A stretch of DNA of 63,275 nt from NCBI GenBank assembly GCA_021731165.1, contig JAKFXY010000035.1:1-63275 (forward strand), in the 5' to 3' direction. Both the position numbers and the translations under genes were made by a program. A model generated the notes under the pieces. It saw nothing but the letters and a program-made list of their open reading frames with translations, was not told where the DNA came from and did not search any database. Position 1 is the first letter of the stretch, and each line of letters starts with the position of its first letter. Positions 1 through 63,275 of this stretch are shown in pieces. The DNA comes from Acidobacteriota bacterium (GTDB lineage: Bacteria; Acidobacteriota; Vicinamibacteria; Vicinamibacterales; UBA2999).

Positions 1-63
1 CACGTCCCAGCGCTTGACGACGACGGGCACGCCACCGAGCACCCGTCGACTTTCTTCGACCAC
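1..63 (-). mobile_element. Possible 5' end of a transposase-like ORF, cut by the window edge
   Basis: On the minus strand an open frame runs from a GTG at 63-61 off the left edge, preceded in frame by HYH and by a stop further up. The readable peptide contains VVEESRRVLGG and PVVVKRWDV. The pattern Y-H-x-V-E-S-x-R-R-V-x-G-x-P-x-V resembles the start of IS1634/IS4-like transposases, and it sits directly beside a TonB-receptor gene whose upstream part is missing. Only about 21 codons are visible, so this is weak; it could equally be the start of an unrelated gene. Confidence 0.25.
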
Positions 64-82
64 ATGATAGTGAGCTACTTAA

Positions 83-580
83 ACCGACTTAACTAACCTG
101 TCCACTGAACCGGATCAAGTCCAGTCCGCGTCTCAATCGCTACCCTGGGGGATTGCGTTCAGCACGATCGCGCGCGTGGTCAGCGGCGGTCCCATCGCCG
201 TCAACGCCGGGGTGGATCTCGACGGTGACGCGAGTACGACTGGCGATCGGCCGCGTGGGCTGACGCCGACGGTCGGCCGCGGCGACGTGGACGAACAACT
301 GCGAATCATCAACGAGTACCGCGCGACGCTTGGGTTGGCGCCATTCACCAAGGACCGGATCCGGGTCTATCCATTCAAGTCCATCGACCTCAGGGCGACC
401 AAGTCGGTGCAGCTTGGCGGCGGGCGCCGGGTCGAGGTGTTTCTCGAGGGCTTCAACGTCCTCAACTTCGTGAACAAAACCGTCCCCAATAATCAGAACA
501 TCCGTCTGGCGTCGTTCATGCTGCCCACCGGCGCTTTGGATGCCCGGCAGGTGCAGTGGGGCGCGCGATTCAATTTCTAG
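83..580 (+). pseudogene. TonB-dependent receptor (Oar-like), C-terminal remnant
   Basis: The frame ends in a beta-barrel C-terminus typical of Oar/carboxypeptidase-regulatory TonB-dependent receptors. It shows LPWGIAFSTIARVVSGGP, a calcium-loop-like GVDLDGD segment with GDRPR, then VEVFLEGFNVLNFVN, and ends on the aromatic ARFNF that BAM recognises. Upstream in the same frame are stops at 65-70 and 80-82, and no receptor-like sequence continues in any frame to the window edge. About 150 codons remain of a family that is usually over 900 residues. I infer a gene truncated by an insertion or deletion near position 80-110, possibly the element at the left edge. A short ATG-started reading from 176 exists but would not make a functional barrel. 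Confidence 0.55.
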
Positions 581-606
581 GGTAGAGCGCTTCGACTGCC
601 ATCTTT

Positions 607-633
607 CGCGCGGGGGCTCGGGGCCCCCGCGCG
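607..633 (+). terminator. GC-rich hairpin after the receptor remnant
   Basis: An 11-bp perfect stem (CGCGCGGGGGC paired with GCCCCCGCGCG) encloses a 5-nt loop 27 bp after the receptor stop. A clear T-run is missing (TTGTCGT follows), so termination strength is uncertain. The remaining bases up to 765 hold no gene; I see no convincing promoter there. Confidence 0.6.
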
Positions 634-765
634 TTGTCGTGGGCAGCGCAACGTGTTCCTCTCCCAAACGCGTCAGGTCCATCGATTCCTAATAAAGGCA
701 CACTCTGATGCGGTCGGCCATTCGTCGAGCGGCCCTGCTCACGACTTGCTAGACTGGTCCATACG

Positions 766-2301
766 GTGTTCTATCCGCTTGCGCTCGCGTCGGGCGTCCT
801 GCTCGCGCTGAGCTTCCCACGCTTTGGCCACCCGGCGTTCGCCTGGATTGCGCTCGTGCCCCTGCTCATCGCGCTGAGCGGCTGGCGTGGCCGCGCGGGG
901 GTGTTGCCTGGACAGTCCCCGCTCAGAGCCTTCGGACTTGGCCTGGCGGCGGGGGTTGTCTACTTCGTCGGCACTATCTACTGGACCGGCACCGTTGTCG
1001 CCACGTTCGGCGGGCTCGCGACACCGGTGGCGATCTTCGCCATGGTGCTGCTGGCGCTCTACATGGCGCTCTTTCCGGCTCTGACCGCGCTTGTCACGTC
1101 ACGGCTGATTCAGAGGGCTGGTTCTGTGGGTCTGTTGTGTGTTCCCGCGGCGTGGGTGGCCACCGAGTTCTTCCGAGGGACGTTGTTCGGCGGCTTCCCG
1201 TGGGTGCCACTCGGCAACAGTCAGGTGACGGTCCTGCCCGTGGCGCAGCTTGCCAGCGTGCTGGGAGTCTACGGCCTCTCGGCGCTGGTGGCGCTGGTGA
1301 ATGCCGCCATCGCCTTTGCCCTCCTGACCGATGGGCGGCGCCGCGCGTTGGCGGTGGTCGGTACTGCCGTGGTGCTCGCAGCCGTCGGCTCGTGGGGCGC
1401 GCTGCGCATTCGCGATGGTGTGCTGACCCGCGAGGGCGCGCCGCTCCGCGTCGGGCTCCTTCAGGGCAACATTCGGCAGGAGGACAAGTGGAAGGCGGGT
1501 GAGGCGCGGCGCATCTTCACCACCTACGTGGCCATGACCCGCGATGCCGTGCGGCGAGGGGCGCAGTACGTCCTCTGGCCGGAGTCGGCGACGCCGTTCA
1601 TGTTCGAGGAAGACGACGCCGGAGAGGCGGCAGTACGCGATCTGGCGCGGGAGATGGGCGTGCCGATCCTCTTCGGCAGCGACCAGGTGGAGCGCGTTTC
1701 CGGGACGCCGGCGGCGATACGGATGTACAACGCCGCATTTCTTCTCGAGCCGAGCGGCAACACCCGGGCGGTCTACCGCAAGATTCACCTCGTGCCGTTT
1801 GGCGAGTTCATCCCCGGCAAGCAACTACTGTCCTTCGTCTCGCCCCTGGTGCAGAGCCTGGGGGAGTTTGCCCCAGGTACCGCCATGGTCATGCTTCCGG
1901 TGAATGGCCATCTCACCAGTACGGCCATCTGTTATGAAGTGGTGTATCCCTCGCTCATTCGTCAGGCGGTCGAAGGGGGCAGCGAACTCCTGACCACGAT
2001 TACCAACGACGCGTGGTACGGGCAGTCGTCAGCGCCCCATCAGCACTTCGCGATGGCGTCGATGCGTGCGATCGAGCAGGGGCGTTACCTCGCGCGGGCG
2101 GCCAACACGGGAATTAGCGGAGTCGTGGATCCCTATGGCCGGATCGTCCGGCAATCGGCGCTTTTCGAGCAGGCCGGCCTCGTCGAGGAGGTTCGCCTGC
2201 TGACCTCGCGCACGATATATTCGCGAATCGGCGACGCGGTTGCCTACGTGTCCATGGCGCTCATCGCCGCGGCGCTTCTCACGGTTCGCAGGCGGACCTG
2301 A
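766..2301 (+). CDS. lnt: Apolipoprotein N-acyltransferase Lnt
   Basis: Inner-membrane enzyme that transfers the third acyl chain from phospholipid to the N-terminal cysteine of apolipoproteins, which allows Lol sorting. The 511-residue length fits the family. Hydrophobic segments fill about residues 1-210. A periplasmic nitrilase domain follows with the catalytic triad visible as Glu273 in WPESATPF, Lys339 in YRKIHLVPFGEF and Cys389 in ICYEVVYP. A last membrane helix lies near the C-terminus. The start is GTG at 766. The stop codon and last codons (R-R-T-stop) lie inside an AGGCGGAC/GTCCGCCT palindrome, so the C-terminus appears to have been written by a repeat element. The LolC/LolD transporter that would move the mature lipoproteins is encoded at 31.6-33.5 kb. 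Confidence 0.96.
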   Translation: MFYPLALASGVLLALSFPRFGHPAFAWIALVPLLIALSGWRGRAGVLPGQSPLRAFGLGLAAGVVYFVGTIYWTGTVVATFGGLATPVAIFAMVLLALYMALFPALTALVTSRLIQRAGSVGLLCVPAAWVATEFFRGTLFGGFPWVPLGNSQVTVLPVAQLASVLGVYGLSALVALVNAAIAFALLTDGRRRALAVVGTAVVLAAVGSWGALRIRDGVLTREGAPLRVGLLQGNIRQEDKWKAGEARRIFTTYVAMTRDAVRRGAQYVLWPESATPFMFEEDDAGEAAVRDLAREMGVPILFGSDQVERVSGTPAAIRMYNAAFLLEPSGNTRAVYRKIHLVPFGEFIPGKQLLSFVSPLVQSLGEFAPGTAMVMLPVNGHLTSTAICYEVVYPSLIRQAVEGGSELLTTITNDAWYGQSSAPHQHFAMASMRAIEQGRYLARAANTGISGVVDPYGRIVRQSALFEQAGLVEEVRLLTSRTIYSRIGDAVAYVSMALIAAALLTVRRRT

Positions 2302-2311
2302 AAGTCCGCCT
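2290..2311. repeat. Solo palindrome of the CGGACCT/AGGTCCG family
   Basis: AGGCGGAC at 2290-2297 pairs with GTCCGCCT at 2304-2311 around a CTGAAA loop. It spans the lnt stop codon. The same stem words recur at 51937-51958, 56146-56259 and 61636-61693. Confidence 0.7.
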
Positions 2312-2370
2312 TTACGGACGGAACGTAACACTTGTAGCGGCGGGTCTTGAGACACGCCGATGGAGGCATC

Positions 2371-3508
2371 GTGGCACTTGCACTGGACGAGCTCGAACGC
2401 CGGCACGAGGACCTGGTCCGACGTGCGGCGGAACTGCGGAGGTATCTTTGACGGTGCCCGCCTGGACGAACAGTTGGCCGAGACAGAGCAGCAGATAGCC
2501 GGCCCCACCTTCTGGAACAATCAGGCCGCCGCGCAACAGGTCATGCAGCGGCGCCGCCGGCTCGACGAGGACCGCACACTGCGTGACTCGCTCCGGCGCC
2601 GGGTCGATGACCTCGCCGTGCTGAGCGACTGGGCGAAGTCGGGTGAGGACGTGCTGGCCGACCTGTCGCGCGGCCTCGACGAGCTCCAGCAGGAGGTTGA
2701 GGCCGCAGAGACGAAGAAGATGCTGGCTGGCGAGCACGACCGCGCCAACGCGATCGTGACGATCCATCCTGGCGCCGGCGGTACCGAGTCTCAGGACTGG
2801 GCCGAGATGCTGTTGCGCATGTACTTGCGTTGGGCCGAGCGGCGGGGTCTTAGACGCGAGGTCATGGACTACCAGCCTGGCGAGGAAGCTGGTATCAAGA
2901 GCGTCACCTTCACTCTTACAGGTGACTACGCGTATGGTCTCATGTCGGCGGAGGCCGGTGTGCACCGTCTCGTCCGCATCTCGCCGTTCGACCAAGCCGC
3001 GAGGCGTCACACCTCCTTCGCGTCGGTATTCGTCTGGCCGGAGCTTCCAGAGGACATTGAGATCGTCATCGAGGACAAGGACCTTCGGATTGACACCTAT
3101 CGATCGAGCGGCGCCGGTGGACAACACGTGAACGTCACGGATTCTGCGGTGCGCCTCACGCACCTGCCCACCGGGATGGTCGTGTCCTGCCAGAACGAGC
3201 GCTCGCAGATCAAGAACCGGGCGCAGGCGATGAAGGTGCTGAAGGCCCGACTGTTCGATTTGAAGATGAGGGAACAGCAGGCCAGGCTCGATCAGCTCGG
3301 CGGCGAGAAGCGGGAGATCGGCTTCGGGAGCCAGATCCGCAGCTACGTGCTGCAGCCGTATCAGATGGTCAAGGATCTCCGGACGCGGATGGAGGTCGGT
3401 GATCCGCGTCGTGTACTCGACGGGGATCTCGATCCGTTCATCAAGACGTACCTGATGCAGAAGGCCGCGGGCTCGCTTGGCGCGCCGGCTGAGCTGGACG
3501 AGGAGTAG
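2371..3508 (+). CDS. prfB: Peptide chain release factor 2, programmed +1 frameshift
   Basis: RF2 terminates translation at UGA and UAA. Translation starts at GTG 2371 and reads about 26 codons ending R-R-Y-L, then meets an in-frame TGA at 2449-2451. Skipping T2449 continues in the frame D-G-A-R-L-D-E and runs to 3508, giving about 378 residues (family about 365). The anticodon-like tripeptide SPF occurs in VRISPFDQAA, and the catalytic GGQ in SSGAGGQHVNV. A contiguous ORF from ATG 2360 covers the same body but gives a nonsense N-terminus, so I reject that start. GGAGG at 2362-2366 lies only 4 nt before the GTG, so TTG 2347 remains an alternative start. Confidence 0.95.
2437..2452 (+). other. 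RF2 autoregulatory +1 frameshift site
   Basis: The sequence CGGAGGTATCTTTGAC reproduces the E. coli prfB arrangement. An internal Shine-Dalgarno-like CGGAGG lies 3 nt before the slippery CTT, followed by TGA and then C. At low RF2 the ribosome pauses at the poorly read UGA-C and slips +1, so RF2 controls its own synthesis. Confidence 0.93.
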
Positions 3509-3574
3509 GGGACGCGGATTTATAGCCCTTTCACCTTTTGGCCGGCCGGGCGTCTAATAGGGCAGGGAGGTTGT

Positions 3575-3763
3575 ATGAAGGTTCACTACGCCGACGTCGT
3601 CTCGAACGAGGGTGGCTGGTGGTATCTCCTCTTGGACGCCACGCTGCTCGTTCCGCTGGGTATGGCGGTCATGTTCTGGCCGATTCCCGTGATCATTGGC
3701 GCCGCTGTCGCCTCAGCCGTCACGTTCGGGCTCTACAGGCTCATGCACCGAACGCACGGCTGA
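3575..3763 (+). CDS. Small two-helix membrane protein, function unknown
   Basis: A 62-residue ORF with a strong Shine-Dalgarno (GGGAGG at 3565-3570, 4 nt before ATG 3575). The peptide begins MKVHYADVVSNEGGWWYLLL. Two hydrophobic stretches follow (about residues 18-35 and 38-55), ending YRLMHRTHG. No family recognised. It stands alone between prfB and the converging penicillin-binding protein gene. The good ribosome site and clean membrane pattern argue that it is real. Confidence 0.6.
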   Translation: MKVHYADVVSNEGGWWYLLLDATLLVPLGMAVMFWPIPVIIGAAVASAVTFGLYRLMHRTHG

Positions 3764-3791
3764 CGCCGTTTTCAGGTTGACGGGCCGCGGA

Positions 3792-3825
3792 GACACGGAG
3801 ACATGTCCTGAAATCTCTCCGTGTC
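3792..3825. terminator. Hairpin between convergent genes
   Basis: A perfect 10-bp inverted repeat (GACACGGAGA at 3792-3801 and TCTCCGTGTC at 3816-3825) encloses a 14-nt loop. It lies between the small membrane protein and the end of the converging penicillin-binding protein gene, and could act in both directions. The word ACGGAGACACGGAGA is related to a repeat at 20187-20215. Confidence 0.5.
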
Positions 3826-3876
3826 GATGTCGATAGCGCTCCGGGAGGTGGACTCGCCGATGCCGCCTTCTCTTGG

Positions 3877-6225
3877 CTACTGTGAGACTTGTGTGACCGC
3901 CGGTGTGACCGTCGCGGGTGTGATCACCGCGCCCTGCGGCTGGGTACCGTTGATGAACGCCTCGGCTATGCCGGAGTCGAGCGTGGTGAAGACGATGTTG
4001 CCCGGCGCTTCAAATCGCGGCGGGTTCTTCCGGTCTCCCCGTTTGTCGATGTAGACCTTCATGAAGTCCATCCAGATCGGCAGCGCCGCCTGCGCGCCGG
4101 TCTCGCCGCGGCCGAGCGGCTTCTTCTCGTCATAACCCACCCAGACACCCACGGTGATGTTCGGGTCGAAGCCGACGAACCACGCGTCGGTGTACTCGTC
4201 CATCGTGCCCGTCTTGCCGGCCAGCGGCCAGTCAAGCGAGGCCGCCGCCGCGGCCGTTCCACGCTGCACCACGCCGCGCAGCAGGTTCGTCATGACGAAT
4301 GCCGTGTCGGCACGGACGGCTTCGCGCGGTTCCGGACGGTTTTCCTGGAGCACATTACCTTCCCGGTCGGCGATGCTCTCAACCGCGTACGGAGCCATTC
4401 TCACCCCTTGGTTCGGGAAGGCGGTGTATGCGCTCGTCACTTCCACGAGCGTGGCTTCGGCGGAACCCAGTGCAAGAGAGAGGAACGGCGGCAGATTCGC
4501 CGGGAATCCGAAGCGCGTGGCGTACTGGGCCACGTTCCGCGGCCCGAGTTCCGCCACGACCTTGACTGCGGGAATGTTCCTGGAGTCCTCGAGCGCGTGC
4601 CGCAGAGTCACCACGCCCTCGAACTTGCGGTCGTAGTTGAGCGGCTGGTAGAGCGGCTGATTCGGGCCCGCTTCGTACGACACCGGCTCATCGACAAAGG
4701 TCGAGACCGGCGTATAACCGCGATCGATGGCCGCAGTGTAGATGATCGGCTTGAAGGCCGAGCCCATCTGTCGGTGTGCCTGAGTGGCGCGGTTGAACTT
4801 GCTGCGATCGAAGCTGAACCCTCCCACCATGGCCAGGATCTGGCCGGTACGATTGTCGATGGCCAGCAGGGACGCCTCGACGATCGGCGCCTGCTCGAGG
4901 GCCAGCGTCCGCGGCACGCCTCCCTGCAGCGTCCGCACTTCGACCTCGATCAGATCGCCAACCGTGACGAGATCCGCCGCGGACATCTTTCGCGTCCAGG
5001 CGAACGCCGTACGTGGCAGGTCGATTTCGTGCGTGCCGATGCGCACGCGTGCGGCGCCGTTGCCGCTCGTCACCGACACGACCAGGGCCGGGACGACATC
5101 GCCCGCGAGGATGGGCCTGGACCAGCGGTCCGTCGTGAATGTTTCGAGCGTCCTCTTCTCGACGAGGACATTTCTCGTCGGACGCCGATATCCGCTGCGC
5201 CGCTTGTCGATGCGCCGGAGTCCACGGTCTACCGCCACGTTGGCCGCCTCCTGCAGCACGGGATCGAGGGTTGTCTGTACCGAGAGGCCGGCTTCGTAGA
5301 GTGCCTTCGCCCCGTACGTCTGTTCGAGAACCTTCCGGATGTCCTCGACAAAGTAGGGGGCGATGGAGCGCTCCGGGGTCTGCTGGCCCTGGAGCACGAG
5401 CGGGCGCGCGTCGGCTTCGCGCGCTTCCTCATCGGAGATATACCCTTCCGCCGCCATTCGCTGGATGACGTAGTTGCGGCGGCCGAGCGCGCGCCGCGGA
5501 TCGACGAACGGGCTCAGACGTTCAGGGGCCTGAATGATCGCGGCAATCGTGGCGGCCTCCTCGGTGGCGAGATCGCCCGCCTGTTTGTCGAAGTACAGGT
5601 GCGCCGCCGCCTCCACGCCGTAGGCCCCATGTCCAAAGTAGATCTGGTTTGCATAGAGCGCGAAGATCTCGCGCTTCGTGTAGCGCTTCTCGATCTGCAT
5701 CGCGAGGATCGCCTCCTTGACCTTGCGCTCCACCGTCTTCTCGAAGCCAATGGGGAAGAGGTTGCGCGCGAGCTGCTGGGTCACCGTGCTGGCGCCGGCC
5801 CGCTCGCCGAGCAGGACGTCCTTGAGCAACGTGACCAGTATCCGAGACACGCTCAGTCCGAAGTGCTGGTTGAATCCCGCATCCTCGGTGGCGATGATGG
5901 CGTTCCGCAGCGACGGGCCGATGGCGTCGTAGGCGATCACGACGCGGCGCTCGGTGGCGAACTCCCCGATCACCTGGCCGTTGCGGGCGAGCAGGCGTGT
6001 AATGGTGTTCGGCTTGTAGTCATCGAGAGCGCTGATCTGCGGGAGATCGTCGGCGTAGGCATAGAGCACGCCGCTGAGCGTCCCGGCAAGCGCCGTGGCC
6101 ACGAAGAGCGCGACGAGACCCGCCTGCTGCGCAATGCGGAACGCGACGCCCTTGGGGTTTGGGGGCGGGTCGGGCGGTGTGTCAGGCAACGTGTCAGGCG
6201 GTGCGTCAGGCTCGGACATCGCCAT
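3877..6225 (-). CDS. mrcA: Class A penicillin-binding protein (PBP1A type)
   Basis: Bifunctional peptidoglycan glycosyltransferase/transpeptidase, 782 residues, anchored by one N-terminal helix (about residues 30-55). The GT51 domain shows the catalytic-glutamate motif [12 protein letters not shown] and [12 protein letters not shown]. An OB-like insert separates it from the transpeptidase domain, which has SxxK in GSAFKP, SxN in DSRN and KTG in AGKTGT. The cytoplasmic N-terminus is a proline repeat ([13 protein letters not shown]) encoded by tandem GTGTCAGGC-like units. It is transcribed away from dnaK. Confidence 0.95.
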
Positions 6226-6278
6226 TCCAGTATAGGGCCGGCATGCCGGCGCCTATCGAGGTGTCAGCCGTACAGAGA

Positions 6279-6320
6279 TTGACTGCAGGTGACTCAGATT
6301 TAATAATGAACTGTGAGTCA
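6279..6320 (+). promoter_or_regulatory. dnaK promoter with overlapping inverted repeat
   Basis: A sigma70-like promoter can be read: -35 TTGACT at 6279-6284, 16-17 nt spacer, -10 TAATAAT at 6301-6307. The AT-rich block stands out from its surroundings. A 7-bp inverted repeat, TGACTCA (6290-6296) and TGAGTCA (6314-6320), flanks the -10 and is a candidate operator. Because a HspR-type repressor is encoded downstream at 9351, autoregulation is a reasonable inference. The arms do not match the published HAIR order (CTTGAGT-N7-ACTCAAG), and no CIRCE element is visible. Confidence 0.55.
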
Positions 6321-6350
6321 TTTAACGTTCCGCGTGAAGGACGCGACGAC

Positions 6351-8279
6351 ATGAGCAAAATCATCGGCATCGACCTGGGCACCACGAACTCGGTAGTGGC
6401 CGTCATGGAAGGCGGAGAACCCGTCGTGATCACCAACCCCGAGGGTAACCGGCTGACGCCGTCGGTGGTGGCTTTCGCGAAGACGGGCGAGCGGCTCGTG
6501 GGGCAGGTGGCAAAGCGCCAGGCGGTGACCAACCCCGAGAACACCATCTTCTCGATCAAGCGCTTCATGGGACGGCGCTACGAGGAGGTCAGCGAGGAGA
6601 TGAAGATGGTGCCGTATACCGTGGCCGCCGCGCCCAACGGTGACGTGCGCATCAAGATCATGAGCGACGAGCACGCTCCCCCCGGGATCTCCGGGATGAT
6701 CCTTGGGAAGCTGAAGCAGGCGGCCGAGGAGTATCTCGGGCAGAAGGTGACGAAGGCGGTCATCACCGTCCCGGCCTATTTCAATGACGCGCAGCGGCAG
6801 GCGACGAAGGAAGCGGGCACGATCGCGGGCCTCGAAGTCATGCGCATCGTGAACGAGCCGACGGCCGCCGCGCTGGCCTACGGTCTCGACAAGAAGAAGG
6901 ACGAAACGATTGCCGTGTACGACTTCGGTGGCGGCACGTTCGACCTTTCGATCCTCGAGGTCGGGGAAGGGGTTGTCGAGGTCAAGGCCACCAACGGCGA
7001 CACGCATCTCGGCGGGGACAATCTCGACCAGCGCATCATCGAGTGGATCATCGCGGAGTTCAAGAAGAGCGATGGTATCGATCTCAGCAAGGACCGGATG
7101 GCGCTCCAGCGTCTGAAGGAGGCGGCGGAGAAAGCGAAGATGGAGCTCTCCACGGTGATGGAGACCGACATCAACCTCCCGTTCATCACCGCCGACCAGA
7201 GCGGCCCGAAGCACCTGCAGATGAAGCTGACACGGGCCAAGTTCGAGCAGCTCGTCGAAGACCTCCTCCAGCGTACCGTGGGCCCCACCAAGCGGGCCCT
7301 CGCGGATGCCGGGCTCGATCCGTCGAAGATCGACGAAGTGGTGCTCGTCGGCGGATCCACGCGTATTCCGCGCGTCCAGCAGATCGTCAAGGACTTGTTC
7401 GGCAAGGAGCCGCACAAGGGGGTGAATCCAGACGAAGTCGTGGCCGTTGGCGCGGCGATTCAGGCGGGCGTGCTGGCCGGTGAGGTCAAGGACCTCCTGC
7501 TGCTCGATGTCACGCCGCTATCGCTCGGCATCGAGACGCTGGGCGGAGTCATGACGGCGCTGATTCCACGGAACACCACGATTCCCACACGGAAGGGGGA
7601 GACGTTTTCGACCGCCGCCGACAGCCAGACGAGCGTCGAGGTGCACGTGCTCCAGGGCGAACGTCCGCTGGCACGCGACAATCGCACGCTCGGGCGCTTT
7701 CAGCTCGTCGGGTTGCCGCCGGCCCCGCGCGGGGTACCCCAAATCGAGGTCACCTTCGACATCGACGCCAACGGCATGGTCAACGTGTCGGCCAAGGACC
7801 TCGGCACGGGTAAGGAGCAGAAGATCACCATCACCGCGTCGAGCGGCCTGAGCAAGGACGAGGTCGAGCGGATGATGCGCGAGGCCGAGGCGCACGCCGA
7901 GGATGACCGGAGCCGCAAGGAGGAGATCGAGGCGCGCAACCGTGCTGACCAGGTACTGTACGCCGGGGAGAAGATGCTGCAGGACATGGGTGCGAAGCTC
8001 GCCGCGCCAGACAAAGCGGCGATGGAGGCCGCGATCGAAGCGCTCAAGGCTGCGATGGCGGCCAATGACAAGGCGGGCATGACCCAGGCGATGGAGCAGC
8101 TCACGCAGGTACAGCACAAGGCGGCTGAGGCGCTCTACAAGAACGTGGGTTCACAGGGTGCGTCCGGTGCGGAGAGTCCCGGTGCCCAGGATGCCCAGGG
8201 AGCGGCGGAGTCACAGAGCGCCGCGGGCGCCCAAGGCGACGTGATCGACGCGGAAGTGGTGGACGAAGAGAAGAAGTGA
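6351..8279 (+). CDS. dnaK: Molecular chaperone DnaK (Hsp70)
   Basis: ATP-dependent Hsp70, 642 residues from ATG 6351, with GAAGGA upstream at 6336-6341. The longer open frame back to 6159 overlaps the divergent gene and lacks homology. ATPase motifs: [14 protein letters not shown] at the N-terminus, [27 protein letters not shown]. The linker and substrate domain show [17 protein letters not shown]. The C-terminal lid is followed by an Ala/Gly/Gln-rich tail ending EVVDEEKK. It is first in a dnaK-dnaJ-hspR operon; no grpE is present nearby. Confidence 0.97.
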
Positions 8280-8280
8280 C

Positions 8281-9351
8281 GTGGATCTGTACGTAGTGCT
8301 TGGATTGCCGCACGAGGCGACGGAGTCCGATATCAAGCGGGCGTATCGTCGCCTGGCGCGGCGCTTTCACCCGGACATCAATCCGGGGGATCGCGCGGCG
8401 GAACTGCGCTTCCGCCAGATCCTCGACGCGTATGAGACGTTGATGGATCCGGAGCGCCGATCGCGCTATGACTCGGGCGGTTCCGCCGTGTCGGATCGAC
8501 GGCCGAGCGGTTTCGAGGGATTCGATTTCTCAGCGCACGGGCTCGATCCCTCAGCCACTTTTGGCGATCTCTTTGCCGATGTCCTGATGGATCGGGGGAC
8601 TGGTCGATTGGCCCCTGAGCGTGGCGCCGATCTGCATCAGGACATCGTGTTGCCATTTGAAGAGGCACTGTCCGGTGCCACGCGCGCCCTGACCGTGACC
8701 CGTCGTGAATCGTGCCGCGCCTGCGCGGGGAGCGGTCAGACGCGGGCCACGGCTGGCACCTGCGTAGAGTGCGAGGGGAGCGGGGCCGTGCGTTCGGTGC
8801 GGGGACACATGGTGTTCTCGCGCAATTGCCCGAGCTGTCTCGGATCGGGACAGCCACGTCCGCGCCCGTGCGCGCCGTGCGGCGGTCTTGGCCAGGAGAC
8901 ACGGACGGAGCCTGTCGAGGTCAGGATTCCCCCCGGCGTCGCCAGCGGCGATCGTCTTCGAGTGGCCGGCAAGGGCAATGCCGGTGCGCGGGGGGGAGTG
9001 CCCGGCGATCTGTATGTCTCGGTACACGTCTCGCCGCATCCGGTGTTCCGGCGCGAGGGCGACGATCTGCACGTGGTCGTGCCGGTGGCGATCCACGAGG
9101 CGGCCCTTGGCGCACGTATTGACGTGGAGACGCCGGAGGGCGCAGCCAAGCTGCGCGTGCCGCCGGGCACGCAGTCGGGACAGCGGTTTCGCCTCCGGGA
9201 TCGAGGCGCCGTCTCGAGTCGAGGCGGCCGTCGCGGCGACCTGATCGTTGAAATCCGGCTGATGCTGCCACATGTGTTGGACGAGCGTTCCAAGGAACTG
9301 CTGCGAGAGTTCGGCAGGATCAACGGAGAGAGCGTCCGGGAGCAGCGGTGA
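8281..9351 (+). CDS. dnaJ: DnaJ (Hsp40) co-chaperone
   Basis: A 356-residue J-protein starting at GTG 8281, one base after the dnaK stop. The J domain carries HPD at residues 30-32. Four zinc-binding repeats follow: CRACAGSG, CVECEGSG, CPSCLGSG and CAPCGGLG. The two C-terminal substrate-binding domains complete the canonical type-I layout. The Gly/Phe-rich region is short and modified (SGFEGFDFSAHG). It stimulates DnaK ATPase and delivers substrates. Its stop overlaps the hspR start. Confidence 0.95.
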   Translation: MDLYVVLGLPHEATESDIKRAYRRLARRFHPDINPGDRAAELRFRQILDAYETLMDPERRSRYDSGGSAVSDRRPSGFEGFDFSAHGLDPSATFGDLFADVLMDRGTGRLAPERGADLHQDIVLPFEEALSGATRALTVTRRESCRACAGSGQTRATAGTCVECEGSGAVRSVRGHMVFSRNCPSCLGSGQPRPRPCAPCGGLGQETRTEPVEVRIPPGVASGDRLRVAGKGNAGARGGVPGDLYVSVHVSPHPVFRREGDDLHVVVPVAIHEAALGARIDVETPEGAAKLRVPPGTQSGQRFRLRDRGAVSSRGGRRGDLIVEIRLMLPHVLDERSKELLREFGRINGESVREQR

Positions 9352-9797
9352 TGGCGAAACGTGCCGAACGGGGCAAGGCCTACTACATGATCAGTGCGGT
9401 CTCGGAGAAATACACGATTCATCCCCAGACGCTCCGACTCTACGAACGCGAAGGCCTCCTCACGCCGTCGCGCACCGAAGGCAACACCCGGTTGTACTCG
9501 GACGAGGATCTCGAGCAGCTCGAAACAATTCTGGCGCTTACCCGAGATCTTGGCGTCAACCTTGCCGGCGTCGAGATCATCCTCAACATGCGCAGGAAGA
9601 TCGAGCAGATGCAGGGCGAGGTGAACGAGTTCATGGACTACGTGAAGAAGGAGCTGGTGCGCGGCGTCGATGACTGGGAGCAGCGACTCAGCACGGCGCT
9701 CGTGAAATCTTCTCCCACCGATCTCGTGCGCCATACATCTCAGCCGGTGACGAATGACGCTGCAGATCAAAAGACCAAGGTCAAAGGTCAAAAGTAA
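9351..9797 (+). CDS. hspR: HspR-type MerR-family heat-shock repressor
   Basis: A 148-residue MerR-like regulator. The winged-helix region reads YMISAVSEKYTIHPQTLRLY then EREGLLTPSRTEGNTRLYSD, as in HspR proteins, followed by a coiled-coil segment (about residues 75-110). Position after dnaJ is the classical dnaK-dnaJ-hspR arrangement, where the protein represses its own operon with DnaK as co-repressor. GTG 9348 is an alternative start. The last residues (DQKTKVKGQK) come from a low-complexity GGTCAAA repeat at 9765-9794, so the tail is probably not conserved. Confidence 0.9.
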   Translation: MAKRAERGKAYYMISAVSEKYTIHPQTLRLYEREGLLTPSRTEGNTRLYSDEDLEQLETILALTRDLGVNLAGVEIILNMRRKIEQMQGEVNEFMDYVKKELVRGVDDWEQRLSTALVKSSPTDLVRHTSQPVTNDAADQKTKVKGQK

Positions 9798-9822
9798 GCG
9801 CTGAAGTACGTTAGGATCGCGC

Positions 9823-10671
9823 GTGCCTTCCTGCGCAATCTGTGACGACACCGGCTGGAAGACCATCGACGACAACGGTGTCTCGCGCGTCACGCGGTGC
9901 GACTGCCTCAAGGTACGCGCGGCGGAGCAGCACCTGCGCGACGCACGCATTCCCCCGCGCTACCAGCGCTGCACGCTCGAGAACCTCATCACGTACCCCA
10001 ACGAGAAATTTCTCAAGGCGGTCAGCTCGGCCAAGCGGTTCGTCGAGGCGTTTCCCGTCGTGCAAAAGGGGCTGATGCTCATCGGCCCCCCGGGCATCGG
10101 CAAAACGCATATCGCCGTGGCCGCGCTGCGACAGGTCATCCAGCGGACCGGCGCCAGGGGGCAGTACTACGATACGCGTGGGCTGCTTCGCGACATTCGG
10201 AGCACCTACAACCCGACGCTGCAGATGGCGGAGATGGACGTGCTCAGGCCGGTGATGGAAGCAGAGGTGCTCGTACTCGATGACTTGGGCGCCGAGCGGC
10301 TCACCGACTGGGTCGAAGAGACGATGAGCCTCATCGTCAACACCCGGTACAACGAGCGCCGGCCGACAATATTTACGTCCAACTATGAGGATATCCCCGA
10401 CGAAGGCGAGATGAACTCACTGCTCGTGCGCGTGGGGTTCCGACTTCACTCACGCCTGCGCGAGATGTGCGAGTTTCTCGAGTACGACGGTCCGGACTAT
10501 CGCGAGCTCCCGCCAAACGCCGGCGCCGAAGACCTTCTTGGCCTCTGGAAGACGCAGCCCCGCCGCAAGCTTCCCAGTAAGACCACCGGTCAGGCCCGGG
10601 CACAACTGAAGACCCCGAAGTCTGCCGAGCGCGTAGACCTCAAGTGGTCCGGCGGGCGGGCAGGGAGCTGA
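9823..10671 (+). CDS. DnaC/IstB-like AAA+ ATPase with N-terminal cysteine cluster
   Basis: 282 residues from GTG 9823. An N-terminal putative zinc site (C4, C7, C26, C28) precedes an AAA+ core with Walker A GPPGIGKT (88-95), Walker B VLVLDDLGAE (149-158) and a sensor-1-like TIFTSNY. This is the layout of DnaC/DnaI-type helicase loaders and IstB-like proteins. No transposase is next to it, so a replication or repair loader role is more likely than an IS accessory. The C-terminus is basic and low-complexity. The short gap after hspR suggests co-transcription with the heat-shock operon. Confidence 0.8.
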   Translation: MPSCAICDDTGWKTIDDNGVSRVTRCDCLKVRAAEQHLRDARIPPRYQRCTLENLITYPNEKFLKAVSSAKRFVEAFPVVQKGLMLIGPPGIGKTHIAVAALRQVIQRTGARGQYYDTRGLLRDIRSTYNPTLQMAEMDVLRPVMEAEVLVLDDLGAERLTDWVEETMSLIVNTRYNERRPTIFTSNYEDIPDEGEMNSLLVRVGFRLHSRLREMCEFLEYDGPDYRELPPNAGAEDLLGLWKTQPRRKLPSKTTGQARAQLKTPKSAERVDLKWSGGRAGS

Positions 10672-10690
10672 CGACTTCCTGTCTACTGCC

Positions 10691-11836
10691 GTGCTCGGCC
10701 TATACGTCCACATCCCGTTCTGCTCGGCCATCTGCAACTACTGCAACTTCAATCGCGGTCTGTTCGACGAGGCACTGAAGTCGCGGTACGTCGCGGCGGT
10801 GCTCAACGAGATTCGAGGGGCGGCGGCCCTCGAATCTCGGCGTCAGCAGGCAGATACGATCTTCTTCGGCGGTGGCACGCCCTCTCTGCTCGACCCTTCC
10901 GAGATAGGACACCTCATCGACGCCTGCCGTGCGTCCTTCGCCCTTCCAAGTGATGCGGAGGTCACCATGGAGGCAAATCCGGAGACCGTGACACCGGAGC
11001 GCCTGGAAGCGTTTCGTGCCGTGGGCGTCAATCGCTTGAGCTATGGCGTGCAGTCATTTCGAGACGAAGAACTCGGGCGGCTCAGCCGGCTTCACTCCGC
11101 ATCCCGTGCCGCCGAGGCGTTCGGGATGGCGAGAGCTGCCGGATTCGACAATATTTCGCTCGATCTGATGATGTGGCTCCCACAGCAGTCCGTCGCCCAC
11201 TGGCTGGAATCGGTGGACGCGCTCATCGCCCTCAAACCCGAGCACGCCTCGATGTACATGCTGGAGCTGTATCCGAATGCGCCGCTGCGGGATGCGATGG
11301 CGCGCTCGAAATGGTCGCTTGCGCCCGATGACGACGCCGCGGACATGTACCTGGCGGGGTTCGAGCGGCTGGACGCGGCGGGACTGGTGCAATACGAGAT
11401 CTCCAACTCGGCGCGTCCAGGCATGGAAGCGAAACACAACCTCAAGTACTGGACCGACGGTGAATGGCTCGGGTTCGGGTGTGGAGCACATTCCACGCGC
11501 CACGGTGTCCGCTCGAAGAACCGATCGTCGACGGAAGAGTACATCGCGGCTGTTGCCACGGGGACGGACTTGGTGGTGGAACGGCGCGAGCTCTCCGCAG
11601 AGGAACGGCTGGAGGACGCTCTCTTTACCGGGCTCCGCCTGACCTCCGGAATCGACCTCGAGGCGGCTGCAGGGCACTATGGGGTGGACATTTGGGAAAA
11701 ATACCGGGAGGATCTCTTGCCGTTCACGCAGGCGGGGCTGCTGCTATATGATGGCGCCCGGCTTCGTCTCACGCGAAGAGGGATGCTACTAGCGCACGAG
11801 ATCATGGCCGTTTTCATTCGCTCGAACGTACGGTAG
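10691..11836 (+). CDS. hemW: HemW-like radical SAM protein (heme chaperone / HemN family)
   Basis: 381 residues from GTG 10691. The radical-SAM cluster motif is C11-x3-C15-x2-C18 in PFCSAICNYCNF, with the typical FFGGGTPSLL glycine motif and the family's VNRLSYGVQSF and KYWTDGEWLGFGCGAHS. HemW binds heme and a 4Fe-4S cluster and delivers heme to respiratory proteins. The N-terminus is the short HemW type rather than that of coproporphyrinogen dehydrogenase HemN. Confidence 0.9.
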   Translation: MLGLYVHIPFCSAICNYCNFNRGLFDEALKSRYVAAVLNEIRGAAALESRRQQADTIFFGGGTPSLLDPSEIGHLIDACRASFALPSDAEVTMEANPETVTPERLEAFRAVGVNRLSYGVQSFRDEELGRLSRLHSASRAAEAFGMARAAGFDNISLDLMMWLPQQSVAHWLESVDALIALKPEHASMYMLELYPNAPLRDAMARSKWSLAPDDDAADMYLAGFERLDAAGLVQYEISNSARPGMEAKHNLKYWTDGEWLGFGCGAHSTRHGVRSKNRSSTEEYIAAVATGTDLVVERRELSAEERLEDALFTGLRLTSGIDLEAAAGHYGVDIWEKYREDLLPFTQAGLLLYDGARLRLTRRGMLLAHEIMAVFIRSNVR

Positions 11837-11864
11837 ATTAGCGGCCTTTCCAGGAGACTTTACG

Positions 11865-12326
11865 ATGCGACTTCTGTCGGGATTAGCACTGGCTGGCGCG
11901 ATACTGTTGCTGCCGGCGTTTTCACAGAGCGGCTTCGCCCAGCAGGCGGCCGGTCAAAAACTGACGTTCGATAGTGACACCGTCGTCTGGATGATGTCCG
12001 TCAAGCCGGACAAGACGGCCGACTTCGAAGCGGTGATCGCGGCGCTGAAGGACGCGCTCGGCAAGTCGGCTCGGCCAGAGGCCAAGCAGCAGGCGGCCGG
12101 TTGGAGGGTGGTCAAGGCCGCCAAGCCGCAGCCTGACGGAACGGTCGTCTACAGTCACATCATCAGCCCCGTTGTTCCCGGCGCCGACTACCGTGTGCTG
12201 CAGACGATTTACGAGGTCGTGCCGGACCCGACGGAACAGCGCGCACTCTATGACAAGTACGTCGGGGCGGTCATGGCTACGCTGATGCAGGTGCCCTTCA
12301 CTACCGTCGCGGACCTCTCGAAGTAA
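11865..12326 (+). CDS. Secreted small protein, paralogue A (function unknown)
   Basis: 153 residues with a Sec signal peptide (cleavage likely after GFAQ, about residue 26) and an AGGAGA ribosome site at 11850-11855. The mature part is an alpha/beta domain containing VKPDKTADFEAVIAALKDAL, AAGWRVVKAAKP and an acidic VPDPTEQRALYDKY. It is clearly similar to the next ORF ([32 protein letters not shown]), so the two are tandem duplicates. The shape recalls ferredoxin-like or antibiotic-monooxygenase-type domains, but I do not recognise a named family. Confidence 0.75.
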   Translation: MRLLSGLALAGAILLLPAFSQSGFAQQAAGQKLTFDSDTVVWMMSVKPDKTADFEAVIAALKDALGKSARPEAKQQAAGWRVVKAAKPQPDGTVVYSHIISPVVPGADYRVLQTIYEVVPDPTEQRALYDKYVGAVMATLMQVPFTTVADLSK

Positions 12327-12341
12327 CCGGCGCTCGCGCCA

Positions 12342-12381
12342 CAAGGAGCCACGGGCGGCATCAGCGGCTCGTGGCTCTTTG
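12342..12381 (+). terminator. Rho-independent-type terminator between the two paralogues
   Basis: CAAGGAGCCACG pairs with CGTGGCTCTTTG (12 bp with one G-U) around a 16-nt loop and is followed by a T-rich TCTT. It lies directly before, and nearly touches, the start of paralogue B. Confidence 0.65.
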
Positions 12382-12383
12382 TC

Positions 12384-12848
12384 TTGCCACCTATGCAGCA
12401 GGCTCCCCAGCTTCCACCTCCGCCCGCAGAAACACGCCAGCCGGCCACAGCCCAGCCCGGTGGCGCGGCTTCATCCGCGCGCGTGTTTGCCTCGGAGGTC
12501 GGCGTCATCTTCAACGCAATCAGGCCGGACAAGGTTGACGATTTCGAAATGGTGCTCAGCCGGCTGAAGCAGGCGTTGCGTGAATCGTCAGATCCCTCGC
12601 GACGAATGCAGGCGGTGGGATGGAAGATCCTCAAGGCCGCCGAGCCGGGGCCCAACGGCAGCGTGCTTTACGTGTTCGTCATGGATCCGGCCGTCAAAGG
12701 GGCGGACTACGGGATTGCGCGTATCCTGGCCGAGGCGTTTCCGACGGAAGCGCAGAATCTCTACCGCCTCTACATCGGCGCGCTGGCAACCGGCCAGACG
12801 ATCCTGAACCTGAATTCCGTGCCGGAGCCCGTCAAAAAGCCAGATTGA
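12384..12848 (+). CDS. Paralogue B of the 11865-12326 protein, no signal peptide
   Basis: 154 residues from TTG 12384 (150 from ATG 12393). A Pro/Gln/Ala-rich N-terminus (about 35 residues) leads into the same domain as paralogue [50 protein letters not shown]. It is in the same reading frame as paralogue A, separated by the TAA at 12324-12326 and a terminator hairpin. There is no Shine-Dalgarno and no signal peptide, so its expression is puzzling: readthrough of one stop, leaderless initiation or decay are all possible. Its 3' end overlaps the next, convergent gene by 17 bp. Confidence 0.6.
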
Positions 12849-13314
12849 CCCCGGCGTAGATGCGGTGAACAACCGGGTGCAGCGGTTCGCCGCGCAGCTT
12901 GAATACCCGATAGTCCAGCCTGGCGCGCAACGGCCCGAGCAACGAGACCTTCACGCCCCCGCCGGTGTTGACGCCGACCTGCGTTTCCTGCCGGCCGCCG
13001 AGTGTTTCTCGGTAGACGCCCCCGCCGGCCGTGCCGTAGAACTGGAGTCCCGCAAGAGGAAACGGCGTCTGCACCAGGATGTTGCCCATTCCGGTATGGA
13101 GCGCCGGAGCGAGCTCGGACGGGTTCTCGTCTGTTGCCGCGTATTCGAACTCGAACCCAATGATGAGCAGGCCAAAGCCGGCCGCCACACCTTTGGCGGC
13201 GCGGTTGGCCGGGGTCATGGTGCTGCCGATAAACGCAGTGACATCCGCCAGCGCCGGCGTGGCCGCCGTCGCGAGCAGAATGATGGTCAGGCCGATCAGT
13301 CGGGAGAGTCGCAT
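12832..13314 (-). CDS. Small outer-membrane beta-barrel protein
   Basis: 160 residues with a signal peptide ([19 protein letters not shown], cleavage after ALA about residue 23). Alternating strands follow ([53 protein letters not shown]), and the C-terminus ends on phenylalanine (YAGVNLAF), as expected for BAM-assembled barrels. Length suggests an 8-strand OmpA/OmpW-like barrel. It is divergent from the acyl-CoA dehydrogenase gene; only 24 bp separate the starts. Confidence 0.75.
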
Positions 13315-13338
13315 GCCCGAATGATACGATCAACGGCA

Positions 13339-14484
13339 ATGGACGTCCGGCTGAGCGACGACCAGGAGCTGCTTCGGCGGAGCATCCGCGAATTCGCGAT
13401 GCGCGAGATCCGCCCTCATGTCATGGAATGGGACGAGGCGCAGCACTTTCCGGCTGAGCTGGTGCCCAAGCTTGCCGATCTGGGCCTGATGGGCATGCAA
13501 TTTCCCGTGCAGTACGGTGGTGCCGGCCTATCCGCGGTGGACTACTGCATCTGTATCGAGGAATTGGCGCGAGTCGATCCATCCGTGGCGCTGTCGGTAG
13601 CCGCACACAACGGCCTCGGGGCGGCTCATATCGCCCTGTTCGGCAGCGAGGCGCAGAAGCAGCGGTACCTCGTTCCGCTCGCCCGCGGCGAGAGGCTTGC
13701 AGCCTGGGGGCTTACCGAGTCCTCGTCGGGCAGCGATGCCGCCGCCATGCGGACGCGCGCGACGCGCGGCCGCGACGGCTGGGTGCTCAACGGCGCGAAG
13801 CAGTTCATTACCCACGGACGGGACGGCGACGTCATCGTCGTGATGGCCGTGACCAACCGAGCCAAGGGCACACGCGGCATCTCCGCCTTCATCGTCGAGA
13901 AGGGGACGCCGGGATTTCGAGCCGGCAAGAAGGAGAACAAGCTCGGCATGCGTGCCAGCGAAACGAGTGAGGTCGTATTCGAGGATTGCCATATCCCAGC
14001 CGGACAGTTGCTCGGTGTGGAGGACCAGGGGTTCATCAATACTCTGCAGGTACTCGACGCGGGGCGCATCGGCATCGCCGCGCTGGCCGTCGGGCTGGCC
14101 CAGGGTGCCCACGACGTGGCGCGCGACTATGCGTTTGAGCGCCGGCAGTTCGGCCAGTCTATCGGCGCGTTCCAGAGCATCCGCGCCAAGCTGGTGGACA
14201 ACACGACCCGCATCGAAGCTGCGCGCCTCCTGACGTATCGAGCTGCTGTGATGAAGGACCAGGGGAGACGGACGACCCTGGAGTCCGCGATGGCGAAGCT
14301 GTACTCGAGCGAGATCGCCGTGCGGGTGGCCGAGGACGGCGTTCAGATTCACGGCGGCTACGGATTCGTGAAGGACTACCCGGCGGAGAAATTTTTCCGC
14401 GACGTCAAACTCACCACGATTGGCGAAGGCACGAGCGAGATCCAGCGGCTCGTCATTGCCCGCCAGCTTCTCCTTGCCAACTAG
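13339..14484 (+). CDS. Acyl-CoA dehydrogenase
   Basis: FAD-dependent dehydrogenase of fatty or branched acyl-CoA, 381 residues from ATG 13339, the family's usual size. ATG 13321 is an alternative in-frame start; the longer open frame from 12865 is an artefact. Features: [15 protein letters not shown] (FAD region), [34 protein letters not shown], and the catalytic-glutamate region GEGTSEIQ. It feeds electrons to ETF (etfBA and ETF-QO lie at 59.6-63.3 kb). With the MeaB and methylmalonyl-CoA epimerase genes downstream it suggests branched-chain or odd-chain acyl-CoA catabolism. Confidence 0.95.
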
Positions 14485-15472
14485 TGCGCTCGCCGATCGG
14501 GTGCTCGAAGGGGATCTTCGCAGCGTCGCCAGGGCCATTTCGCTCATCGAGGATTGCGCGCCCGAAGGCGAAGCGCTCGTCCGGCGGATCTACGGGCGGA
14601 CGGGCCGTGCCTACCTGGTGGGAGTGACCGGGCCGCCGGGCGTGGGGAAGAGCACGCTCGTGGACCGGCTCATCGGCGAAGCCCGGAAGAGTGGGCAGAC
14701 GGTCGGTGTGATTGGCATTGATCCGACGAGCCCGTTCACCGGTGGCGCAGTCCTCGGGGACCGCGTCCGAATGAGTCGGCATTCCCAGGATCCCGGCGTC
14801 TTCATCCGAAGCATGGCCACCCGAGGGCACCTCGGCGGGCTGGCGTGTGCCACGAGCGACGCGGCGCTCGTCCTTGACGCCTCAGGCAGAGACATCATCC
14901 TGATTGAGACCGTAGGCGTCGGACAGGACGAAGTGGACATCGTCCGAGCCGCGGACCTTTCGGTCGTCACGCTGGTGCCCGGCGCGGGAGACGAGGTACA
15001 GGCACTCAAGGCGGGAATCATGGAGATTGCCGACATCTTCGTGGTCAACAAGGCCGATCGCGAGGGCGCCGACGGCGTGGTGTCGTCGATCATCTCGTCA
15101 TTGGCGCTCGCGGAGATCCCAGAAGGTGCGTGGCGCCCGCCCGTGCTGAAGACCGTCGCGACCGAGGGTCGCGGTGTCGCCGAGCTCTGGGCTGCCGTGG
15201 GGGCATTCCGGCGGCATTCTCCCGATGCCGGCATGAAGAGGCAAGTCATCCGCCAGGAAAGCCGACTCCGCGAGCTGTTGGCCCAGCGGTACGTCGAGCA
15301 GGTCGATCGGGTGGTGCCCCCGGAAGAGTTTCAGCAATTCGTGACGGACGTGGCCGAGCGGCGCGTGGATCCCTATTCGGCGGTTGAAGCAATCATGTCG
15401 CGGGCCGCTCGTGCTCTCCGGGGCCCTGTTCTGAACGCTGCCGTCGATCACGGAGCGGGTGAGGGCCGATGA
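14474..15472 (+). CDS. meaB: Methylmalonyl-CoA mutase-associated GTPase MeaB
   Basis: G3E-type GTPase that protects and loads B12 into methylmalonyl-CoA mutase. Walker [10 protein letters not shown], then [30 protein letters not shown] and the guanine motif NKAD. No ATG is available: TTG 14474 (overlapping the dehydrogenase stop by 11 bp) fits the family N-terminus [11 protein letters not shown] best; TTG 14456 or 14420 are alternatives. It is followed by an overlapping epimerase fusion, so this is a propionate/methylmalonyl-CoA module, although the mutase itself is not in the window. Confidence 0.93.
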
Positions 15473-16731
15473 GAGCCATCCTCGATCACGTCGGCATCGC
15501 CGTCCAGGACCTCGAGCTGGCTCTGAAGTTTTACAGAGACGCATTGGGACTGGAGGTTGAGGCGCCCGAGGAAGTCGCATCACAGCGCGTGCGGGCGCGG
15601 AGCGTTCCTGTGGGACAGGCGGCGCTGGAACTGCTCGAGGCCACGTCGCCGGACTCGGCCATCTCCAGGTACATCGAGGCGCGCGGCCCAGGCATGCACC
15701 ACATCACGCTGCGGGTCGAGGATATCCACGCCGCGGCGGCCCAGCTGGCATCGCGCGGCGTGCGCCTTGTGGATCCGGAGCCGAGAGTGGGGGCGGAAGG
15801 CGCGCTCGTCGTTTTTGTCCACCCCTCCTCTGCGCACGGTGTGCTGGTCGAGCTGAAACAGGGCGCACGCGTGCCCAGTGATCTGTCCCTGACTCGCATT
15901 AGGCTCGGCGACTTGCAGTTGACCAGCCTCCACGACGGACTGTTCCGGCTCGACGGCGGTGCTATGTTCGGTGTTGTCCCGCGGACGATGTGGGAGAAGA
16001 CGACCGCCGCCGACGACCGACACCGTATCCAGCTCGCCATGCGCCCGCTCCTGGTGGAAGGGGAGTGGGGACGGATGATCATCGACTGCGGCGCCGGCGA
16101 CAAGTGGACCCCGAAGGAGCGCGATATCTACGCATTTGAGCGTGGGCGACACTTGGATCACGCGCTGGCCGACGCGGGACTCGATGCCGGGGCAATCGAC
16201 GTGGCACTCGCGACCCACCTGCACTTTGACCACTTCGGAGGCGCGACCGTCCGCGGCCACATGGGGTTGGCGCCGCGCTTTCCTCGGGCGCGCTATGCCA
16301 TTCGAGTCGCCGAGTGGCTCGACGCGCTGCACCCTCACGAACGGAACAGAGCCAGCTATCTTGGAGACAACTTTGTCCCGTTGAAGGACGCGGGTGTCGT
16401 GGACTTCTACGAGAACGACCAGACGATCAGGCCCGGTGTCCGCGTGGTCCGCACCGGTGGACATACGGGGCAGCACCAGATCGTCTACATCGAATCCGGT
16501 GGCAGAACAGCCGTCTTCACGGCTGATTTGATCCCTACGACGGCGCACATCCATGACCCGTGGATCATGGGCTATGACCTTTTCCCGATGGAAACCCTCG
16601 TCGTGAAGAAGCGCGTCATTCGCGAGGCGATCGATCGGGAGCACCTGATTTTCTTCGAGCACGATCCCCTGGTTGCCGCGGGATACATCCGCGAACGGGA
16701 CGGCCGGCGCTTCGTGGAACCAGTGCGATAA
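15469..16731 (+). CDS. Fusion: methylmalonyl-CoA epimerase + metallo-beta-lactamase-fold hydrolase
   Basis: 420 residues, start ATG 15469 overlapping the meaB stop. Residues 1-135 are a vicinal-oxygen-chelate epimerase: LDHVGIAVQDLELALKFYRD, HHITLRVEDI and the metal glutamate in VLVELKQG. Residues about 145-420 are a metallo-beta-lactamase fold with THLHFDHFGG (H250, H252, D254, H255), GGHTGQHQ (H332) and TADLIP (D353). The epimerase half racemises methylmalonyl-CoA; the hydrolase half is of the quorum-lactonase/thiol-ester-hydrolase type, with unknown substrate. The join is in frame with no stop and a short linker (ARVPSDLSLTRIRLGDLQ). Confidence is high for the domains, low for the hydrolase reaction. 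Confidence 0.9.
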   Translation: MRAILDHVGIAVQDLELALKFYRDALGLEVEAPEEVASQRVRARSVPVGQAALELLEATSPDSAISRYIEARGPGMHHITLRVEDIHAAAAQLASRGVRLVDPEPRVGAEGALVVFVHPSSAHGVLVELKQGARVPSDLSLTRIRLGDLQLTSLHDGLFRLDGGAMFGVVPRTMWEKTTAADDRHRIQLAMRPLLVEGEWGRMIIDCGAGDKWTPKERDIYAFERGRHLDHALADAGLDAGAIDVALATHLHFDHFGGATVRGHMGLAPRFPRARYAIRVAEWLDALHPHERNRASYLGDNFVPLKDAGVVDFYENDQTIRPGVRVVRTGGHTGQHQIVYIESGGRTAVFTADLIPTTAHIHDPWIMGYDLFPMETLVVKKRVIREAIDREHLIFFEHDPLVAAGYIRERDGRRFVEPVR

Positions 16732-16745
16732 GATAGCGGGCATCC

Positions 16746-17618
16746 ATGGAAAACGTGCGCATCGGCATCATCGGCGGCAGTGGCCTGTACGACATGGCCG
16801 ACGTCACCGACCGCAACGAGGTTTCGCTCACGACGCCCTTTGGCGACCCGTCGGGTCCGTACGTGACCGGGACGCTCAGAGGCAGGCGCGTGGTCTTTCT
16901 GGCGCGGCACGGAGCGGGACACCGCCTCAGTCCCTCGGAGCTGAACTATCGCGCCAACATCTACGGCATGAAGATGCTTGGCGTCGAGTACGTCCTCTCG
17001 GCCAGCGCGGTGGGAAGCCTCAAGGAGGAGTACAAGCCGCTCGACATCGTGATCCCCGATCAGTTCCTCGATCGGACGAAAGGGCGTATCAGCACGTTCT
17101 TCGGCAATGGCCTCGTGGCGCACGTCGGCTTCGCCCACCCGTTCTGCAGGGTGCTGAGCGGGATCGCGCACGACAGCGGAGTGAAGGCCGGTGCCACGAT
17201 CCACGAGGGCGGGACCTACGTGTGCATGGAGGGGCCGCAATTCTCCACGTTGGCCGAATCGCGGATCTACCGCTCGTGGGGCATGGACATCATCGGCATG
17301 ACGAACCTGCAGGAAGCCAAGCTCGCGCGGGAGGCCGAGATTTGTTACTCGACCATTGCGCTCGTGACCGACTATGACTGCTGGCACCCTGATCATGATT
17401 CGGTGACCATCGAGATGATCGTCGCCAACCTCGTGCAGAATGCGAAGACCGCGCAGCAGATCATTGCCGGCGCGGTGGAGAACCTGCCCTTCGATCGCAC
17501 GTGCGAATGCGCGACGGCGCTCAAGTACGCGCTGATCACGCGTCCTGATGCGATTCCGGCCCAGACAAGGAAGGACCTGGCGCCGTTGGTCGGGAAGTAT
17601 CTGCAGGCCATGCCGTGA
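16746..17618 (+). CDS. mtnP: S-methyl-5'-thioadenosine phosphorylase
   Basis: 290 residues. Purine-phosphorylase family 2 motifs: [12 protein letters not shown], the phosphate-site [38 protein letters not shown] and [19 protein letters not shown]. The enzyme splits MTA, a by-product of polyamine and SAM metabolism, into adenine and 5-methylthioribose-1-phosphate. Its stop overlaps the start of a PfkB kinase by 4 bp, so translation is probably coupled. Specificity for MTA over inosine or guanosine is by overall similarity. Confidence 0.93.
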
Positions 17619-18616
17619 GCGTCACGAGCACGCATCCAATGTTTGACGTCACGGGCATCGGCAATGCGATCGTCGACGTCCTCGCACGGGCTGAAGAGTC
17701 GCTGCTGGTGGAACACAAGATGGCCAAGGGCGGCATGTCGCTCATTGACGAGGCCGGCGCGGAGCGCCTCTACGCGATCATGGGCCCCGGCATCGAGGCG
17801 TCAGGCGGCTCGGCCGCCAACACCATCGCCGGCATCGCGGCACTCGGCGGGCGGACGGCGTACATCGGGAAAGTGTCGGATGACCAGCTCGGCGACGTGT
17901 TCACTCACGACATCCGCGCCGTGGGTGTGACCTACGACACGCCGCGGCTTCGGAACGGTCTGGCCACCGCTCGGTGCCTTATTTTCGTGACCCCAGACGC
18001 CCAGCGCACGATGCAGACTTTTCTTGGCGCCACCACTCAGCTCGGGCCGGAAGACCTCCGCATGGACGCCGTCACCTCGTCCAAGGTCCTCTATCTCGAG
18101 GGCTACCTGTGGGACCAGCCGCGGGCCAAGGCGGCCATGCGCGACGCCGCGATCCAGGCGCAGAAGGCGGGGGTCAAGGTGGCCTTGACCCTGTCCGACG
18201 CGTTTTGCGTTGCCCGCTTTCGCGACGAGTTCGTGGAACTTGTCCACAACCACGTAGACATCCTGTTTGCCAATGAGAGCGAGGTTCTTTCGCTCTCTCG
18301 GGCCGAGAGCTTCGATGCGGCGCTTCAACACGTGCGCGGACACTGCGAAATCGCCGCGCTGACCCGCAGCGAGAAGGGGTCGGTGATCGTCAGCGGCGAC
18401 GAAGTGCACGTGATCGACGCGGAAAGGCACGTCCGGGTCGTCGATACGACCGGCGCCGGCGACGCCTATGCCGCAGGCTTTCTCTATGCGTACACCCAGG
18501 GTCGAGACCTGGCGACATGCGGTCGGCTGGGAAGCGTCATGGCCGCTGAGGTGATCAGCCACTACGGCGCCCGCGTCGAGGGCGACGTCAAGGCGCTCGC
18601 GGCGAAGGTACTCTAG
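17615..18616 (+). CDS. PfkB-family sugar/nucleoside kinase, adenosine-kinase-like
   Basis: 333 residues from GTG 17615. PfkB motifs: [16 protein letters not shown] near residue 70 and the anion-hole/catalytic [13 protein letters not shown] at the C-terminus. The N-terminus ([15 protein letters not shown]) and the ATP-site arrangement resemble bacterial adenosine kinases and ribokinase-like proteins. Coupling to mtnP supports a role in recycling adenosine and MTA products. It converges on the next gene with only a 4-bp gap. Confidence 0.88.
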
Positions 18617-18620
18617 GCGC

Positions 18621-20138
18621 TCACCGCTCGAATGACTCCTGACGTCCAGACTCGCTGAGCCGAATGACGTACCGTTTCGGATCCTTTCGGAACATCTCCT
18701 GGAGCTCGCCAAGGCTTCTCGCGCCGCCGTAGCTGATGGCGGAGCAGAGGTGCTTCAGCATGTCCTTGAGGATCGGCCTCACCGATCCGCGCGCGGGCAC
18801 GCTGATTTCCATGCCTTCGGCTCCGAGGGCCTCCACGTCCGCCGCTTCGGCATCCTCGACGTCCAGCCGATCGACGATTGCCTGCAGCGAGGCCATCCCG
18901 CGGAATACCTTGAACGGCACGCGCACGGTCTTGTGCGATTCCGGGATGACGACGGCCTTCTGCACGATGTCACCTGGCGTCTCCGTGGTGCCCGCCAGGA
19001 CGCCTCCGAGCATGACCGTATCGCCGCCGAAGAGCAGCGCCTGGATCAGCGCCCCGTCGCGCCGAATTCCGCCATCCGCGATGAGCGGGACTTGCCCGGC
19101 GGCAGCCGCACGACACTCGACGAGTGCCTGGACCTGGGGGACGCCGAAGTTGGTGTTCAGTCTGGTCGTGCAGCCTCCACCTGGGCCAATCCCGACCTTG
19201 ATGCCGTTGACACCACGCTCCATGAGGAACCTCACGCCGTCGGCAGTCGCCACGTTCCCGGCGATGAGCTCCATGTCGCCAAAGCGCGCCCGGAACGCGT
19301 CGATGGCTCGCGCCATCACCGCCGAGTGCCCGTGCGCGATGTCGATCACGATGACGTCCACGCCGGCGCGCACCAGCTCTGCCGCGCGCTCGAGGTAGTC
19401 GCCCTTGGCGCCGATGGCGGCCCCGACTCTGAGGCGGCCCTGGGCGTCTCGTGTGGCAAACGGGAGCTGACGCTGCGTGATCAGGTCCTTGGCGGTGACG
19501 AGGCCGATCAGGCGATCGTCCGAGCCGACCAGCGGCAGCTTCTTGATCTTGTGTGCCCGCATGGCGTCTTCGACCACGGCCGGATCCAGCGTGCCGCTGT
19601 GGACGATGAGGTGCGATCGCGGGGTCATGCGATCGGCGACGCTGCTGTGGGCGTGGCCGCGGTCGCCAGGCGGTGGCGCGCCAAGGTCGACGAAGCGGAG
19701 ATCGCGCGCCGTGAGCAGCCCTTGGAGCCGGCCCTCGCTATCCACGACAACCAGCGTGCCGACGCCGGTCTTTCGCATTCGCGCAGCGGCCTCGGCGAGA
19801 GGTGCGCCAGGCCCGATCGTATAAGGGTCGTTGATCACGCCGTGCTGCTGGCGCTTGACGATTTCGACCTCGCGCACCTGTGGCTCGATCTCTCCGCTGC
19901 GGAATCCGCGGTCGATGATCCCGATGCCGCCCTCCTCGGCAACGGCAATAGCCATGTCGGAGCGCGTGACCGTGTCCATGTTCGCCGAGACGAGCGGCCG
20001 TTTCAGGGTGAGGTGCTGTGAAAGTCGCGAGGTCAGCTCGATCGCCGACGGGTCACGGCGTTCGAGCACGCTGTGCTGCGGGGTGAGGAGGAAGTCGTCA
20101 AACGTGCAGCCACGAACGAGAGTGCGCAGATCAGACAT
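18621..20138 (-). CDS. guaB: IMP dehydrogenase / GMP reductase family enzyme with CBS pair
   Basis: 505 residues: a TIM barrel with two CBS domains inserted at about residues 95-225. Catalytic-loop Cys323 lies in GIGPGGGCTTRLNT, where IMPDH usually has GSICTTR. The region after FRGMASLQA runs VDRLDVEDAEAADVEALGAE and lacks the Arg-Tyr dyad (D-R-Y-F/S) that activates water in true IMP dehydrogenases. GVPQVQALVECRAA and VMLGGVLAG are closer to GMP reductases. The CBS pair is typical of IMPDH and of the GuaB1-like group. The protein is surely of this superfamily; the reaction (IMP to XMP, or GMP to IMP) is open. Confidence 0.88.
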   Translation of the reverse strand: MSDLRTLVRGCTFDDFLLTPQHSVLERRDPSAIELTSRLSQHLTLKRPLVSANMDTVTRSDMAIAVAEEGGIGIIDRGFRSGEIEPQVREVEIVKRQQHGVINDPYTIGPGAPLAEAAARMRKTGVGTLVVVDSEGRLQGLLTARDLRFVDLGAPPPGDRGHAHSSVADRMTPRSHLIVHSGTLDPAVVEDAMRAHKIKKLPLVGSDDRLIGLVTAKDLITQRQLPFATRDAQGRLRVGAAIGAKGDYLERAAELVRAGVDVIVIDIAHGHSAVMARAIDAFRARFGDMELIAGNVATADGVRFLMERGVNGIKVGIGPGGGCTTRLNTNFGVPQVQALVECRAAAAGQVPLIADGGIRRDGALIQALLFGGDTVMLGGVLAGTTETPGDIVQKAVVIPESHKTVRVPFKVFRGMASLQAIVDRLDVEDAEAADVEALGAEGMEISVPARGSVRPILKDMLKHLCSAISYGGARSLGELQEMFRKDPKRYVIRLSESGRQESFER

Positions 20139-20152
20139 AAGAACGCCACAAA

Positions 20153-20215
20153 GGTAAGGAGGCCATACCTTACCGCTTTCTGATCTCCGTGTCCCCTGCG
20201 GCTCCGTGGCTACGT
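20153..20215. repeat. Hairpin and ACGGAG-type repeat upstream of the guaB-like gene
   Basis: GGTAAGG (20153-20159) and CCTTACC (20168-20174) form a 7-bp stem with an 8-nt loop just upstream of the minus-strand start. Next to it, on the minus strand, GCCACGGAGCC and GACACGGAG repeat a word seen at 3792-3825. No gene lies in 20139-20244. Confidence 0.45.
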
Positions 20216-20244
20216 CGCACCTTTGACCCTTGGCCTGGATTGGC

Positions 20245-23200
20245 CTAGATCCCGGCGGCGTGTCTGGTGCGGGCCGCGGCGATGATCTGGGCGTACTTCG
20301 CTTGCATCAGCTCCCACTCGGTCTCGAGCAGTGAGAGCCGTGCGTCGTTGAGTTCCGTTGCGGTGATCACGCCGTTCTCGTAGGAGACCTCGGCAATGGA
20401 AAGCCCCTCGCGCGCGAGCTCGACCGCCTTCTGCTCGGTCGCCACGATTTCGCGCGATGCGTCGAACTCGGTTGAGGCCGATGCCAGCTCGAGCCGTGCG
20501 CCGTCCAGTGCCGCCTTCGCCCCGTGCTCGGCCTGGCTGGCCCGGGCCGATGCCACGGCCTTCCTTGCCGCTACGGTAGGCGTCTTGAACAGCGGGACGC
20601 TGACCGAGAGCCCGAACTGGTAGCTCCGGTTCGTGCCATTGAGGAGCTTCGACACACCGTCTTCCTGGTATTGGAGATTCCCTGCGAAGGCGACGGTGGG
20701 TTTCAAATCCGCCGCGGCGAGTGCGATCAATCGCTCCGCCGCCTCCTTCTGCTGGCCAAGTGCGCGGATATCCGGTCGGGCACCCACGGTTCCCTGGAGC
20801 GTGGCTGCCGTGGGCAGCGACGGCACGTCGTCCAATGTGCCGACAAGGCTCAACGGCTCAGCGTCGGGCAGCACCAGCACATTGCGAAGGGACTGGGTCG
20901 CGACGGCCGCCGTGCTGCGGGCGCGAATAAGACGCGCTCTGGCGTTGGCCAGTTCAACCTCTGCGCGCAGCACGTCGAGTCGCGCCGCCGAGCCGGCGTC
21001 GAATCGTGCCCTGGCGAGCTCGAGGTGCCGCTCGGAGATGCGGACGCCTTCCTCGTTCACGCGGATGCCCTGTTGGCTCATCAGCTCGGCGTAGAAGGTC
21101 TCGTACACGCGGAGCGACAGCGTTTGCCTCGCCCGATCCAGCGTCAGACGGCTGGCTTCCTGGTTCGCCGCCTGCGCGCCGAAGGCATGCTCGAGCCGGC
21201 CGCCGGTGTAGATCGGCTGCTGGATATCGAGTCGAACGACGTTCTCGCGGACGAAGTTGGCGCGAAAGGACTGCTCCGTCGGGCCGAACGCACCCGCCGG
21301 GATCCGCAGGAGTGGTGACGCCTGCGTCGGAGTGTAGGCGAAGCTCAGGTTGAGGCTGGGCAGAAAGGCTGCCCGCGCTTCGGACACCCCCGCCTGGCTC
21401 TCCCGGAGTCGCTGCTCGTCTACTTTCAGCCCCTCGTTGCGGCCGAGCGCCAGCGCGAGCGCACGTTCGATGGTCAGGCCCTGCCCCGACGCGACCGGCG
21501 CTCCCTCCGCGGTCTGGGGCCCGCGCGGGCTACCGGCATTCTCGGGACTCGAGCCCTGAGCGTCCGCGTGAGCCTTGTCAGCTCCGGCAGCGCCCGCGTC
21601 GGCGGCAAACGCTCGGGCTACGCTGGCAAACGCGCCCAGAAGCGCGAGCGCAATCAGCAGCCCGGCCACTCGCGCCGCCGCGCGCCACGCTGGCGACATT
21701 CCGGCGCTGCGCCACGCCTTCACCCGCTCAATGGTTCGATCGAGCAACAGGTAGGCGACCGGTACGACGACCAGCGTGAGAAGGGTGGAGGTGATGAGCC
21801 CGCCGATCGTGGCGATGGAGATGGGCGACCGGAACGCACTGCCATCACCCTTGCTGAGCGCCGAGGGCAGCATGCCGAAGATCATCGCAATGGTCGTCAT
21901 CACGATCGGCCTCAGCCGGACGGGTCCGGCCTTGAGCAGTGCATCCAGGACATCCAGGCCTTCGCGCCGGAGCTGGTTCGTGTAGTCCACGAGCAGAATC
22001 GCGTTCTTGGTGACGAGCCCCATCAGCATCGCCACGCCGATCATGGCGGGCATGCCGAGGTGCCTGCCGGTCGCCAGCAGCAGCAGCAGCGCACCGACGA
22101 TCGCCAGTGGGAGAGACAGCATGATGAGGAACGGTTCGAGAAACGACTCGAACTGCGAGGCGAGCACGATGTAGATGAATGCGACCGCGAGGAGGAGCGC
22201 CAGGAGGAGCGCCGCGGCCGCCTCCTGCATCATCTCGACATCGCCGGAGAAGCCCCACTCGACGCCCTCCGGCATCTGCACGCCCGCCACGGCGGTCTGC
22301 ACGGCGGCGGTGACGTCGCCGAGCGCGTACCCCTCCGCCAGATCCACGCCAATCCGCGCCTGGCGCCGGCGCTGCTCGCGATCGATGTTGCTTGGGCCGA
22401 CGGCGGGTGCGAACTGGACCAGGTCACCGGTCCGGACTACCGCGCCGCTCGCGGAGTGTAGCGGCGTACGGAGAATCGCGGCGCTGTCGTTGCGGAACTC
22501 CGGTGCGAGCCGCACGCGGATGTCGTGTTCCTTGTCTCCCGCGCGGAGCTTGCTCGGGACGATCCCTTCAACCATCCCGCGCAACTGCGCGGCCACGCTC
22601 GCGACGCTGAAGCCAAGGTCGGCGGCCAGATCGCGGTTGACGTTGGCGACGACCTCGGGCTGACCCGTCTCGAGATCGCTGTCCACGTCGGTGGTTCCGG
22701 GGATAGCCCGGACGCGTCGCTCGATGTCGGCGCTCACGCGCTGCAGCTCGCCGAGGTCATCGCCCCGAACGTAGATCATGATGGGCGGCTGGTACGGCGT
22801 CCCCTGCATGAACTCAGGGTCGGCGATCTTGGCTTCGACGAACGGCATGGCCGTCAGCCGCGCACGCGCTTCGGCCTTGAGCTCGCCGATGCCGCGCGTC
22901 CGCTGATCACTCTTGGTGGTCTTGACTCGGAGGACGGAGGAGCGCACCTGGCCGTTGATGCCGACGGTGCTGAAAATCTGCCTCACTTCCGGAATCGCCT
23001 GTACCTCCTTTTCCATGCGCGACACGGCCGCGACGCTCTCGTCAAAGGACGTTCCAGGCGGGAGGTCGGCGATCACCTGGAACTCGCCTTGGTCCTCGAC
23101 CGGCACGAACTCGGTGCCGATGATGCCCAGCGTGCCCAGACTCGCCACGAACAGGACGCCCGCGGCCGTCAGCGTCTTCCAGGGGTTGGCCAGCGCCCAG

Positions 23201-23934
23201 CCGAGGATCCGGTGATAGCGCTGGTCGAGCCTGGCGTAGGCCTGGCCCCAGCGCTCGAACAGACGGCCCGTGCGCGTCCGCGTCCGCTCTTCGAGCGGGA
23301 TGTATCGCACGAACCGTGACGAGAGCATCGGGTCGAGCGTGAAGGCGACGAGCAGCGACATCGACACCGCGAACGCGATGGTGAGGGCGAACGACTTGAA
23401 GAACTGGCCCACGATGCCGGTCATGAAGCCCACCGGCAGGAACACGGCCAGGATCGTGAACGTGGTCGCCATCACGGCGACGCCGATCTCCGAGGTGCCG
23501 CGTTCGGCAGCGGTCCTCGGATCGAGGCCCATCTCCATGTGCCGGTAGATGTTCTCCCGCACGACAACGGCGTCGTCGATCAGGATGCCGATGACGAGCG
23601 AGAGTGCCATCAACGTCATCATGTTGAACGTGAAGCCGGCGATCCACATGAAGAAGAACGTGGCGACCACCGACGTCGGGAGCGCCAGCGCCGTGATGAG
23701 CGTCGAGCGCCAGTCGCGCATGAACAGGAAGATCACCAGCACGGCCATGGCGCCGCCGAAGATGATGTCCTCGCGCACCTGTTCGACGTTCTGGTTGATG
23801 TACTCGGCGTCGTCGTGGACCTGACGGATCTGCAATTGTGGGAAGTCCTTCGCGATTCGCGCGACGGTGGTATTCACCAGCGCCGCGATCGCGGCGGTAT
23901 TGGCGCCCGACTGCTTGCGGATCGAAAAGGACAC
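20245..23934 (-). CDS. RND pump C-terminal part joined in frame to a TolC-like outer-membrane factor
   Basis: One open frame encodes two proteins. Up to about residue 745 it is an HAE1-type RND inner-membrane pump: proton-relay Asp pair in [21 protein letters not shown] carrying the relay lysine, and the usual helices and porter domains. The RND ends near [17 protein letters not shown]. Then, without a stop, comes [20 protein letters not shown], an apparent signal peptide cleaved near ARAFA. A TolC family domain follows (residues about 820-1229: [19 protein letters not shown], long coiled coils, [20 protein letters not shown]). ATG 21699 could start TolC alone (484 residues). The upstream 229 pump codons are in another frame (see the next feature), so the frame opens at 24078 and a start at 23934 is artificial. 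Confidence 0.88.
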
Positions 23935-24767
23935 CGCGTCGGCGCCGTCCAGCCGTGTTGTCGAAGTCCGTTCCTCGAAGCCGTCAACGATGCGCCCGAC
24001 ATCACGGACACGTACGGTCGAACCGCCGGCCGAACGCAGGATGACGTTCTCGATCTCTCCGGCGGTGGCGAACTCACCCTGGTACGGAGCGAGATCGATT
24101 GGCCTTGCCGCGTCATCTGGCCGCCGGGAAGGTCAAGGTTCTCCGCCGCCAGTACCTGCGCGACAGCGCTGACCGAGAGCCCGAGTGCCTCGAGCCGGCC
24201 GGGGTCGAGGTCCACCTGGATTTCGCGAACGTCGCCGCCGTTGACTTCCACCGCCGCCACGCCGTCGATTTGTTCGATGAGCGGCTTGAGGTCGTCCTCG
24301 ACCTGCTGCCGCGTCACGTCGGACCGCTGCGACGATCCGACGGCGAACGTCATGATGGGCAGGGCGGCCACGTCGAAGCGGACGATCGTGGGATCCTCGA
24401 TCTCCCGCGGCAGACGATCGCGGATCGCCGCCACTTTTTCGCGGACCTCGGCAGCGGCGTTCTGGGCGTCCACCTCGAGTCGGAGCTCCACTCCCACGCG
24501 GGACGAGGAGTCGGTGGATCGCGATTCCACGCGCCTCACGCCGTTGATGCCGGCCACCGCGTCCTCGATCGGCCTGGTGACGAGCGTCTCGACCTCCTCG
24601 GGAGACGCGCCGGGGTAGACGACCATGACGTTGACGAACGGAAAGCTGACGTCAGGAAACAGATCGACGCCGAGGCGTGTCATAGAGACGATGCCGAGCA
24701 CCATGAAGCTCATGATGATCATCGTGGCGAAGACCGGGCGGCGGATGGAGATGTTGGAAATCCACAT
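23874..24767 (-). CDS. RND pump N-terminal fragment (frameshifted)
   Basis: It begins MWISNISIRRPVFATMIIM, the usual RND start, and keeps pump homology for 229 codons through LDLPGGQMTRQGQSISLRT. After 24081 the sequence becomes nonsense (SSPPPERSRTSSC). Shifting frame at 24079-24080 restores GEFATAGEIENVILRSAGG and continues into the large ORF above. A single missing base in CTGG(G)TACG explains it. The restored pump would be about 1022 residues, normal for the family. Either the gene is broken or the assembly has a one-base error in a G-run. Confidence 0.85.
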   Translation of the reverse strand: MWISNISIRRPVFATMIIMSFMVLGIVSMTRLGVDLFPDVSFPFVNVMVVYPGASPEEVETLVTRPIEDAVAGINGVRRVESRSTDSSSRVGVELRLEVDAQNAAAEVREKVAAIRDRLPREIEDPTIVRFDVAALPIMTFAVGSSQRSDVTRQQVEDDLKPLIEQIDGVAAVEVNGGDVREIQVDLDPGRLEALGLSVSAVAQVLAAENLDLPGGQMTRQGQSISLRTRVSSPPPERSRTSSCVRPAVRPYVSVMSGASLTASRNGLRQHGWTAPTRCPFRSASSRAPIPPRSRRW

Positions 24768-24811
24768 GGTGCGTCTCTCAGGTGCGGCTGAAGCCGGACA
24801 CGGCGTGCCGA

Positions 24812-25975
24812 CTACTTGTTGAAGACGGCGTTGACCTTCGCGCCGGCGACAACGTCGCGCCTGGCGTCGGCCACGATCACGTCGCCAGCGGCAAGTCCGC
24901 TGGCGATCTGTACGAGGTTGCCGCTCGAGAGCCCCTCGACGACCGGCACCTCGGTGACGATGTCCTTGTCGATCTTCAGGGCGATGCGCCTGCCGGCGCG
25001 CAGCGTGACCGCATCCTGCGGCACCGCGACCGCCCCAGCGACGAGGGATAGCGGGATGGTTGCCGCGCCGTACATCCCTGAGAGCAACGTGAGGCCAGGG
25101 TTGGCCGTTCGCACCTCGATGGCGAAGTGGCGGTTCGCCGCATTCACCTCGGGCGCGATGGCGGCGAGCCGTCCCTCGAAGACTTCACCGGGTCTGGCTT
25201 GCACCGTGACGCGCGCTGGCATGCCGACGCGGAGACGCCCCGCCTCGAGCTCGGACACGCCGGCTTCGAGTTTCAGCACGCGGAGGTCCGCCACGACCAC
25301 AATGGGCTTGTCTCCTGGTCCGACGAGGCTTCCAGCGTCATAGTTTCTCTCCACGATGACGCCCTCGATCGGCGAGGTGATGGTGGCGTCTCGTTGTGCT
25401 TCCTGCGTACGGCGCAGAGCCGCGTCGGCTTGTGCCAGGCTGGCTTTGGCCAGCTCGCGCTGGGCGGTCGAGGCGCGAAGGATCGTGTCCGCCGCATCGA
25501 GGCGCTGACGGGGCACCGCACCCTTTTCGAAGAGGTTCTGCGCCCGATCTCGCTCCAGTGTCGCGTTGGCAAGAGTCGCCTCCGCCGATTCGAGCGCTGC
25601 CTTCCCGACGTTGACCGCGGCGGCGGCCGCGTCCGCCTGCGCGTCCACGTCGCGCCGGTCCGAGGTGGCAACCAGTTGACCCGCGCGAACGCGATCGCCG
25701 ATGTTGACGGCGACGCGGGAGAGCGTGCCGGAATACTTCGCCATCACGGACACGCGGGTCTGCGCCATGAGATTGCCGGAAATCTGCAGCGTCGATTCGA
25801 GGTCTGCGACGCCGACCGTCAGGGCCGGCACGTCGATCGGCTGTTCGGGAGCCGAGGCCGTCGTTGCTGCCGAAGCCGTCTGCTCGGCGTCGCGGCAGGC
25901 CGAGGCGAGGATCGAGAGCAGGACGATGATGGCGAACAGGGGAATGAGGCGGAGTCGGTAACGGTCATGACGCAT
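24812..25975 (-). CDS. Efflux RND periplasmic adaptor, lipoprotein type
   Basis: 387 residues from ATG 25975. Lipoprotein signal with the lipobox LASAC (RLIPLFAIIVLLSILASAC). Membrane-fusion-protein layout follows: lipoyl half-motifs (TRVSVMAKYSGTLSRVAVN, then TITSPIEGVIVERNYDAGS) flanking an alpha-helical hairpin (about residues 125-190), then beta-barrel and membrane-proximal domains ending VVAGAKVNAVFNK. It bridges the RND pump and the TolC channel. A longer ORF from 26209 is only antisense extension. Its start overlaps the tetR stop by 11 bp. Confidence 0.93.
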   Translation of the reverse strand: MRHDRYRLRLIPLFAIIVLLSILASACRDAEQTASAATTASAPEQPIDVPALTVGVADLESTLQISGNLMAQTRVSVMAKYSGTLSRVAVNIGDRVRAGQLVATSDRRDVDAQADAAAAAVNVGKAALESAEATLANATLERDRAQNLFEKGAVPRQRLDAADTILRASTAQRELAKASLAQADAALRRTQEAQRDATITSPIEGVIVERNYDAGSLVGPGDKPIVVVADLRVLKLEAGVSELEAGRLRVGMPARVTVQARPGEVFEGRLAAIAPEVNAANRHFAIEVRTANPGLTLLSGMYGAATIPLSLVAGAVAVPQDAVTLRAGRRIALKIDKDIVTEVPVVEGLSSGNLVQIASGLAAGDVIVADARRDVVAGAKVNAVFNK

Positions 25976-26648
25976 GGTGTGTAGCCTCGAGAACGGGAGT
26001 GGTGAGGGCGCAGTCGGATGCCACGAAGGTCGTGTGTAGCGTGGTCGTGAAGCCCGCCAGGAGAGCCTCGAGCAAGTCGTGGGCGAGGGCATCGGCGTCC
26101 TCACCCGGAGCCAGGCGACCCGTGTGGTTGATCGCGGCGGCACCGAGGATTCCCACCCACAGCACGTGTAGTGCGGCGGCCGGCTCGAGTCCCACCGAGA
26201 ACTTGCCACTGTCGATGCACGCCCGGATGTCGGCTTCGACTCGTGCGGTTGTGGCCTGAAAGAACTCGAACCGTTGGAAGTCCTGGTTCAGACTCGGGAC
26301 CGATCGGTCGAGGAACATCAGCTCGAAGTACTGCGGGTACTGTTTGGAGAAGGTGTAGAAGGCCCAGAGGGCTTCCTTGAGACGCCCGAGTGGGTCTGTG
26401 ACTCTCTTCGTTGCCGCGGCGCCGCTGTCGGCGAGCACGCGGAAGCCTTCCTCTGCGAGCGCGAAGAAGATGTCGTCCTTGCTCGGGAAATAGCCGTAGA
26501 TGGCGGCCGGGCTGTATTCAATGCGCTCGGCAATCTTCCGCATCGATACGTTCCGGAAGCCTTCGTTGACGAACAGCTCCCGTGCGGCGGCGAGGATGGC
26601 TTGACGAACCACCTGCCGATCGCGCTCCTGACGTTCCTTGATTCCCAT
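25965..26648 (-). CDS. TetR/AcrR-family repressor of the efflux operon
   Basis: 227 residues. The N-terminal helix-turn-helix (AILAAARELFVNEGFRNVSM then RKIAERIEYSPAAIYGYFPS) is a classic TetR DNA-binding domain. The ligand-binding half is all-helical. First gene of the minus-strand operon tetR, adaptor, RND, TolC, so it very likely represses its own promoter region at 26649-26795. Confidence 0.92.
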   Translation of the reverse strand: MGIKERQERDRQVVRQAILAAARELFVNEGFRNVSMRKIAERIEYSPAAIYGYFPSKDDIFFALAEEGFRVLADSGAAATKRVTDPLGRLKEALWAFYTFSKQYPQYFELMFLDRSVPSLNQDFQRFEFFQATTARVEADIRACIDSGKFSVGLEPAAALHVLWVGILGAAAINHTGRLAPGEDADALAHDLLEALLAGFTTTLHTTFVASDCALTTPVLEATHHAS

Positions 26649-26664
26649 GGGTGACTATTCTATC

Positions 26665-26677
26665 TGAACAGCGTTCA
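26665..26677. promoter_or_regulatory. Candidate TetR operator in an AT-rich divergent region
   Basis: TGAAC-AGC-GTTCA is a perfect 5+5 palindrome 17 bp before the tetR start. It lies in an AT-rich island (26649-26795) shared with the divergent DUF2085 gene. TGACTATTC and TCACTATTC are near-repeats on either side. I could not settle exact -35/-10 boxes for either direction. Confidence 0.45.
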
Positions 26678-26795
26678 CTATTCATTTGATGTTTTGTTAA
26701 CATACGATGACAAGTTATAGTCCAGCGTGTGATCTAGATCGGTTTATTCTGACAACTATCTTATTTTCAACAATTTGATTGGCTATATGTAACGT

Positions 26796-27419
26796 ATGTG
26801 GCTATGTCTGGTGATGCAGGACTTCCGATGCGCAATCGACGTTCAAACAGCCCCGCTACAATCGCACGTGCTTCCCGTTGCGGCGGCTCTCGCGCTCTTG
26901 TGGCTCGCGTTGCTTCTATCCGCGCCACTGCTGTGTACGCCATTGGCCGCATCGCTCTACGCGATGGGCTCGCTTCTGTGCCATCAGATTCCTGAACGGT
27001 CGTTTCATCTCTTCGGCGCGCAGCTCCCCGTATGCGCTCGATGCGTAGGGATCTATGCTGGCGGAGCTGCTGGCGTGCTCGTCGCGGCGGCCTTGTGGAG
27101 CGAACCGCGTCGGCGTCGCGGGGCGAGTTTCTTCGCCGCGTACGCACCTGCGGCGAATCGGCAGCCAGGCGACAAGAGCCCGCCACTCGGAGTGACCCCG
27201 CGGGCGGTCCTGGTGCTGGGTGCACTGCCGACCGCGCTGTCAGTCGCAGCGGAGAGACTTGAGATGTGGCACCCATCGAATCTGGCCCGGGCGGTGGCTG
27301 GTTTTCCGGCCGGTGTCGCGGTTGCCGTCGTAGTGGCCGGCGCGGTGGCTACGCTACACTACGGCGGATGCACGCCTCGGCGGCCGATCGGGCCCAGTCA
27401 CCCGCATTCACGTACCTGA
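26796..27419 (+). CDS. DUF2085 family membrane protein
   Basis: 207 residues with several hydrophobic segments and the family signature: MGSLLCHQIPERSF, then LPVCARCVGIYAGG, in which paired cysteines could bind metal. Function unknown. ATG 26796 is used; ATG 26814 is also possible. The 3' end overlaps the next membrane protein start by about 50 bp. Confidence 0.8.
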   Translation: MWLCLVMQDFRCAIDVQTAPLQSHVLPVAAALALLWLALLLSAPLLCTPLAASLYAMGSLLCHQIPERSFHLFGAQLPVCARCVGIYAGGAAGVLVAAALWSEPRRRRGASFFAAYAPAANRQPGDKSPPLGVTPRAVLVLGALPTALSVAAERLEMWHPSNLARAVAGFPAGVAVAVVVAGAVATLHYGGCTPRRPIGPSHPHSRT

Positions 27420-27763
27420 TCTGCGCAGCGGCGTGGCTGGTTCCTGGAGGGGGACACCTCTGGCTCGGACGATTGCAGAAGGGGCTGACGTTCCTGATCG
27501 TCCTGCCGTTGATGTTTGCGGTGGGATTGTGGCTCGAGGGGCGCGTGTTCCCCTTTGAGTTTTCACAGCCGCTCGTGGCCCTCGCGGCCTTCGCCAACCT
27601 CGGGATCGGCCTGCCGTACTTTCTCGCCAAGGGACTGGGCATCGGCGCGGGAGACGTGATCGCGATTACCTACGAGTACGGCAACGCATTTCTCATCGTT
27701 GCCGGACTGCTGAATATGCTTGTCGTCATCGACGCGTTCGACGTGGCGCAGGGTCGTAAGTGA
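27368..27763 (+). CDS. DUF6677-like small membrane protein
   Basis: 131 residues from ATG 27368. The protein starts with a short soluble stretch, then SPAFTYLICAAAWLVPGGGH, LWLGRLQKGLTFLIVLPLMF and YEYGNAFLIVAGLLNMLVV, a pattern I associate with an acidobacterial membrane family of unknown function (DUF6677). About four helices. Its stop overlaps the following 57-residue gene by 4 bp. Confidence 0.75.
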   Translation: MHASAADRAQSPAFTYLICAAAWLVPGGGHLWLGRLQKGLTFLIVLPLMFAVGLWLEGRVFPFEFSQPLVALAAFANLGIGLPYFLAKGLGIGAGDVIAITYEYGNAFLIVAGLLNMLVVIDAFDVAQGRK

Positions 27764-27933
27764 CCTCCCACGTCGGCCTCATGATCGTGTTCTCCTGTTT
27801 CGTGTCGATCTCTTTCGCCACGCTGATGCGAGACACGCCCGGCGAACAGGTACGATTCGGCGCCCGCCTGCTTGCGGGTTTTGTCTGTGGTGGCCTGCTG
27901 CTCGGCTGGCTCCTACACCCCTTTCCGTTCTAA
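27760..27933 (+). CDS. Small two-helix membrane protein (57 residues)
   Basis: GTG 27760 overlaps the previous stop as GTGA, and the TAA at 27931-27933 abuts the next GTG. The peptide contains LMIVFSCFVSISFATLMR, then DTPGEQVRF and LLAGFVCGGLLLGWLL, that is, two membrane helices joined by a short charged loop. The tight overlaps and membrane pattern support a real gene. Function unknown. Confidence 0.65.
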   Translation: MTSHVGLMIVFSCFVSISFATLMRDTPGEQVRFGARLLAGFVCGGLLLGWLLHPFPF

Positions 27934-28326
27934 GTGATTCGACGCGCCTTGAGCCTCTGGGCTCCGGTGGCCGTGTGCATGGCGGCGATCTTCTACATGT
28001 CGTCGTTGTCGAACCCGCCGCTGCCAGACGAGGTGGACGACAAGGCAGCACACATCGCCGCCTACGCCGGCCTCGGCATCACGGTGGTGCGCGCCGTCGC
28101 CGGAGGGCTGCCCGCGCGCGTGGGCCTGCGCGTGGCCCTGTTGTCGATGGCGATCGCGACCGCCTATGGCGCGAGCGACGAATACCATCAGCGTTTCGTG
28201 AGCGGCCGGTTCAGCGACGCGCTGGACCTGCGCGCGGACGCCGTGGGCGCATTGATTGCGGTCGCCGGTTGTTGGGTGTGGGGTATACTCGCGTCTCGCT
28301 CCGACCCGCGCGGGGTGTCGTCATGA
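27934..28326 (+). CDS. VanZ-like membrane protein
   Basis: 130 residues from GTG 27934. VanZ-type features: a first helix ending AAIFYMSSLSNPP, DKAAHIAAYAGLG in helix 2, and DEYHQRFVSGRFSDALDLRA with the conserved D-E-x-x-Q and D-x-x-x-D around the last helix. Function of chromosomal VanZ-like proteins is unclear. Overlaps the enoyl-CoA hydratase start. Confidence 0.85.
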   Translation: MIRRALSLWAPVAVCMAAIFYMSSLSNPPLPDEVDDKAAHIAAYAGLGITVVRAVAGGLPARVGLRVALLSMAIATAYGASDEYHQRFVSGRFSDALDLRADAVGALIAVAGCWVWGILASRSDPRGVSS

Positions 28327-29105
28327 CCTTTGAGAACCTCCTGCTCGACCGCGACGGTGCCACGGCCGTTGTCACCATCAATCGCCCCTCCGTTCTCAAT
28401 GCGCTGAACAGCAAGACCCTGGAGGCATTGCGCCTGGCGGTGCTCGATATCCGTGACGACTCCGATATCCGGGTTGCCATCATCACCGGCGCCGGAGACA
28501 AGTCGTTTGTGGCCGGTGCGGACGTCGGAGAGCTGGCGCTGCAGCGTCCGGCTGAGGGACAGGCGCTCTCACTGCGCGGCCAGCACGTGTTCGATCTGAT
28601 CGAGAACCTCGGGAAGCCCGTCATCGCCGCGATCAATGGGTTCGCCCTTGGCGGCGGATGCGAGCTGGCAATGGCGTGCACGCTACGCCTGGCAGCCGAC
28701 TCCGCGCGATTCGGTCAACCGGAAATCAATCTCGGCATCTCGCCTGGCTATGGCGGCACACAGCGGCTGCCGCGCCTCGTGGGCAAGGGTGTCGCGCTCG
28801 ACCTGCTGCTGTCGGGCCGAACGGTCACCGCGGATGAGGCGCTGCGAGTCGGGCTTGTCAATCGGGTCGTACCGGCCGCGCAATTGATGGACGAGGCCCG
28901 CGCATGGGCAGCCGACCTCGCGGGAAAGGCGCCCGTGGCGGCGCGGTACATCATGGAAGCGGTGAACCGGGGCCTCGACATCCCGCTCGACAGGGCACAG
29001 TTCCTCGAGGCGACGCTCTTCGGGCTCGTCGCGTCGACGGAAGACATGCGCGAGGGGACGTCGGCGTTTCTCGAGAAGCGTACGCCGGTGTTCAAGGGCA
29101 GGTAG
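28323..29105 (+). CDS. Enoyl-CoA hydratase/isomerase (crotonase family)
   Basis: 260 residues from ATG 28323; the longer ORF from 27720 is spurious. Oxyanion-hole and catalytic motifs: FVAGADVGELA, INGFALGGGCELAMACTLRL (first catalytic Glu), and FGQPEINLGISPGYGGTQRL (second Glu). Hydrates 2-enoyl-CoA in beta-oxidation or related routes. Exact substrate cannot be read from sequence. Confidence 0.93.
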   Translation: MTFENLLLDRDGATAVVTINRPSVLNALNSKTLEALRLAVLDIRDDSDIRVAIITGAGDKSFVAGADVGELALQRPAEGQALSLRGQHVFDLIENLGKPVIAAINGFALGGGCELAMACTLRLAADSARFGQPEINLGISPGYGGTQRLPRLVGKGVALDLLLSGRTVTADEALRVGLVNRVVPAAQLMDEARAWAADLAGKAPVAARYIMEAVNRGLDIPLDRAQFLEATLFGLVASTEDMREGTSAFLEKRTPVFKGR

Positions 29106-29109
29106 GCAC

Positions 29110-29601
29110 GTGGCACAAGAGCTTCAGGGATCGCGCCACCCGGATGGCACTCGATTCGCGATCGTCGTCGCGCGGTTCAACGATCACGTCACCTCCGGCC
29201 TGCTCCGGGGCGCTCGCTCGGCGCTCGCCGACGCTGGCGTCCGGGACGAGGACGTGACGATCGTACACGTGCCGGGCGCGTTCGAGATCCCGCTTACCGC
29301 CCTGCGGCTGGCGGAGTCACGGCGCTACGCCGCCGTGATCTGCCTCGGCTGCCTGATCAAGGGCGACACGATGCACTTCGAGTACATCGCGACGGCGACC
29401 TCCAACGGGATCATGGACGCCGCGACGGCCACGGGCGTACCGATGTCGTTCGGCGTGCTGACGACGCTCGACGAGGACCAGGCGCTGATGCGTGCAGCCG
29501 ATGGCCCCGGGAACAAGGGAGGGGAGGCGGCGCGTGCCGCCCTGGAGATGGCGACATTGATGCCGCAGATCGCGCGCGGGAACGAGCGGATGCAGAAATG
29601 A
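29110..29601 (+). CDS. ribH: 6,7-dimethyl-8-ribityllumazine synthase
   Basis: 163 residues from GTG 29110. Motifs: FAIVVARFNDHVT, VHVPGAFEIPL, and the phosphate/catalytic segment GCLIKGDTMHFEYI. Penultimate step of riboflavin synthesis, forming a capsid-like shell. The stop overlaps the nusB ATG, the common ribH-nusB pairing. No FMN riboswitch is visible upstream. Confidence 0.95.
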   Translation: MAQELQGSRHPDGTRFAIVVARFNDHVTSGLLRGARSALADAGVRDEDVTIVHVPGAFEIPLTALRLAESRRYAAVICLGCLIKGDTMHFEYIATATSNGIMDAATATGVPMSFGVLTTLDEDQALMRAADGPGNKGGEAARAALEMATLMPQIARGNERMQK

Positions 29602-30065
29602 CGACCGGCGCCGTACAGCGGGTGGGGCGGAGGCCTCAGAAGGAAGCGCGCCACCGGGCACGCGAGGCCGCCGTCCAGATGCTGTACCAGTGGGAAGTCG
29701 GCCGGATGCCGATGTCCGACGTGGTGCGGGCTTTCTGGAGCGAGAGCGGGGCTCAGGGCTCGGCGCTGGCGAAGGATCATCGAGCGTTCGCCAGCGCTCT
29801 TGCGAGTGGCGTGGCGGGGGCGGTCGAAGACATCGATCCGATGATCCGTGAGGCGGCCGAGCACTGGCGCATTGAACGAATGAACGTGCTCGATCGCCTC
29901 ATTCTCCGGCTGGCGGTCCATGAGTTCCTGCACCAGCCGGATACGCCGGCCAAGGTCATCATCAACGAGGCGCTGGAGCTGGCCCGCACGTTCAGTACCG
30001 ACGAGGCGGTCGGATTCATCAACGGGATTCTCGATGCCATCCGGCGCCGGCTCGAACGGGAATGA
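29598..30065 (+). CDS. nusB: Transcription antitermination factor NusB
   Basis: 155 residues; ATG 29598 sits inside the ribH stop. It contains ARHRAREAAVQMLYQWEVG and the C-terminal helices DRLILRLAVHEFL, then NEALELARTFSTDEAVGFIN. With NusE it binds boxA RNA in rRNA antitermination. Confidence 0.95.
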   Translation: MTTGAVQRVGRRPQKEARHRAREAAVQMLYQWEVGRMPMSDVVRAFWSESGAQGSALAKDHRAFASALASGVAGAVEDIDPMIREAAEHWRIERMNVLDRLILRLAVHEFLHQPDTPAKVIINEALELARTFSTDEAVGFINGILDAIRRRLERE

Positions 30066-30092
30066 ACGGTCGTCCATGAACGCAGCGCGCGT

Positions 30093-31595
<1,503 letters not shown>

Positions 31596-31629
31596 GGTGG
31601 TGGACGTGGACGGCGGCTGGTAGGCGTCG

Positions 31630-32853
31630 ATGTCATTTGAGCTCTTCATCGCCCTTCGCTACCTCCTTGCGCGCCGGAAGCAGGCGTTCATCTCTCTCAT
31701 TTCGCTGATCTCGACGCTCGGGGTCGCCGTGGGCGTGATGGCGCTCATCATCGCGCTGGGGCTCATGACGGGCTTGCAGGGCGAGTTGCGCGATCGCATT
31801 CTCGGGTCCAGCGCCCATGTCTACGTCTGGAAGGTCGGTGGTATCGCGGACTACCACGCGGAGGTGGCCAGGCTCGGCGCGGTGGACGGCGTTGTCGGCG
31901 CCGGGCCCGCCATCCTCGGGAAGGCGCTCATCGTCGCAGGGGACGCGCAAGCATTCATCAGCCTCAAGGGCGTCGATCCGGAGCTCGAGGGGCGGGTCAC
32001 GGATATCCAGCAGTCAATGCTGCAGGGAAGCGTCCAGGCGCTGGCTGGCACGGCCGAAGGACAGCTCCCGGGCATCTTGCTGGGTCGAGGGCTCGCCGCG
32101 CAGCTCGGCGTGAAACTCGGAGACTCGGTGAACGTGCAGACGCCCCAGGGTACGCTCTCGCCCATGGGAATGATTCCCCGGATCCGCCGGCTTCAGGTTG
32201 CCGGGATCTACAGTCTCGGCTTATACGAGTTCGACTCCGAGTACGGATTCATCTCGCTCGATCTCGCCCGGCGGCTGCTGGGGCGTGAGCAGCCGGAGCT
32301 CATCGAGCTGCGTGTGGCCGACATCTACAAGGCGCCCGAGATTGCGCAGCGGGTGATGGACCAGCTCGGGCCGGACTACTCGGCGGAGGACTGGGCCGAC
32401 TTGAATCAGTCACTCTTTTCGGCCCTGTGGCTGGAGAAGATGGGTCTGTCGATCGCCATCGGCCTCATCGTGACCGTCGCGGCGCTGAATATCGTCGCGT
32501 CGCTGGTACTCCTCGTGATGGAGAAGAGCCGGGACATCGCCATCCTGAAGACCATGGGGACATCCGCATCACGGGTGATGCGCATCTTCATGGTGCAGGG
32601 GCTCATCATCGGGCTCATAGGGACCACTCTTGGCGGAGTAGGCGGGCTGGCGCTCTGCTGGGTGCTCGACACCTACAAACTGATCCACATCCCCATGGAC
32701 GTGTATCAGGTGTCCTATGTCCCCTTTGTCGTCCTCCCTCTGGATTTCATCGTCGTGATCCTGTCGTCGATTCTCATCTGCTTCGTGGCGACGATCTACC
32801 CATCCCGGCAGGCGTCGAAGCTCGATCCGGTCCAGGCCCTACGGTTTGAATAG
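31630..32853 (+). CDS. lolC: Lipoprotein-releasing ABC transporter permease LolC/LolE
   Basis: 407 residues, ABC permease of the FtsX/LolCE type. One N-terminal helix (about 20-48, SLISTLGVAVGVMALIIALG), a large periplasmic domain, then three C-terminal helices. Conserved end: VATIYPSRQASKLDPVQALR. Extracts mature lipoproteins from the inner membrane for LolA. A single permease followed by LolD suggests a homodimeric system rather than LolC plus LolE. Confidence 0.92.
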   Translation: MSFELFIALRYLLARRKQAFISLISLISTLGVAVGVMALIIALGLMTGLQGELRDRILGSSAHVYVWKVGGIADYHAEVARLGAVDGVVGAGPAILGKALIVAGDAQAFISLKGVDPELEGRVTDIQQSMLQGSVQALAGTAEGQLPGILLGRGLAAQLGVKLGDSVNVQTPQGTLSPMGMIPRIRRLQVAGIYSLGLYEFDSEYGFISLDLARRLLGREQPELIELRVADIYKAPEIAQRVMDQLGPDYSAEDWADLNQSLFSALWLEKMGLSIAIGLIVTVAALNIVASLVLLVMEKSRDIAILKTMGTSASRVMRIFMVQGLIIGLIGTTLGGVGGLALCWVLDTYKLIHIPMDVYQVSYVPFVVLPLDFIVVILSSILICFVATIYPSRQASKLDPVQALRFE

Positions 32854-32863
32854 GGACGGGACG

Positions 32864-33538
32864 ATGCCTTTCGTCAGCGTCAGTGCCCTCAACAAGTTCT
32901 ACGTCGTCGGGCCGGCCCGGATTCATGTGCTACGGGATCTCGCGCTCGATGTGCGGCAGGGCGAGATGCTGGCGATTGTCGGCGCGTCCGGCGTGGGTAA
33001 GAGCACCCTGCTGCACCTGCTGGGCGGACTTGATCGGTCCGACGGCGGGACGATCAGAGTGGCGGACGCGGAGGTATCGTCGATGAGTGATGCGGCACGG
33101 GTCGAGTTCCGCAACCGCCACGTCGGCTTCGTGTTCCAGTTCCATCACCTGCTGCCCGAATTCGACGCGGCGGAAAACGTCGAGATGCCCATGCGGATCG
33201 CGCGAATGTCCCGGGCGGACTCCCGGCGTCGCGCGACTGCACTGCTGTCGCGGGTCGGGCTGGCGGAGCGGCTGGCCCACCGGCCTGGGATGCTCTCGGG
33301 CGGGGAACAGCAGCGGGTGGCGGTGGCGCGCGCGCTCGTCATGCGTCCGCCGCTCCTGCTCGCCGACGAGCCGACCGGGGACCTGGACGAGAGTACGGCG
33401 GATTCGCTCCATGCCCTGCTGCGCGAGATGCACGCCGAGCATGGCCTCACATCGGTCATCGCGACGCACAACCCGCGTCTGGCGGCTGCGTGCGACCGCG
33501 TCTTGCGGCTCGAGCGCGGACAGTTGAACCCGGCCTGA
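32864..33538 (+). CDS. lolD: Lipoprotein-releasing ABC transporter ATPase LolD
   Basis: 224 residues from ATG 32864 (an upstream TTG at 32846 would overlap lolC). Walker A VGASGVGKSTLL, signature LSGGEQQRVAVARAL, Walker B LLLADEPTGDLD, and the LolD-typical LLPEFDAAENVEMPM. Drives the LolC permease. Confidence 0.94.
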   Translation: MPFVSVSALNKFYVVGPARIHVLRDLALDVRQGEMLAIVGASGVGKSTLLHLLGGLDRSDGGTIRVADAEVSSMSDAARVEFRNRHVGFVFQFHHLLPEFDAAENVEMPMRIARMSRADSRRRATALLSRVGLAERLAHRPGMLSGGEQQRVAVARALVMRPPLLLADEPTGDLDESTADSLHALLREMHAEHGLTSVIATHNPRLAAACDRVLRLERGQLNPA

Positions 33539-33604
33539 GTCATTGCGGGCAGTCTCGTGCGTTCGATTCAATGAATTGGCCGGTATCCGGCGGCGGCGTG
33601 GTGG

Positions 33605-33630
33605 GTCTCCCCCGAATCGTCATGGGGGAC
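33605..33630 (+). terminator. Weak hairpin after lolD
   Basis: GTCTCCC and GGGGGAC form about 7 bp with a G-T pair around an 11-12 nt loop. No T-run follows. The rest of 33539-33742 holds the clpC promoter region and no gene. Confidence 0.35.
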
Positions 33631-33677
33631 TCCGGCGTCGTAAGGCACGAGGGGCGAGGGCCTTGGAGGCTTTGCCT

Positions 33678-33700
33678 TATAATGACTTCACAAGAGGTCA
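33678..33700 (+). promoter_or_regulatory. clpC promoter -10 with an inverted repeat
   Basis: A consensus TATAAT at 33678-33683 sits 60 bp before the clpC ATG; the matching -35 is weak. TGAC (33683-33686) and GTCA (33697-33700), part of TGACTTCACAAGAGGTCA, form a short inverted repeat where a repressor could sit. It does not match a CtsR tandem site or CIRCE. Confidence 0.45.
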
Positions 33701-33742
33701 ATGGCCCTCTCACCAACCCCTAACCTGAAGTAGGCAGGCCGG

Positions 33743-36178
<2,436 letters not shown>

Positions 36179-36237
36179 CCTTCCCGTCGTCTGATGTCAG
36201 AGACGTCCTGTAAGATTGGATTCTCTGAACCCCTTTG

Positions 36238-39081
36238 ATGAATAGCTTTTTGACACGGACACTCGCCTTCGTCGTGGCCCTTGGGGCCTCGGTGCCGGCC
36301 TTTGCCCAGCCGCCTTCGCCCCAAGGGGCGTCGGCGAGCCAGGGGCCCTTGCCGCAAGCGGCTTCGGCGCCCCCAGGGGCCGCGGCGGATGCGAACCCGA
36401 CACTGGTCTGTAACCTGCCGATTCCGACGCCTGCGGCCCTCCCACCCACCGACTCAGCGCCGGTGATTTTCCAGATCGTCCCGTGCTTCCCGACGCAGGG
36501 CAACGTGTCCACGGTGGAGTCCGAGACCTACCTCTATTACATCCATCTCACGCAGAAGGTGAGCCGGCCATCCCAGGGGCTCTGGATACCCTACGACGAA
36601 GCGGCGGAGGACACCATTCGCGAGGACTTCAAGCGGCTCTGGGCGACCAACTTCCTCGACAACCTTTCGATCGAGACCTCCGACTACGTCTTTTCCAACG
36701 GCGTCGTGGGCAAGCTCGTCGTGTTCAACATGGAGGAGCGCGAGCGGATCAAGATTGTCGATTACAAGGGGTCCAAGCAGATCGATCGCACGAAGATCGA
36801 CGAGCAGCTCGGCGCCCGGAGTATTGAGTTGCGGGTGGACTCGTTTCTGGACCCGGGCGTCATCAGGCGCGTCGAGACGATGCTGCGCGAGATGATGGCG
36901 GAAAAAGGCTTCACCGACGCGGAGGTCACACACACGATTACCCCCGTGGCGGGCGGACCCAAGATCGTCAATGTCAGCTTCAACGTGAGCGAGGGCCCGA
37001 AGATCAAGATTCGCGAGATCGAGTTCGTGGGCAACAGCGCCATGGGCGACCGTACGCTCGGGCGAAAGATGAAGGAGAACAAGCCCAAGGGGATGCTTTC
37101 CTTCATCACCGGCGGTGGCACCTACAAGGAAGACAAGTTCGAAGGGGACGCCGACAAGGTCATCGAGTTCTACCGGAATAGCGGCTACGTCCGTGCCACC
37201 GTCGGCCAGCCCGAGCTCAAGGTGCTCGAGAACACGAAGGATGGGAAGACGCGCTGGATTGCGTTGCGCGTGCCGGTGACCGAAGGCCCCCGGTACCGCT
37301 TGGGTGAGTTCGGCTTCGAGGGCAACACCGTCGTCAAGGCCGAGGCTCTGCGTCCGCTGTTCAAGGTGAAGCCGGGCGAGTGGTACAACGAAAAGCACGT
37401 CCGCGATGGGCTCAAGAAGGCTCAGGAATTGTACGGCGGCGGCGGCTACATGGAATTCACCGGCGCGCCAGACCTGAAGCCCAAGGACGACGGTATTGCG
37501 AGCGCGGCGGATGCCAACGTCCCGGAGGCGCTGCTCGACGTGGCGGCGGCAATCAACCCTACCGTGGACGTGACGATGCGGTTGCAGGAGGGCAAGCAGT
37601 ACTTCGTCAACCGGATTATTTTCACCGGCAACACGACCACGCGCGACAACGTAATCCGGCGTGAGATCCGGCTCGTGGAGGGCGGGCTCTTCAACACGGA
37701 AGCGCTCAAGTACAGCGTCCGCCGGCTCAACCAGCTTGGCTACTTCAAGAACCTTGAAGGCAACGACAAGGACATGAAGGTGGACAAGACGCCGGGCCGG
37801 GAGAACGCCGTGGATGTCACGCTGAAGTTCGAGGAGCAGAACCGGAATCAGCTGACGTTCGGCGCCGGCGTATCGCAGTACGAGGGGCTGTTCGGCCAGC
37901 TGGGGTTCCAAACCGCGAACTTCCTCGGGCGAGGCGAGAGTCTGACGGTGTCGATGCAGACAGGCTCGCGGGCGCAGCAATATCAGGTGGCGTTTACCGA
38001 GCCGTTTCTCTTCGATCGCAACATGACCGGCGGCGTGGATATCTTCAAGCGGTCGCTGCAGTACATCGGCTACTACACGCAGAAGTCCACCGGCGGCAAC
38101 CTCACGTTTGGATTTCCGGCGGGTGATTTCAGCCGCATGTTCGTCAATTACTCATATGAGCAGGTGAGCGTTGCGGACCTGAACGAGGCATTGATTGACT
38201 CGTCGTGCGTGCAGACGAGCTCCTGCTCCACGATCTCGCTGGCGGACCTGAGCCAGCTCACGCCCGAGCAGGTCCAGCTCGTCCGCCGCAACCCGTTCGT
38301 CTACGACTCGCTGCTCATCGGCCAGGGCGGCAAGCGCACGATCAGTAAGGTGGTGCCGAGCTACGTGCACAACACCGTGGACAACCCGACCTTTCCGACC
38401 AACGGGAAGCGCATCACGGCGTCGTTCGACATGGCCGGCCTCGGCGGCAACACGAATTTCGTCAAGCCCGTCGTCGAGGGGATCTGGTACATCCGTCAGT
38501 CGGCGCGTACGTCGATCGGCATGCGATCGCAGTTGCAGTACATCAGGCCGTACGGCAGCACGCAGTCGCTCCCGATCTTCGAGCGCATCGTCCTGGGCGG
38601 GGAGTACAGTCTGCGCGGCTACGACATCCGTTCGGTCGGCCCCACGGTTCCCGATTCGAGCATCGTCCTCGGAGGCAACAAGAGCCTGCTGTTCAATCTG
38701 GAGTACCTGATTGCGATTGCCGGTCCTGTCCGGCTCGTGCTCTTCTACGATGCCGGGCAGGTGCGTGACATCGGGCAGGGGTTTGCGTGGAAGGAGAACG
38801 TGTTCGAGACCGTGTTGCCGGCGGCACCAAGTCTCATAGATCCGCTGGCGACGGCGAGCTTGATCGATCCGAATGCCCCGGGTCCGACAACGAGGATCAC
38901 GGGGTTGACGAGCGCGTTCAAGACGTCGGCTGGCGCTGAAATCCGCTTCTTCATGCCGGTGCTCAACGTGCCGTTCCGGCTGATCTTCGCGGCGAACCCG
39001 CAGCGCGTCGGCGTGCTCGACAACAACCTGCGGCCGGCCAAGGACATCACGTTCAAGTTCGCCGTCGGATCGACGTTCTGA
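36238..39081 (+). CDS. bamA: Outer-membrane protein assembly factor BamA
   Basis: 947 residues from ATG 36238 (TTG 36235 is also open). Signal peptide (MNSFLTRTLAFVVALGASVP, cleavage near AFA-Q) and a Pro/Ala-rich linker, then five POTRA domains (about 90-530; for example NLSIETSDYVFSNGVVGKLV, RLNQLGYFKNLEG). The Omp85 barrel carries the lid-lock motif EYSLRGYDIR and ends FAVGSTF. Inserts folded barrels such as those at 12.8 kb. It is a little longer than E. coli BamA because of the N-terminal linker. Followed on the same strand by ompH, with one reverse gene in between. Confidence 0.95.
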   Translation: MNSFLTRTLAFVVALGASVPAFAQPPSPQGASASQGPLPQAASAPPGAAADANPTLVCNLPIPTPAALPPTDSAPVIFQIVPCFPTQGNVSTVESETYLYYIHLTQKVSRPSQGLWIPYDEAAEDTIREDFKRLWATNFLDNLSIETSDYVFSNGVVGKLVVFNMEERERIKIVDYKGSKQIDRTKIDEQLGARSIELRVDSFLDPGVIRRVETMLREMMAEKGFTDAEVTHTITPVAGGPKIVNVSFNVSEGPKIKIREIEFVGNSAMGDRTLGRKMKENKPKGMLSFITGGGTYKEDKFEGDADKVIEFYRNSGYVRATVGQPELKVLENTKDGKTRWIALRVPVTEGPRYRLGEFGFEGNTVVKAEALRPLFKVKPGEWYNEKHVRDGLKKAQELYGGGGYMEFTGAPDLKPKDDGIASAADANVPEALLDVAAAINPTVDVTMRLQEGKQYFVNRIIFTGNTTTRDNVIRREIRLVEGGLFNTEALKYSVRRLNQLGYFKNLEGNDKDMKVDKTPGRENAVDVTLKFEEQNRNQLTFGAGVSQYEGLFGQLGFQTANFLGRGESLTVSMQTGSRAQQYQVAFTEPFLFDRNMTGGVDIFKRSLQYIGYYTQKSTGGNLTFGFPAGDFSRMFVNYSYEQVSVADLNEALIDSSCVQTSSCSTISLADLSQLTPEQVQLVRRNPFVYDSLLIGQGGKRTISKVVPSYVHNTVDNPTFPTNGKRITASFDMAGLGGNTNFVKPVVEGIWYIRQSARTSIGMRSQLQYIRPYGSTQSLPIFERIVLGGEYSLRGYDIRSVGPTVPDSSIVLGGNKSLLFNLEYLIAIAGPVRLVLFYDAGQVRDIGQGFAWKENVFETVLPAAPSLIDPLATASLIDPNAPGPTTRITGLTSAFKTSAGAEIRFFMPVLNVPFRLIFAANPQRVGVLDNNLRPAKDITFKFAVGSTF

Positions 39082-39132
39082 GTGCGGCGGCACCGGCGCC
39101 TGATCGGCCGCTAGGCCGAGCGCGAACCAGGA

Positions 39133-39567
39133 CTAGAAGTGGCTGATGGCGACTTCGTATGTGGTTGGATCCGTCACCTTGCCGACGTCGAAGACACGAA
39201 CGCAATAGGCACTGGAGTTTTGCGCGGTGCCGATAATGACCTTGCCCTTGATGGCGTTGTCGTTGGCGAGCACGATTTGGCACAGTTCGGTGGACTGGTT
39301 CCATGTGCCGAGCGCAAAGCCGATGACGGTGGTGTCCGGATCGACGCCGGAGAGGGTCACGGTAATAGACCCTGTGTTGGCGACAAATGGATACGTCGCC
39401 GCGCCATTGCGGCTGAGCAGACCGGTGAACAGGGGCTCACTGACCGCCACCGGTGTCGGCGCGTTTGGATTGGCGATGGTGTCGTTCGTGCTGCCACAAC
39501 CGGCCGTGAGAAGGGCTGGGAACAGCAGGCAGAAGGTGAGGATGTTCGATCCGGACATTCCAGCCAT
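39133..39567 (-). CDS. Small secreted lipoprotein, function unknown
   Basis: 144 residues from ATG 39567 (ATG 39558 also possible). Lipobox LLTAGC. The mature part is a single beta-sandwich-like domain with GAATYPFVANTGSITVTLSG and YCVRVFDVGKVTDPTTYEVA, reminiscent of bacterial pre-peptidase C-terminal domains. It lies antisense between bamA and ompH, which usually adjoin. The longer upstream ORF (to 40398) is antisense to ompH and not real. Confidence 0.75.
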   Translation of the reverse strand: MAGMSGSNILTFCLLFPALLTAGCGSTNDTIANPNAPTPVAVSEPLFTGLLSRNGAATYPFVANTGSITVTLSGVDPDTTVIGFALGTWNQSTELCQIVLANDNAIKGKVIIGTAQNSSAYCVRVFDVGKVTDPTTYEVAISHF

Positions 39568-39633
39568 CTTACTTGCCCGGCAGATCTGGAGTAAAATCAC
39601 GTGCTTCCGCTCCCTATGAAAGGATTCATTGGC

Positions 39634-40383
39634 ATGAAGGGTCTTGCCGTGGCCGCGGCGCTCAGCACTGCGCTGTCCGTCGCCCCGATGTTCGTTGCAG
39701 TGCCGCACGCCGCGGCACCGGCTGCAGCTGCGCCCCAGGCGGCAGCGCCAGCCCCGGCGCCGCGACCGGAACCGGCGCAGGGCCTGCCGACACCGCCCGC
39801 GCCTGCTCCGGTGCTCGCCGTGTTCCCCGAAGGTGCGAAGTATGCCTTCGTCAACATTCAGCGCATTGCCAACGAGTCGAACGAGGGGAAGGTCGCCACG
39901 ACGCGCGTCAACGCGCTCGTGACCAAGAAGCAGGCCGAAGGGACGCAGAAGGCGACGCAGCTCCAGGCGGCGCAGCAGAAGCTTGAAGCGGGCGGAAGCG
40001 TCTTGAGCGACAACGCCCGGGCCACGCTCCAGAAGGACATCGACCGGATGACTCTGGACGTCCAGCGCTTCAACGAGGATGCGCAGCAGGAAGTGCAGGC
40101 GTTGCAGAACGAATTGCAGACCGAGTTCCAGAACAGATTGACGCCCATCATCCAGGCCGTGGCTCGTGAGAGGGCCTTGCACGCGATCTTCAGCATGGCC
40201 GACAGCGGACTGGTCTGGGGTGATCCTGGTCTCGACATTACGGCCGACGTCATCAGGAAGTTTGACGCTGCCGCGCCTGTGCCGGCCGTCGCGGCTCCGG
40301 CTGCGCCGCGTCCCGCGGCCCCTGCCGCGGCTCGTCCGGCGGCGCCAGCGGCCCCGGCGGCACCTCGGCCGCAGGGAAACTGA
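39634..40383 (+). CDS. OmpH/Skp-like periplasmic chaperone
   Basis: 249 residues from ATG 39634, chosen because AAAGGA lies 9 nt upstream; ATG 39616 and GTG 39601 are in frame. Signal peptide, then an Ala/Pro-rich stretch, then a Skp-like core: YAFVNIQRIANESNEGKV and long helices with coiled-coil character (about 75-185). The C-terminus is another Ala/Pro repeat (APAAPRPAAPAAARPAAPA), unlike classical Skp (about 160 residues). Holds unfolded barrel proteins on the way to BamA. Confidence 0.88.
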   Translation: MKGLAVAAALSTALSVAPMFVAVPHAAAPAAAAPQAAAPAPAPRPEPAQGLPTPPAPAPVLAVFPEGAKYAFVNIQRIANESNEGKVATTRVNALVTKKQAEGTQKATQLQAAQQKLEAGGSVLSDNARATLQKDIDRMTLDVQRFNEDAQQEVQALQNELQTEFQNRLTPIIQAVARERALHAIFSMADSGLVWGDPGLDITADVIRKFDAAAPVPAVAAPAAPRPAAPAAARPAAPAAPAAPRPQGN

Positions 40384-40400
40384 GAACAGGGCTTTCACAC

Positions 40401-40520
40401 TTCTGAGTGCTCCGTTCTCGGTTCCTGTTCGGGTTCAGCTTCGGTGCGGGTTCATGCCATGGCACATCGGAGGGAACGTGAACCCGAACCTGACCTTGAA
40501 CCTGAACACGAACTGAGCAC
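40401..40520. repeat. Long imperfect inverted repeat of GGTTC/GAACC words
   Basis: The left half repeats GTTC-type words (GTTCTCGGTTCCTGTTCGGG), the right half GAAC-type words (GAACCTGAACACGAACTGAG). GTGCTC at 40407-40412 and GAGCAC at 40515-40520 close the structure. It fills the ompH to fabZ-lpxA gap. Confidence 0.6.
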
Positions 40521-40535
40521 CGCGAACAGAGAAGG

Positions 40536-41807
40536 GTGAACGAGTCCCCCGTGTCCATCGATCTCCCCACCCTCCTCGATCGCGTCTACTATCGCTATCC
40601 CTCGTTCCTCATCGACGCCGTCACCGAGCACGAGCCCGGCGTGCGGCTTGTCGCGGCCAAGAACGTCAGCGGCAACGAAGAGTTCTTTCTTGGCCATTTT
40701 CCCGGCACGCCCGTGGTGCCGGCCGTACTGATGATCGAGGCGCTCACGCAAGTGGCTGCCGTGCTGCTCCTGGAGAGCACCGGGGCGTCGCCGACCGCCC
40801 GCGTGTGGCTCCGCGGCGTGAATAACGCCAAGTTCCGACGTCAGGTCGTGCCTGGGGATCGCCTGCGACTCGACGTCCGTCTTGGCCGCGTCCGGTCGCG
40901 ACTCGCCAAGGCGCAGGCCACGGCCTACGTCGGCGAGCACACCGTGGCGGAAGCCGAACTGCTGCTTGCGGTGGAGCCGGGGGCGGCCTACATCGACCCC
41001 GCCGCTTCAGTGCACCCGGGCGCCACGATCGGTGAGGGGACGTTCATCGGGCCGAACTGCGTCATCGGTGCTGATGTGACGATTGGCAGGCATTGCACCA
41101 TCGGCGCGTCGGTGGTCATCGACGGCTGGACGGAGATTGGCGACAGGACACAGGTCTTTCCGATGGCGTCAATCGGCCTGGCACCGCAAGACCTCAAGTA
41201 CCGGGGCGAGCGGACCCGGCTGACGATCGGTCGGCGCAACATTTTTCGAGAGTTCGTGACCATCAACCGCGGCACCGCTGGTGGCGGTGGCGAGACGACG
41301 ATCGGCGACAACAACCTCTTCATGGCGTACGTGCACGTCGCTCACGACTGCCACATCGGCAGCGATACGATTTTTGGCCCACACGCCACGCTCGGCGGCC
41401 ACGTCGAAGTCGAGGACTTCTCGAATATCAGTGCCGGTTCAGCCGTCCACCAGTTCTGCCGTGTCGGCCGGCACGGGTTCATCGGCGGCTACTCGGTTGT
41501 CACCAAGGACGCTCTCCCGTTCGGCCGCACGATCGGCAGCCGGCCCGCGCGCATTTTTGGTGTCAACACCATCGGCCTCGTGCGGCGCGGATTCACGCTG
41601 GACACGATAGCCCAGCTGAAGCATGCCTACCGGTACTTGCTGCAGTCCAAGCTCAACACCACCCGGGCTCTGGTCCAGATCGAGCAGGATCCCGCGCTCT
41701 CGGCGCCAGAGGTTCGCTACTTGGTCGAGTTCATCCGGACCTCCCAGCGTGGCGTGATTCTCCGGCGCCCCACCCGCCGCATCGAGGAGCTGGTCGCGGA
41801 GGAATGA
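40536..41807 (+). CDS. Bifunctional FabZ-LpxA fusion
   Basis: 423 residues. The N-terminal hot-dog domain (1-150) is 3-hydroxyacyl-ACP dehydratase FabZ with H54 and E68 in [20 protein letters not shown]. The C-terminal left-handed beta helix (151-423) is UDP-GlcNAc acyltransferase LpxA with catalytic His270 in [11 protein letters not shown] and a helical tail. One chain thus draws on 3-hydroxyacyl-ACP for both fatty-acid elongation and lipid A. Start GTG 40536 has AGAAGG too close; GTG 40551 is an alternative. The lpxI ATG overlaps its stop. Confidence 0.93.
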
Positions 41808-42748
41808 AACTCGGACTCATCGCTGGCAACGGACGCTTTCCGTTCCTGGTGCTCGAAGCCGCGCGCGCGCAGGGGCACGACGTCACCGTCATCGCGGCGA
41901 AAGAGGAAACCTTTCCCGAGCTCGCCGCGGCCGCCGAGCGGCACGGTGCTCCTGTCCACTGGATTTCCCTCGGCCATCTCGGAAAGTGCGTAGACCTCTT
42001 GAAGGCCGCCGGGGCTACCCACGCCGTGATGGCCGGTCAGGTCAAGCACACCAAGCTGTTCGCCGGCGGAATCATCCCGGACCTGACGTTCATGTCGGTG
42101 CTCATGAAGCTGCGCGGCCGGAACACCGACGGTGTGATCGGCGCCGTGGCTCAGGTCTTGCGGAACGAAGGAATCGAGCTGATGGACTCGACGGCGCTGC
42201 TCCAGCCGCTGCTCGCGAAGCCAGGGGTGCTCACGAGGCGCTCGCCGGCGGAGGAGGAACAGAAGGACTTCGACTTCGGTTACCGAATGGCCGACGCGAT
42301 TGCGGGTCTTGATATCGGACAAACCATTGCCGTCAAGCAGCTCGCCGTTGTGGCGGTGGAAGCGATGGAAGGCACCGACGAGGTCATTGCCCGGGCCGGC
42401 CACCTCGCTGGACCGGGTGTGCGAATCGTAAAAGTGGCCAAGCCGAAACAGGACATGCGGTTCGACGTGCCGGTCATCGGTCTCGCGACAATCCAGGCAA
42501 TGCGGGTCGCCGGAGCGACAGCGCTCTCCGTGGACGCTGGCCGTACGCTCGTGCTCGACGGCGACGCGGTGTATGCCGCCGCCAACGAGGCAGGCATCGC
42601 CATCGTCGCTCGGGCGCTTGCTGACCTGCCAGACGGATCTGACCCTTCGGCACGCTCAGGGTCCTCCCGTCCTTCGGCAGGCTCGGGACGCCCCGAGCGT
42701 GTCGAAGGACGAGATGAGTCGAGGGATGACGCGGGCGGTCCCTCATGA
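41804..42748 (+). CDS. lpxI: UDP-2,3-diacylglucosamine pyrophosphatase LpxI
   Basis: 314 residues from ATG 41804. LpxI motifs: [33 protein letters not shown], the C-terminal [13 protein letters not shown] and [13 protein letters not shown]. It replaces LpxH in lipid A assembly. The family is about 270-285 residues; here about 40 extra residues ([20 protein letters not shown] and onward) come from a palindromic repeat at 42642-42711. Its stop overlaps the oxidoreductase ATG. Confidence 0.93.
42642..42711. repeat. Palindromic repeat inside the lpxI 3' end
   Basis: The core 42668-42711 (44 nt) folds almost perfectly: CGTCCTTCGGCA and GCTCGGG pair with CCCGAGC and TGTCGAAGGACG, one mismatch, loop ACGC. 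A second, partial copy (ACCCTTCGGCACGCTCAGGG) lies just before. The reading frame stays open through the element. Confidence 0.85.
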
Positions 42749-43797
42749 GCAAGACGCGCGTGGCAGTCATTGGCGTCGGTCATCTTGGGCAGCATCATGC
42801 GCGGCTGCTCGCCGAAATGGACGATGTCGAACTCGTTGGCGTCGTTGACTCCGACGCTGCTCGAGCAGAGGAGATCGCCGCGAAGTACGGGACGAGGACA
42901 TGGGCGTCGCCCGCCGACCTGCTCACGCGAGTCGATGCCGTGTCGATCGCGGCGCCAACCGTTGTCCACGTGGAACTCGCGCTGCCATTCGTGGAGGCGG
43001 GAGTGGCGGTCCTTGTGGAAAAGCCACTTGCGGCGAGCGTGGCGGATGCGGACCGGCTGCTCGCGGCAGCCGCCCGGCGAGGCGGACTGGTGGCCGCGGG
43101 CCACACCGAGCGATTCAATCCCGCCGTGGCCGCGGCGATACCGCTCATCACCGCGCCACGGTTTATTGAAATTCATCGCCTCGGCACGTTCCCGGAGCGC
43201 AGCCTCGACATCGACGTGGTCTTCGATCTGATGATCCATGACCTGGATCTGCTGCTTGCCGTTGTCGGCTCACGCGTCGAGTCGATCGAGGCGGTGGGCG
43301 TCAACGTGCTCACGCCCAGGACGGACATCGCGAACGTGCGGCTGCGGTTCGCCTCGGGCTGTATCGCCAACCTCACGGCGAGCCGGATCAGCCGCGAGCG
43401 CGTGCGGAAGGCCCGTTTCTTCCAGCCGCAGGCTTACGTCTCCATCGACTATGCCGCCCAAGAGGTCGAGGTCTATCGCATCGAGCCGCGCCCCTCGACT
43501 ACGGCTCGTCCCTCGGTTCCGCTCGCCCGCCGACACGCTCAGGGCGTCCTGAGTTCGTCGAAGGACGGGACAGCCCAGAGCCTGCCCCAGGGTCGGACTG
43601 CCCTGAGCATTGTCGAAGGGCAGGAAGGGCGGCCCGTCATTCAAGGTGGCCGTCTGGAGATTGTCAACGAGGAGCCGTTGAAGCGTGAGCTGGCCGATTT
43701 CGTTGAGGCGGTTCGGACGGGCCGGCAGCCCGGCGTGACAGGGAGTGCCGGGCGGGAGGCCTTGGCCCTCGCGACGAGGATTGCGGAGCTGATGTAG
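42745..43797 (+). CDS. Gfo/Idh/MocA-family NAD(P)-dependent oxidoreductase
   Basis: 350 residues. Rossmann start [20 protein letters not shown] and the family's EKPLA and [11 protein letters not shown], the latter typical of LpxI-linked sugar-nucleotide enzymes. Typical length is about 300-310; residues about 250-297 ([20 protein letters not shown] and on) are encoded by inserted palindromes at 43531-43623. The substrate is unknown; the position after lpxI suggests a modification of the lipid A or UDP-sugar pathway. Confidence 0.88.
43531..43623. repeat. Two palindromes inserted in the Gfo/Idh gene
   Basis: CGACACGCTCAGG (43531-43543) pairs with CCTGAGTTCGTCG (43548-43560), loop GCGT. CTGCCCT (43598-43604) pairs with AGGGCAG (43617-43623). 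Both keep the frame and code for low-complexity Ser/Arg/Gln-rich peptide. Confidence 0.8.
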
Positions 43798-43806
43798 GGC
43801 GGGCCA

Positions 43807-44703
43807 TTGACGACATCAACCTTCGAGACATACATGCAACGCGTGAGCGTCGGCGAGCGGCTCTCCCCAGAGGAGATCGCCGGTCTTGCGGAAGCGCCGG
43901 ATATCCTGCCGCTCGGGATGCTCGCTGACGTTCTGCGCCGGCGCCTGCACGACAAGGCGGTGACGTACTTGCGAGTCGCACGCTGTGCCTTTGACCAGAT
44001 CATGGCCGAGGCCGTATCGCCGGCGGCGCGCGAGGTCCGCTTGACCGGCGCCCCGGACACGCTCCCGATCGCGGTGTCTGCCGTCTCCCGCGCGCGGGGG
44101 ATTGCGGGCGACCGCGCGGTGTCCGGCTTCTCGTGGGGCGACGTGGAGCGGCTCGCGCGCGCTGGGGCAGGATCGGTGTCGGAAGTGCTGGGCGAGTTGC
44201 GTACGGCCGGTCTCGATGCGGTCGCCGAGTTGCCGATGGATCGCATTGACAGCCTCGACGAGGCAGTCGATCTGCTCACCGCCGCCGGATTCAGCCGACT
44301 TCGGCTCACGGTGGACAGTGCCGCCGCGGCCGAACGGCCGGCGCTGTTCCTGCGTGCGGCGGTCCTTCAAGAGCGCGGTGGCGCTATCCAGGCGATCAAC
44401 CCGCTGCCCATGGTACTGAACGCGATGCGTCCGACGACGGGATACAGCGACGTGAAGATGGTTGCGATTGCGCGGCTCGCCGCTCCCAACGTCGCGATGA
44501 TTCAAGTGGATTGGCTTCGCTACGGCCCCAAGCTGGCTCAAGTGGCGCTGACGTTCGGGGCCGACGATCTCGATAACTGCTCCCCCTCGGATGACGCTCC
44601 CGACGGCAAGCGGCGCGCCCCGCTCGAGGAGATTCGCCGCAACGTCGACGCCGCCGGCTTTACGCCCGTCGAGCGCGACGGGCGATTCGCCGTTGTCGGC
44701 TGA
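43807..44703 (+). CDS. MqnE-like protein lacking the radical-SAM cysteines
   Basis: 298 residues against about 370 for aminofutalosine synthase MqnE. The N-terminus fits MqnE/MqnC (QRVSVGERLSPEEIAGLAEA then LADVLRRRLHDKAVTYLRVA), as does the C-terminal half (MVAIARLAAPNVAMIQVDWL, YGPKLAQVALTFGADDLDN). The CxxxCxxC cluster motif that should follow the first part is replaced by RVARCAFDQIM, with a single cysteine (C60). It therefore cannot bind the 4Fe-4S/SAM centre in the usual way. It sits directly upstream of mqnA. It may be a scaffold, a repurposed enzyme or a decayed paralogue; a true MqnE must be encoded elsewhere. Confidence 0.75.
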   Translation: MTTSTFETYMQRVSVGERLSPEEIAGLAEAPDILPLGMLADVLRRRLHDKAVTYLRVARCAFDQIMAEAVSPAAREVRLTGAPDTLPIAVSAVSRARGIAGDRAVSGFSWGDVERLARAGAGSVSEVLGELRTAGLDAVAELPMDRIDSLDEAVDLLTAAGFSRLRLTVDSAAAAERPALFLRAAVLQERGGAIQAINPLPMVLNAMRPTTGYSDVKMVAIARLAAPNVAMIQVDWLRYGPKLAQVALTFGADDLDNCSPSDDAPDGKRRAPLEEIRRNVDAAGFTPVERDGRFAVVG

Positions 44704-44713
44704 TGGCGGCGTC

Positions 44714-45508
44714 GTGACGCCGGTGGTGAGAATTGGCGCTGTCGGCTATCTAAACGCCCGCCCGCTGACATGGGCGCTCGACGCCGCTCCGGACCAGTGG
44801 CAGGTGCGGTACGATTTGCCCTCCATCTGTGCGGGCTTGCTCGAGGCAGGAGAGATTGATCTCGGTCTCGTGCCTTCGATCGAGTATCTCCAGAGCGACA
44901 GCTATCGACTTGTGCCTGGCGTGGGGATCGGCTCGCGCGGGCCGGTCGCGTCGGTGGCGCTCTTCACGCGGCGGCCTGTCGGCCAGATTCGCCGCCTGGC
45001 GCTCGACACGAGTTCGCGCACCTCGGTCGCCCTTATCCGCATCCTCTGCCTGCATCGATTTGGCATCACGCCAGAATTCGTCATGCACGGCCCAGACCTG
45101 GCGGGGATGACCGCTGCTTGCGATGCCGGGCTGCTCATCGGCGATCCGGCTCTAGAGGCCGACCATGCGGCGCTCGGGCTCACGAAGATCGATCTTGGGG
45201 AGGAGTGGACGGCGATGACGGGTTTGCCGTTCATCTACGCGGCGTGGACAGGCCGGGTGGGGACGGTACCAAGGGGTCAGGTCCTGGCGCTGCAGGTGGC
45301 GCAGGATGAAGGGGTGCGGGCGCTCGACGCAGTCGCGGCGGAATACGGTCGCGGCGACGCTGGCGCGACTCACCGGGCTCTCGCATATCTTCGGGATAAT
45401 ATGAGGTACGGCTTGGGTCCGGACGAAGCGAAGGGTCTTCAACTCTTCCTGGACCACGCGGCTGACCTTGGCCTCGCGCCCCGGCGGCGCCGGCTGGAGT
45501 TCTTCTAG
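44714..45508 (+). CDS. mqnA: Chorismate dehydratase MqnA
   Basis: 264 residues from GTG 44714 (GTG 44723 or 44726 also in frame); the longer ORF overlaps the previous gene. Periplasmic-binding-protein fold: VVRIGAVGYLNARPLTWALD, EAGEIDLGLVPSIEYL, LALDTSSRTSVALIRILC, and LPFIYAAWTGR. Converts chorismate to 3-enolpyruvylbenzoate, the first step of the futalosine menaquinone route. Confidence 0.92.
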   Translation: MTPVVRIGAVGYLNARPLTWALDAAPDQWQVRYDLPSICAGLLEAGEIDLGLVPSIEYLQSDSYRLVPGVGIGSRGPVASVALFTRRPVGQIRRLALDTSSRTSVALIRILCLHRFGITPEFVMHGPDLAGMTAACDAGLLIGDPALEADHAALGLTKIDLGEEWTAMTGLPFIYAAWTGRVGTVPRGQVLALQVAQDEGVRALDAVAAEYGRGDAGATHRALAYLRDNMRYGLGPDEAKGLQLFLDHAADLGLAPRRRRLEFF

Positions 45509-45512
45509 GCGT

Positions 45513-46715
45513 ATGGTCGAGCAGATCGCAGATAAGGTGCTCGCAGGCGGCCGGGTTGACGCTGCCGAGGCTGTCGAGCTCTATCGCCACGCCCCGACCA
45601 ATCTGCTCGGCCGCCTGGCCGATGTCATTCGTGGCCGGAAGCATCCCGGTCGCATCGTCACGTACATCATCGACCGCAACGTCAACTACACGAACGTCTG
45701 CGTCGCTCGGTGCAACTTTTGTGCGTTCTACCGGCCGGTTGGTTCCGCCGAAGGCTACGTGCTCGGCTTCGACGAGATCTTTGCGAAGATCGACGAGACG
45801 ATCTCAGTGGGTGGGAACCAGCTCCTGCTGCAGGGCGGGCACAACCCCGACCTGCCGATCGCATGGTATGAGGATCTCTTTCGGGCCGTGAAGGCGCGGT
45901 ATCCATCGTTCAAGCTCCACGCGCTCTCGCCGCCCGAGGTGCTGCACATCGCCAAACTGAACCAGCTCACCGTACCAGTCGTCATCGAACGCCTGGTGGC
46001 CGCGGGCCTGGACAGTATTCCTGGCGGCGGCGCCGAGATCCTCGTGGATCGGGTACGGAAGCTGCTGAACTGCTTCGGCAAGGCTTCATCGGATGACTGG
46101 CTTGACGTGATGCGTCAGGCACATCGCGCCGGGCTTCGCACGACGGCCACGATGATGTACGGAACCGTGGAGACGCCGGAAGAGCGCATCGAGCACATGA
46201 TGCGCCTGCGGGACGTGCAGGATGAGACGGGCGGGTTCACCGCGTTCATTACCTGGAGTTACCAGCCGGAGCACACCGAGCGGGGCGGTCGTGAGGCGAC
46301 CGGCATCGACTACCTTCGCACGCTCGCCCTGGCGCGCGTTGTTCTCGACAACGTCGACAACATGCAGGCGTCGTGGGTCACGCAGGGAGGCAAGGTGGGG
46401 CAGCTCAGCCTCGCGTTTGGCGCCAACGACATGGGCAGCGTGATGATCGAGGAGAACGTCGTGCGAGCGGCCGGCGCGAGCTACTGCATGGACGAAGTCG
46501 AGATCGTGGTCAACATCGAGGACGCAGGCTTTACTCCCAAGCGCAGAAACATGCACTACGAACTGTTGGGCGATCCGGTCTTCCGTGAACGCGAAGTGCC
46601 CCGGATGCTTTCGTTGGCCACTGCTCGCGAGGACGGCGACGACTCGATTCCTGGCGATCTGAAGAACTACCCGGCCCGGAGTCGAGAGGCCAAACGCCTT
46701 CGTCTCGCGCAGTGA
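45513..46715 (+). CDS. mqnC: Cyclic dehypoxanthinyl futalosine synthase MqnC
   Basis: 400 residues from ATG 45513, 4 nt after mqnA. Radical-SAM motif in NYTNVCVARCNFCAFYRP, QLLLQGGHNPDLPIAWYEDL, and a GANDMGSVMIEENVV end. It cyclises dehypoxanthinyl futalosine. Length and cysteines are intact, in contrast to the MqnE-like neighbour at 43807. Confidence 0.94.
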   Translation: MVEQIADKVLAGGRVDAAEAVELYRHAPTNLLGRLADVIRGRKHPGRIVTYIIDRNVNYTNVCVARCNFCAFYRPVGSAEGYVLGFDEIFAKIDETISVGGNQLLLQGGHNPDLPIAWYEDLFRAVKARYPSFKLHALSPPEVLHIAKLNQLTVPVVIERLVAAGLDSIPGGGAEILVDRVRKLLNCFGKASSDDWLDVMRQAHRAGLRTTATMMYGTVETPEERIEHMMRLRDVQDETGGFTAFITWSYQPEHTERGGREATGIDYLRTLALARVVLDNVDNMQASWVTQGGKVGQLSLAFGANDMGSVMIEENVVRAAGASYCMDEVEIVVNIEDAGFTPKRRNMHYELLGDPVFREREVPRMLSLATAREDGDDSIPGDLKNYPARSREAKRLRLAQ

Positions 46716-46769
46716 AAGCCGCCATCACGAACAGCGCCACGGAAACAGGGAGAGGTGCGGCGTTCCTGC

Positions 46770-48038
46770 ATGACTCGATACCAGGCAGCGTGGGTACTTC
46801 CGATTGCCGCAGCGCCGATTCCCGGCGGCTGGGTGGCGACTGAGCGTGGACGAATTGCCGCCGTGGGCGGAGGGCCGTCGCCCGACGCCGTGAATCTTGG
46901 CCGGGTCGCGTTGCTGCCCGCGCTCGTGAATGCGCATACGCATCTGGAGCTGTCGTATCTCCGCGGACGGATTCCGCGCGCGGAGCGGTTCCTCGAGTGG
47001 GTGCGCGGCCTGATGAAGACGCGGCAGCAGTATCCCGATCCCGCCGCCACCGTGATCGTCGAGGCCGCCAGGCGCGCGATGTTCGAGGCGCACGCCGCCG
47101 GAACAGGCCTCTTCGGCGAGGTCACGAACAGCCTTGTCACGGTGCCGCTGCTGCGAGAGGCGCGGATGCCCGCAAGAGTGTTCTACGAGCTCCTCGGGTT
47201 CAATACGCCCAATCCGCGGGATCGTGTGGCGCAGGCGCAGATCCGGGCCGCCGAGGCTCTGCGAGAAGGCGGAGACGCCCGGCACGGCGACAGCGACTTG
47301 CGTGTCAGCCTGGCACCCCATGCCCCCTATTCCGTGTCTCCAGGCCTCTTCAGGGCTATTCGCGACGCCCTCGATTCGGCACCCCAACCAGTGACGAGCG
47401 TGCACCTGGGCGAATCCCCGGAGGAAGTCGAATTCCTTCGCGACGGAGGCGGTGGTTGGCGCGAGATGCTCGAGGGACTGGGCGCCTGGAGTTCTGAATG
47501 GCAGCCACCCGCGGCGTCGCCGGTGGCGTATCTCGACAAGATTGATTTTCTCGACAGTCGTGTACTGGCGGTGCACGGCGCACAGTTCTTGGGGGAGGAC
47601 CTGGACCGGCTCAGCGCGCTTGGAACGACCATCGTCTCTTGTCCCCGCAGCAACCAGCATGTCGGGGTCGGAGTACCGCCAATCGAGGCGTTCTACGCGG
47701 CTGGCGTAGAAGTCGCGTTCGGTACGGACAGCCTGGCGAGCGTGGACGATCTCAACCTCTTTGCGGAGCTGGCGGAGGCGAGGCGCTTGGCGCCGCGCGT
47801 ATCCGCGCGGACGCTGTTGGAGAGTGCGACCCGCGTCGGGGCGCGCGCGCTGGGATTCGAGGAGGACTACGGCACGCTCGAACCCGGCCGCCGGGCCGCG
47901 ATTATTGCCGTGCGCGTCCCTGAGGGCGTGAACGATGTGGAAGAATATCTGGTGGGTGGAATTCAGCCCGACGCCATTGAGTGGCTGGATTCGACAAATC
48001 CCCGATTCCAAGTCCCAGATCCCAGGTCCCACGTGTGA
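46770..48038 (+). CDS. mqnX: Amidohydrolase, probable aminodeoxyfutalosine deaminase
   Basis: 422 residues from ATG 46770 (GTG 46755 also open). Amidohydrolase metal motifs: VNAHTHLELSYLRG, APHAPYSVSP, TSVHLGESPEE, and VAFGTDSLASVDDL. In the modified futalosine route this family deaminates aminofutalosine; the position between mqnC and the prenyltransferase gene supports that. The last residues (NPRFQVPDPRSHV) derive from a TCCCAGATCCCAGG-type intergenic word and are unlikely to matter. Confidence 0.85.
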   Translation: MTRYQAAWVLPIAAAPIPGGWVATERGRIAAVGGGPSPDAVNLGRVALLPALVNAHTHLELSYLRGRIPRAERFLEWVRGLMKTRQQYPDPAATVIVEAARRAMFEAHAAGTGLFGEVTNSLVTVPLLREARMPARVFYELLGFNTPNPRDRVAQAQIRAAEALREGGDARHGDSDLRVSLAPHAPYSVSPGLFRAIRDALDSAPQPVTSVHLGESPEEVEFLRDGGGGWREMLEGLGAWSSEWQPPAASPVAYLDKIDFLDSRVLAVHGAQFLGEDLDRLSALGTTIVSCPRSNQHVGVGVPPIEAFYAAGVEVAFGTDSLASVDDLNLFAELAEARRLAPRVSARTLLESATRVGARALGFEEDYGTLEPGRRAAIIAVRVPEGVNDVEEYLVGGIQPDAIEWLDSTNPRFQVPDPRSHV

Positions 48039-48889
48039 TGAGCAGAATCGCCACGTATCTGTCGTTCGTGCGGTTCGGCCATTCTGTGTTCGCGATGCCG
48101 TTTGCGCTGACGGGAGCGCTGCTCGCGTGGCGGGATCACCCGTTCTCGTGGGCGCAGGTCGGCTGGATTGCCGCCTGCATGGTGAGCGCCCGCAGCGCGG
48201 CGATGGGCTTCAACCGGCTCGTGGACGCGCGGTACGACGCGCTCAATCCGCGAACGGCGATGCGCGAGATTCCGCGCGGCGCGATGTCCTCGACCGAGGC
48301 GGTGGTGTTCGTGGCTATTGCCGCCGTCGTGTTTGTCGGGTCGGCTTCACGTCTGGGCACTCTCTGTCTTGTTCTGTCGCCGGTGGCCCTCGGTGTCGTC
48401 TTCTGGTACTCACTCGCCAAGCGGTACACCGCGTACACGCAATTCTTTCTCGGCCTCGCGATGGCTGTGGCGCCGGTGGGCGGCTGGCTGGCGGCCGGGG
48501 GAGGAGCTGGGTTGGAGCCGTGGCTGCTTGGCCTGGCGATTGGCCTCTGGGTCGGCGGCTTTGATGTTCTCTATGCCTGCCAGGACGTGGAGTTCGATCG
48601 CGGGCACGGTCTTCGATCCATTCCCACGCGTTTCGGCGTGAGGGGGGCGATTCGCCTGTCGCGCGTGATGCACGTAGCGACCATCGTCGCGATGGCCATG
48701 CTCTGGCGAGCTGCCGGTTTGCCGCCGCTCTACATGGCCGGCGTCGCCCTGGTGGCCATCCTGCTCACCTATGAGCAGTCCCTGGTGAGCGACGACGACT
48801 TGTCGCAGGTGAAGCGGGCCTTCGATCTCAACGGCTACGTCGGCATCGTCTACTTCCTTGCCACCGCGGCATCGCTCTATCTCGGATGA
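48038..48889 (+). CDS. UbiA-family prenyltransferase of menaquinone synthesis (MqnP-like)
   Basis: 283 residues from ATG 48038, one base into the mqnX stop. UbiA Asp motifs: GFNRLVDARYDALNPRT, and YACQDVEFDRGHGLRSIP. About eight or nine helices. It attaches the prenyl chain to the naphthoate precursor. Confidence 0.9.
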   Translation: MSRIATYLSFVRFGHSVFAMPFALTGALLAWRDHPFSWAQVGWIAACMVSARSAAMGFNRLVDARYDALNPRTAMREIPRGAMSSTEAVVFVAIAAVVFVGSASRLGTLCLVLSPVALGVVFWYSLAKRYTAYTQFFLGLAMAVAPVGGWLAAGGGAGLEPWLLGLAIGLWVGGFDVLYACQDVEFDRGHGLRSIPTRFGVRGAIRLSRVMHVATIVAMAMLWRAAGLPPLYMAGVALVAILLTYEQSLVSDDDLSQVKRAFDLNGYVGIVYFLATAASLYLG

Positions 48890-49632
48890 CACCGGACAGG
48901 GCCGACAAGAGCGTTGCCGACAAGACGCCGGATCGCATCGCGGGAATGTTCGACGCGATTGCACCGCGGTATGACCTCCTCAACCATGTCCTCAGCGCGG
49001 GTATCGATCGTCGGTGGCGTGCACGCGCGATCGCATCGCTGAACCTGACCGGGCGCGAGACGCTCCTCGACGTCTGCGCCGGTACGGCGGACGTCGCGCT
49101 CGAGGCGCGTAGGGAGTCCGGCGCCGCGAGGGTCGTCGGCGTGGATTTCGCCGGCGCAATGCTGCGACTCGGCCTGTCCAAGGTGAGGTCCGCAGGTGAA
49201 TCTGGCCGCATCGCGCTCGTTCAGGGCGATGCGATGTGTCTGCCGGTGGCTGACGGCTGCGCCGACGCGGCGACCGTGGCCTTCGGCATCCGCAACGTAC
49301 AGCATCCGGATGTGGCGTGTCGTGAAATCGCGCGGGCACTGCGCCCAGGCGGGCGGTTGGCGATACTGGAGTTCGGCGTTCCCAGGCTTCCAGGGGTGAG
49401 TGCGGCGTACCTCTGGTACTTCAGGCACGTGCTCCCACGGCTCGGCCGAGTTGTCTCCGGGCACGGGGCCGCGTACTCCTACCTCCCGGCCTCGGTCGCC
49501 ACGTTTCCACCGCCCGGCGAATTCATGAAGACGCTGGTGGCCGCCGGTTTTACTGACGTGCGGGCAGTCCCGCTGACGCTGGGCGTCGTCTATTTGTATG
49601 TGGGAACCAAACGGGGCGTGGCTCGTGGGTAG
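48886..49632 (+). CDS. ubiE: Demethylmenaquinone methyltransferase (UbiE/MenG)
   Basis: 248 residues. SAM-binding motif DVCAGTADVALEA, the family's MFDAIAPRYDLLNHVLSAG with RRWR, and VAFGIRNVQHPD. Last step of menaquinone synthesis. Its stop lies inside a GGTGGT repeat. Confidence 0.93.
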   Translation: MTPDRADKSVADKTPDRIAGMFDAIAPRYDLLNHVLSAGIDRRWRARAIASLNLTGRETLLDVCAGTADVALEARRESGAARVVGVDFAGAMLRLGLSKVRSAGESGRIALVQGDAMCLPVADGCADAATVAFGIRNVQHPDVACREIARALRPGGRLAILEFGVPRLPGVSAAYLWYFRHVLPRLGRVVSGHGAAYSYLPASVATFPPPGEFMKTLVAAGFTDVRAVPLTLGVVYLYVGTKRGVARG

Positions 49633-49711
49633 TGGGTGGTGGAGGGTAGCGAGCTCGGAACCGGGGCCGAGGTCCATCCCAGCTACCCACGACCCACCAC
49701 CCACCACCCAG
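49626..49711. repeat. GGGTGGT/ACCACCC inverted repeat, G-quadruplex-prone
   Basis: The left arm (GGGTAGTGGGTGGTGGAGGG) mirrors the right arm (CCCACGACCCACCACCCACC). The spacer is about 40 nt. A related element lies at 57883-57959. Confidence 0.7.
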
Positions 49712-49733
49712 CGTAAGTCGTTCTCCGCCAGCC

Positions 49734-49742
49734 TGTTATAAT
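49734..49742 (+). promoter_or_regulatory. Extended -10 promoter (TG-T-TATAAT) close to the TonB-like start
   Basis: TATAAT at 49737-49742 with a TG two bases before. A start of transcription near 49749 would leave only about 7 nt before GTG 49756, so a very short or absent leader is likely. There is no Shine-Dalgarno. Confidence 0.55.
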
Positions 49743-49755
49743 CGCGCGTCCATCA

Positions 49756-50688
49756 GTGATTCATTTCGACCTCGACGAACGCTACCAGGACGAGCTCGTC
49801 GTCGGCAGCGCCATCTCGCGTCGTGAGGGAGTGGTGGCCGCCGTCATCCTGCATGCGCTCGTGCTGGCGGCGTTCTTGTACGGCCCTCGGCTCGCGATCT
49901 TCCAGCCCGATCCCGAGGAACTGGCCCGTCGCCAACAGGAACTGGAACGTCAGCGCCAGCAGGAGCCTCCGGCGACCTTCGTGTTCGTCCAGCCTCGCGT
50001 TGACCTGAAGGCGCTGACGCCGCCGCCGCGGGCTGAGATGTCGGACCTCGATCGGCAGGCCCGGACGCGGGAGGCGGCGCCGGTGCCCGAGAACCCCCTG
50101 CCGTTCATGCGCGGCAACTCCGTCAATCGTGTCGAGGCCGCCGAGGAAGAGAAGCCGGCCGGTGCCGAATCGCCGACACCTCCACAGCCAGAGACAGAGG
50201 TCGCCCGGGTGACGCCGCCTTCCAGTGAGGGGATCATGCGACCGCCCGAGCGGCCGAAGCCGCAGCCGTCGTCAGGTGCGCTCGGCGAGGCGCTGCGGAA
50301 CTTCCAGCGCTACGTGGAGAAGGAGACGTTCAACAATCCCCAGGGCGGGCAGAACACCCCAGGGGCCGAGATTCAGTTTGACAGCAAGGGCGTGGAGTTC
50401 GGACCATGGCTTCGACGATTCGTGAGTCGGGTCAGGCGGAACTGGTTCATCCCACTCTCGGCGATGTCGTTCCGCGGCCATGTCGTGCTGCAGTTCAACA
50501 TCTGGAAGGACGGCCACATCACGGACGTCACCGTCGTGCAACCCTCGTCGATCGACTCGTTCAACAACGCGGCCTACAACGCCATTCTCACGTCGAATCC
50601 CGTGGACCCGCTGCCGCCGGAGTACCCGTCTGAGAAAGCCCTCTTCACGGTCACCTTCTATTACAACGAACAGCCGCTGGGGCAGTGA
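49756..50688 (+). CDS. TonB-like energy-transducing protein
   Basis: 310 residues from GTG 49756. A single N-terminal helix (about 26-47), a charged coiled coil (EELARRQQELERQRQQ), a Pro-rich periplasmic spacer, and a C-terminal TonB/TolA-type domain (about 210-305: SFRGHVVLQFNIWKDGHITD, FNNAAYNAILTSNPVDPLPP). It would transmit proton-motive energy to outer-membrane receptors such as the remnant at the left edge. The next gene starts one base after it. Confidence 0.85.
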   Translation: MIHFDLDERYQDELVVGSAISRREGVVAAVILHALVLAAFLYGPRLAIFQPDPEELARRQQELERQRQQEPPATFVFVQPRVDLKALTPPPRAEMSDLDRQARTREAAPVPENPLPFMRGNSVNRVEAAEEEKPAGAESPTPPQPETEVARVTPPSSEGIMRPPERPKPQPSSGALGEALRNFQRYVEKETFNNPQGGQNTPGAEIQFDSKGVEFGPWLRRFVSRVRRNWFIPLSAMSFRGHVVLQFNIWKDGHITDVTVVQPSSIDSFNNAAYNAILTSNPVDPLPPEYPSEKALFTVTFYYNEQPLGQ

Positions 50689-51651
50689 GTGAAGCCGCTG
50701 GTTCTTGCCATCCTCGGCCCGACCGCGTCGGGTAAGAGCGCGCTGGGGCTCGCGCTGGCCGAGCGGTTGGACGGTGAGATCATCAATTGCGACTCCACTG
50801 CGGTGTACCGGGGCTTCGACATCGGCACGGATAAGCTGCCGGTGGCCGGCCGGCGGGGCATACCGCACCATCTCATCGACATCGCCGATCCTACCGACGT
50901 TTACACGGCGGCTGACTTCGCCCGGGATGCCGCCGCAACGATACGCGACCTCCACTCACGCCGCCGGCTGCCAATTCTTGTCGGAGGGAGCGGATTCTAC
51001 TTTCGGGCGCTCGCGCGCGGGCTGTTTCCGGGCCCCGGTGCCGATGAGGCACTGCGTCGTCGCCTCACCCGCATCTCGGAGAAGCGCGGTCCCGAGCGGC
51101 TGCATCGGCTGCTCCACCGCATCGATCCGGAATCGGCTCTGCGGATCATGCCCCGGGACGAGAAGCGCCTGATTCGTGCCCTCGAGGTCTACTTCCTCTC
51201 CGGCCGGCCACTGACATCCCACTTCGCCGACACGGTGTCGCCGATTGCCGACTGCGAGGTCATCGGTCTGGCGCTGCAGATGCCGGCACCTCTCACCGCT
51301 GAGCGGGTGGCTCGGCGAGTGGAAGCGCAATTCGCCGGCGGGATCGTGGATGAAGTCCGGGGGTTGCTGGCGCGCGGCGTGCCATCGGCGGCACGGCCGT
51401 TCGGCGGTCTCGTGTACCGGCAGGTGGTGGAGATGCTCAATGGCGTGCGAAGCGAAGGGGAGACACGCGCGCTGATCGTCCAGGAGAACCGTCGCTACGC
51501 GCGTCGGCAGTTGATCTGGTTCCGCAAAGAGCCTAATCTAAGCTGGCTCGATGGCCCTGGCGAGCGCGTTGAGACGCTACAGCGGGTCGAGGCGCTACTG
51601 GCCGCACGCGGCGTCCAGTCTGGGACGATGTATAGCCGGCCGGGACGATAG
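50689..51651 (+). CDS. miaA: tRNA dimethylallyltransferase MiaA
   Basis: 320 residues from GTG 50689. P-loop AILGPTASGKSALGLALAER, INCDSTAVYRGFDIGTDKLP, PHHLIDIADPTDVYTAADFA, and GGSGFYFRALARGLF. Modifies A37 of UNN-reading tRNAs. miaA-hfq order is a widely conserved pair. Confidence 0.95.
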   Translation: MKPLVLAILGPTASGKSALGLALAERLDGEIINCDSTAVYRGFDIGTDKLPVAGRRGIPHHLIDIADPTDVYTAADFARDAAATIRDLHSRRRLPILVGGSGFYFRALARGLFPGPGADEALRRRLTRISEKRGPERLHRLLHRIDPESALRIMPRDEKRLIRALEVYFLSGRPLTSHFADTVSPIADCEVIGLALQMPAPLTAERVARRVEAQFAGGIVDEVRGLLARGVPSAARPFGGLVYRQVVEMLNGVRSEGETRALIVQENRRYARRQLIWFRKEPNLSWLDGPGERVETLQRVEALLAARGVQSGTMYSRPGR

Positions 51652-51668
51652 CGAGGCGAGGCCCTCTG

Positions 51669-51932
51669 ATGGCTCAAGCGACTGAAACCAGGGACGAGAC
51701 GGCGCAAGGTAATGTCCAGGACGCTTTCCTGAATTCCGCGCGTCGCGAACACCTGCCGGTGACTATTCACCTGCTCGACGGACGCCTGTTCGAGGCTCGC
51801 ATCAAGAACTTCGACCGTTTCGCGGTGATCGTCGAGGTCGAAGGCGCTGACCATTTGATCTTCAAGCACGCCATTGCCACGATCGGCGCGCCACGCTCGG
51901 CGGCGAACTACTTCGATCCCCGTCAGGCATAG
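51669..51932 (+). CDS. hfq: RNA chaperone Hfq
   Basis: 87 residues. Sm1 region NVQDAFLNSARREHLPVTIH and LLDGRLFEARIKNFDRFAVI, Sm2 with HLIFKHAIATIGAP (the E. coli YKHAIST equivalent). It pairs small RNAs with mRNAs. Distal-face and rim residues were not checked. Confidence 0.93.
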   Translation: MAQATETRDETAQGNVQDAFLNSARREHLPVTIHLLDGRLFEARIKNFDRFAVIVEVEGADHLIFKHAIATIGAPRSAANYFDPRQA

Positions 51933-51936
51933 GGAT

Positions 51937-51958
51937 CGCGGACCTGACAAGGTCCGCG
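51937..51958. repeat. Solo CGGACCT/AGGTCCG palindrome after hfq
   Basis: CGCGGACCT pairs with AGGTCCGCG (9 bp) around loop GACA, 5 bp after the hfq stop. Could double as a terminator stem; no T-run follows. Confidence 0.7.
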
Positions 51959-51974
51959 CCACGTTTCACCTGCC

Positions 51975-52006
51975 TTTGACCTGTGACCTCTGACCTGTGA
52001 CCTTTT
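51975..52006. repeat. TTTGACCTGTGACC repeat overlapping the deoB start
   Basis: Four tandem TGACC words (TTTGACC, TGTGACC, TCTGACC, TGTGACC). The deoB start codon GTG 51997 is the last unit. The inverse word GGTCAAA occurs in the hspR tail at 9765-9794. Confidence 0.65.
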
Positions 52007-53175
52007 CAAGAGTCATCCTCCTCGTCATGGACAGTGTTGGCATCGGTGAGTTGCCGGATGCGCATGTGTACGGGGACGAGGGGAGTAACACGGTCGCGAA
52101 CATTGCCGGGGAAATCCCCCTGAGGATCCCGACCCTGCGCTCTCTTGGCCTGGCGCACTTGGTGGCGCTTGGCGGTGAGCCGCCGCCGACGGCGCGCGGC
52201 GCCTACGGACGCATGGCTGAGGCCTCGGCGGGTAAGGATTCGGTCACGGGCCATTGGGAAATGATGGGCATTGTGCTCGATCGGCCGTTTCCCACGTTTC
52301 CCCATGGGTTTCCCCTGGATGTCATGGCCGCGTTCGAGCAGCGCATCGGTCGCGGGACCATCGGCAATGTCGTGGCTTCCGGCACCGAGGTCATCGACCG
52401 TCTAGGCCCCGAGCACTTGCGAACGGGCAAGCCGATTGTCTACACGTCCGCCGACAGCGTGTTTCAGATTGCGGCCCACGAAGACGTGATCGCGGTTCCC
52501 GAACTGTATCGGATGTGCGAGACGGCCTTCGACCTGGTGGGCCGCGGGCTCGGCGTCGGTCGCGTCATCGCGCGGCCATTCCTTGGACGACCGGGGGCCT
52601 TTGTCCGGACGGCGAATCGGCACGATTACGCGCTCGATCCGATTGCGGACACGCTCCTTGACGCCTTGACGCGGGCCGACGTTCCAGTCGTATCCATCGG
52701 CAAGGTCAAGGATCTCTTCGCAGGACGGGGGATCAGTCGGTCGGTCCACACGTCGAGCGACACCGAAGGCATGGACAGGGTGACGGAGGCGATGAGGGAG
52801 ACTCCGGCCGGGTTGATCTTCGTCAACCTCGTGGACTTCGACACGCAGTACGGACACCGGAACGACGTGGCCGGCTACGCCGCGAACCTGGAGCGATTCG
52901 ACGGGCACCTCGGCGCGCTGCTTCCTGCGCTGCGCGACACGGACCTGCTCGTGGTGACTGCCGACCACGGCAACGATCCGAGTACGCCGAGCACCGACCA
53001 CTCTCGCGAGTATGTTCCGGTGCTCCTGGCCGGCCCGCGTGTTCGCCCGGGAGTCAGCATCGGCACGCGTGCGACCTTTTCCGATCTCGGACAGACGCTG
53101 GCCGCCAATTTCGGCGTCGGACCGCTCGCGCACGGCACGAGCTTTCTGGAGGAGATTCGTGCCCAGCATCCGTGA
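51997..53175 (+). CDS. deoB: Phosphopentomutase
   Basis: 392 residues. Alkaline-phosphatase superfamily: VILLVMDSVGIGELPDA, GKDSVTGHWEMMG, YTSADSVFQIAAHED, VDFDTQYGHRND, and VTADHGNDPSTPSTDHSREY. Interconverts ribose-1-phosphate and ribose-5-phosphate, which fits the purine-salvage genes at 16.7-18.6 kb. GTG start 51997 gives the family N-terminus but lies in a repeat with no Shine-Dalgarno. Confidence 0.94.
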   Translation: MTFSRVILLVMDSVGIGELPDAHVYGDEGSNTVANIAGEIPLRIPTLRSLGLAHLVALGGEPPPTARGAYGRMAEASAGKDSVTGHWEMMGIVLDRPFPTFPHGFPLDVMAAFEQRIGRGTIGNVVASGTEVIDRLGPEHLRTGKPIVYTSADSVFQIAAHEDVIAVPELYRMCETAFDLVGRGLGVGRVIARPFLGRPGAFVRTANRHDYALDPIADTLLDALTRADVPVVSIGKVKDLFAGRGISRSVHTSSDTEGMDRVTEAMRETPAGLIFVNLVDFDTQYGHRNDVAGYAANLERFDGHLGALLPALRDTDLLVVTADHGNDPSTPSTDHSREYVPVLLAGPRVRPGVSIGTRATFSDLGQTLAANFGVGPLAHGTSFLEEIRAQHP

Positions 53176-54217
53176 GACGCTCGAAGCACGCGAGCGTGAG
53201 ACTCTGGCCCCTCAGGCCGCGAAGAGTGCTGATACGAAGGGGCGGCTGAGGCCAGAATCCGAGGACGACGTTCGGCCGGCGTTTCAGCACGATCGCGACC
53301 GTATCATCCACAGCAAGGCCTTCCGGCGGCTGAAGCACAAGACGCAGGTATTCTTCGCGCCTGCGGGGGATCACTACCGGACGCGCCTGACCCACAGCCT
53401 GGAGGTGTCGCAGATCGCCCGGACCATAGCCAAGGTCCTTCGCTTGCACGAAGAGCTGACCGAGTCGATTGCGCTTGGTCACGACCTCGGGCACACACCG
53501 TTCGGGCATGCTGGCGAGCGTGTCCTTGATTCCCTGATTCCCGGGGGTTTCCGTCACTACGAACAGAGCCTCCGAATCGTGGATGTCCTCGAGAATGACG
53601 GCCGTGGTCTCAATCTCACGTGGGAAGTCCGTGATGGTATCGGCCGTCACTCGAAGGGGAAGGATGGTTCTCCTGTTGGCGTGGATCCGTCAAAGCGGGC
53701 GGCCACCCTCGAAGGACAGGTCATGCGCGTCGCCGATCTCATCGCCTACGTGAACCACGATATCGATGATGCCGTCAGGGCAGGGGTGCTGCACGTCGCC
53801 GATCTTCCGAAGGATCCGGTTGCCGTGCTTGGCGCCAGTTCCTCGGCCCGCATCGCCCGGATGGTCAAGGACGTGGTCGTCGAGACGCAGCGGTCCGATT
53901 TGAGCGAGATTCGGATGAGCGAGCCGGTTCTCCGAGCCACGCTGGCCATGCGCAGCTTTCTGTTCGAGGCTGTGTACGAGAACGAGACGGCGACGGCTGA
54001 ATTCAAGAAGGCCGCCAGCATCCTGGGTGGGCTCTGGGACAAGGTGCGGGAGCGCCCTGACGAGCTCCTGGACCGGCGCATCATTGAGACCGACGGGCTT
54101 CACGCGGCCGCCAGGGATTTTCTGGCTGGCATGACCGATCGGTACGCGGTCAGTCTCTTCGAACACCTCTTTATCCCGAAGCCGTGGGTCGGGCCGATTT
54201 CCTGGAATCAGCTATAA
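53159..54217 (+). CDS. dgt: Deoxyguanosinetriphosphate triphosphohydrolase-like protein (HD domain)
   Basis: 352 residues from GTG 53159, preceded by GGAGGA and overlapping deoB by 17 bp. HD motifs: RTRLTHSLEVSQIARTIAKV, GHDLGHTPFGHAGERVLD, and RVADLIAYVNHDIDDAVRAG. Short type-2 dGTPase-like family that hydrolyses dNTPs to nucleoside plus triphosphate. Confidence 0.93.
   Translation: MPSIRETLEARERETLAPQAAKSADTKGRLRPESEDDVRPAFQHDRDRIIHSKAFRRLKHKTQVFFAPAGDHYRTRLTHSLEVSQIARTIAKVLRLHEELTESIALGHDLGHTPFGHAGERVLDSLIPGGFRHYEQSLRIVDVLENDGRGLNLTWEVRDGIGRHSKGKDGSPVGVDPSKRAATLEGQVMRVADLIAYVNHDIDDAVRAGVLHVADLPKDPVAVLGASSSARIARMVKDVVVETQRSDLSEIRMSEPVLRATLAMRSFLFEAVYENETATAEFKKAASILGGLWDKVRERPDELLDRRIIETDGLHAAARDFLAGMTDRYAVSLFEHLFIPKPWVGPISWNQL
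54212..54217 (+). promoter_or_regulatory. -10 element TATAAT at the end of dgt
   Basis: A consensus TATAAT in the last codons of dgt (54212-54217), about 47 bp before the yceD ATG. The -35 is poor. It may drive the yceD-rpmF-plsX-fab operon. Confidence 0.35.
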
Positions 54218-54263
54218 TTACCGGTCTGCCTGTCGCAGGAATTTGCGGGAGGAAGGGCGCACG

Positions 54264-54791
54264 ATGCTACTTGACCTCACGCGCTACCGGCAGCCGCAGA
54301 GTTCGTTCGCCAGGACCTTCCAGCCGGAGGACGTGGTCGGGGAGGGCGATGCGTACGAGATCGTGGCGCCCTGCGAGCTGGCCTTCGAGGTCTACAAGGA
54401 CAAGGACAGGTTCAGGCTCGAAGGACGGGTCAAGTCTGAGCTCGAACTGCTCTGCAGTCGCTGTTTGGAAGCGTTCCGGCTGCCAGTGGATACGGCCTTT
54501 GACCTGCGGTACCTGCCGTCCTCAGAGGCGGCTAGCGCGTCCGACCACAAGGTGCCGGACGATGATCTCGAGACAAGCTACTACCGCGAGGGCCAGATCG
54601 ACCTGAATGAGCTGATGCGCGAACAGTTTTACCTGGCGCTGCCGATGAAGCCGCTGTGTCGGATCGACTGCCGTGGCCTCTGCGTGCAGTGCGGCACGAA
54701 CCTGAATTCCGGGAGCTGTGGCTGCGCTCCGGCATGGGAAGACCCCCGACTCGCGCCGCTCAGGGAACTGCGTCAGACGCACGAGTCGTAA
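54264..54791 (+). CDS. yceD: YceD family (DUF177) protein
   Basis: 175 residues from ATG 54264 with GGAGGAAGG upstream. Conserved LLCSRCLEAFRLPVDTAFDL, CRIDCRGLCVQCGTNLN, and a C-rich tail (GSCGCAPAWEDPR). It usually precedes rpmF and is implicated in 23S rRNA or fatty-acid gene control. Order yceD-rpmF-plsX is the common one. Confidence 0.9.
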   Translation: MLLDLTRYRQPQSSFARTFQPEDVVGEGDAYEIVAPCELAFEVYKDKDRFRLEGRVKSELELLCSRCLEAFRLPVDTAFDLRYLPSSEAASASDHKVPDDDLETSYYREGQIDLNELMREQFYLALPMKPLCRIDCRGLCVQCGTNLNSGSCGCAPAWEDPRLAPLRELRQTHES

Positions 54792-54831
54792 ATCCCGGAT
54801 CCCAAGAAGTTTAGAGTTTCAGAGACCGAAG

Positions 54832-55014
54832 ATGCCGAATCCAAAACGCCGACATTCAAAGACCCGCACCGCCAAGCGGCGCACGCACGACGCGCTGACG
54901 CCGGCGGCCACCAACCTCTGCCCCCAGTGCCACGAGCCGAAGGCCCCTCACCGCATCTGCCCGCACTGCGGGCACTACAACCAGCGGCAGGTCAGGGCAG
55001 TCGACGAGGAATAG
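54832..55014 (+). CDS. rpmF: 50S ribosomal protein L32
   Basis: 60 residues: MPNPKRRHSKTRTAKRRTHD, then two CxxC pairs (CPQCHEPKAPHRICPHCG), so it is the zinc-binding type. Start ATG 54832. Confidence 0.94.
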   Translation: MPNPKRRHSKTRTAKRRTHDALTPAATNLCPQCHEPKAPHRICPHCGHYNQRQVRAVDEE

Positions 55015-55019
55015 CCACG

Positions 55020-56027
55020 ATTCGCATCGCGGTCGACGCCATGGGCGGGGACCACGCACCGGCGGCGATTGTCGATGGCGCCGTGGCGGCGGCGCGTCAC
55101 CTTGATGTCCGACTGATGCTCGTCGGGCCTGCCGTGACACTCGAGGAGGCCCTGGCCACCCACACGGACTGGCGGGAGCTTGGCATCGAGATCGTCGAGG
55201 CGCCTGACGTTGTGGGGATGGCCGAATCACCCGCCGCCACGCTGCGTCGGAAACCACGCGCGTCGATCCGGGTCGCGGCCGAACTCGTGGCTAGCGGGGG
55301 GGCCGTCGCGCTCTTCAGCGCCGGTCACACCGGTGCCACGGTGATGGCTGTCCACTCCGCGATGGGGATGATTGCTGGCGTTGACCGTCCTGCGCTTGCC
55401 ACGACCATTCCCACACGGAACCGCCCGGCCGTGCTGCTCGACGCGGGTGCCAGTGTGGAATGCCGGCCCCACCACCTTCTGCAGTTCGCCCTCATGGGCA
55501 GCGTCTACGCGCGCATCGCTCTTGGCATAGAGCGTCCGAGAGTGGGACTCCTGTCGATCGGCGAAGAGGAATCCAAGGGCAATGAGCTGACTCGGGAGGC
55601 GCACCGTCTCCTCAAGGCAGCCCCGATCGGGTTCATCGGCAATGTCGAGGCGCGCGCGATCTACAGTGGCGATGCCGACGTCATCGTGTGCGACGGTTTT
55701 ACTGGCAACGTCGTGTTGAAGACGAGCGAGGGGCTCGTGGACACCGTGGAGGCACTGCTCGGTGACGAGTTGCAGGGTACCTTCTCGAGTCAGATTGGCT
55801 ACCTGCTGTCGCGCCGTGCATTCCGGCGCTTCCGCCGCCGGGTGGACTACTCGGAGTACGGCGGTGCCCCGCTTCTCGGCGTGGCGGGGCTGGCCGTCGT
55901 CGGTCACGGCCGTTCGTCGGTGAAGGCCGTGCGCAATGCCATCGCGATGGCCTACCGGTTTGCCACGAGCGACATGCTAGCCCGCGTCGAGCAGGAAATA
56001 GCCGCCGCCTCGGCCTCACTTTCGTGA
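55020..56027 (+). CDS. plsX: Phosphate acyltransferase PlsX, apparently with an ATT start
   Basis: 335 residues if initiated at ATT 55020 (I/M-R-I-A-V-D-A-M-G-G-D-H), which matches the family N-terminus. GAGGA at 55006-55010 lies 9 nt upstream, ideal spacing. No ATG, GTG or TTG occurs in frame between GTG 54927 (inside rpmF) and ATG 55041, which would remove the first strand. Motifs: VDAMGGDHAPAAIVDGA, FSAGHTGATVMAV, GLLSIGEEESKGNEL. PlsX makes acyl-phosphate from acyl-ACP for phospholipid synthesis. Confidence 0.9.
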   Translation: MRIAVDAMGGDHAPAAIVDGAVAAARHLDVRLMLVGPAVTLEEALATHTDWRELGIEIVEAPDVVGMAESPAATLRRKPRASIRVAAELVASGGAVALFSAGHTGATVMAVHSAMGMIAGVDRPALATTIPTRNRPAVLLDAGASVECRPHHLLQFALMGSVYARIALGIERPRVGLLSIGEEESKGNELTREAHRLLKAAPIGFIGNVEARAIYSGDADVIVCDGFTGNVVLKTSEGLVDTVEALLGDELQGTFSSQIGYLLSRRAFRRFRRRVDYSEYGGAPLLGVAGLAVVGHGRSSVKAVRNAIAMAYRFATSDMLARVEQEIAAASASLS

Positions 56028-57067
56028 TTGCGTTCCTCTTTCCAGGACAGGGCTCCCAGAAGGTCGGCATGGGACGCGCGCTTGCCGAGGCGTTTCCGGA
56101 GGCCCGAGCCGCGTTTGACGAAGCCGACGCCGCGTTTGCCGGGGAGGGCCGACCTGAAGGTCGGCCCCTGCGATCAGATGTCTTGGGCGTAGAGGCGGAC
56201 CTTCATCCCTCGACGCTGCTCGGGATGGCCCCGAGCGTGTCGAAGGGTCAGGTCCGCCCGTTGAGCTCGTTGATATTTGAAGGCCCCGAGGATCAGCTCA
56301 CGCTGACGGAGAATACCCAGCCGGCGATTCTCACGGTCAGCATCGCGGCCTGGCGCGTGTTGTCTGCGCGCGGGATTGTCCCGGACTTCGTGGCGGGGCA
56401 CAGCCTTGGTGAGTACTCGGCGAACGTGGCGGCAGGGACACTGGCGTTCACCGACGCCGTGCGAATCGTCCGGCGCCGGGGGCGCTACATGCAGGAGGCC
56501 GTGCCTGTCGGGCATGGCGCGATGGCGGCGATCCTGGGTCTCAGTGCGGAGGTCGTAACGCGGGCGTGCGAGGAGGCGGCGCAGGGAGAGATTGTCAGCG
56601 CTGCCAATATCAACGGGGCTGGTCAGGTTGTCATCGCCGGCGCCGCAGCGGCCGTGCAGCGGGCGATTGAGCGGGCGAAGACGCTGGGGGCAAAGCGGAC
56701 AATCCCGTTGCCGGTGAGCGCACCGTTTCATTGCGCCCTGATGAAGCCGGCAGAACTACGGCTGGCGCCCGATCTCCGGGCGCTGTCGGTGAGCGATCCT
56801 CGAGTGCCGGTCGTCGCCAACGTGGATGCCGAGCCGAGACGGGACGCCGCCTCCGCGATCGATGCCCTCGTACGGCAGGTGTCGGCCCCGGTCCGGTGGG
56901 AGGAAGTCATCCTCCGCCTTGCGTCCGAAGGCGTCACCACGTATGTTGAGGTCGGTCCTGGCACGGTCCTGAGCGGTCTCGCCCGGAAAATCCACAAGGG
57001 AGCGATTGTTCACAACTTTGCGGCCCCGGAAGACCTGGCGGCCCTCGAGAATGGGTTGCGCGCTTGA
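56024..57067 (+). CDS. fabD: Malonyl-CoA:ACP transacylase FabD with an inserted repeat peptide
   Basis: 347 residues from GTG 56024 (family about 310). AFLFPGQGSQKVGMGRALA, active Ser in AGHSLGEYSANVAAG, His in PVSAPFHCALMKPAE. Between residues about 40 and 80 a 36-40-residue stretch (GRPEGRPLRSDVLGVEADLH, then PSTLLGMAPSVSKGQ) replaces the short loop before FEGPEDQLTLTENTQPAIL. It is encoded by two palindromes at 56146-56259. The catalytic residues are intact. Confidence 0.93.
   Translation: MIAFLFPGQGSQKVGMGRALAEAFPEARAAFDEADAAFAGEGRPEGRPLRSDVLGVEADLHPSTLLGMAPSVSKGQVRPLSSLIFEGPEDQLTLTENTQPAILTVSIAAWRVLSARGIVPDFVAGHSLGEYSANVAAGTLAFTDAVRIVRRRGRYMQEAVPVGHGAMAAILGLSAEVVTRACEEAAQGEIVSAANINGAGQVVIAGAAAAVQRAIERAKTLGAKRTIPLPVSAPFHCALMKPAELRLAPDLRALSVSDPRVPVVANVDAEPRRDAASAIDALVRQVSAPVRWEEVILRLASEGVTTYVEVGPGTVLSGLARKIHKGAIVHNFAAPEDLAALENGLRA
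56146..56259. repeat. Palindromic element inserted in fabD
   Basis: GGGCCGACC (56146-56154) pairs with GGTCGGCCC (56159-56167), loop TGAA. Then AGGCGGACCT (56193-56202) pairs with AGGTCCGCC (56250-56258), enclosing CCCTCGACGCTGCTCGG and CCGAGCGTGTCGAAGGG arms. Frame preserved. Confidence 0.85.
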
Positions 57068-57137
57068 CCACGAAGGTCTCGATGGCGACGAAGAGAACAG
57101 CTAACGTTGGTTTCCTGCGCTTCGCGGTTTGAGAGCC

Positions 57138-57878
57138 ATGTTCGAGCTCACTGGCAAAGTCGCGATCGTCACCGGCGCGTCGCGCGGAATCGGCCGAGGG
57201 ATCGCCACGCTCCTGGCCGCGCAAGGGGCGCATGTCGTGGCCGCGGCGCGGGCGGAGAACGCGGCCGAGACGGTTGCGCGGATTCAGGAGGCGGGCGGGC
57301 ACGCCGAGGCGGTGTCCGTGGATGTGACCGACGCGGCGTCGATCGAGGCACTCGTGGGCGGTACGCTGGAGCGGCATGGGCGGATTGACATCCTGGTGAA
57401 CAACGCCGGCATCGCGCGCGACCAGCTCATGTTGCGGATGAAGCGCGATGACTGGGACCAGGTGATCGCGACGAATCTGACTTCCGCCTTCTCGTGCGCG
57501 CAGGCCGTGTTGAAGTCGATGGTCCGGCAGCGCGCCGGGCGGATCATCAGCATCAGTTCCGTGGTTGGACAGTCGGGGAACGCGGGTCAGGCGAACTACG
57601 CCGCGTCGAAGGCGGGACTGATCGGGTTCAGCAAGGCGTTGGCGCGCGAGGTCGCGTCGCGCAACGTCACGGTCAACGTCGTGGCGCCCGGTCTGGTCGA
57701 GACCGACATGACCAGGGCGATCGCGGACAAGGCGCAGGGCGAGTGGAGCGCGCGGATTCCGCTCGGGCGTCCTGGCACTCCGGCCGACGTGGCGGCGGCG
57801 GTGTGCTTCCTCGCCTCGGATGAGGCGGCGTATATTACTGGTCAGGTGCTCGCCGTCAACGGCGGAATGTACATGTAA
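57138..57878 (+). CDS. fabG: 3-oxoacyl-ACP reductase FabG
   Basis: 246 residues from ATG 57138 (TTG 57129 also open). SDR motifs: VAIVTGASRGIGRGIATLL, ILVNNAGIARDQLML, catalytic Ser and YAASK (ISISSVVGQSGNAGQANYAA then SKAG). NADPH-dependent reduction in fatty-acid elongation. The 70-bp gap after fabD holds a CCACGAAG-type repeat word. Confidence 0.94.
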   Translation: MFELTGKVAIVTGASRGIGRGIATLLAAQGAHVVAAARAENAAETVARIQEAGGHAEAVSVDVTDAASIEALVGGTLERHGRIDILVNNAGIARDQLMLRMKRDDWDQVIATNLTSAFSCAQAVLKSMVRQRAGRIISISSVVGQSGNAGQANYAASKAGLIGFSKALAREVASRNVTVNVVAPGLVETDMTRAIADKAQGEWSARIPLGRPGTPADVAAAVCFLASDEAAYITGQVLAVNGGMYM

Positions 57879-57882
57879 CTCG

Positions 57883-57959
57883 GTTGGTGGGTGGTAGGTG
57901 GTGGGTGGTGGCAGAGTGTGCCGCACACTCGTAGCCACGAACCACTGTCCACCACCCAT
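57883..57959. repeat. GGTGGGTGGT/CCACCACCC inverted repeat between fabG and acpP
   Basis: The G-rich left arm (TGGGTGGTAGGTGGTGGGTG) faces a right arm ending CCACCACCC. A perfect GAGTGTG-CCG-CACACTC hairpin (57914-57930) lies in the middle. Confidence 0.7.
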
Positions 57960-57974
57960 TAGCGGGAGGGATGA

Positions 57975-58217
57975 ATGGCAGTCGCAGACAAGGTCAAGAG
58001 CATCATCGTCGAGCAGTTGGGTGTGGACGAGGAGGAAGTGACCTCCGATGCTTCATTCGTGGACGATCTGGGTGCGGACTCGCTCGACACGGTGGAGCTC
58101 GTGATGGCGTTCGAGGAGGAGTTTGGGATTGAGATCCCGGATGAGGACGCAGAGAAGATCACGCGCGTCAAGGAGGCGATCGACTACATCGAGGCGCACG
58201 CCAAAGGCAAGAAGTAG
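57975..58217 (+). CDS. acpP: Acyl carrier protein
   Basis: 80 residues; GGGAGGG upstream at 57963-57969. Phosphopantetheine serine in [20 protein letters not shown]. Acidic helix II typical of ACPs. Confidence 0.97.
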
Positions 58218-58226
58218 GGCGGGGTT

Positions 58227-59468
58227 GTGAGCAGGCGAGTCGTCGTCACGGGCATCGGGCTGGTGTCGTCCCTCGGGATCGGCACCGCCGCGAACTGGGA
58301 CGCAGTGCAGGCGGGTACGAGCGGCGTCGGACCCATCACCAAGTTCGACGCCACGGCGTTCGCGGCCCGTATCGCGGCCGAGGTGAGGGGATTCGACCCG
58401 CTGCAGTTCGTGGACAAGAAAGACGTCAAGAAGATGGACGTCTTCATCCAGTACGCGATCGCCGCCTCGCAGTTCGCGATGGACGACTCGAAGCTGGTGA
58501 TCACTCAGGAAAACGCGCCGAATGTCGGCGTATTTTTGGGCTCCGGCATCGGCGGGTTCAGCACCATTGAGCGTGAGCACGAAGCGCTGCTCAATGGCGG
58601 CCCGCGCAAGATTTCCCCGTTTTTCATCCCGTCCGCAATCATCAACCTCGCGGCGGGTCAGGTCTCCATCCGCTTCGGCGCGAAGGGGCCGAACCTGGCG
58701 ACCTGTACGGCCTGCTCGGCGTCCGCTCACGCGCTGGGCGAGTCGTTCGAGATCATCCGCCGGGGTGACGCCGACGCGATGATCGCCGGCGGCTCCGAAG
58801 CCGCGATCACGCCGATGAGCGTGGGTGGGTTCGCCGCCTTGCGCGCGCTCTCCACGCGCAACGACGAGCCGCAGAAGGCGAGCCGCCCTTTCGACAAGGG
58901 CCGCGACGGCTTCATCATCGGCGAGGGGGCCGGCGTGGTGATCCTCGAAGAGCTCGAGCACGCCACGCGGCGCGGCGCGCCGATCTACGCAGAGCTGGTC
59001 GGCTACGGGCTGACATCTGACGCGTTCCACATGACGGCGCCGTCGGAGGATGCCGAGGGTGGAATGCGCGTCATGCAGATGGCGATCCGGAAAGCCGGCA
59101 TTACCCCAGATCAGGTGGACTACATCAACGCGCACGGCACCTCTACGCCGCACAACGACCGTCTCGAGACGCTCGCCATCAAGCGCTGCTTCGGGGACCA
59201 TGCGCGGAACCTTGCGATTTCCTCGACCAAGTCGATGACGGGTCACCTGCTCGGCGGCGCCGGGGGGCTCGAGGCCGGTATCACCGTGCTGGCCGTCCAT
59301 TCCCAGGTCGCGCCGCCCACGATCAATATCGACGATCCCGATCCCGACTGCGATCTCGACTACGTGCCGCACACGAAGCGCCCCATGAAGATTCGCTACG
59401 CGCTGTCGAACTCCTTCGGCTTCGGTGGCACGAACGCGGCGCTGCTGTTCAAGAAGTACGAGGCATGA
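58227..59468 (+). CDS. fabF: 3-oxoacyl-ACP synthase II FabF
   Basis: 413 residues from GTG 58227. Catalytic Cys in TCTACSASAHALGESFEI (usually TACATGTHA), His in NAHGTSTPHND, and His in SMTGHLLGGAGGLEAG. Extends acyl-ACP. No fabH is found next to plsX/fabD, where it is common, so initiation must be encoded elsewhere or served differently. Confidence 0.95.
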   Translation: MSRRVVVTGIGLVSSLGIGTAANWDAVQAGTSGVGPITKFDATAFAARIAAEVRGFDPLQFVDKKDVKKMDVFIQYAIAASQFAMDDSKLVITQENAPNVGVFLGSGIGGFSTIEREHEALLNGGPRKISPFFIPSAIINLAAGQVSIRFGAKGPNLATCTACSASAHALGESFEIIRRGDADAMIAGGSEAAITPMSVGGFAALRALSTRNDEPQKASRPFDKGRDGFIIGEGAGVVILEELEHATRRGAPIYAELVGYGLTSDAFHMTAPSEDAEGGMRVMQMAIRKAGITPDQVDYINAHGTSTPHNDRLETLAIKRCFGDHARNLAISSTKSMTGHLLGGAGGLEAGITVLAVHSQVAPPTINIDDPDPDCDLDYVPHTKRPMKIRYALSNSFGFGGTNAALLFKKYEA

Positions 59469-59556
59469 ACGCCGTGCCTCCGTGGCAAGGGCGGGCGCAC
59501 GGCGTGCCCTTCATGGCCTCCGCGACGTTATTGCCGGTTTCCAGTACGTCCGCCCC

Positions 59557-60360
59557 ATGAAGATCGCGGTCTGTATCAAGCAAGTGCCCACTCGCGAGTG
59601 GCAGCCCCGCCTCGACGACGCGAAGACATGGATTCGCGAGCAAGACGCCAGCTACGAAATGAACGAGCCTGACGCCTACGCGCTCGAGGCGGCGCTGCGT
59701 CTCCGCGAAGCGCACGGGGGCGAGGTTGTGGTCTGCTCGGCTGGGCCGCCACGCGTACAACAGGTGATCCGCGAAGCGCTTGCGCGCGGTGCTGACCGCG
59801 CTGTACACGTCGAGGATGAGATGCTCGCCGCGGCCGATGCGGGCATGGTGGCCGAGGCCCTGGCGGCGGCCATGGTGGAGGAGCGGTTCGACCTCGTGCT
59901 CACGGGCCTCCAGTCTGAGGACCAGGGTCATGGCCAGACCGGCGTGATCCTTGGCGAGCGGCTCGGCATGCCGCACTCGACGATCATCATGGAGGTGGAA
60001 GTGCACGCCTCCTCGACGGAGGTGGGCGAGGGCGCTCACGCTTTGGCTCGGCCCTCCGTGCGCGTCAAACGGGAGCTTGAAGGCGGCTGGTTTCAGTGGG
60101 TCACGATGCCGTTGCCCGCGCTCCTCACGATCCAGAGTGGCATCAACCAGCTCCGCTACGCCACCCTCAAAGGGATCATGGGGGCCAAGAAGAAGGAGAT
60201 TCGGAGGGTGCCGATGCCTGCGGGGATCCAGCCGTCCCAACAGGTGGTCAGCCTGGCAGTGCCAGTTCGCAGCAAGGAGACGCGGATACTTGATGGGTCG
60301 CCAGCAGACACCGCTCGGGAGCTGATTCGGCTCTTGAGGGACGAGGCGAGGGTACTGTGA
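59557..60360 (+). CDS. etfB: Electron transfer flavoprotein beta subunit
   Basis: 267 residues from ATG 59557; the longer ORF overlaps fabF. MKIAVCIKQVPTREWQPRLD, MNEPDAYALEAALRL, LTGLQSEDQGHGQTGVILGE, and a C-terminal LKGIMGAKKKEIRRV recognition-loop segment. Accepts electrons from acyl-CoA dehydrogenases such as that at 13.3 kb. Confidence 0.94.
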   Translation: MKIAVCIKQVPTREWQPRLDDAKTWIREQDASYEMNEPDAYALEAALRLREAHGGEVVVCSAGPPRVQQVIREALARGADRAVHVEDEMLAAADAGMVAEALAAAMVEERFDLVLTGLQSEDQGHGQTGVILGERLGMPHSTIIMEVEVHASSTEVGEGAHALARPSVRVKRELEGGWFQWVTMPLPALLTIQSGINQLRYATLKGIMGAKKKEIRRVPMPAGIQPSQQVVSLAVPVRSKETRILDGSPADTARELIRLLRDEARVL

Positions 60361-61412
60361 TTCTTGTTGTCGCGGAACAGCGGAACGGGACCCTCAATCG
60401 CGCCACGTGGGAAGCGCTGGCCGCCGCGCGGGAGCTCGTTCGCGTACAGGAGTTGGACGGGCAGGCACGTTCGGGAGCCATGCCAGTCAAATTACCCGTC
60501 TCGATTGCCGTGCTTGGCTCCGATGTGGGTCAACTGGCGCGAGAGCTTGCCGGCAGCCGAGTGGCGGAGGTCCTGGCGGTGGAGCATCCCGCCCTCGCGC
60601 TCTACACCCCGGACGCGTACGCGATGGCGCTCGGCGGCATGATTCGGTCGGCGGGGCCGACGTTCGTGGTATTCGCGCACACCTACCAGACCCGCGACTT
60701 TGCACCGTTGCTGGCCGCGCGGATGCGCATGCCGATCATCACCGACGTGACAGGCATCACGGGCACCGCTGCCGGCGTGGTCTTCAGCAGGCCCATGTTT
60801 CAGGGAAAGCTCGTCGCGCAGGTCAGACCGATCGGCGGTGGTACCACAATCGTGACGGTGCAGATCGGGGCATTTCGCGCCGACGCCGTGATGCCGAACG
60901 CCCGGCGAGCAGGGGCTGGCTCCGCGGAGGACGGACAGCCTGGAGACCAGTCAGTCGTGACGAGTGTCGTGCCGGCGATTGACACCTCGGCGATCCGCCA
61001 CACAGCCGAAGCGCCGTTCCAGGAGGCGAAACGGACCGTCGATCTTGGTCAGGCCGAACGGATTGTCTCCGTGGGGCGCGGCATCAAAACGCAAGACAAG
61101 ATTCCGGTGGCGGAACGGCTCGCGAAAGCGCTTGGCGCCGAGCTGGCGGCCTCGCGCCCGATCTGCGACAACGGGTGGCTCCCCATGGAGCGCCAGGTCG
61201 GGAGTTCCGGCCAGACGGTGTCCCCCAAGCTGTACGTCGCGCTCGGCATCTCGGGCGCCATTCAGCATCTCGTGGGCATGAAGGGCTCGCGCACCATCGT
61301 CGCCATCAACAAGGACGCCGACGCGCCTATTTTCGAGGTTGCTGACTACGGCATCGTCGGCGACCTGTTCGAAATCGTCCCCGCACTCGTCGCCGAACTG
61401 GAAAAGACCTAG
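60357..61412 (+). CDS. etfA: Electron transfer flavoprotein alpha subunit
   Basis: 351 residues from GTG 60357, overlapping etfB. FAD domain: [60 protein letters not shown]. Pairs with EtfB and hands electrons to ETF-QO. Confidence 0.95.
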
Positions 61413-61413
61413 G

Positions 61414-61523
61414 ACCACGAAGATACGAGGATCGCGACGGCCACGAAATGCGGATAGGGTTGGCGATGGGATCCGAACAAGAATGTTATTCGTGATCGTC
61501 CCGCCTTTCGTGATCTTCGTGGT
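61414..61523. repeat. CCACGAAGAT inverted repeat between etfA and ETF-QO
   Basis: ACCACGAAGAT (61414-61424) and ATCTTCGTGGT (61513-61523) are perfect 11-bp complements about 90 nt apart; CACGAAA and TTTCGTG lie inside. No gene in this 119-bp gap. Confidence 0.6.
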
Positions 61524-61531
61524 TTCACGTC

Positions 61532-63275
61532 ATGGAGCGTGAGTCCCTCGACGTAGACATCCTCATCGTCGGCGGCGGGCCGGCGGGTCTCGCCGCGGCG
61601 CTGCGGCTGGTGCAGCTACAGAAACAGCAGGAGGCAGGCGGACCTGACTCTTCGACACGCTCAGGGTCATACCGAGCAGCGGAAGGTCCGCCTCTGCAGA
61701 TTGCGCTGCTGGAAAAGGCGCGCGAGCCGGCGGCGCACCTGCTGTCAGGCGCGGTGCTCGATCCATCAACCTTGCGGGAGTTGATACCGGACTTCCGCGA
61801 GAGGGGCGCTCCGGTCGATGTTGAGGTCCGGCACGACAACGTCTACTTCCTGACCCGCAACGGGCGCATTCCCTTTCCGATTGTCCCGGCGCCGCTTCGT
61901 AACCACGGCAACGTCATCATCTCCCTCAATACATTCGGCGCCTGGCTCGCCGCCCAGGTGGACACAGACCGCGTGGATGTCTTCACCGGGTTTGCAGGTC
62001 AGGAGGTATTGATGGAGGGGACCCGCGTGACTGGCGTGCGTACCGGCGATCGCGGCGCCGGGAAAGCTGGAGAGCGGGAACACGCGGGGGACGGTGGGTG
62101 GGGGCCTGCGTTCGAGCCCGGCGTTGACATCCGCGCGAAGGTCACGATCTTCTGCGACGGTGTGCGAGGCAACCTGACGAAGGTGCTGATGCGTCAGTTG
62201 GCGCTCGGTCGTACGGGTCATCCCCAACAGTTCTCGCTCGGCATCAAGGAGCTGTGGGAGATTCCCGAGGGGCGGGTCGCACCGGGAACCGTGACGCACA
62301 CGATGGGGTTCCCGCTCCGCCCGGAGGAGTTCGGGGGCGGGTTCGTGTATGCATCGCCCGGCGGCAAGGCGACGACCATGCTCTCGCTCGGCTTTGTCGC
62401 CGGCCTCGACTACCACGATCCGCTGTTCGATCCGCACGACGCCTTCAACCGCTTCAAGCGGCACCCGCTTGTTGCACGGTTGCTCGATGGCGGACAGATG
62501 ATTCGCTACGGCGCGAAGGCACTGCCGGAGGGGGGCTGGAATGCCATCCCACGCACGTACATGGACGGCGGGCTCATTGCCGGGGACGCAGGCGGGTTTC
62601 TCAATTCGATGCGCCTCAAGGGCATCCACCTCGCGATGCGCACGGGGATGCTGGCCGCCGATACGGCGTTTGAAGCCGTTCGCGCCGGAGACACCTCGGA
62701 GGCCGCGCTCAAGAAGTACCAGGATCGGATCGACCGAAGCGCGGTGCGCGACGAGCTCTATCCAGTCAGAAACGTACACCAGTCGTTCGGCTATGGTTTG
62801 CTGCCTGGCCTGATCTACTCCGGCGTGTCTCTGCTGACGGGCGGACGATGGCCGTGGGATCTGAAGGGTCGTGCCGGTCACGCGCGAATGAAGACGCTCG
62901 CCGAGTACGGACACCGCGACGCCGCCATTGCAGGACCGCCAGGCGCGCTTCGGCCGCCTGTCGATCGCACGCTCACCTTCGACAAGGTCACCAACGTGCA
63001 CTACTCCGGCACGGCGCATCGCGAGGGGCAGCCATCGCACCTGCTCGTCCACACCGAAGTGTGCAGCTCGATCTGTGGCCCGGAGTACGGGCATCCGTGC
63101 GTGCGGTTCTGTCCGGCCAATGTGTATGAAATCGCGCAAGACGCCGGCAGCCCTCCGCGCTTGCAGATTAACGCGTCGAACTGCGTGCATTGCAAGACCT
63201 GCGACATCATGGATCCCTATCAGGCCATCACCTGGGTGCCGCCCGAAGGCGGCGGCGGACCCCAGTACAACGGGA
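61532..63275 (+). CDS. Electron transfer flavoprotein-quinone oxidoreductase, partial (3' end outside)
   Basis: ATG 61532 opens a frame that never closes before the window ends (581 codons). GxGxxG FAD start DILIVGGGPAGLAAALRL, LLSGAVLDPSTLRELIPDF, GGLIAGDAGGFLNSMRLKG, and near the end a 4Fe-4S cluster SNCVHCKTCDIMDP with CSSICGPEYGHPC before it. It passes electrons from ETF to the quinone pool. Residues about 35-54 (GPDSSTRSGSYRAAEGP) come from an inserted palindrome. About the last 5 residues are missing. Confidence 0.94.
   Translation, partial: MERESLDVDILIVGGGPAGLAAALRLVQLQKQQEAGGPDSSTRSGSYRAAEGPPLQIALLEKAREPAAHLLSGAVLDPSTLRELIPDFRERGAPVDVEVRHDNVYFLTRNGRIPFPIVPAPLRNHGNVIISLNTFGAWLAAQVDTDRVDVFTGFAGQEVLMEGTRVTGVRTGDRGAGKAGEREHAGDGGWGPAFEPGVDIRAKVTIFCDGVRGNLTKVLMRQLALGRTGHPQQFSLGIKELWEIPEGRVAPGTVTHTMGFPLRPEEFGGGFVYASPGGKATTMLSLGFVAGLDYHDPLFDPHDAFNRFKRHPLVARLLDGGQMIRYGAKALPEGGWNAIPRTYMDGGLIAGDAGGFLNSMRLKGIHLAMRTGMLAADTAFEAVRAGDTSEAALKKYQDRIDRSAVRDELYPVRNVHQSFGYGLLPGLIYSGVSLLTGGRWPWDLKGRAGHARMKTLAEYGHRDAAIAGPPGALRPPVDRTLTFDKVTNVHYSGTAHREGQPSHLLVHTEVCSSICGPEYGHPCVRFCPANVYEIAQDAGSPPRLQINASNCVHCKTCDIMDPYQAITWVPPEGGGGPQYNG
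61636..61693. repeat. Palindromic element inserted in the ETF-QO gene
   Basis: AGGCGGACCT (61636-61645) pairs exactly with AGGTCCGCCT (61684-61693) and encloses CTTCGACACGCTCAGGGT and CCGAGCAGCGGAAG. The frame is kept. Confidence 0.85.

What the first reader, a model, noticed from the sequence alone, without database searches (positions are those of the whole stretch)
43807..44703. MqnE-like protein that has lost its radical-SAM cluster, in a futalosine operon
The gene just before mqnA keeps MqnE-like N- and C-terminal blocks but replaces CxxxCxxC by ARCAFDQIM and is about 70 residues shorter. It is in a tight operon with intact mqnA and mqnC, so it is probably expressed. A catalytically altered radical-SAM homologue within a biosynthetic operon could be a partner or regulator of the real MqnE, or a new enzyme.
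Basis: partly seen in the sequence, partly recalled or inferred. Interest (0 to 1): 0.65.

Follow-up and report, generated by a model that had tools for sequence, protein, structure and literature searches.

The report
Cluster-less MqnE relative beside mqnA
A whole order of soil and groundwater Acidobacteriota keeps, next to its vitamin K2 genes, a shrunken copy of the radical enzyme MqnE that has lost the iron-sulfur site and SAM-binding residues but is still under strong selection, so it probably serves as a non-catalytic partner or ligand-binding protein in the pathway.

Summary
ORF 43807-44703 (298 aa, "X") is homologous to MqnE/MqnC over its full length and is predicted to fold as the MqnE barrel (pLDDT 96.6; best PDB match MqnE 6xig, TM-score 0.81). 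It lacks CxxxCxxC and the SAM-binding and catalytic residues. It is not decaying: 51 of 59 relatives carry it, none of 79 aligned copies has the motif, dN/dS is 0.11-0.24, and it lies directly upstream of mqnA in 79 of 80 loci, with a 4-base ATGA overlap in 59. The same genome has an intact MqnE elsewhere, as did all 12 genomes of the order (Vicinamibacterales) that were checked. The sister order has mqnE-mqnA-mqnC in one cluster, so X occupies the old mqnE slot. X most likely derives from MqnE, is no longer a radical enzyme, and has a re-fitted pocket with its own invariant arginines. Best guess: a non-catalytic partner of MqnA that binds or hands over its product to the MqnE encoded elsewhere. 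That role is inferred from translational coupling and a moderate rate covariation with MqnA, not shown. I found no description of such a protein in the papers searched.

The parts
43807..44703 (+). X: MqnE/CofH-family pseudo-radical-SAM protein, 298 aa, TTG start
43978..44004 (+). ARCAFDQIM (residues 58-66), where MqnE/MqnC carry the CxxxCxxC loop; loop deleted in X, the single Cys not conserved
44401..44676 (+). C-terminal half (residues 199-290): MqnE/MqnC core residues A220, R223, W236, G251, A283, R290 kept; X-specific invariant G267, R269, R270 and near-invariant D235
44714..45508 (+). mqnA, chorismate dehydratase family (PF02621), GTG start 10 bp after X
45513..46715 (+). mqnC, intact radical-SAM cyclase (CVARCNFC), above NCBIfam cut-off
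46770..48038 (+). amidohydrolase related to aminofutalosine deaminase (sub-threshold NCBIfam match)
47981..48889 (+). UbiA-family prenyltransferase, MqnP-like (TIGR01475 above cut-off)
48886..49632 (+). ubiE/menG-type methyltransferase (TIGR01934 above cut-off)
42745..43797 (+). Gfo/Idh-type ORF directly upstream of X (named by reading; the neighbour is conserved)

Best explanation
X is a conserved, non-radical descendant of MqnE. Shown: an MqnE-type predicted fold without the [4Fe-4S] loop and without the conserved SAM-site and catalytic residues; purifying selection; a fixed place ahead of mqnA, usually translationally coupled to it; and an intact MqnE encoded elsewhere in the genome. Inferred history: an mqnE-mqnA-mqnC operon like that of the sister order gained a second, separate MqnE, and the in-operon copy lost its chemistry but kept its partner and half of its pocket. 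Inferred mechanism: X is made in step with MqnA and binds it, and its re-fitted pocket (kept Trp236/Arg223/Arg290 plus new invariant or near-invariant Arg78, Arg269 and Arg270) holds the anionic MqnA product, 3-[(1-carboxyvinyl)oxy]benzoate, stabilising MqnA and/or passing the product to the MqnE encoded elsewhere.
For: Full-length homology. Model pLDDT 96.6, pTM 0.93; top four PDB matches are MqnE 6xig/6xi9, TM 0.80-0.82. All three Cys and N68, G117, P178-G181, K197, H211, T220, G224, E227, H235 (own-MqnE numbering) are lost, while A280, R283, W296, G311, A348, R355 are kept. dN/dS 0.11-0.24, close to mqnA in the same loci. X ahead of mqnA in 79 of 80 loci, 59 with a -4 overlap. Intact MqnE in all 12 genomes of the order in one sample. 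Sister order has mqnE-mqnA-mqnC contiguous. AU test accepts X with sister-order MqnE (p 0.38) and weakly rejects X with MqnC (p 0.02-0.04). Partial rate covariation is highest with MqnA in three of four gene sets (0.52, 0.36, 0.44).
Against: No direct evidence of binding to MqnA or to any ligand. Rate covariation can come from shared operon history; in one set of 48 loci MqnC (0.28) and the amidohydrolase (0.31) match MqnA (0.28). With MqnE the test had only 7 genomes. X evolves fastest of the genes compared, more like a tolerant subunit or sensor than a tightly packed complex. One locus (L091) has X and mqnC but no detectable mqnA beside X.
Confidence: 0.42

Rival explanations
1. X is a ligand-sensing or regulatory protein: the emptied barrel binds a futalosine-pathway intermediate (aminofutalosine or the cyclic product) and tunes MqnC, MqnE or gene expression, without a stable complex with MqnA.
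For: Conserved residues cluster at the C-terminal ends of strands 1, 2, 6, 7 and 8 and the following loop (Arg78, Gln233, Asp235, Trp236, Asp254, Asp256, Arg269, Arg270), as expected for a kept pocket. Fast overall evolution fits a sensor.
Against: No DNA-binding or other effector domain; the whole protein is the barrel plus N-terminal helices. The frequent stop/start overlap with mqnA suggests matched stoichiometry with MqnA.
Confidence: 0.22
2. X is a new non-radical enzyme: the barrel pocket was re-fitted for a SAM-independent reaction in or near the futalosine pathway.
For: X-specific conserved charged residues (Arg56, Arg78, Asp235, Arg269, Arg270) replace MqnE residues, and His113 of MqnE becomes Arg78. 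They are kept across copies as little as 38% identical.
Against: The operon plus the separate MqnE already supply the known steps recognised here, so no reaction is plainly missing. No typical acid/base or metal set appears beyond Asp and Arg residues; no His or Cys is among the residues conserved in 90% or more.
Confidence: 0.16
3. X is a non-catalytic subunit or assembly partner of the genuine MqnE (or MqnC).
For: Shared ancestry makes pseudo-symmetric pairing easy. X, MqnC and MqnE occur together in the genomes checked.
Against: mqnE is not beside X or mqnA in the loci read from the order, and the rate comparison gives no X-MqnE signal (partial 0.05, only 7 genomes). X-MqnC partial correlation is weaker than X-MqnA in three of four sets.
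Confidence: 0.15
4. X is a decaying relic of an in-operon mqnE, kept only as a spacer.
For: Loss of catalytic residues, higher divergence than its neighbours.
Against: No stops inside the X matches listed except one TGA reported in G024 (a longer match than); open frames in 80 loci; dN/dS 0.11-0.24; invariant residues across the order.
Confidence: 0.02

Closest known systems
MqnE, aminofutalosine synthase (PDB 6xi9, 6xig; TIGR03700)
   Same: Full-length profile match, same predicted fold (TM 0.81), N-terminal helical block and C-terminal half with Arg/Trp/Gly/Arg core; same operon slot ahead of mqnA in the sister order.
   Different: No CxxxCxxC, no PGGGAE, no conserved His/Asn/Glu catalytic set, about 76 aa shorter, 70 bits against a cut-off of 434.55; separate clade; intact MqnE encoded elsewhere.
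MqnC, cyclic dehypoxanthinyl futalosine synthase (TIGR03699)
   Same: Homologous over the full length; matches this model at 71 bits; in the same operon.
   Different: No cluster motif; AU tests weakly reject grouping with MqnC; intact mqnC sits two genes downstream.
CofH / CofH_C domain (PF19288)
   Same: C-terminal domain match above the Pfam cut-off.
   Different: No radical-SAM domain; gene neighbourhood is menaquinone, not F420.
Pseudoenzyme partners of biosynthetic enzymes in general (from own knowledge, a lead only)
   Same: A duplicated enzyme that lost catalysis but stays conserved beside its pathway.
   Different: I found no described pseudoenzyme of the MqnE/MqnC/CofH radical-SAM group in the papers searched.

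Membership tests
Radical SAM superfamily (as an active enzyme) | CxxxCxxC cluster motif | tested here: not met
   0 of 79 X proteins; Cys columns are gaps
Radical SAM superfamily (as an active enzyme) | Pfam Radical_SAM domain match | tested here: not met
   no hit at E up to 1
Radical SAM superfamily (as an active enzyme) | partial TIM-barrel fold | tested here: met
   model pLDDT 96.6; top PDB matches MqnE, biotin synthase, PylB, HydG, ThiH
MqnE (TIGR03700) | score above the equivalog cut-off | tested here: not met
   70.4 against 434.55 bits
MqnE (TIGR03700) | falls inside the MqnE clade | tested here: inconclusive
   X is a separate clade on the free tree (100/100); X with sister-order MqnE not rejected (p 0.38); X with the order's own MqnE p 0.55 in the large set, 0.03 in the small set
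MqnE (TIGR03700) | conserved SAM-site and catalytic residues | tested here: not met
   N68, G117, P178-G181, K197, H211, T220, G224, E227, H235 lost
MqnC (TIGR03699) | score above cut-off / groups with MqnC | tested here: not met
   71.1 against 428.1 bits; AU p 0.02-0.04
CofH_C domain (PF19288) | Pfam gathering score | tested here: met
   36.1 against 27 bits
Pseudogene | frame decay or relaxed selection | tested here: not met
   open frames in 80 loci; dN/dS 0.11-0.24
Non-catalytic partner of MqnA | physical association with MqnA | not testable with these tools
   only indirect: overlap of genes, rate covariation

The most novel reading that the evidence does not exclude
X defines an order-wide family of repurposed radical-SAM barrels that have lost cluster and SAM yet carry a new, essential step or handover in menaquinone biosynthesis with MqnA; a possibly parallel loss in some MqnC-like proteins of another acidobacterial family would mean that the futalosine pathway repeatedly turns spare radical enzymes into non-radical parts.
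Probability: 0.3. Interest if true: 0.8.

Novelty: new variant of a known kind. Interest (0 to 1): 0.62.

Why it matters
It is a clear case of a radical-SAM protein that lost its defining cluster yet stayed under selection inside its own pathway. It may explain how some Acidobacteriota run the futalosine route, how MqnA passes its product on, and how such barrels are repurposed. It is also a caution for annotation: by its position and weak MqnE similarity X could be called mqnE, while the real mqnE lies elsewhere. Because the gene is nearly universal in the order and linked to mqnA, its role can be tested in a cultured member.

Tried and rejected
Decay was rejected on conservation, open frames and dN/dS. 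The idea that X is the genome's only MqnE was rejected (canonical copy on C10). A weak UreF Pfam hit (18.2 bits, cut-off 23.3) was taken as chance, since the high-confidence model matches MqnE. Absence of X in some relatives was examined: G045 and G055 have no CofH-family and no PF02621 match at all; in G270 MqnC sits next to a partial PF02621 match (profile positions 82-252), which fits a contig break; G013, G015 and G019 keep one CofH-family and one PF02621 match each but no second set; G008 and G056 keep only a CofH-family match; G023 only a PF02621 match. No fusion of X with a neighbour was noticed, but this was not searched systematically. Literature searches for pseudo-radical-SAM proteins or this gene in Acidobacteriota found nothing relevant. 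Exact placement of X inside MqnE could not be settled: the free tree, the large-set and the small-set tests disagree.

Full report
What is there. ORF 43807-44703 (298 aa, called X here) follows a Gfo/Idh-type ORF by 9 bp and precedes mqnA by 10 bp, mqnA precedes mqnC by 4 bp, and then come an amidohydrolase related to aminofutalosine deaminase, an MqnP-like UbiA prenyltransferase and a ubiE/menG methyltransferase. X matches Pfam CofH_C above threshold but no Radical_SAM domain, and MqnC and MqnE of NCBIfam at about 70 bits, far below the cut-offs. mqnC in the operon is intact.

Homology and fold. A profile of 79 X proteins aligns with an MqnE profile over 304 columns (E=4.6e-38) and with an MqnC profile over 301 (E=3.2e-33). 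The only convincing PDB sequence relative is MqnE, 6xi9/6xig. The AlphaFold2 model has mean pLDDT 96.6 and pTM 0.93. Its best structural matches are the MqnE chains (TM 0.80-0.82, normalised by X), then biotin synthase, PylB, HydG, ThiH and HydE.

What was lost and kept. Of positions shared by MqnE and MqnC, X has lost all three cluster cysteines, the Asn and Phe around them, Gly117, the PGGG segment, Lys197, His211, Thr220, Gly224, Glu227 and His235 (own-MqnE numbering). It has kept Ala280, Arg283, Trp296, Gly311, Ala348 and Arg355, that is Ala220, Arg223, Trp236, Gly251, Ala283 and Arg290 of X. X has its own highly conserved residues: Arg56, Arg78 (where MqnE has His113), Asp235, Gly267, Arg269 and Arg270. 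No X protein has CxxxCxxC and no cysteine is conserved. I conclude that X cannot work as a standard radical-SAM enzyme and that its pocket has been re-fitted rather than simply eroded. The second half of that sentence is inference.

Conservation and selection. Among 59 relatives of the same family and order, 51 have X, two of them in pieces. In a phylum sample, 40 genomes of the order gave full-length X scores of 248-445 bits; outside the order only lower scores were listed, mostly at longer open frames of canonical MqnE/MqnC size. The genome-collection scan returned 80 loci, all X-like; record titles are nearly all Acidobacteriota, and the few others (for example Alphaproteobacteria, Acidimicrobiia, Bifidobacterium) carry the same synteny, and those put in the tree fall within the X clade, so they are probably mislabelled bins. 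dN/dS between close pairs is 0.11-0.24 for X, similar to mqnA in the same loci.

Genomic setting. In 79 of 80 loci X sits directly upstream of mqnA; in 59 of these the stop of X and the start of mqnA overlap by four bases, and in 62 there is no gap. All 12 genomes of the order in one sample also have an MqnE above the curated cut-off; in the loci read it is not beside X or mqnA. In the sister order of the class, and in several other families of the phylum, the intact mqnE lies directly ahead of mqnA and mqnC. X therefore occupies the old mqnE slot.

Origin. In a tree of 101 proteins X is one clade (100/100), outside the MqnE clade. Its branch is long, so placement is unsafe. Holding X with the order's own MqnE gave a slightly better likelihood in the large set (p 0.55) but was weakly rejected in a smaller set (p 0.03), where X with sister-order MqnE was accepted (p 0.38) and X with MqnC was weakly rejected (p 0.02-0.04). 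An MqnE origin is the best reading; the exact branch is open.

Mechanism. Shown: loss of radical chemistry residues, retained predicted fold, selection, coupling to mqnA. Inferred: association with MqnA. Pairwise-distance covariation is highest with MqnA in three of four gene sets (partial 0.52 in 29 loci, 0.36 in 36, 0.44 in 53), but in a fourth set of 48 loci MqnC and the amidohydrolase are as high; with MqnE, in only 7 genomes, there is no signal. These distances are not independent and neighbouring genes share history, so this is a lead. The proposal is that X is a non-catalytic partner of MqnA that binds its anionic product and stabilises MqnA and/or hands the product to the MqnE encoded elsewhere. 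Sensor, new enzyme and MqnE/MqnC subunit remain open.

Relation to the known. X is a member of the MqnE/MqnC/CofH sequence family by homology and CofH_C, but not an MqnE, MqnC or radical-SAM enzyme by their defining features. The open-access literature searched held nothing on such a protein; most papers of subscription journals were not covered. The 2014 survey of the pathway counts MqnA, MqnC and MqnD in five Acidobacteria and does not mention MqnE (PMC3914697).

Naming.

Noticed in passing
L144:5206-6087 (+), L145:5719-6624 (+), L146:4711-5634 (-), L147:1652-2596 (-): Some genomes of another family (f24, probably Acidobacteriaceae) carry a different short MqnC-like protein without CxxxCxxC; it nests inside MqnC on the tree, so it is probably an independent loss. 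In L144 and L147 it lies near a VKOR-like membrane protein ORF (named by reading). In a sample of 80 f24 genomes most best matches were longer open frames (about 350 aa); their Cys motif was not checked.
   Followed up: partly
L222, L223, L224, L225: The same genomes have a divergent MqnC-like protein with intact CVAQCDYC that scores well below the MqnC cut-off and sits on a very long branch.
   Followed up: no
L174 (MqnE-like, 375 aa): An MqnE-like protein whose motif reads CVYTYNCKFC instead of CxxxCxxC, otherwise above the MqnE cut-off; possible altered spacing.
   Followed up: no
window 43480-43660: The Gfo/Idh-type ORF contains an in-frame stretch with CCTGAG...TCGAAGG repeat-like words, as if a small repeat element had been inserted and read through; a similar tail ends the ORF before it.
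   Followed up: partly
L091:9834-9843: One locus has X followed directly by mqnC with no detectable mqnA between them.
   Followed up: no
G015, G013, G019: Relatives with one CofH-family match and one PF02621 match but no X and no second mqnA/mqnC set found; G015 is 98% complete, so a real loss is possible.
   Followed up: partly
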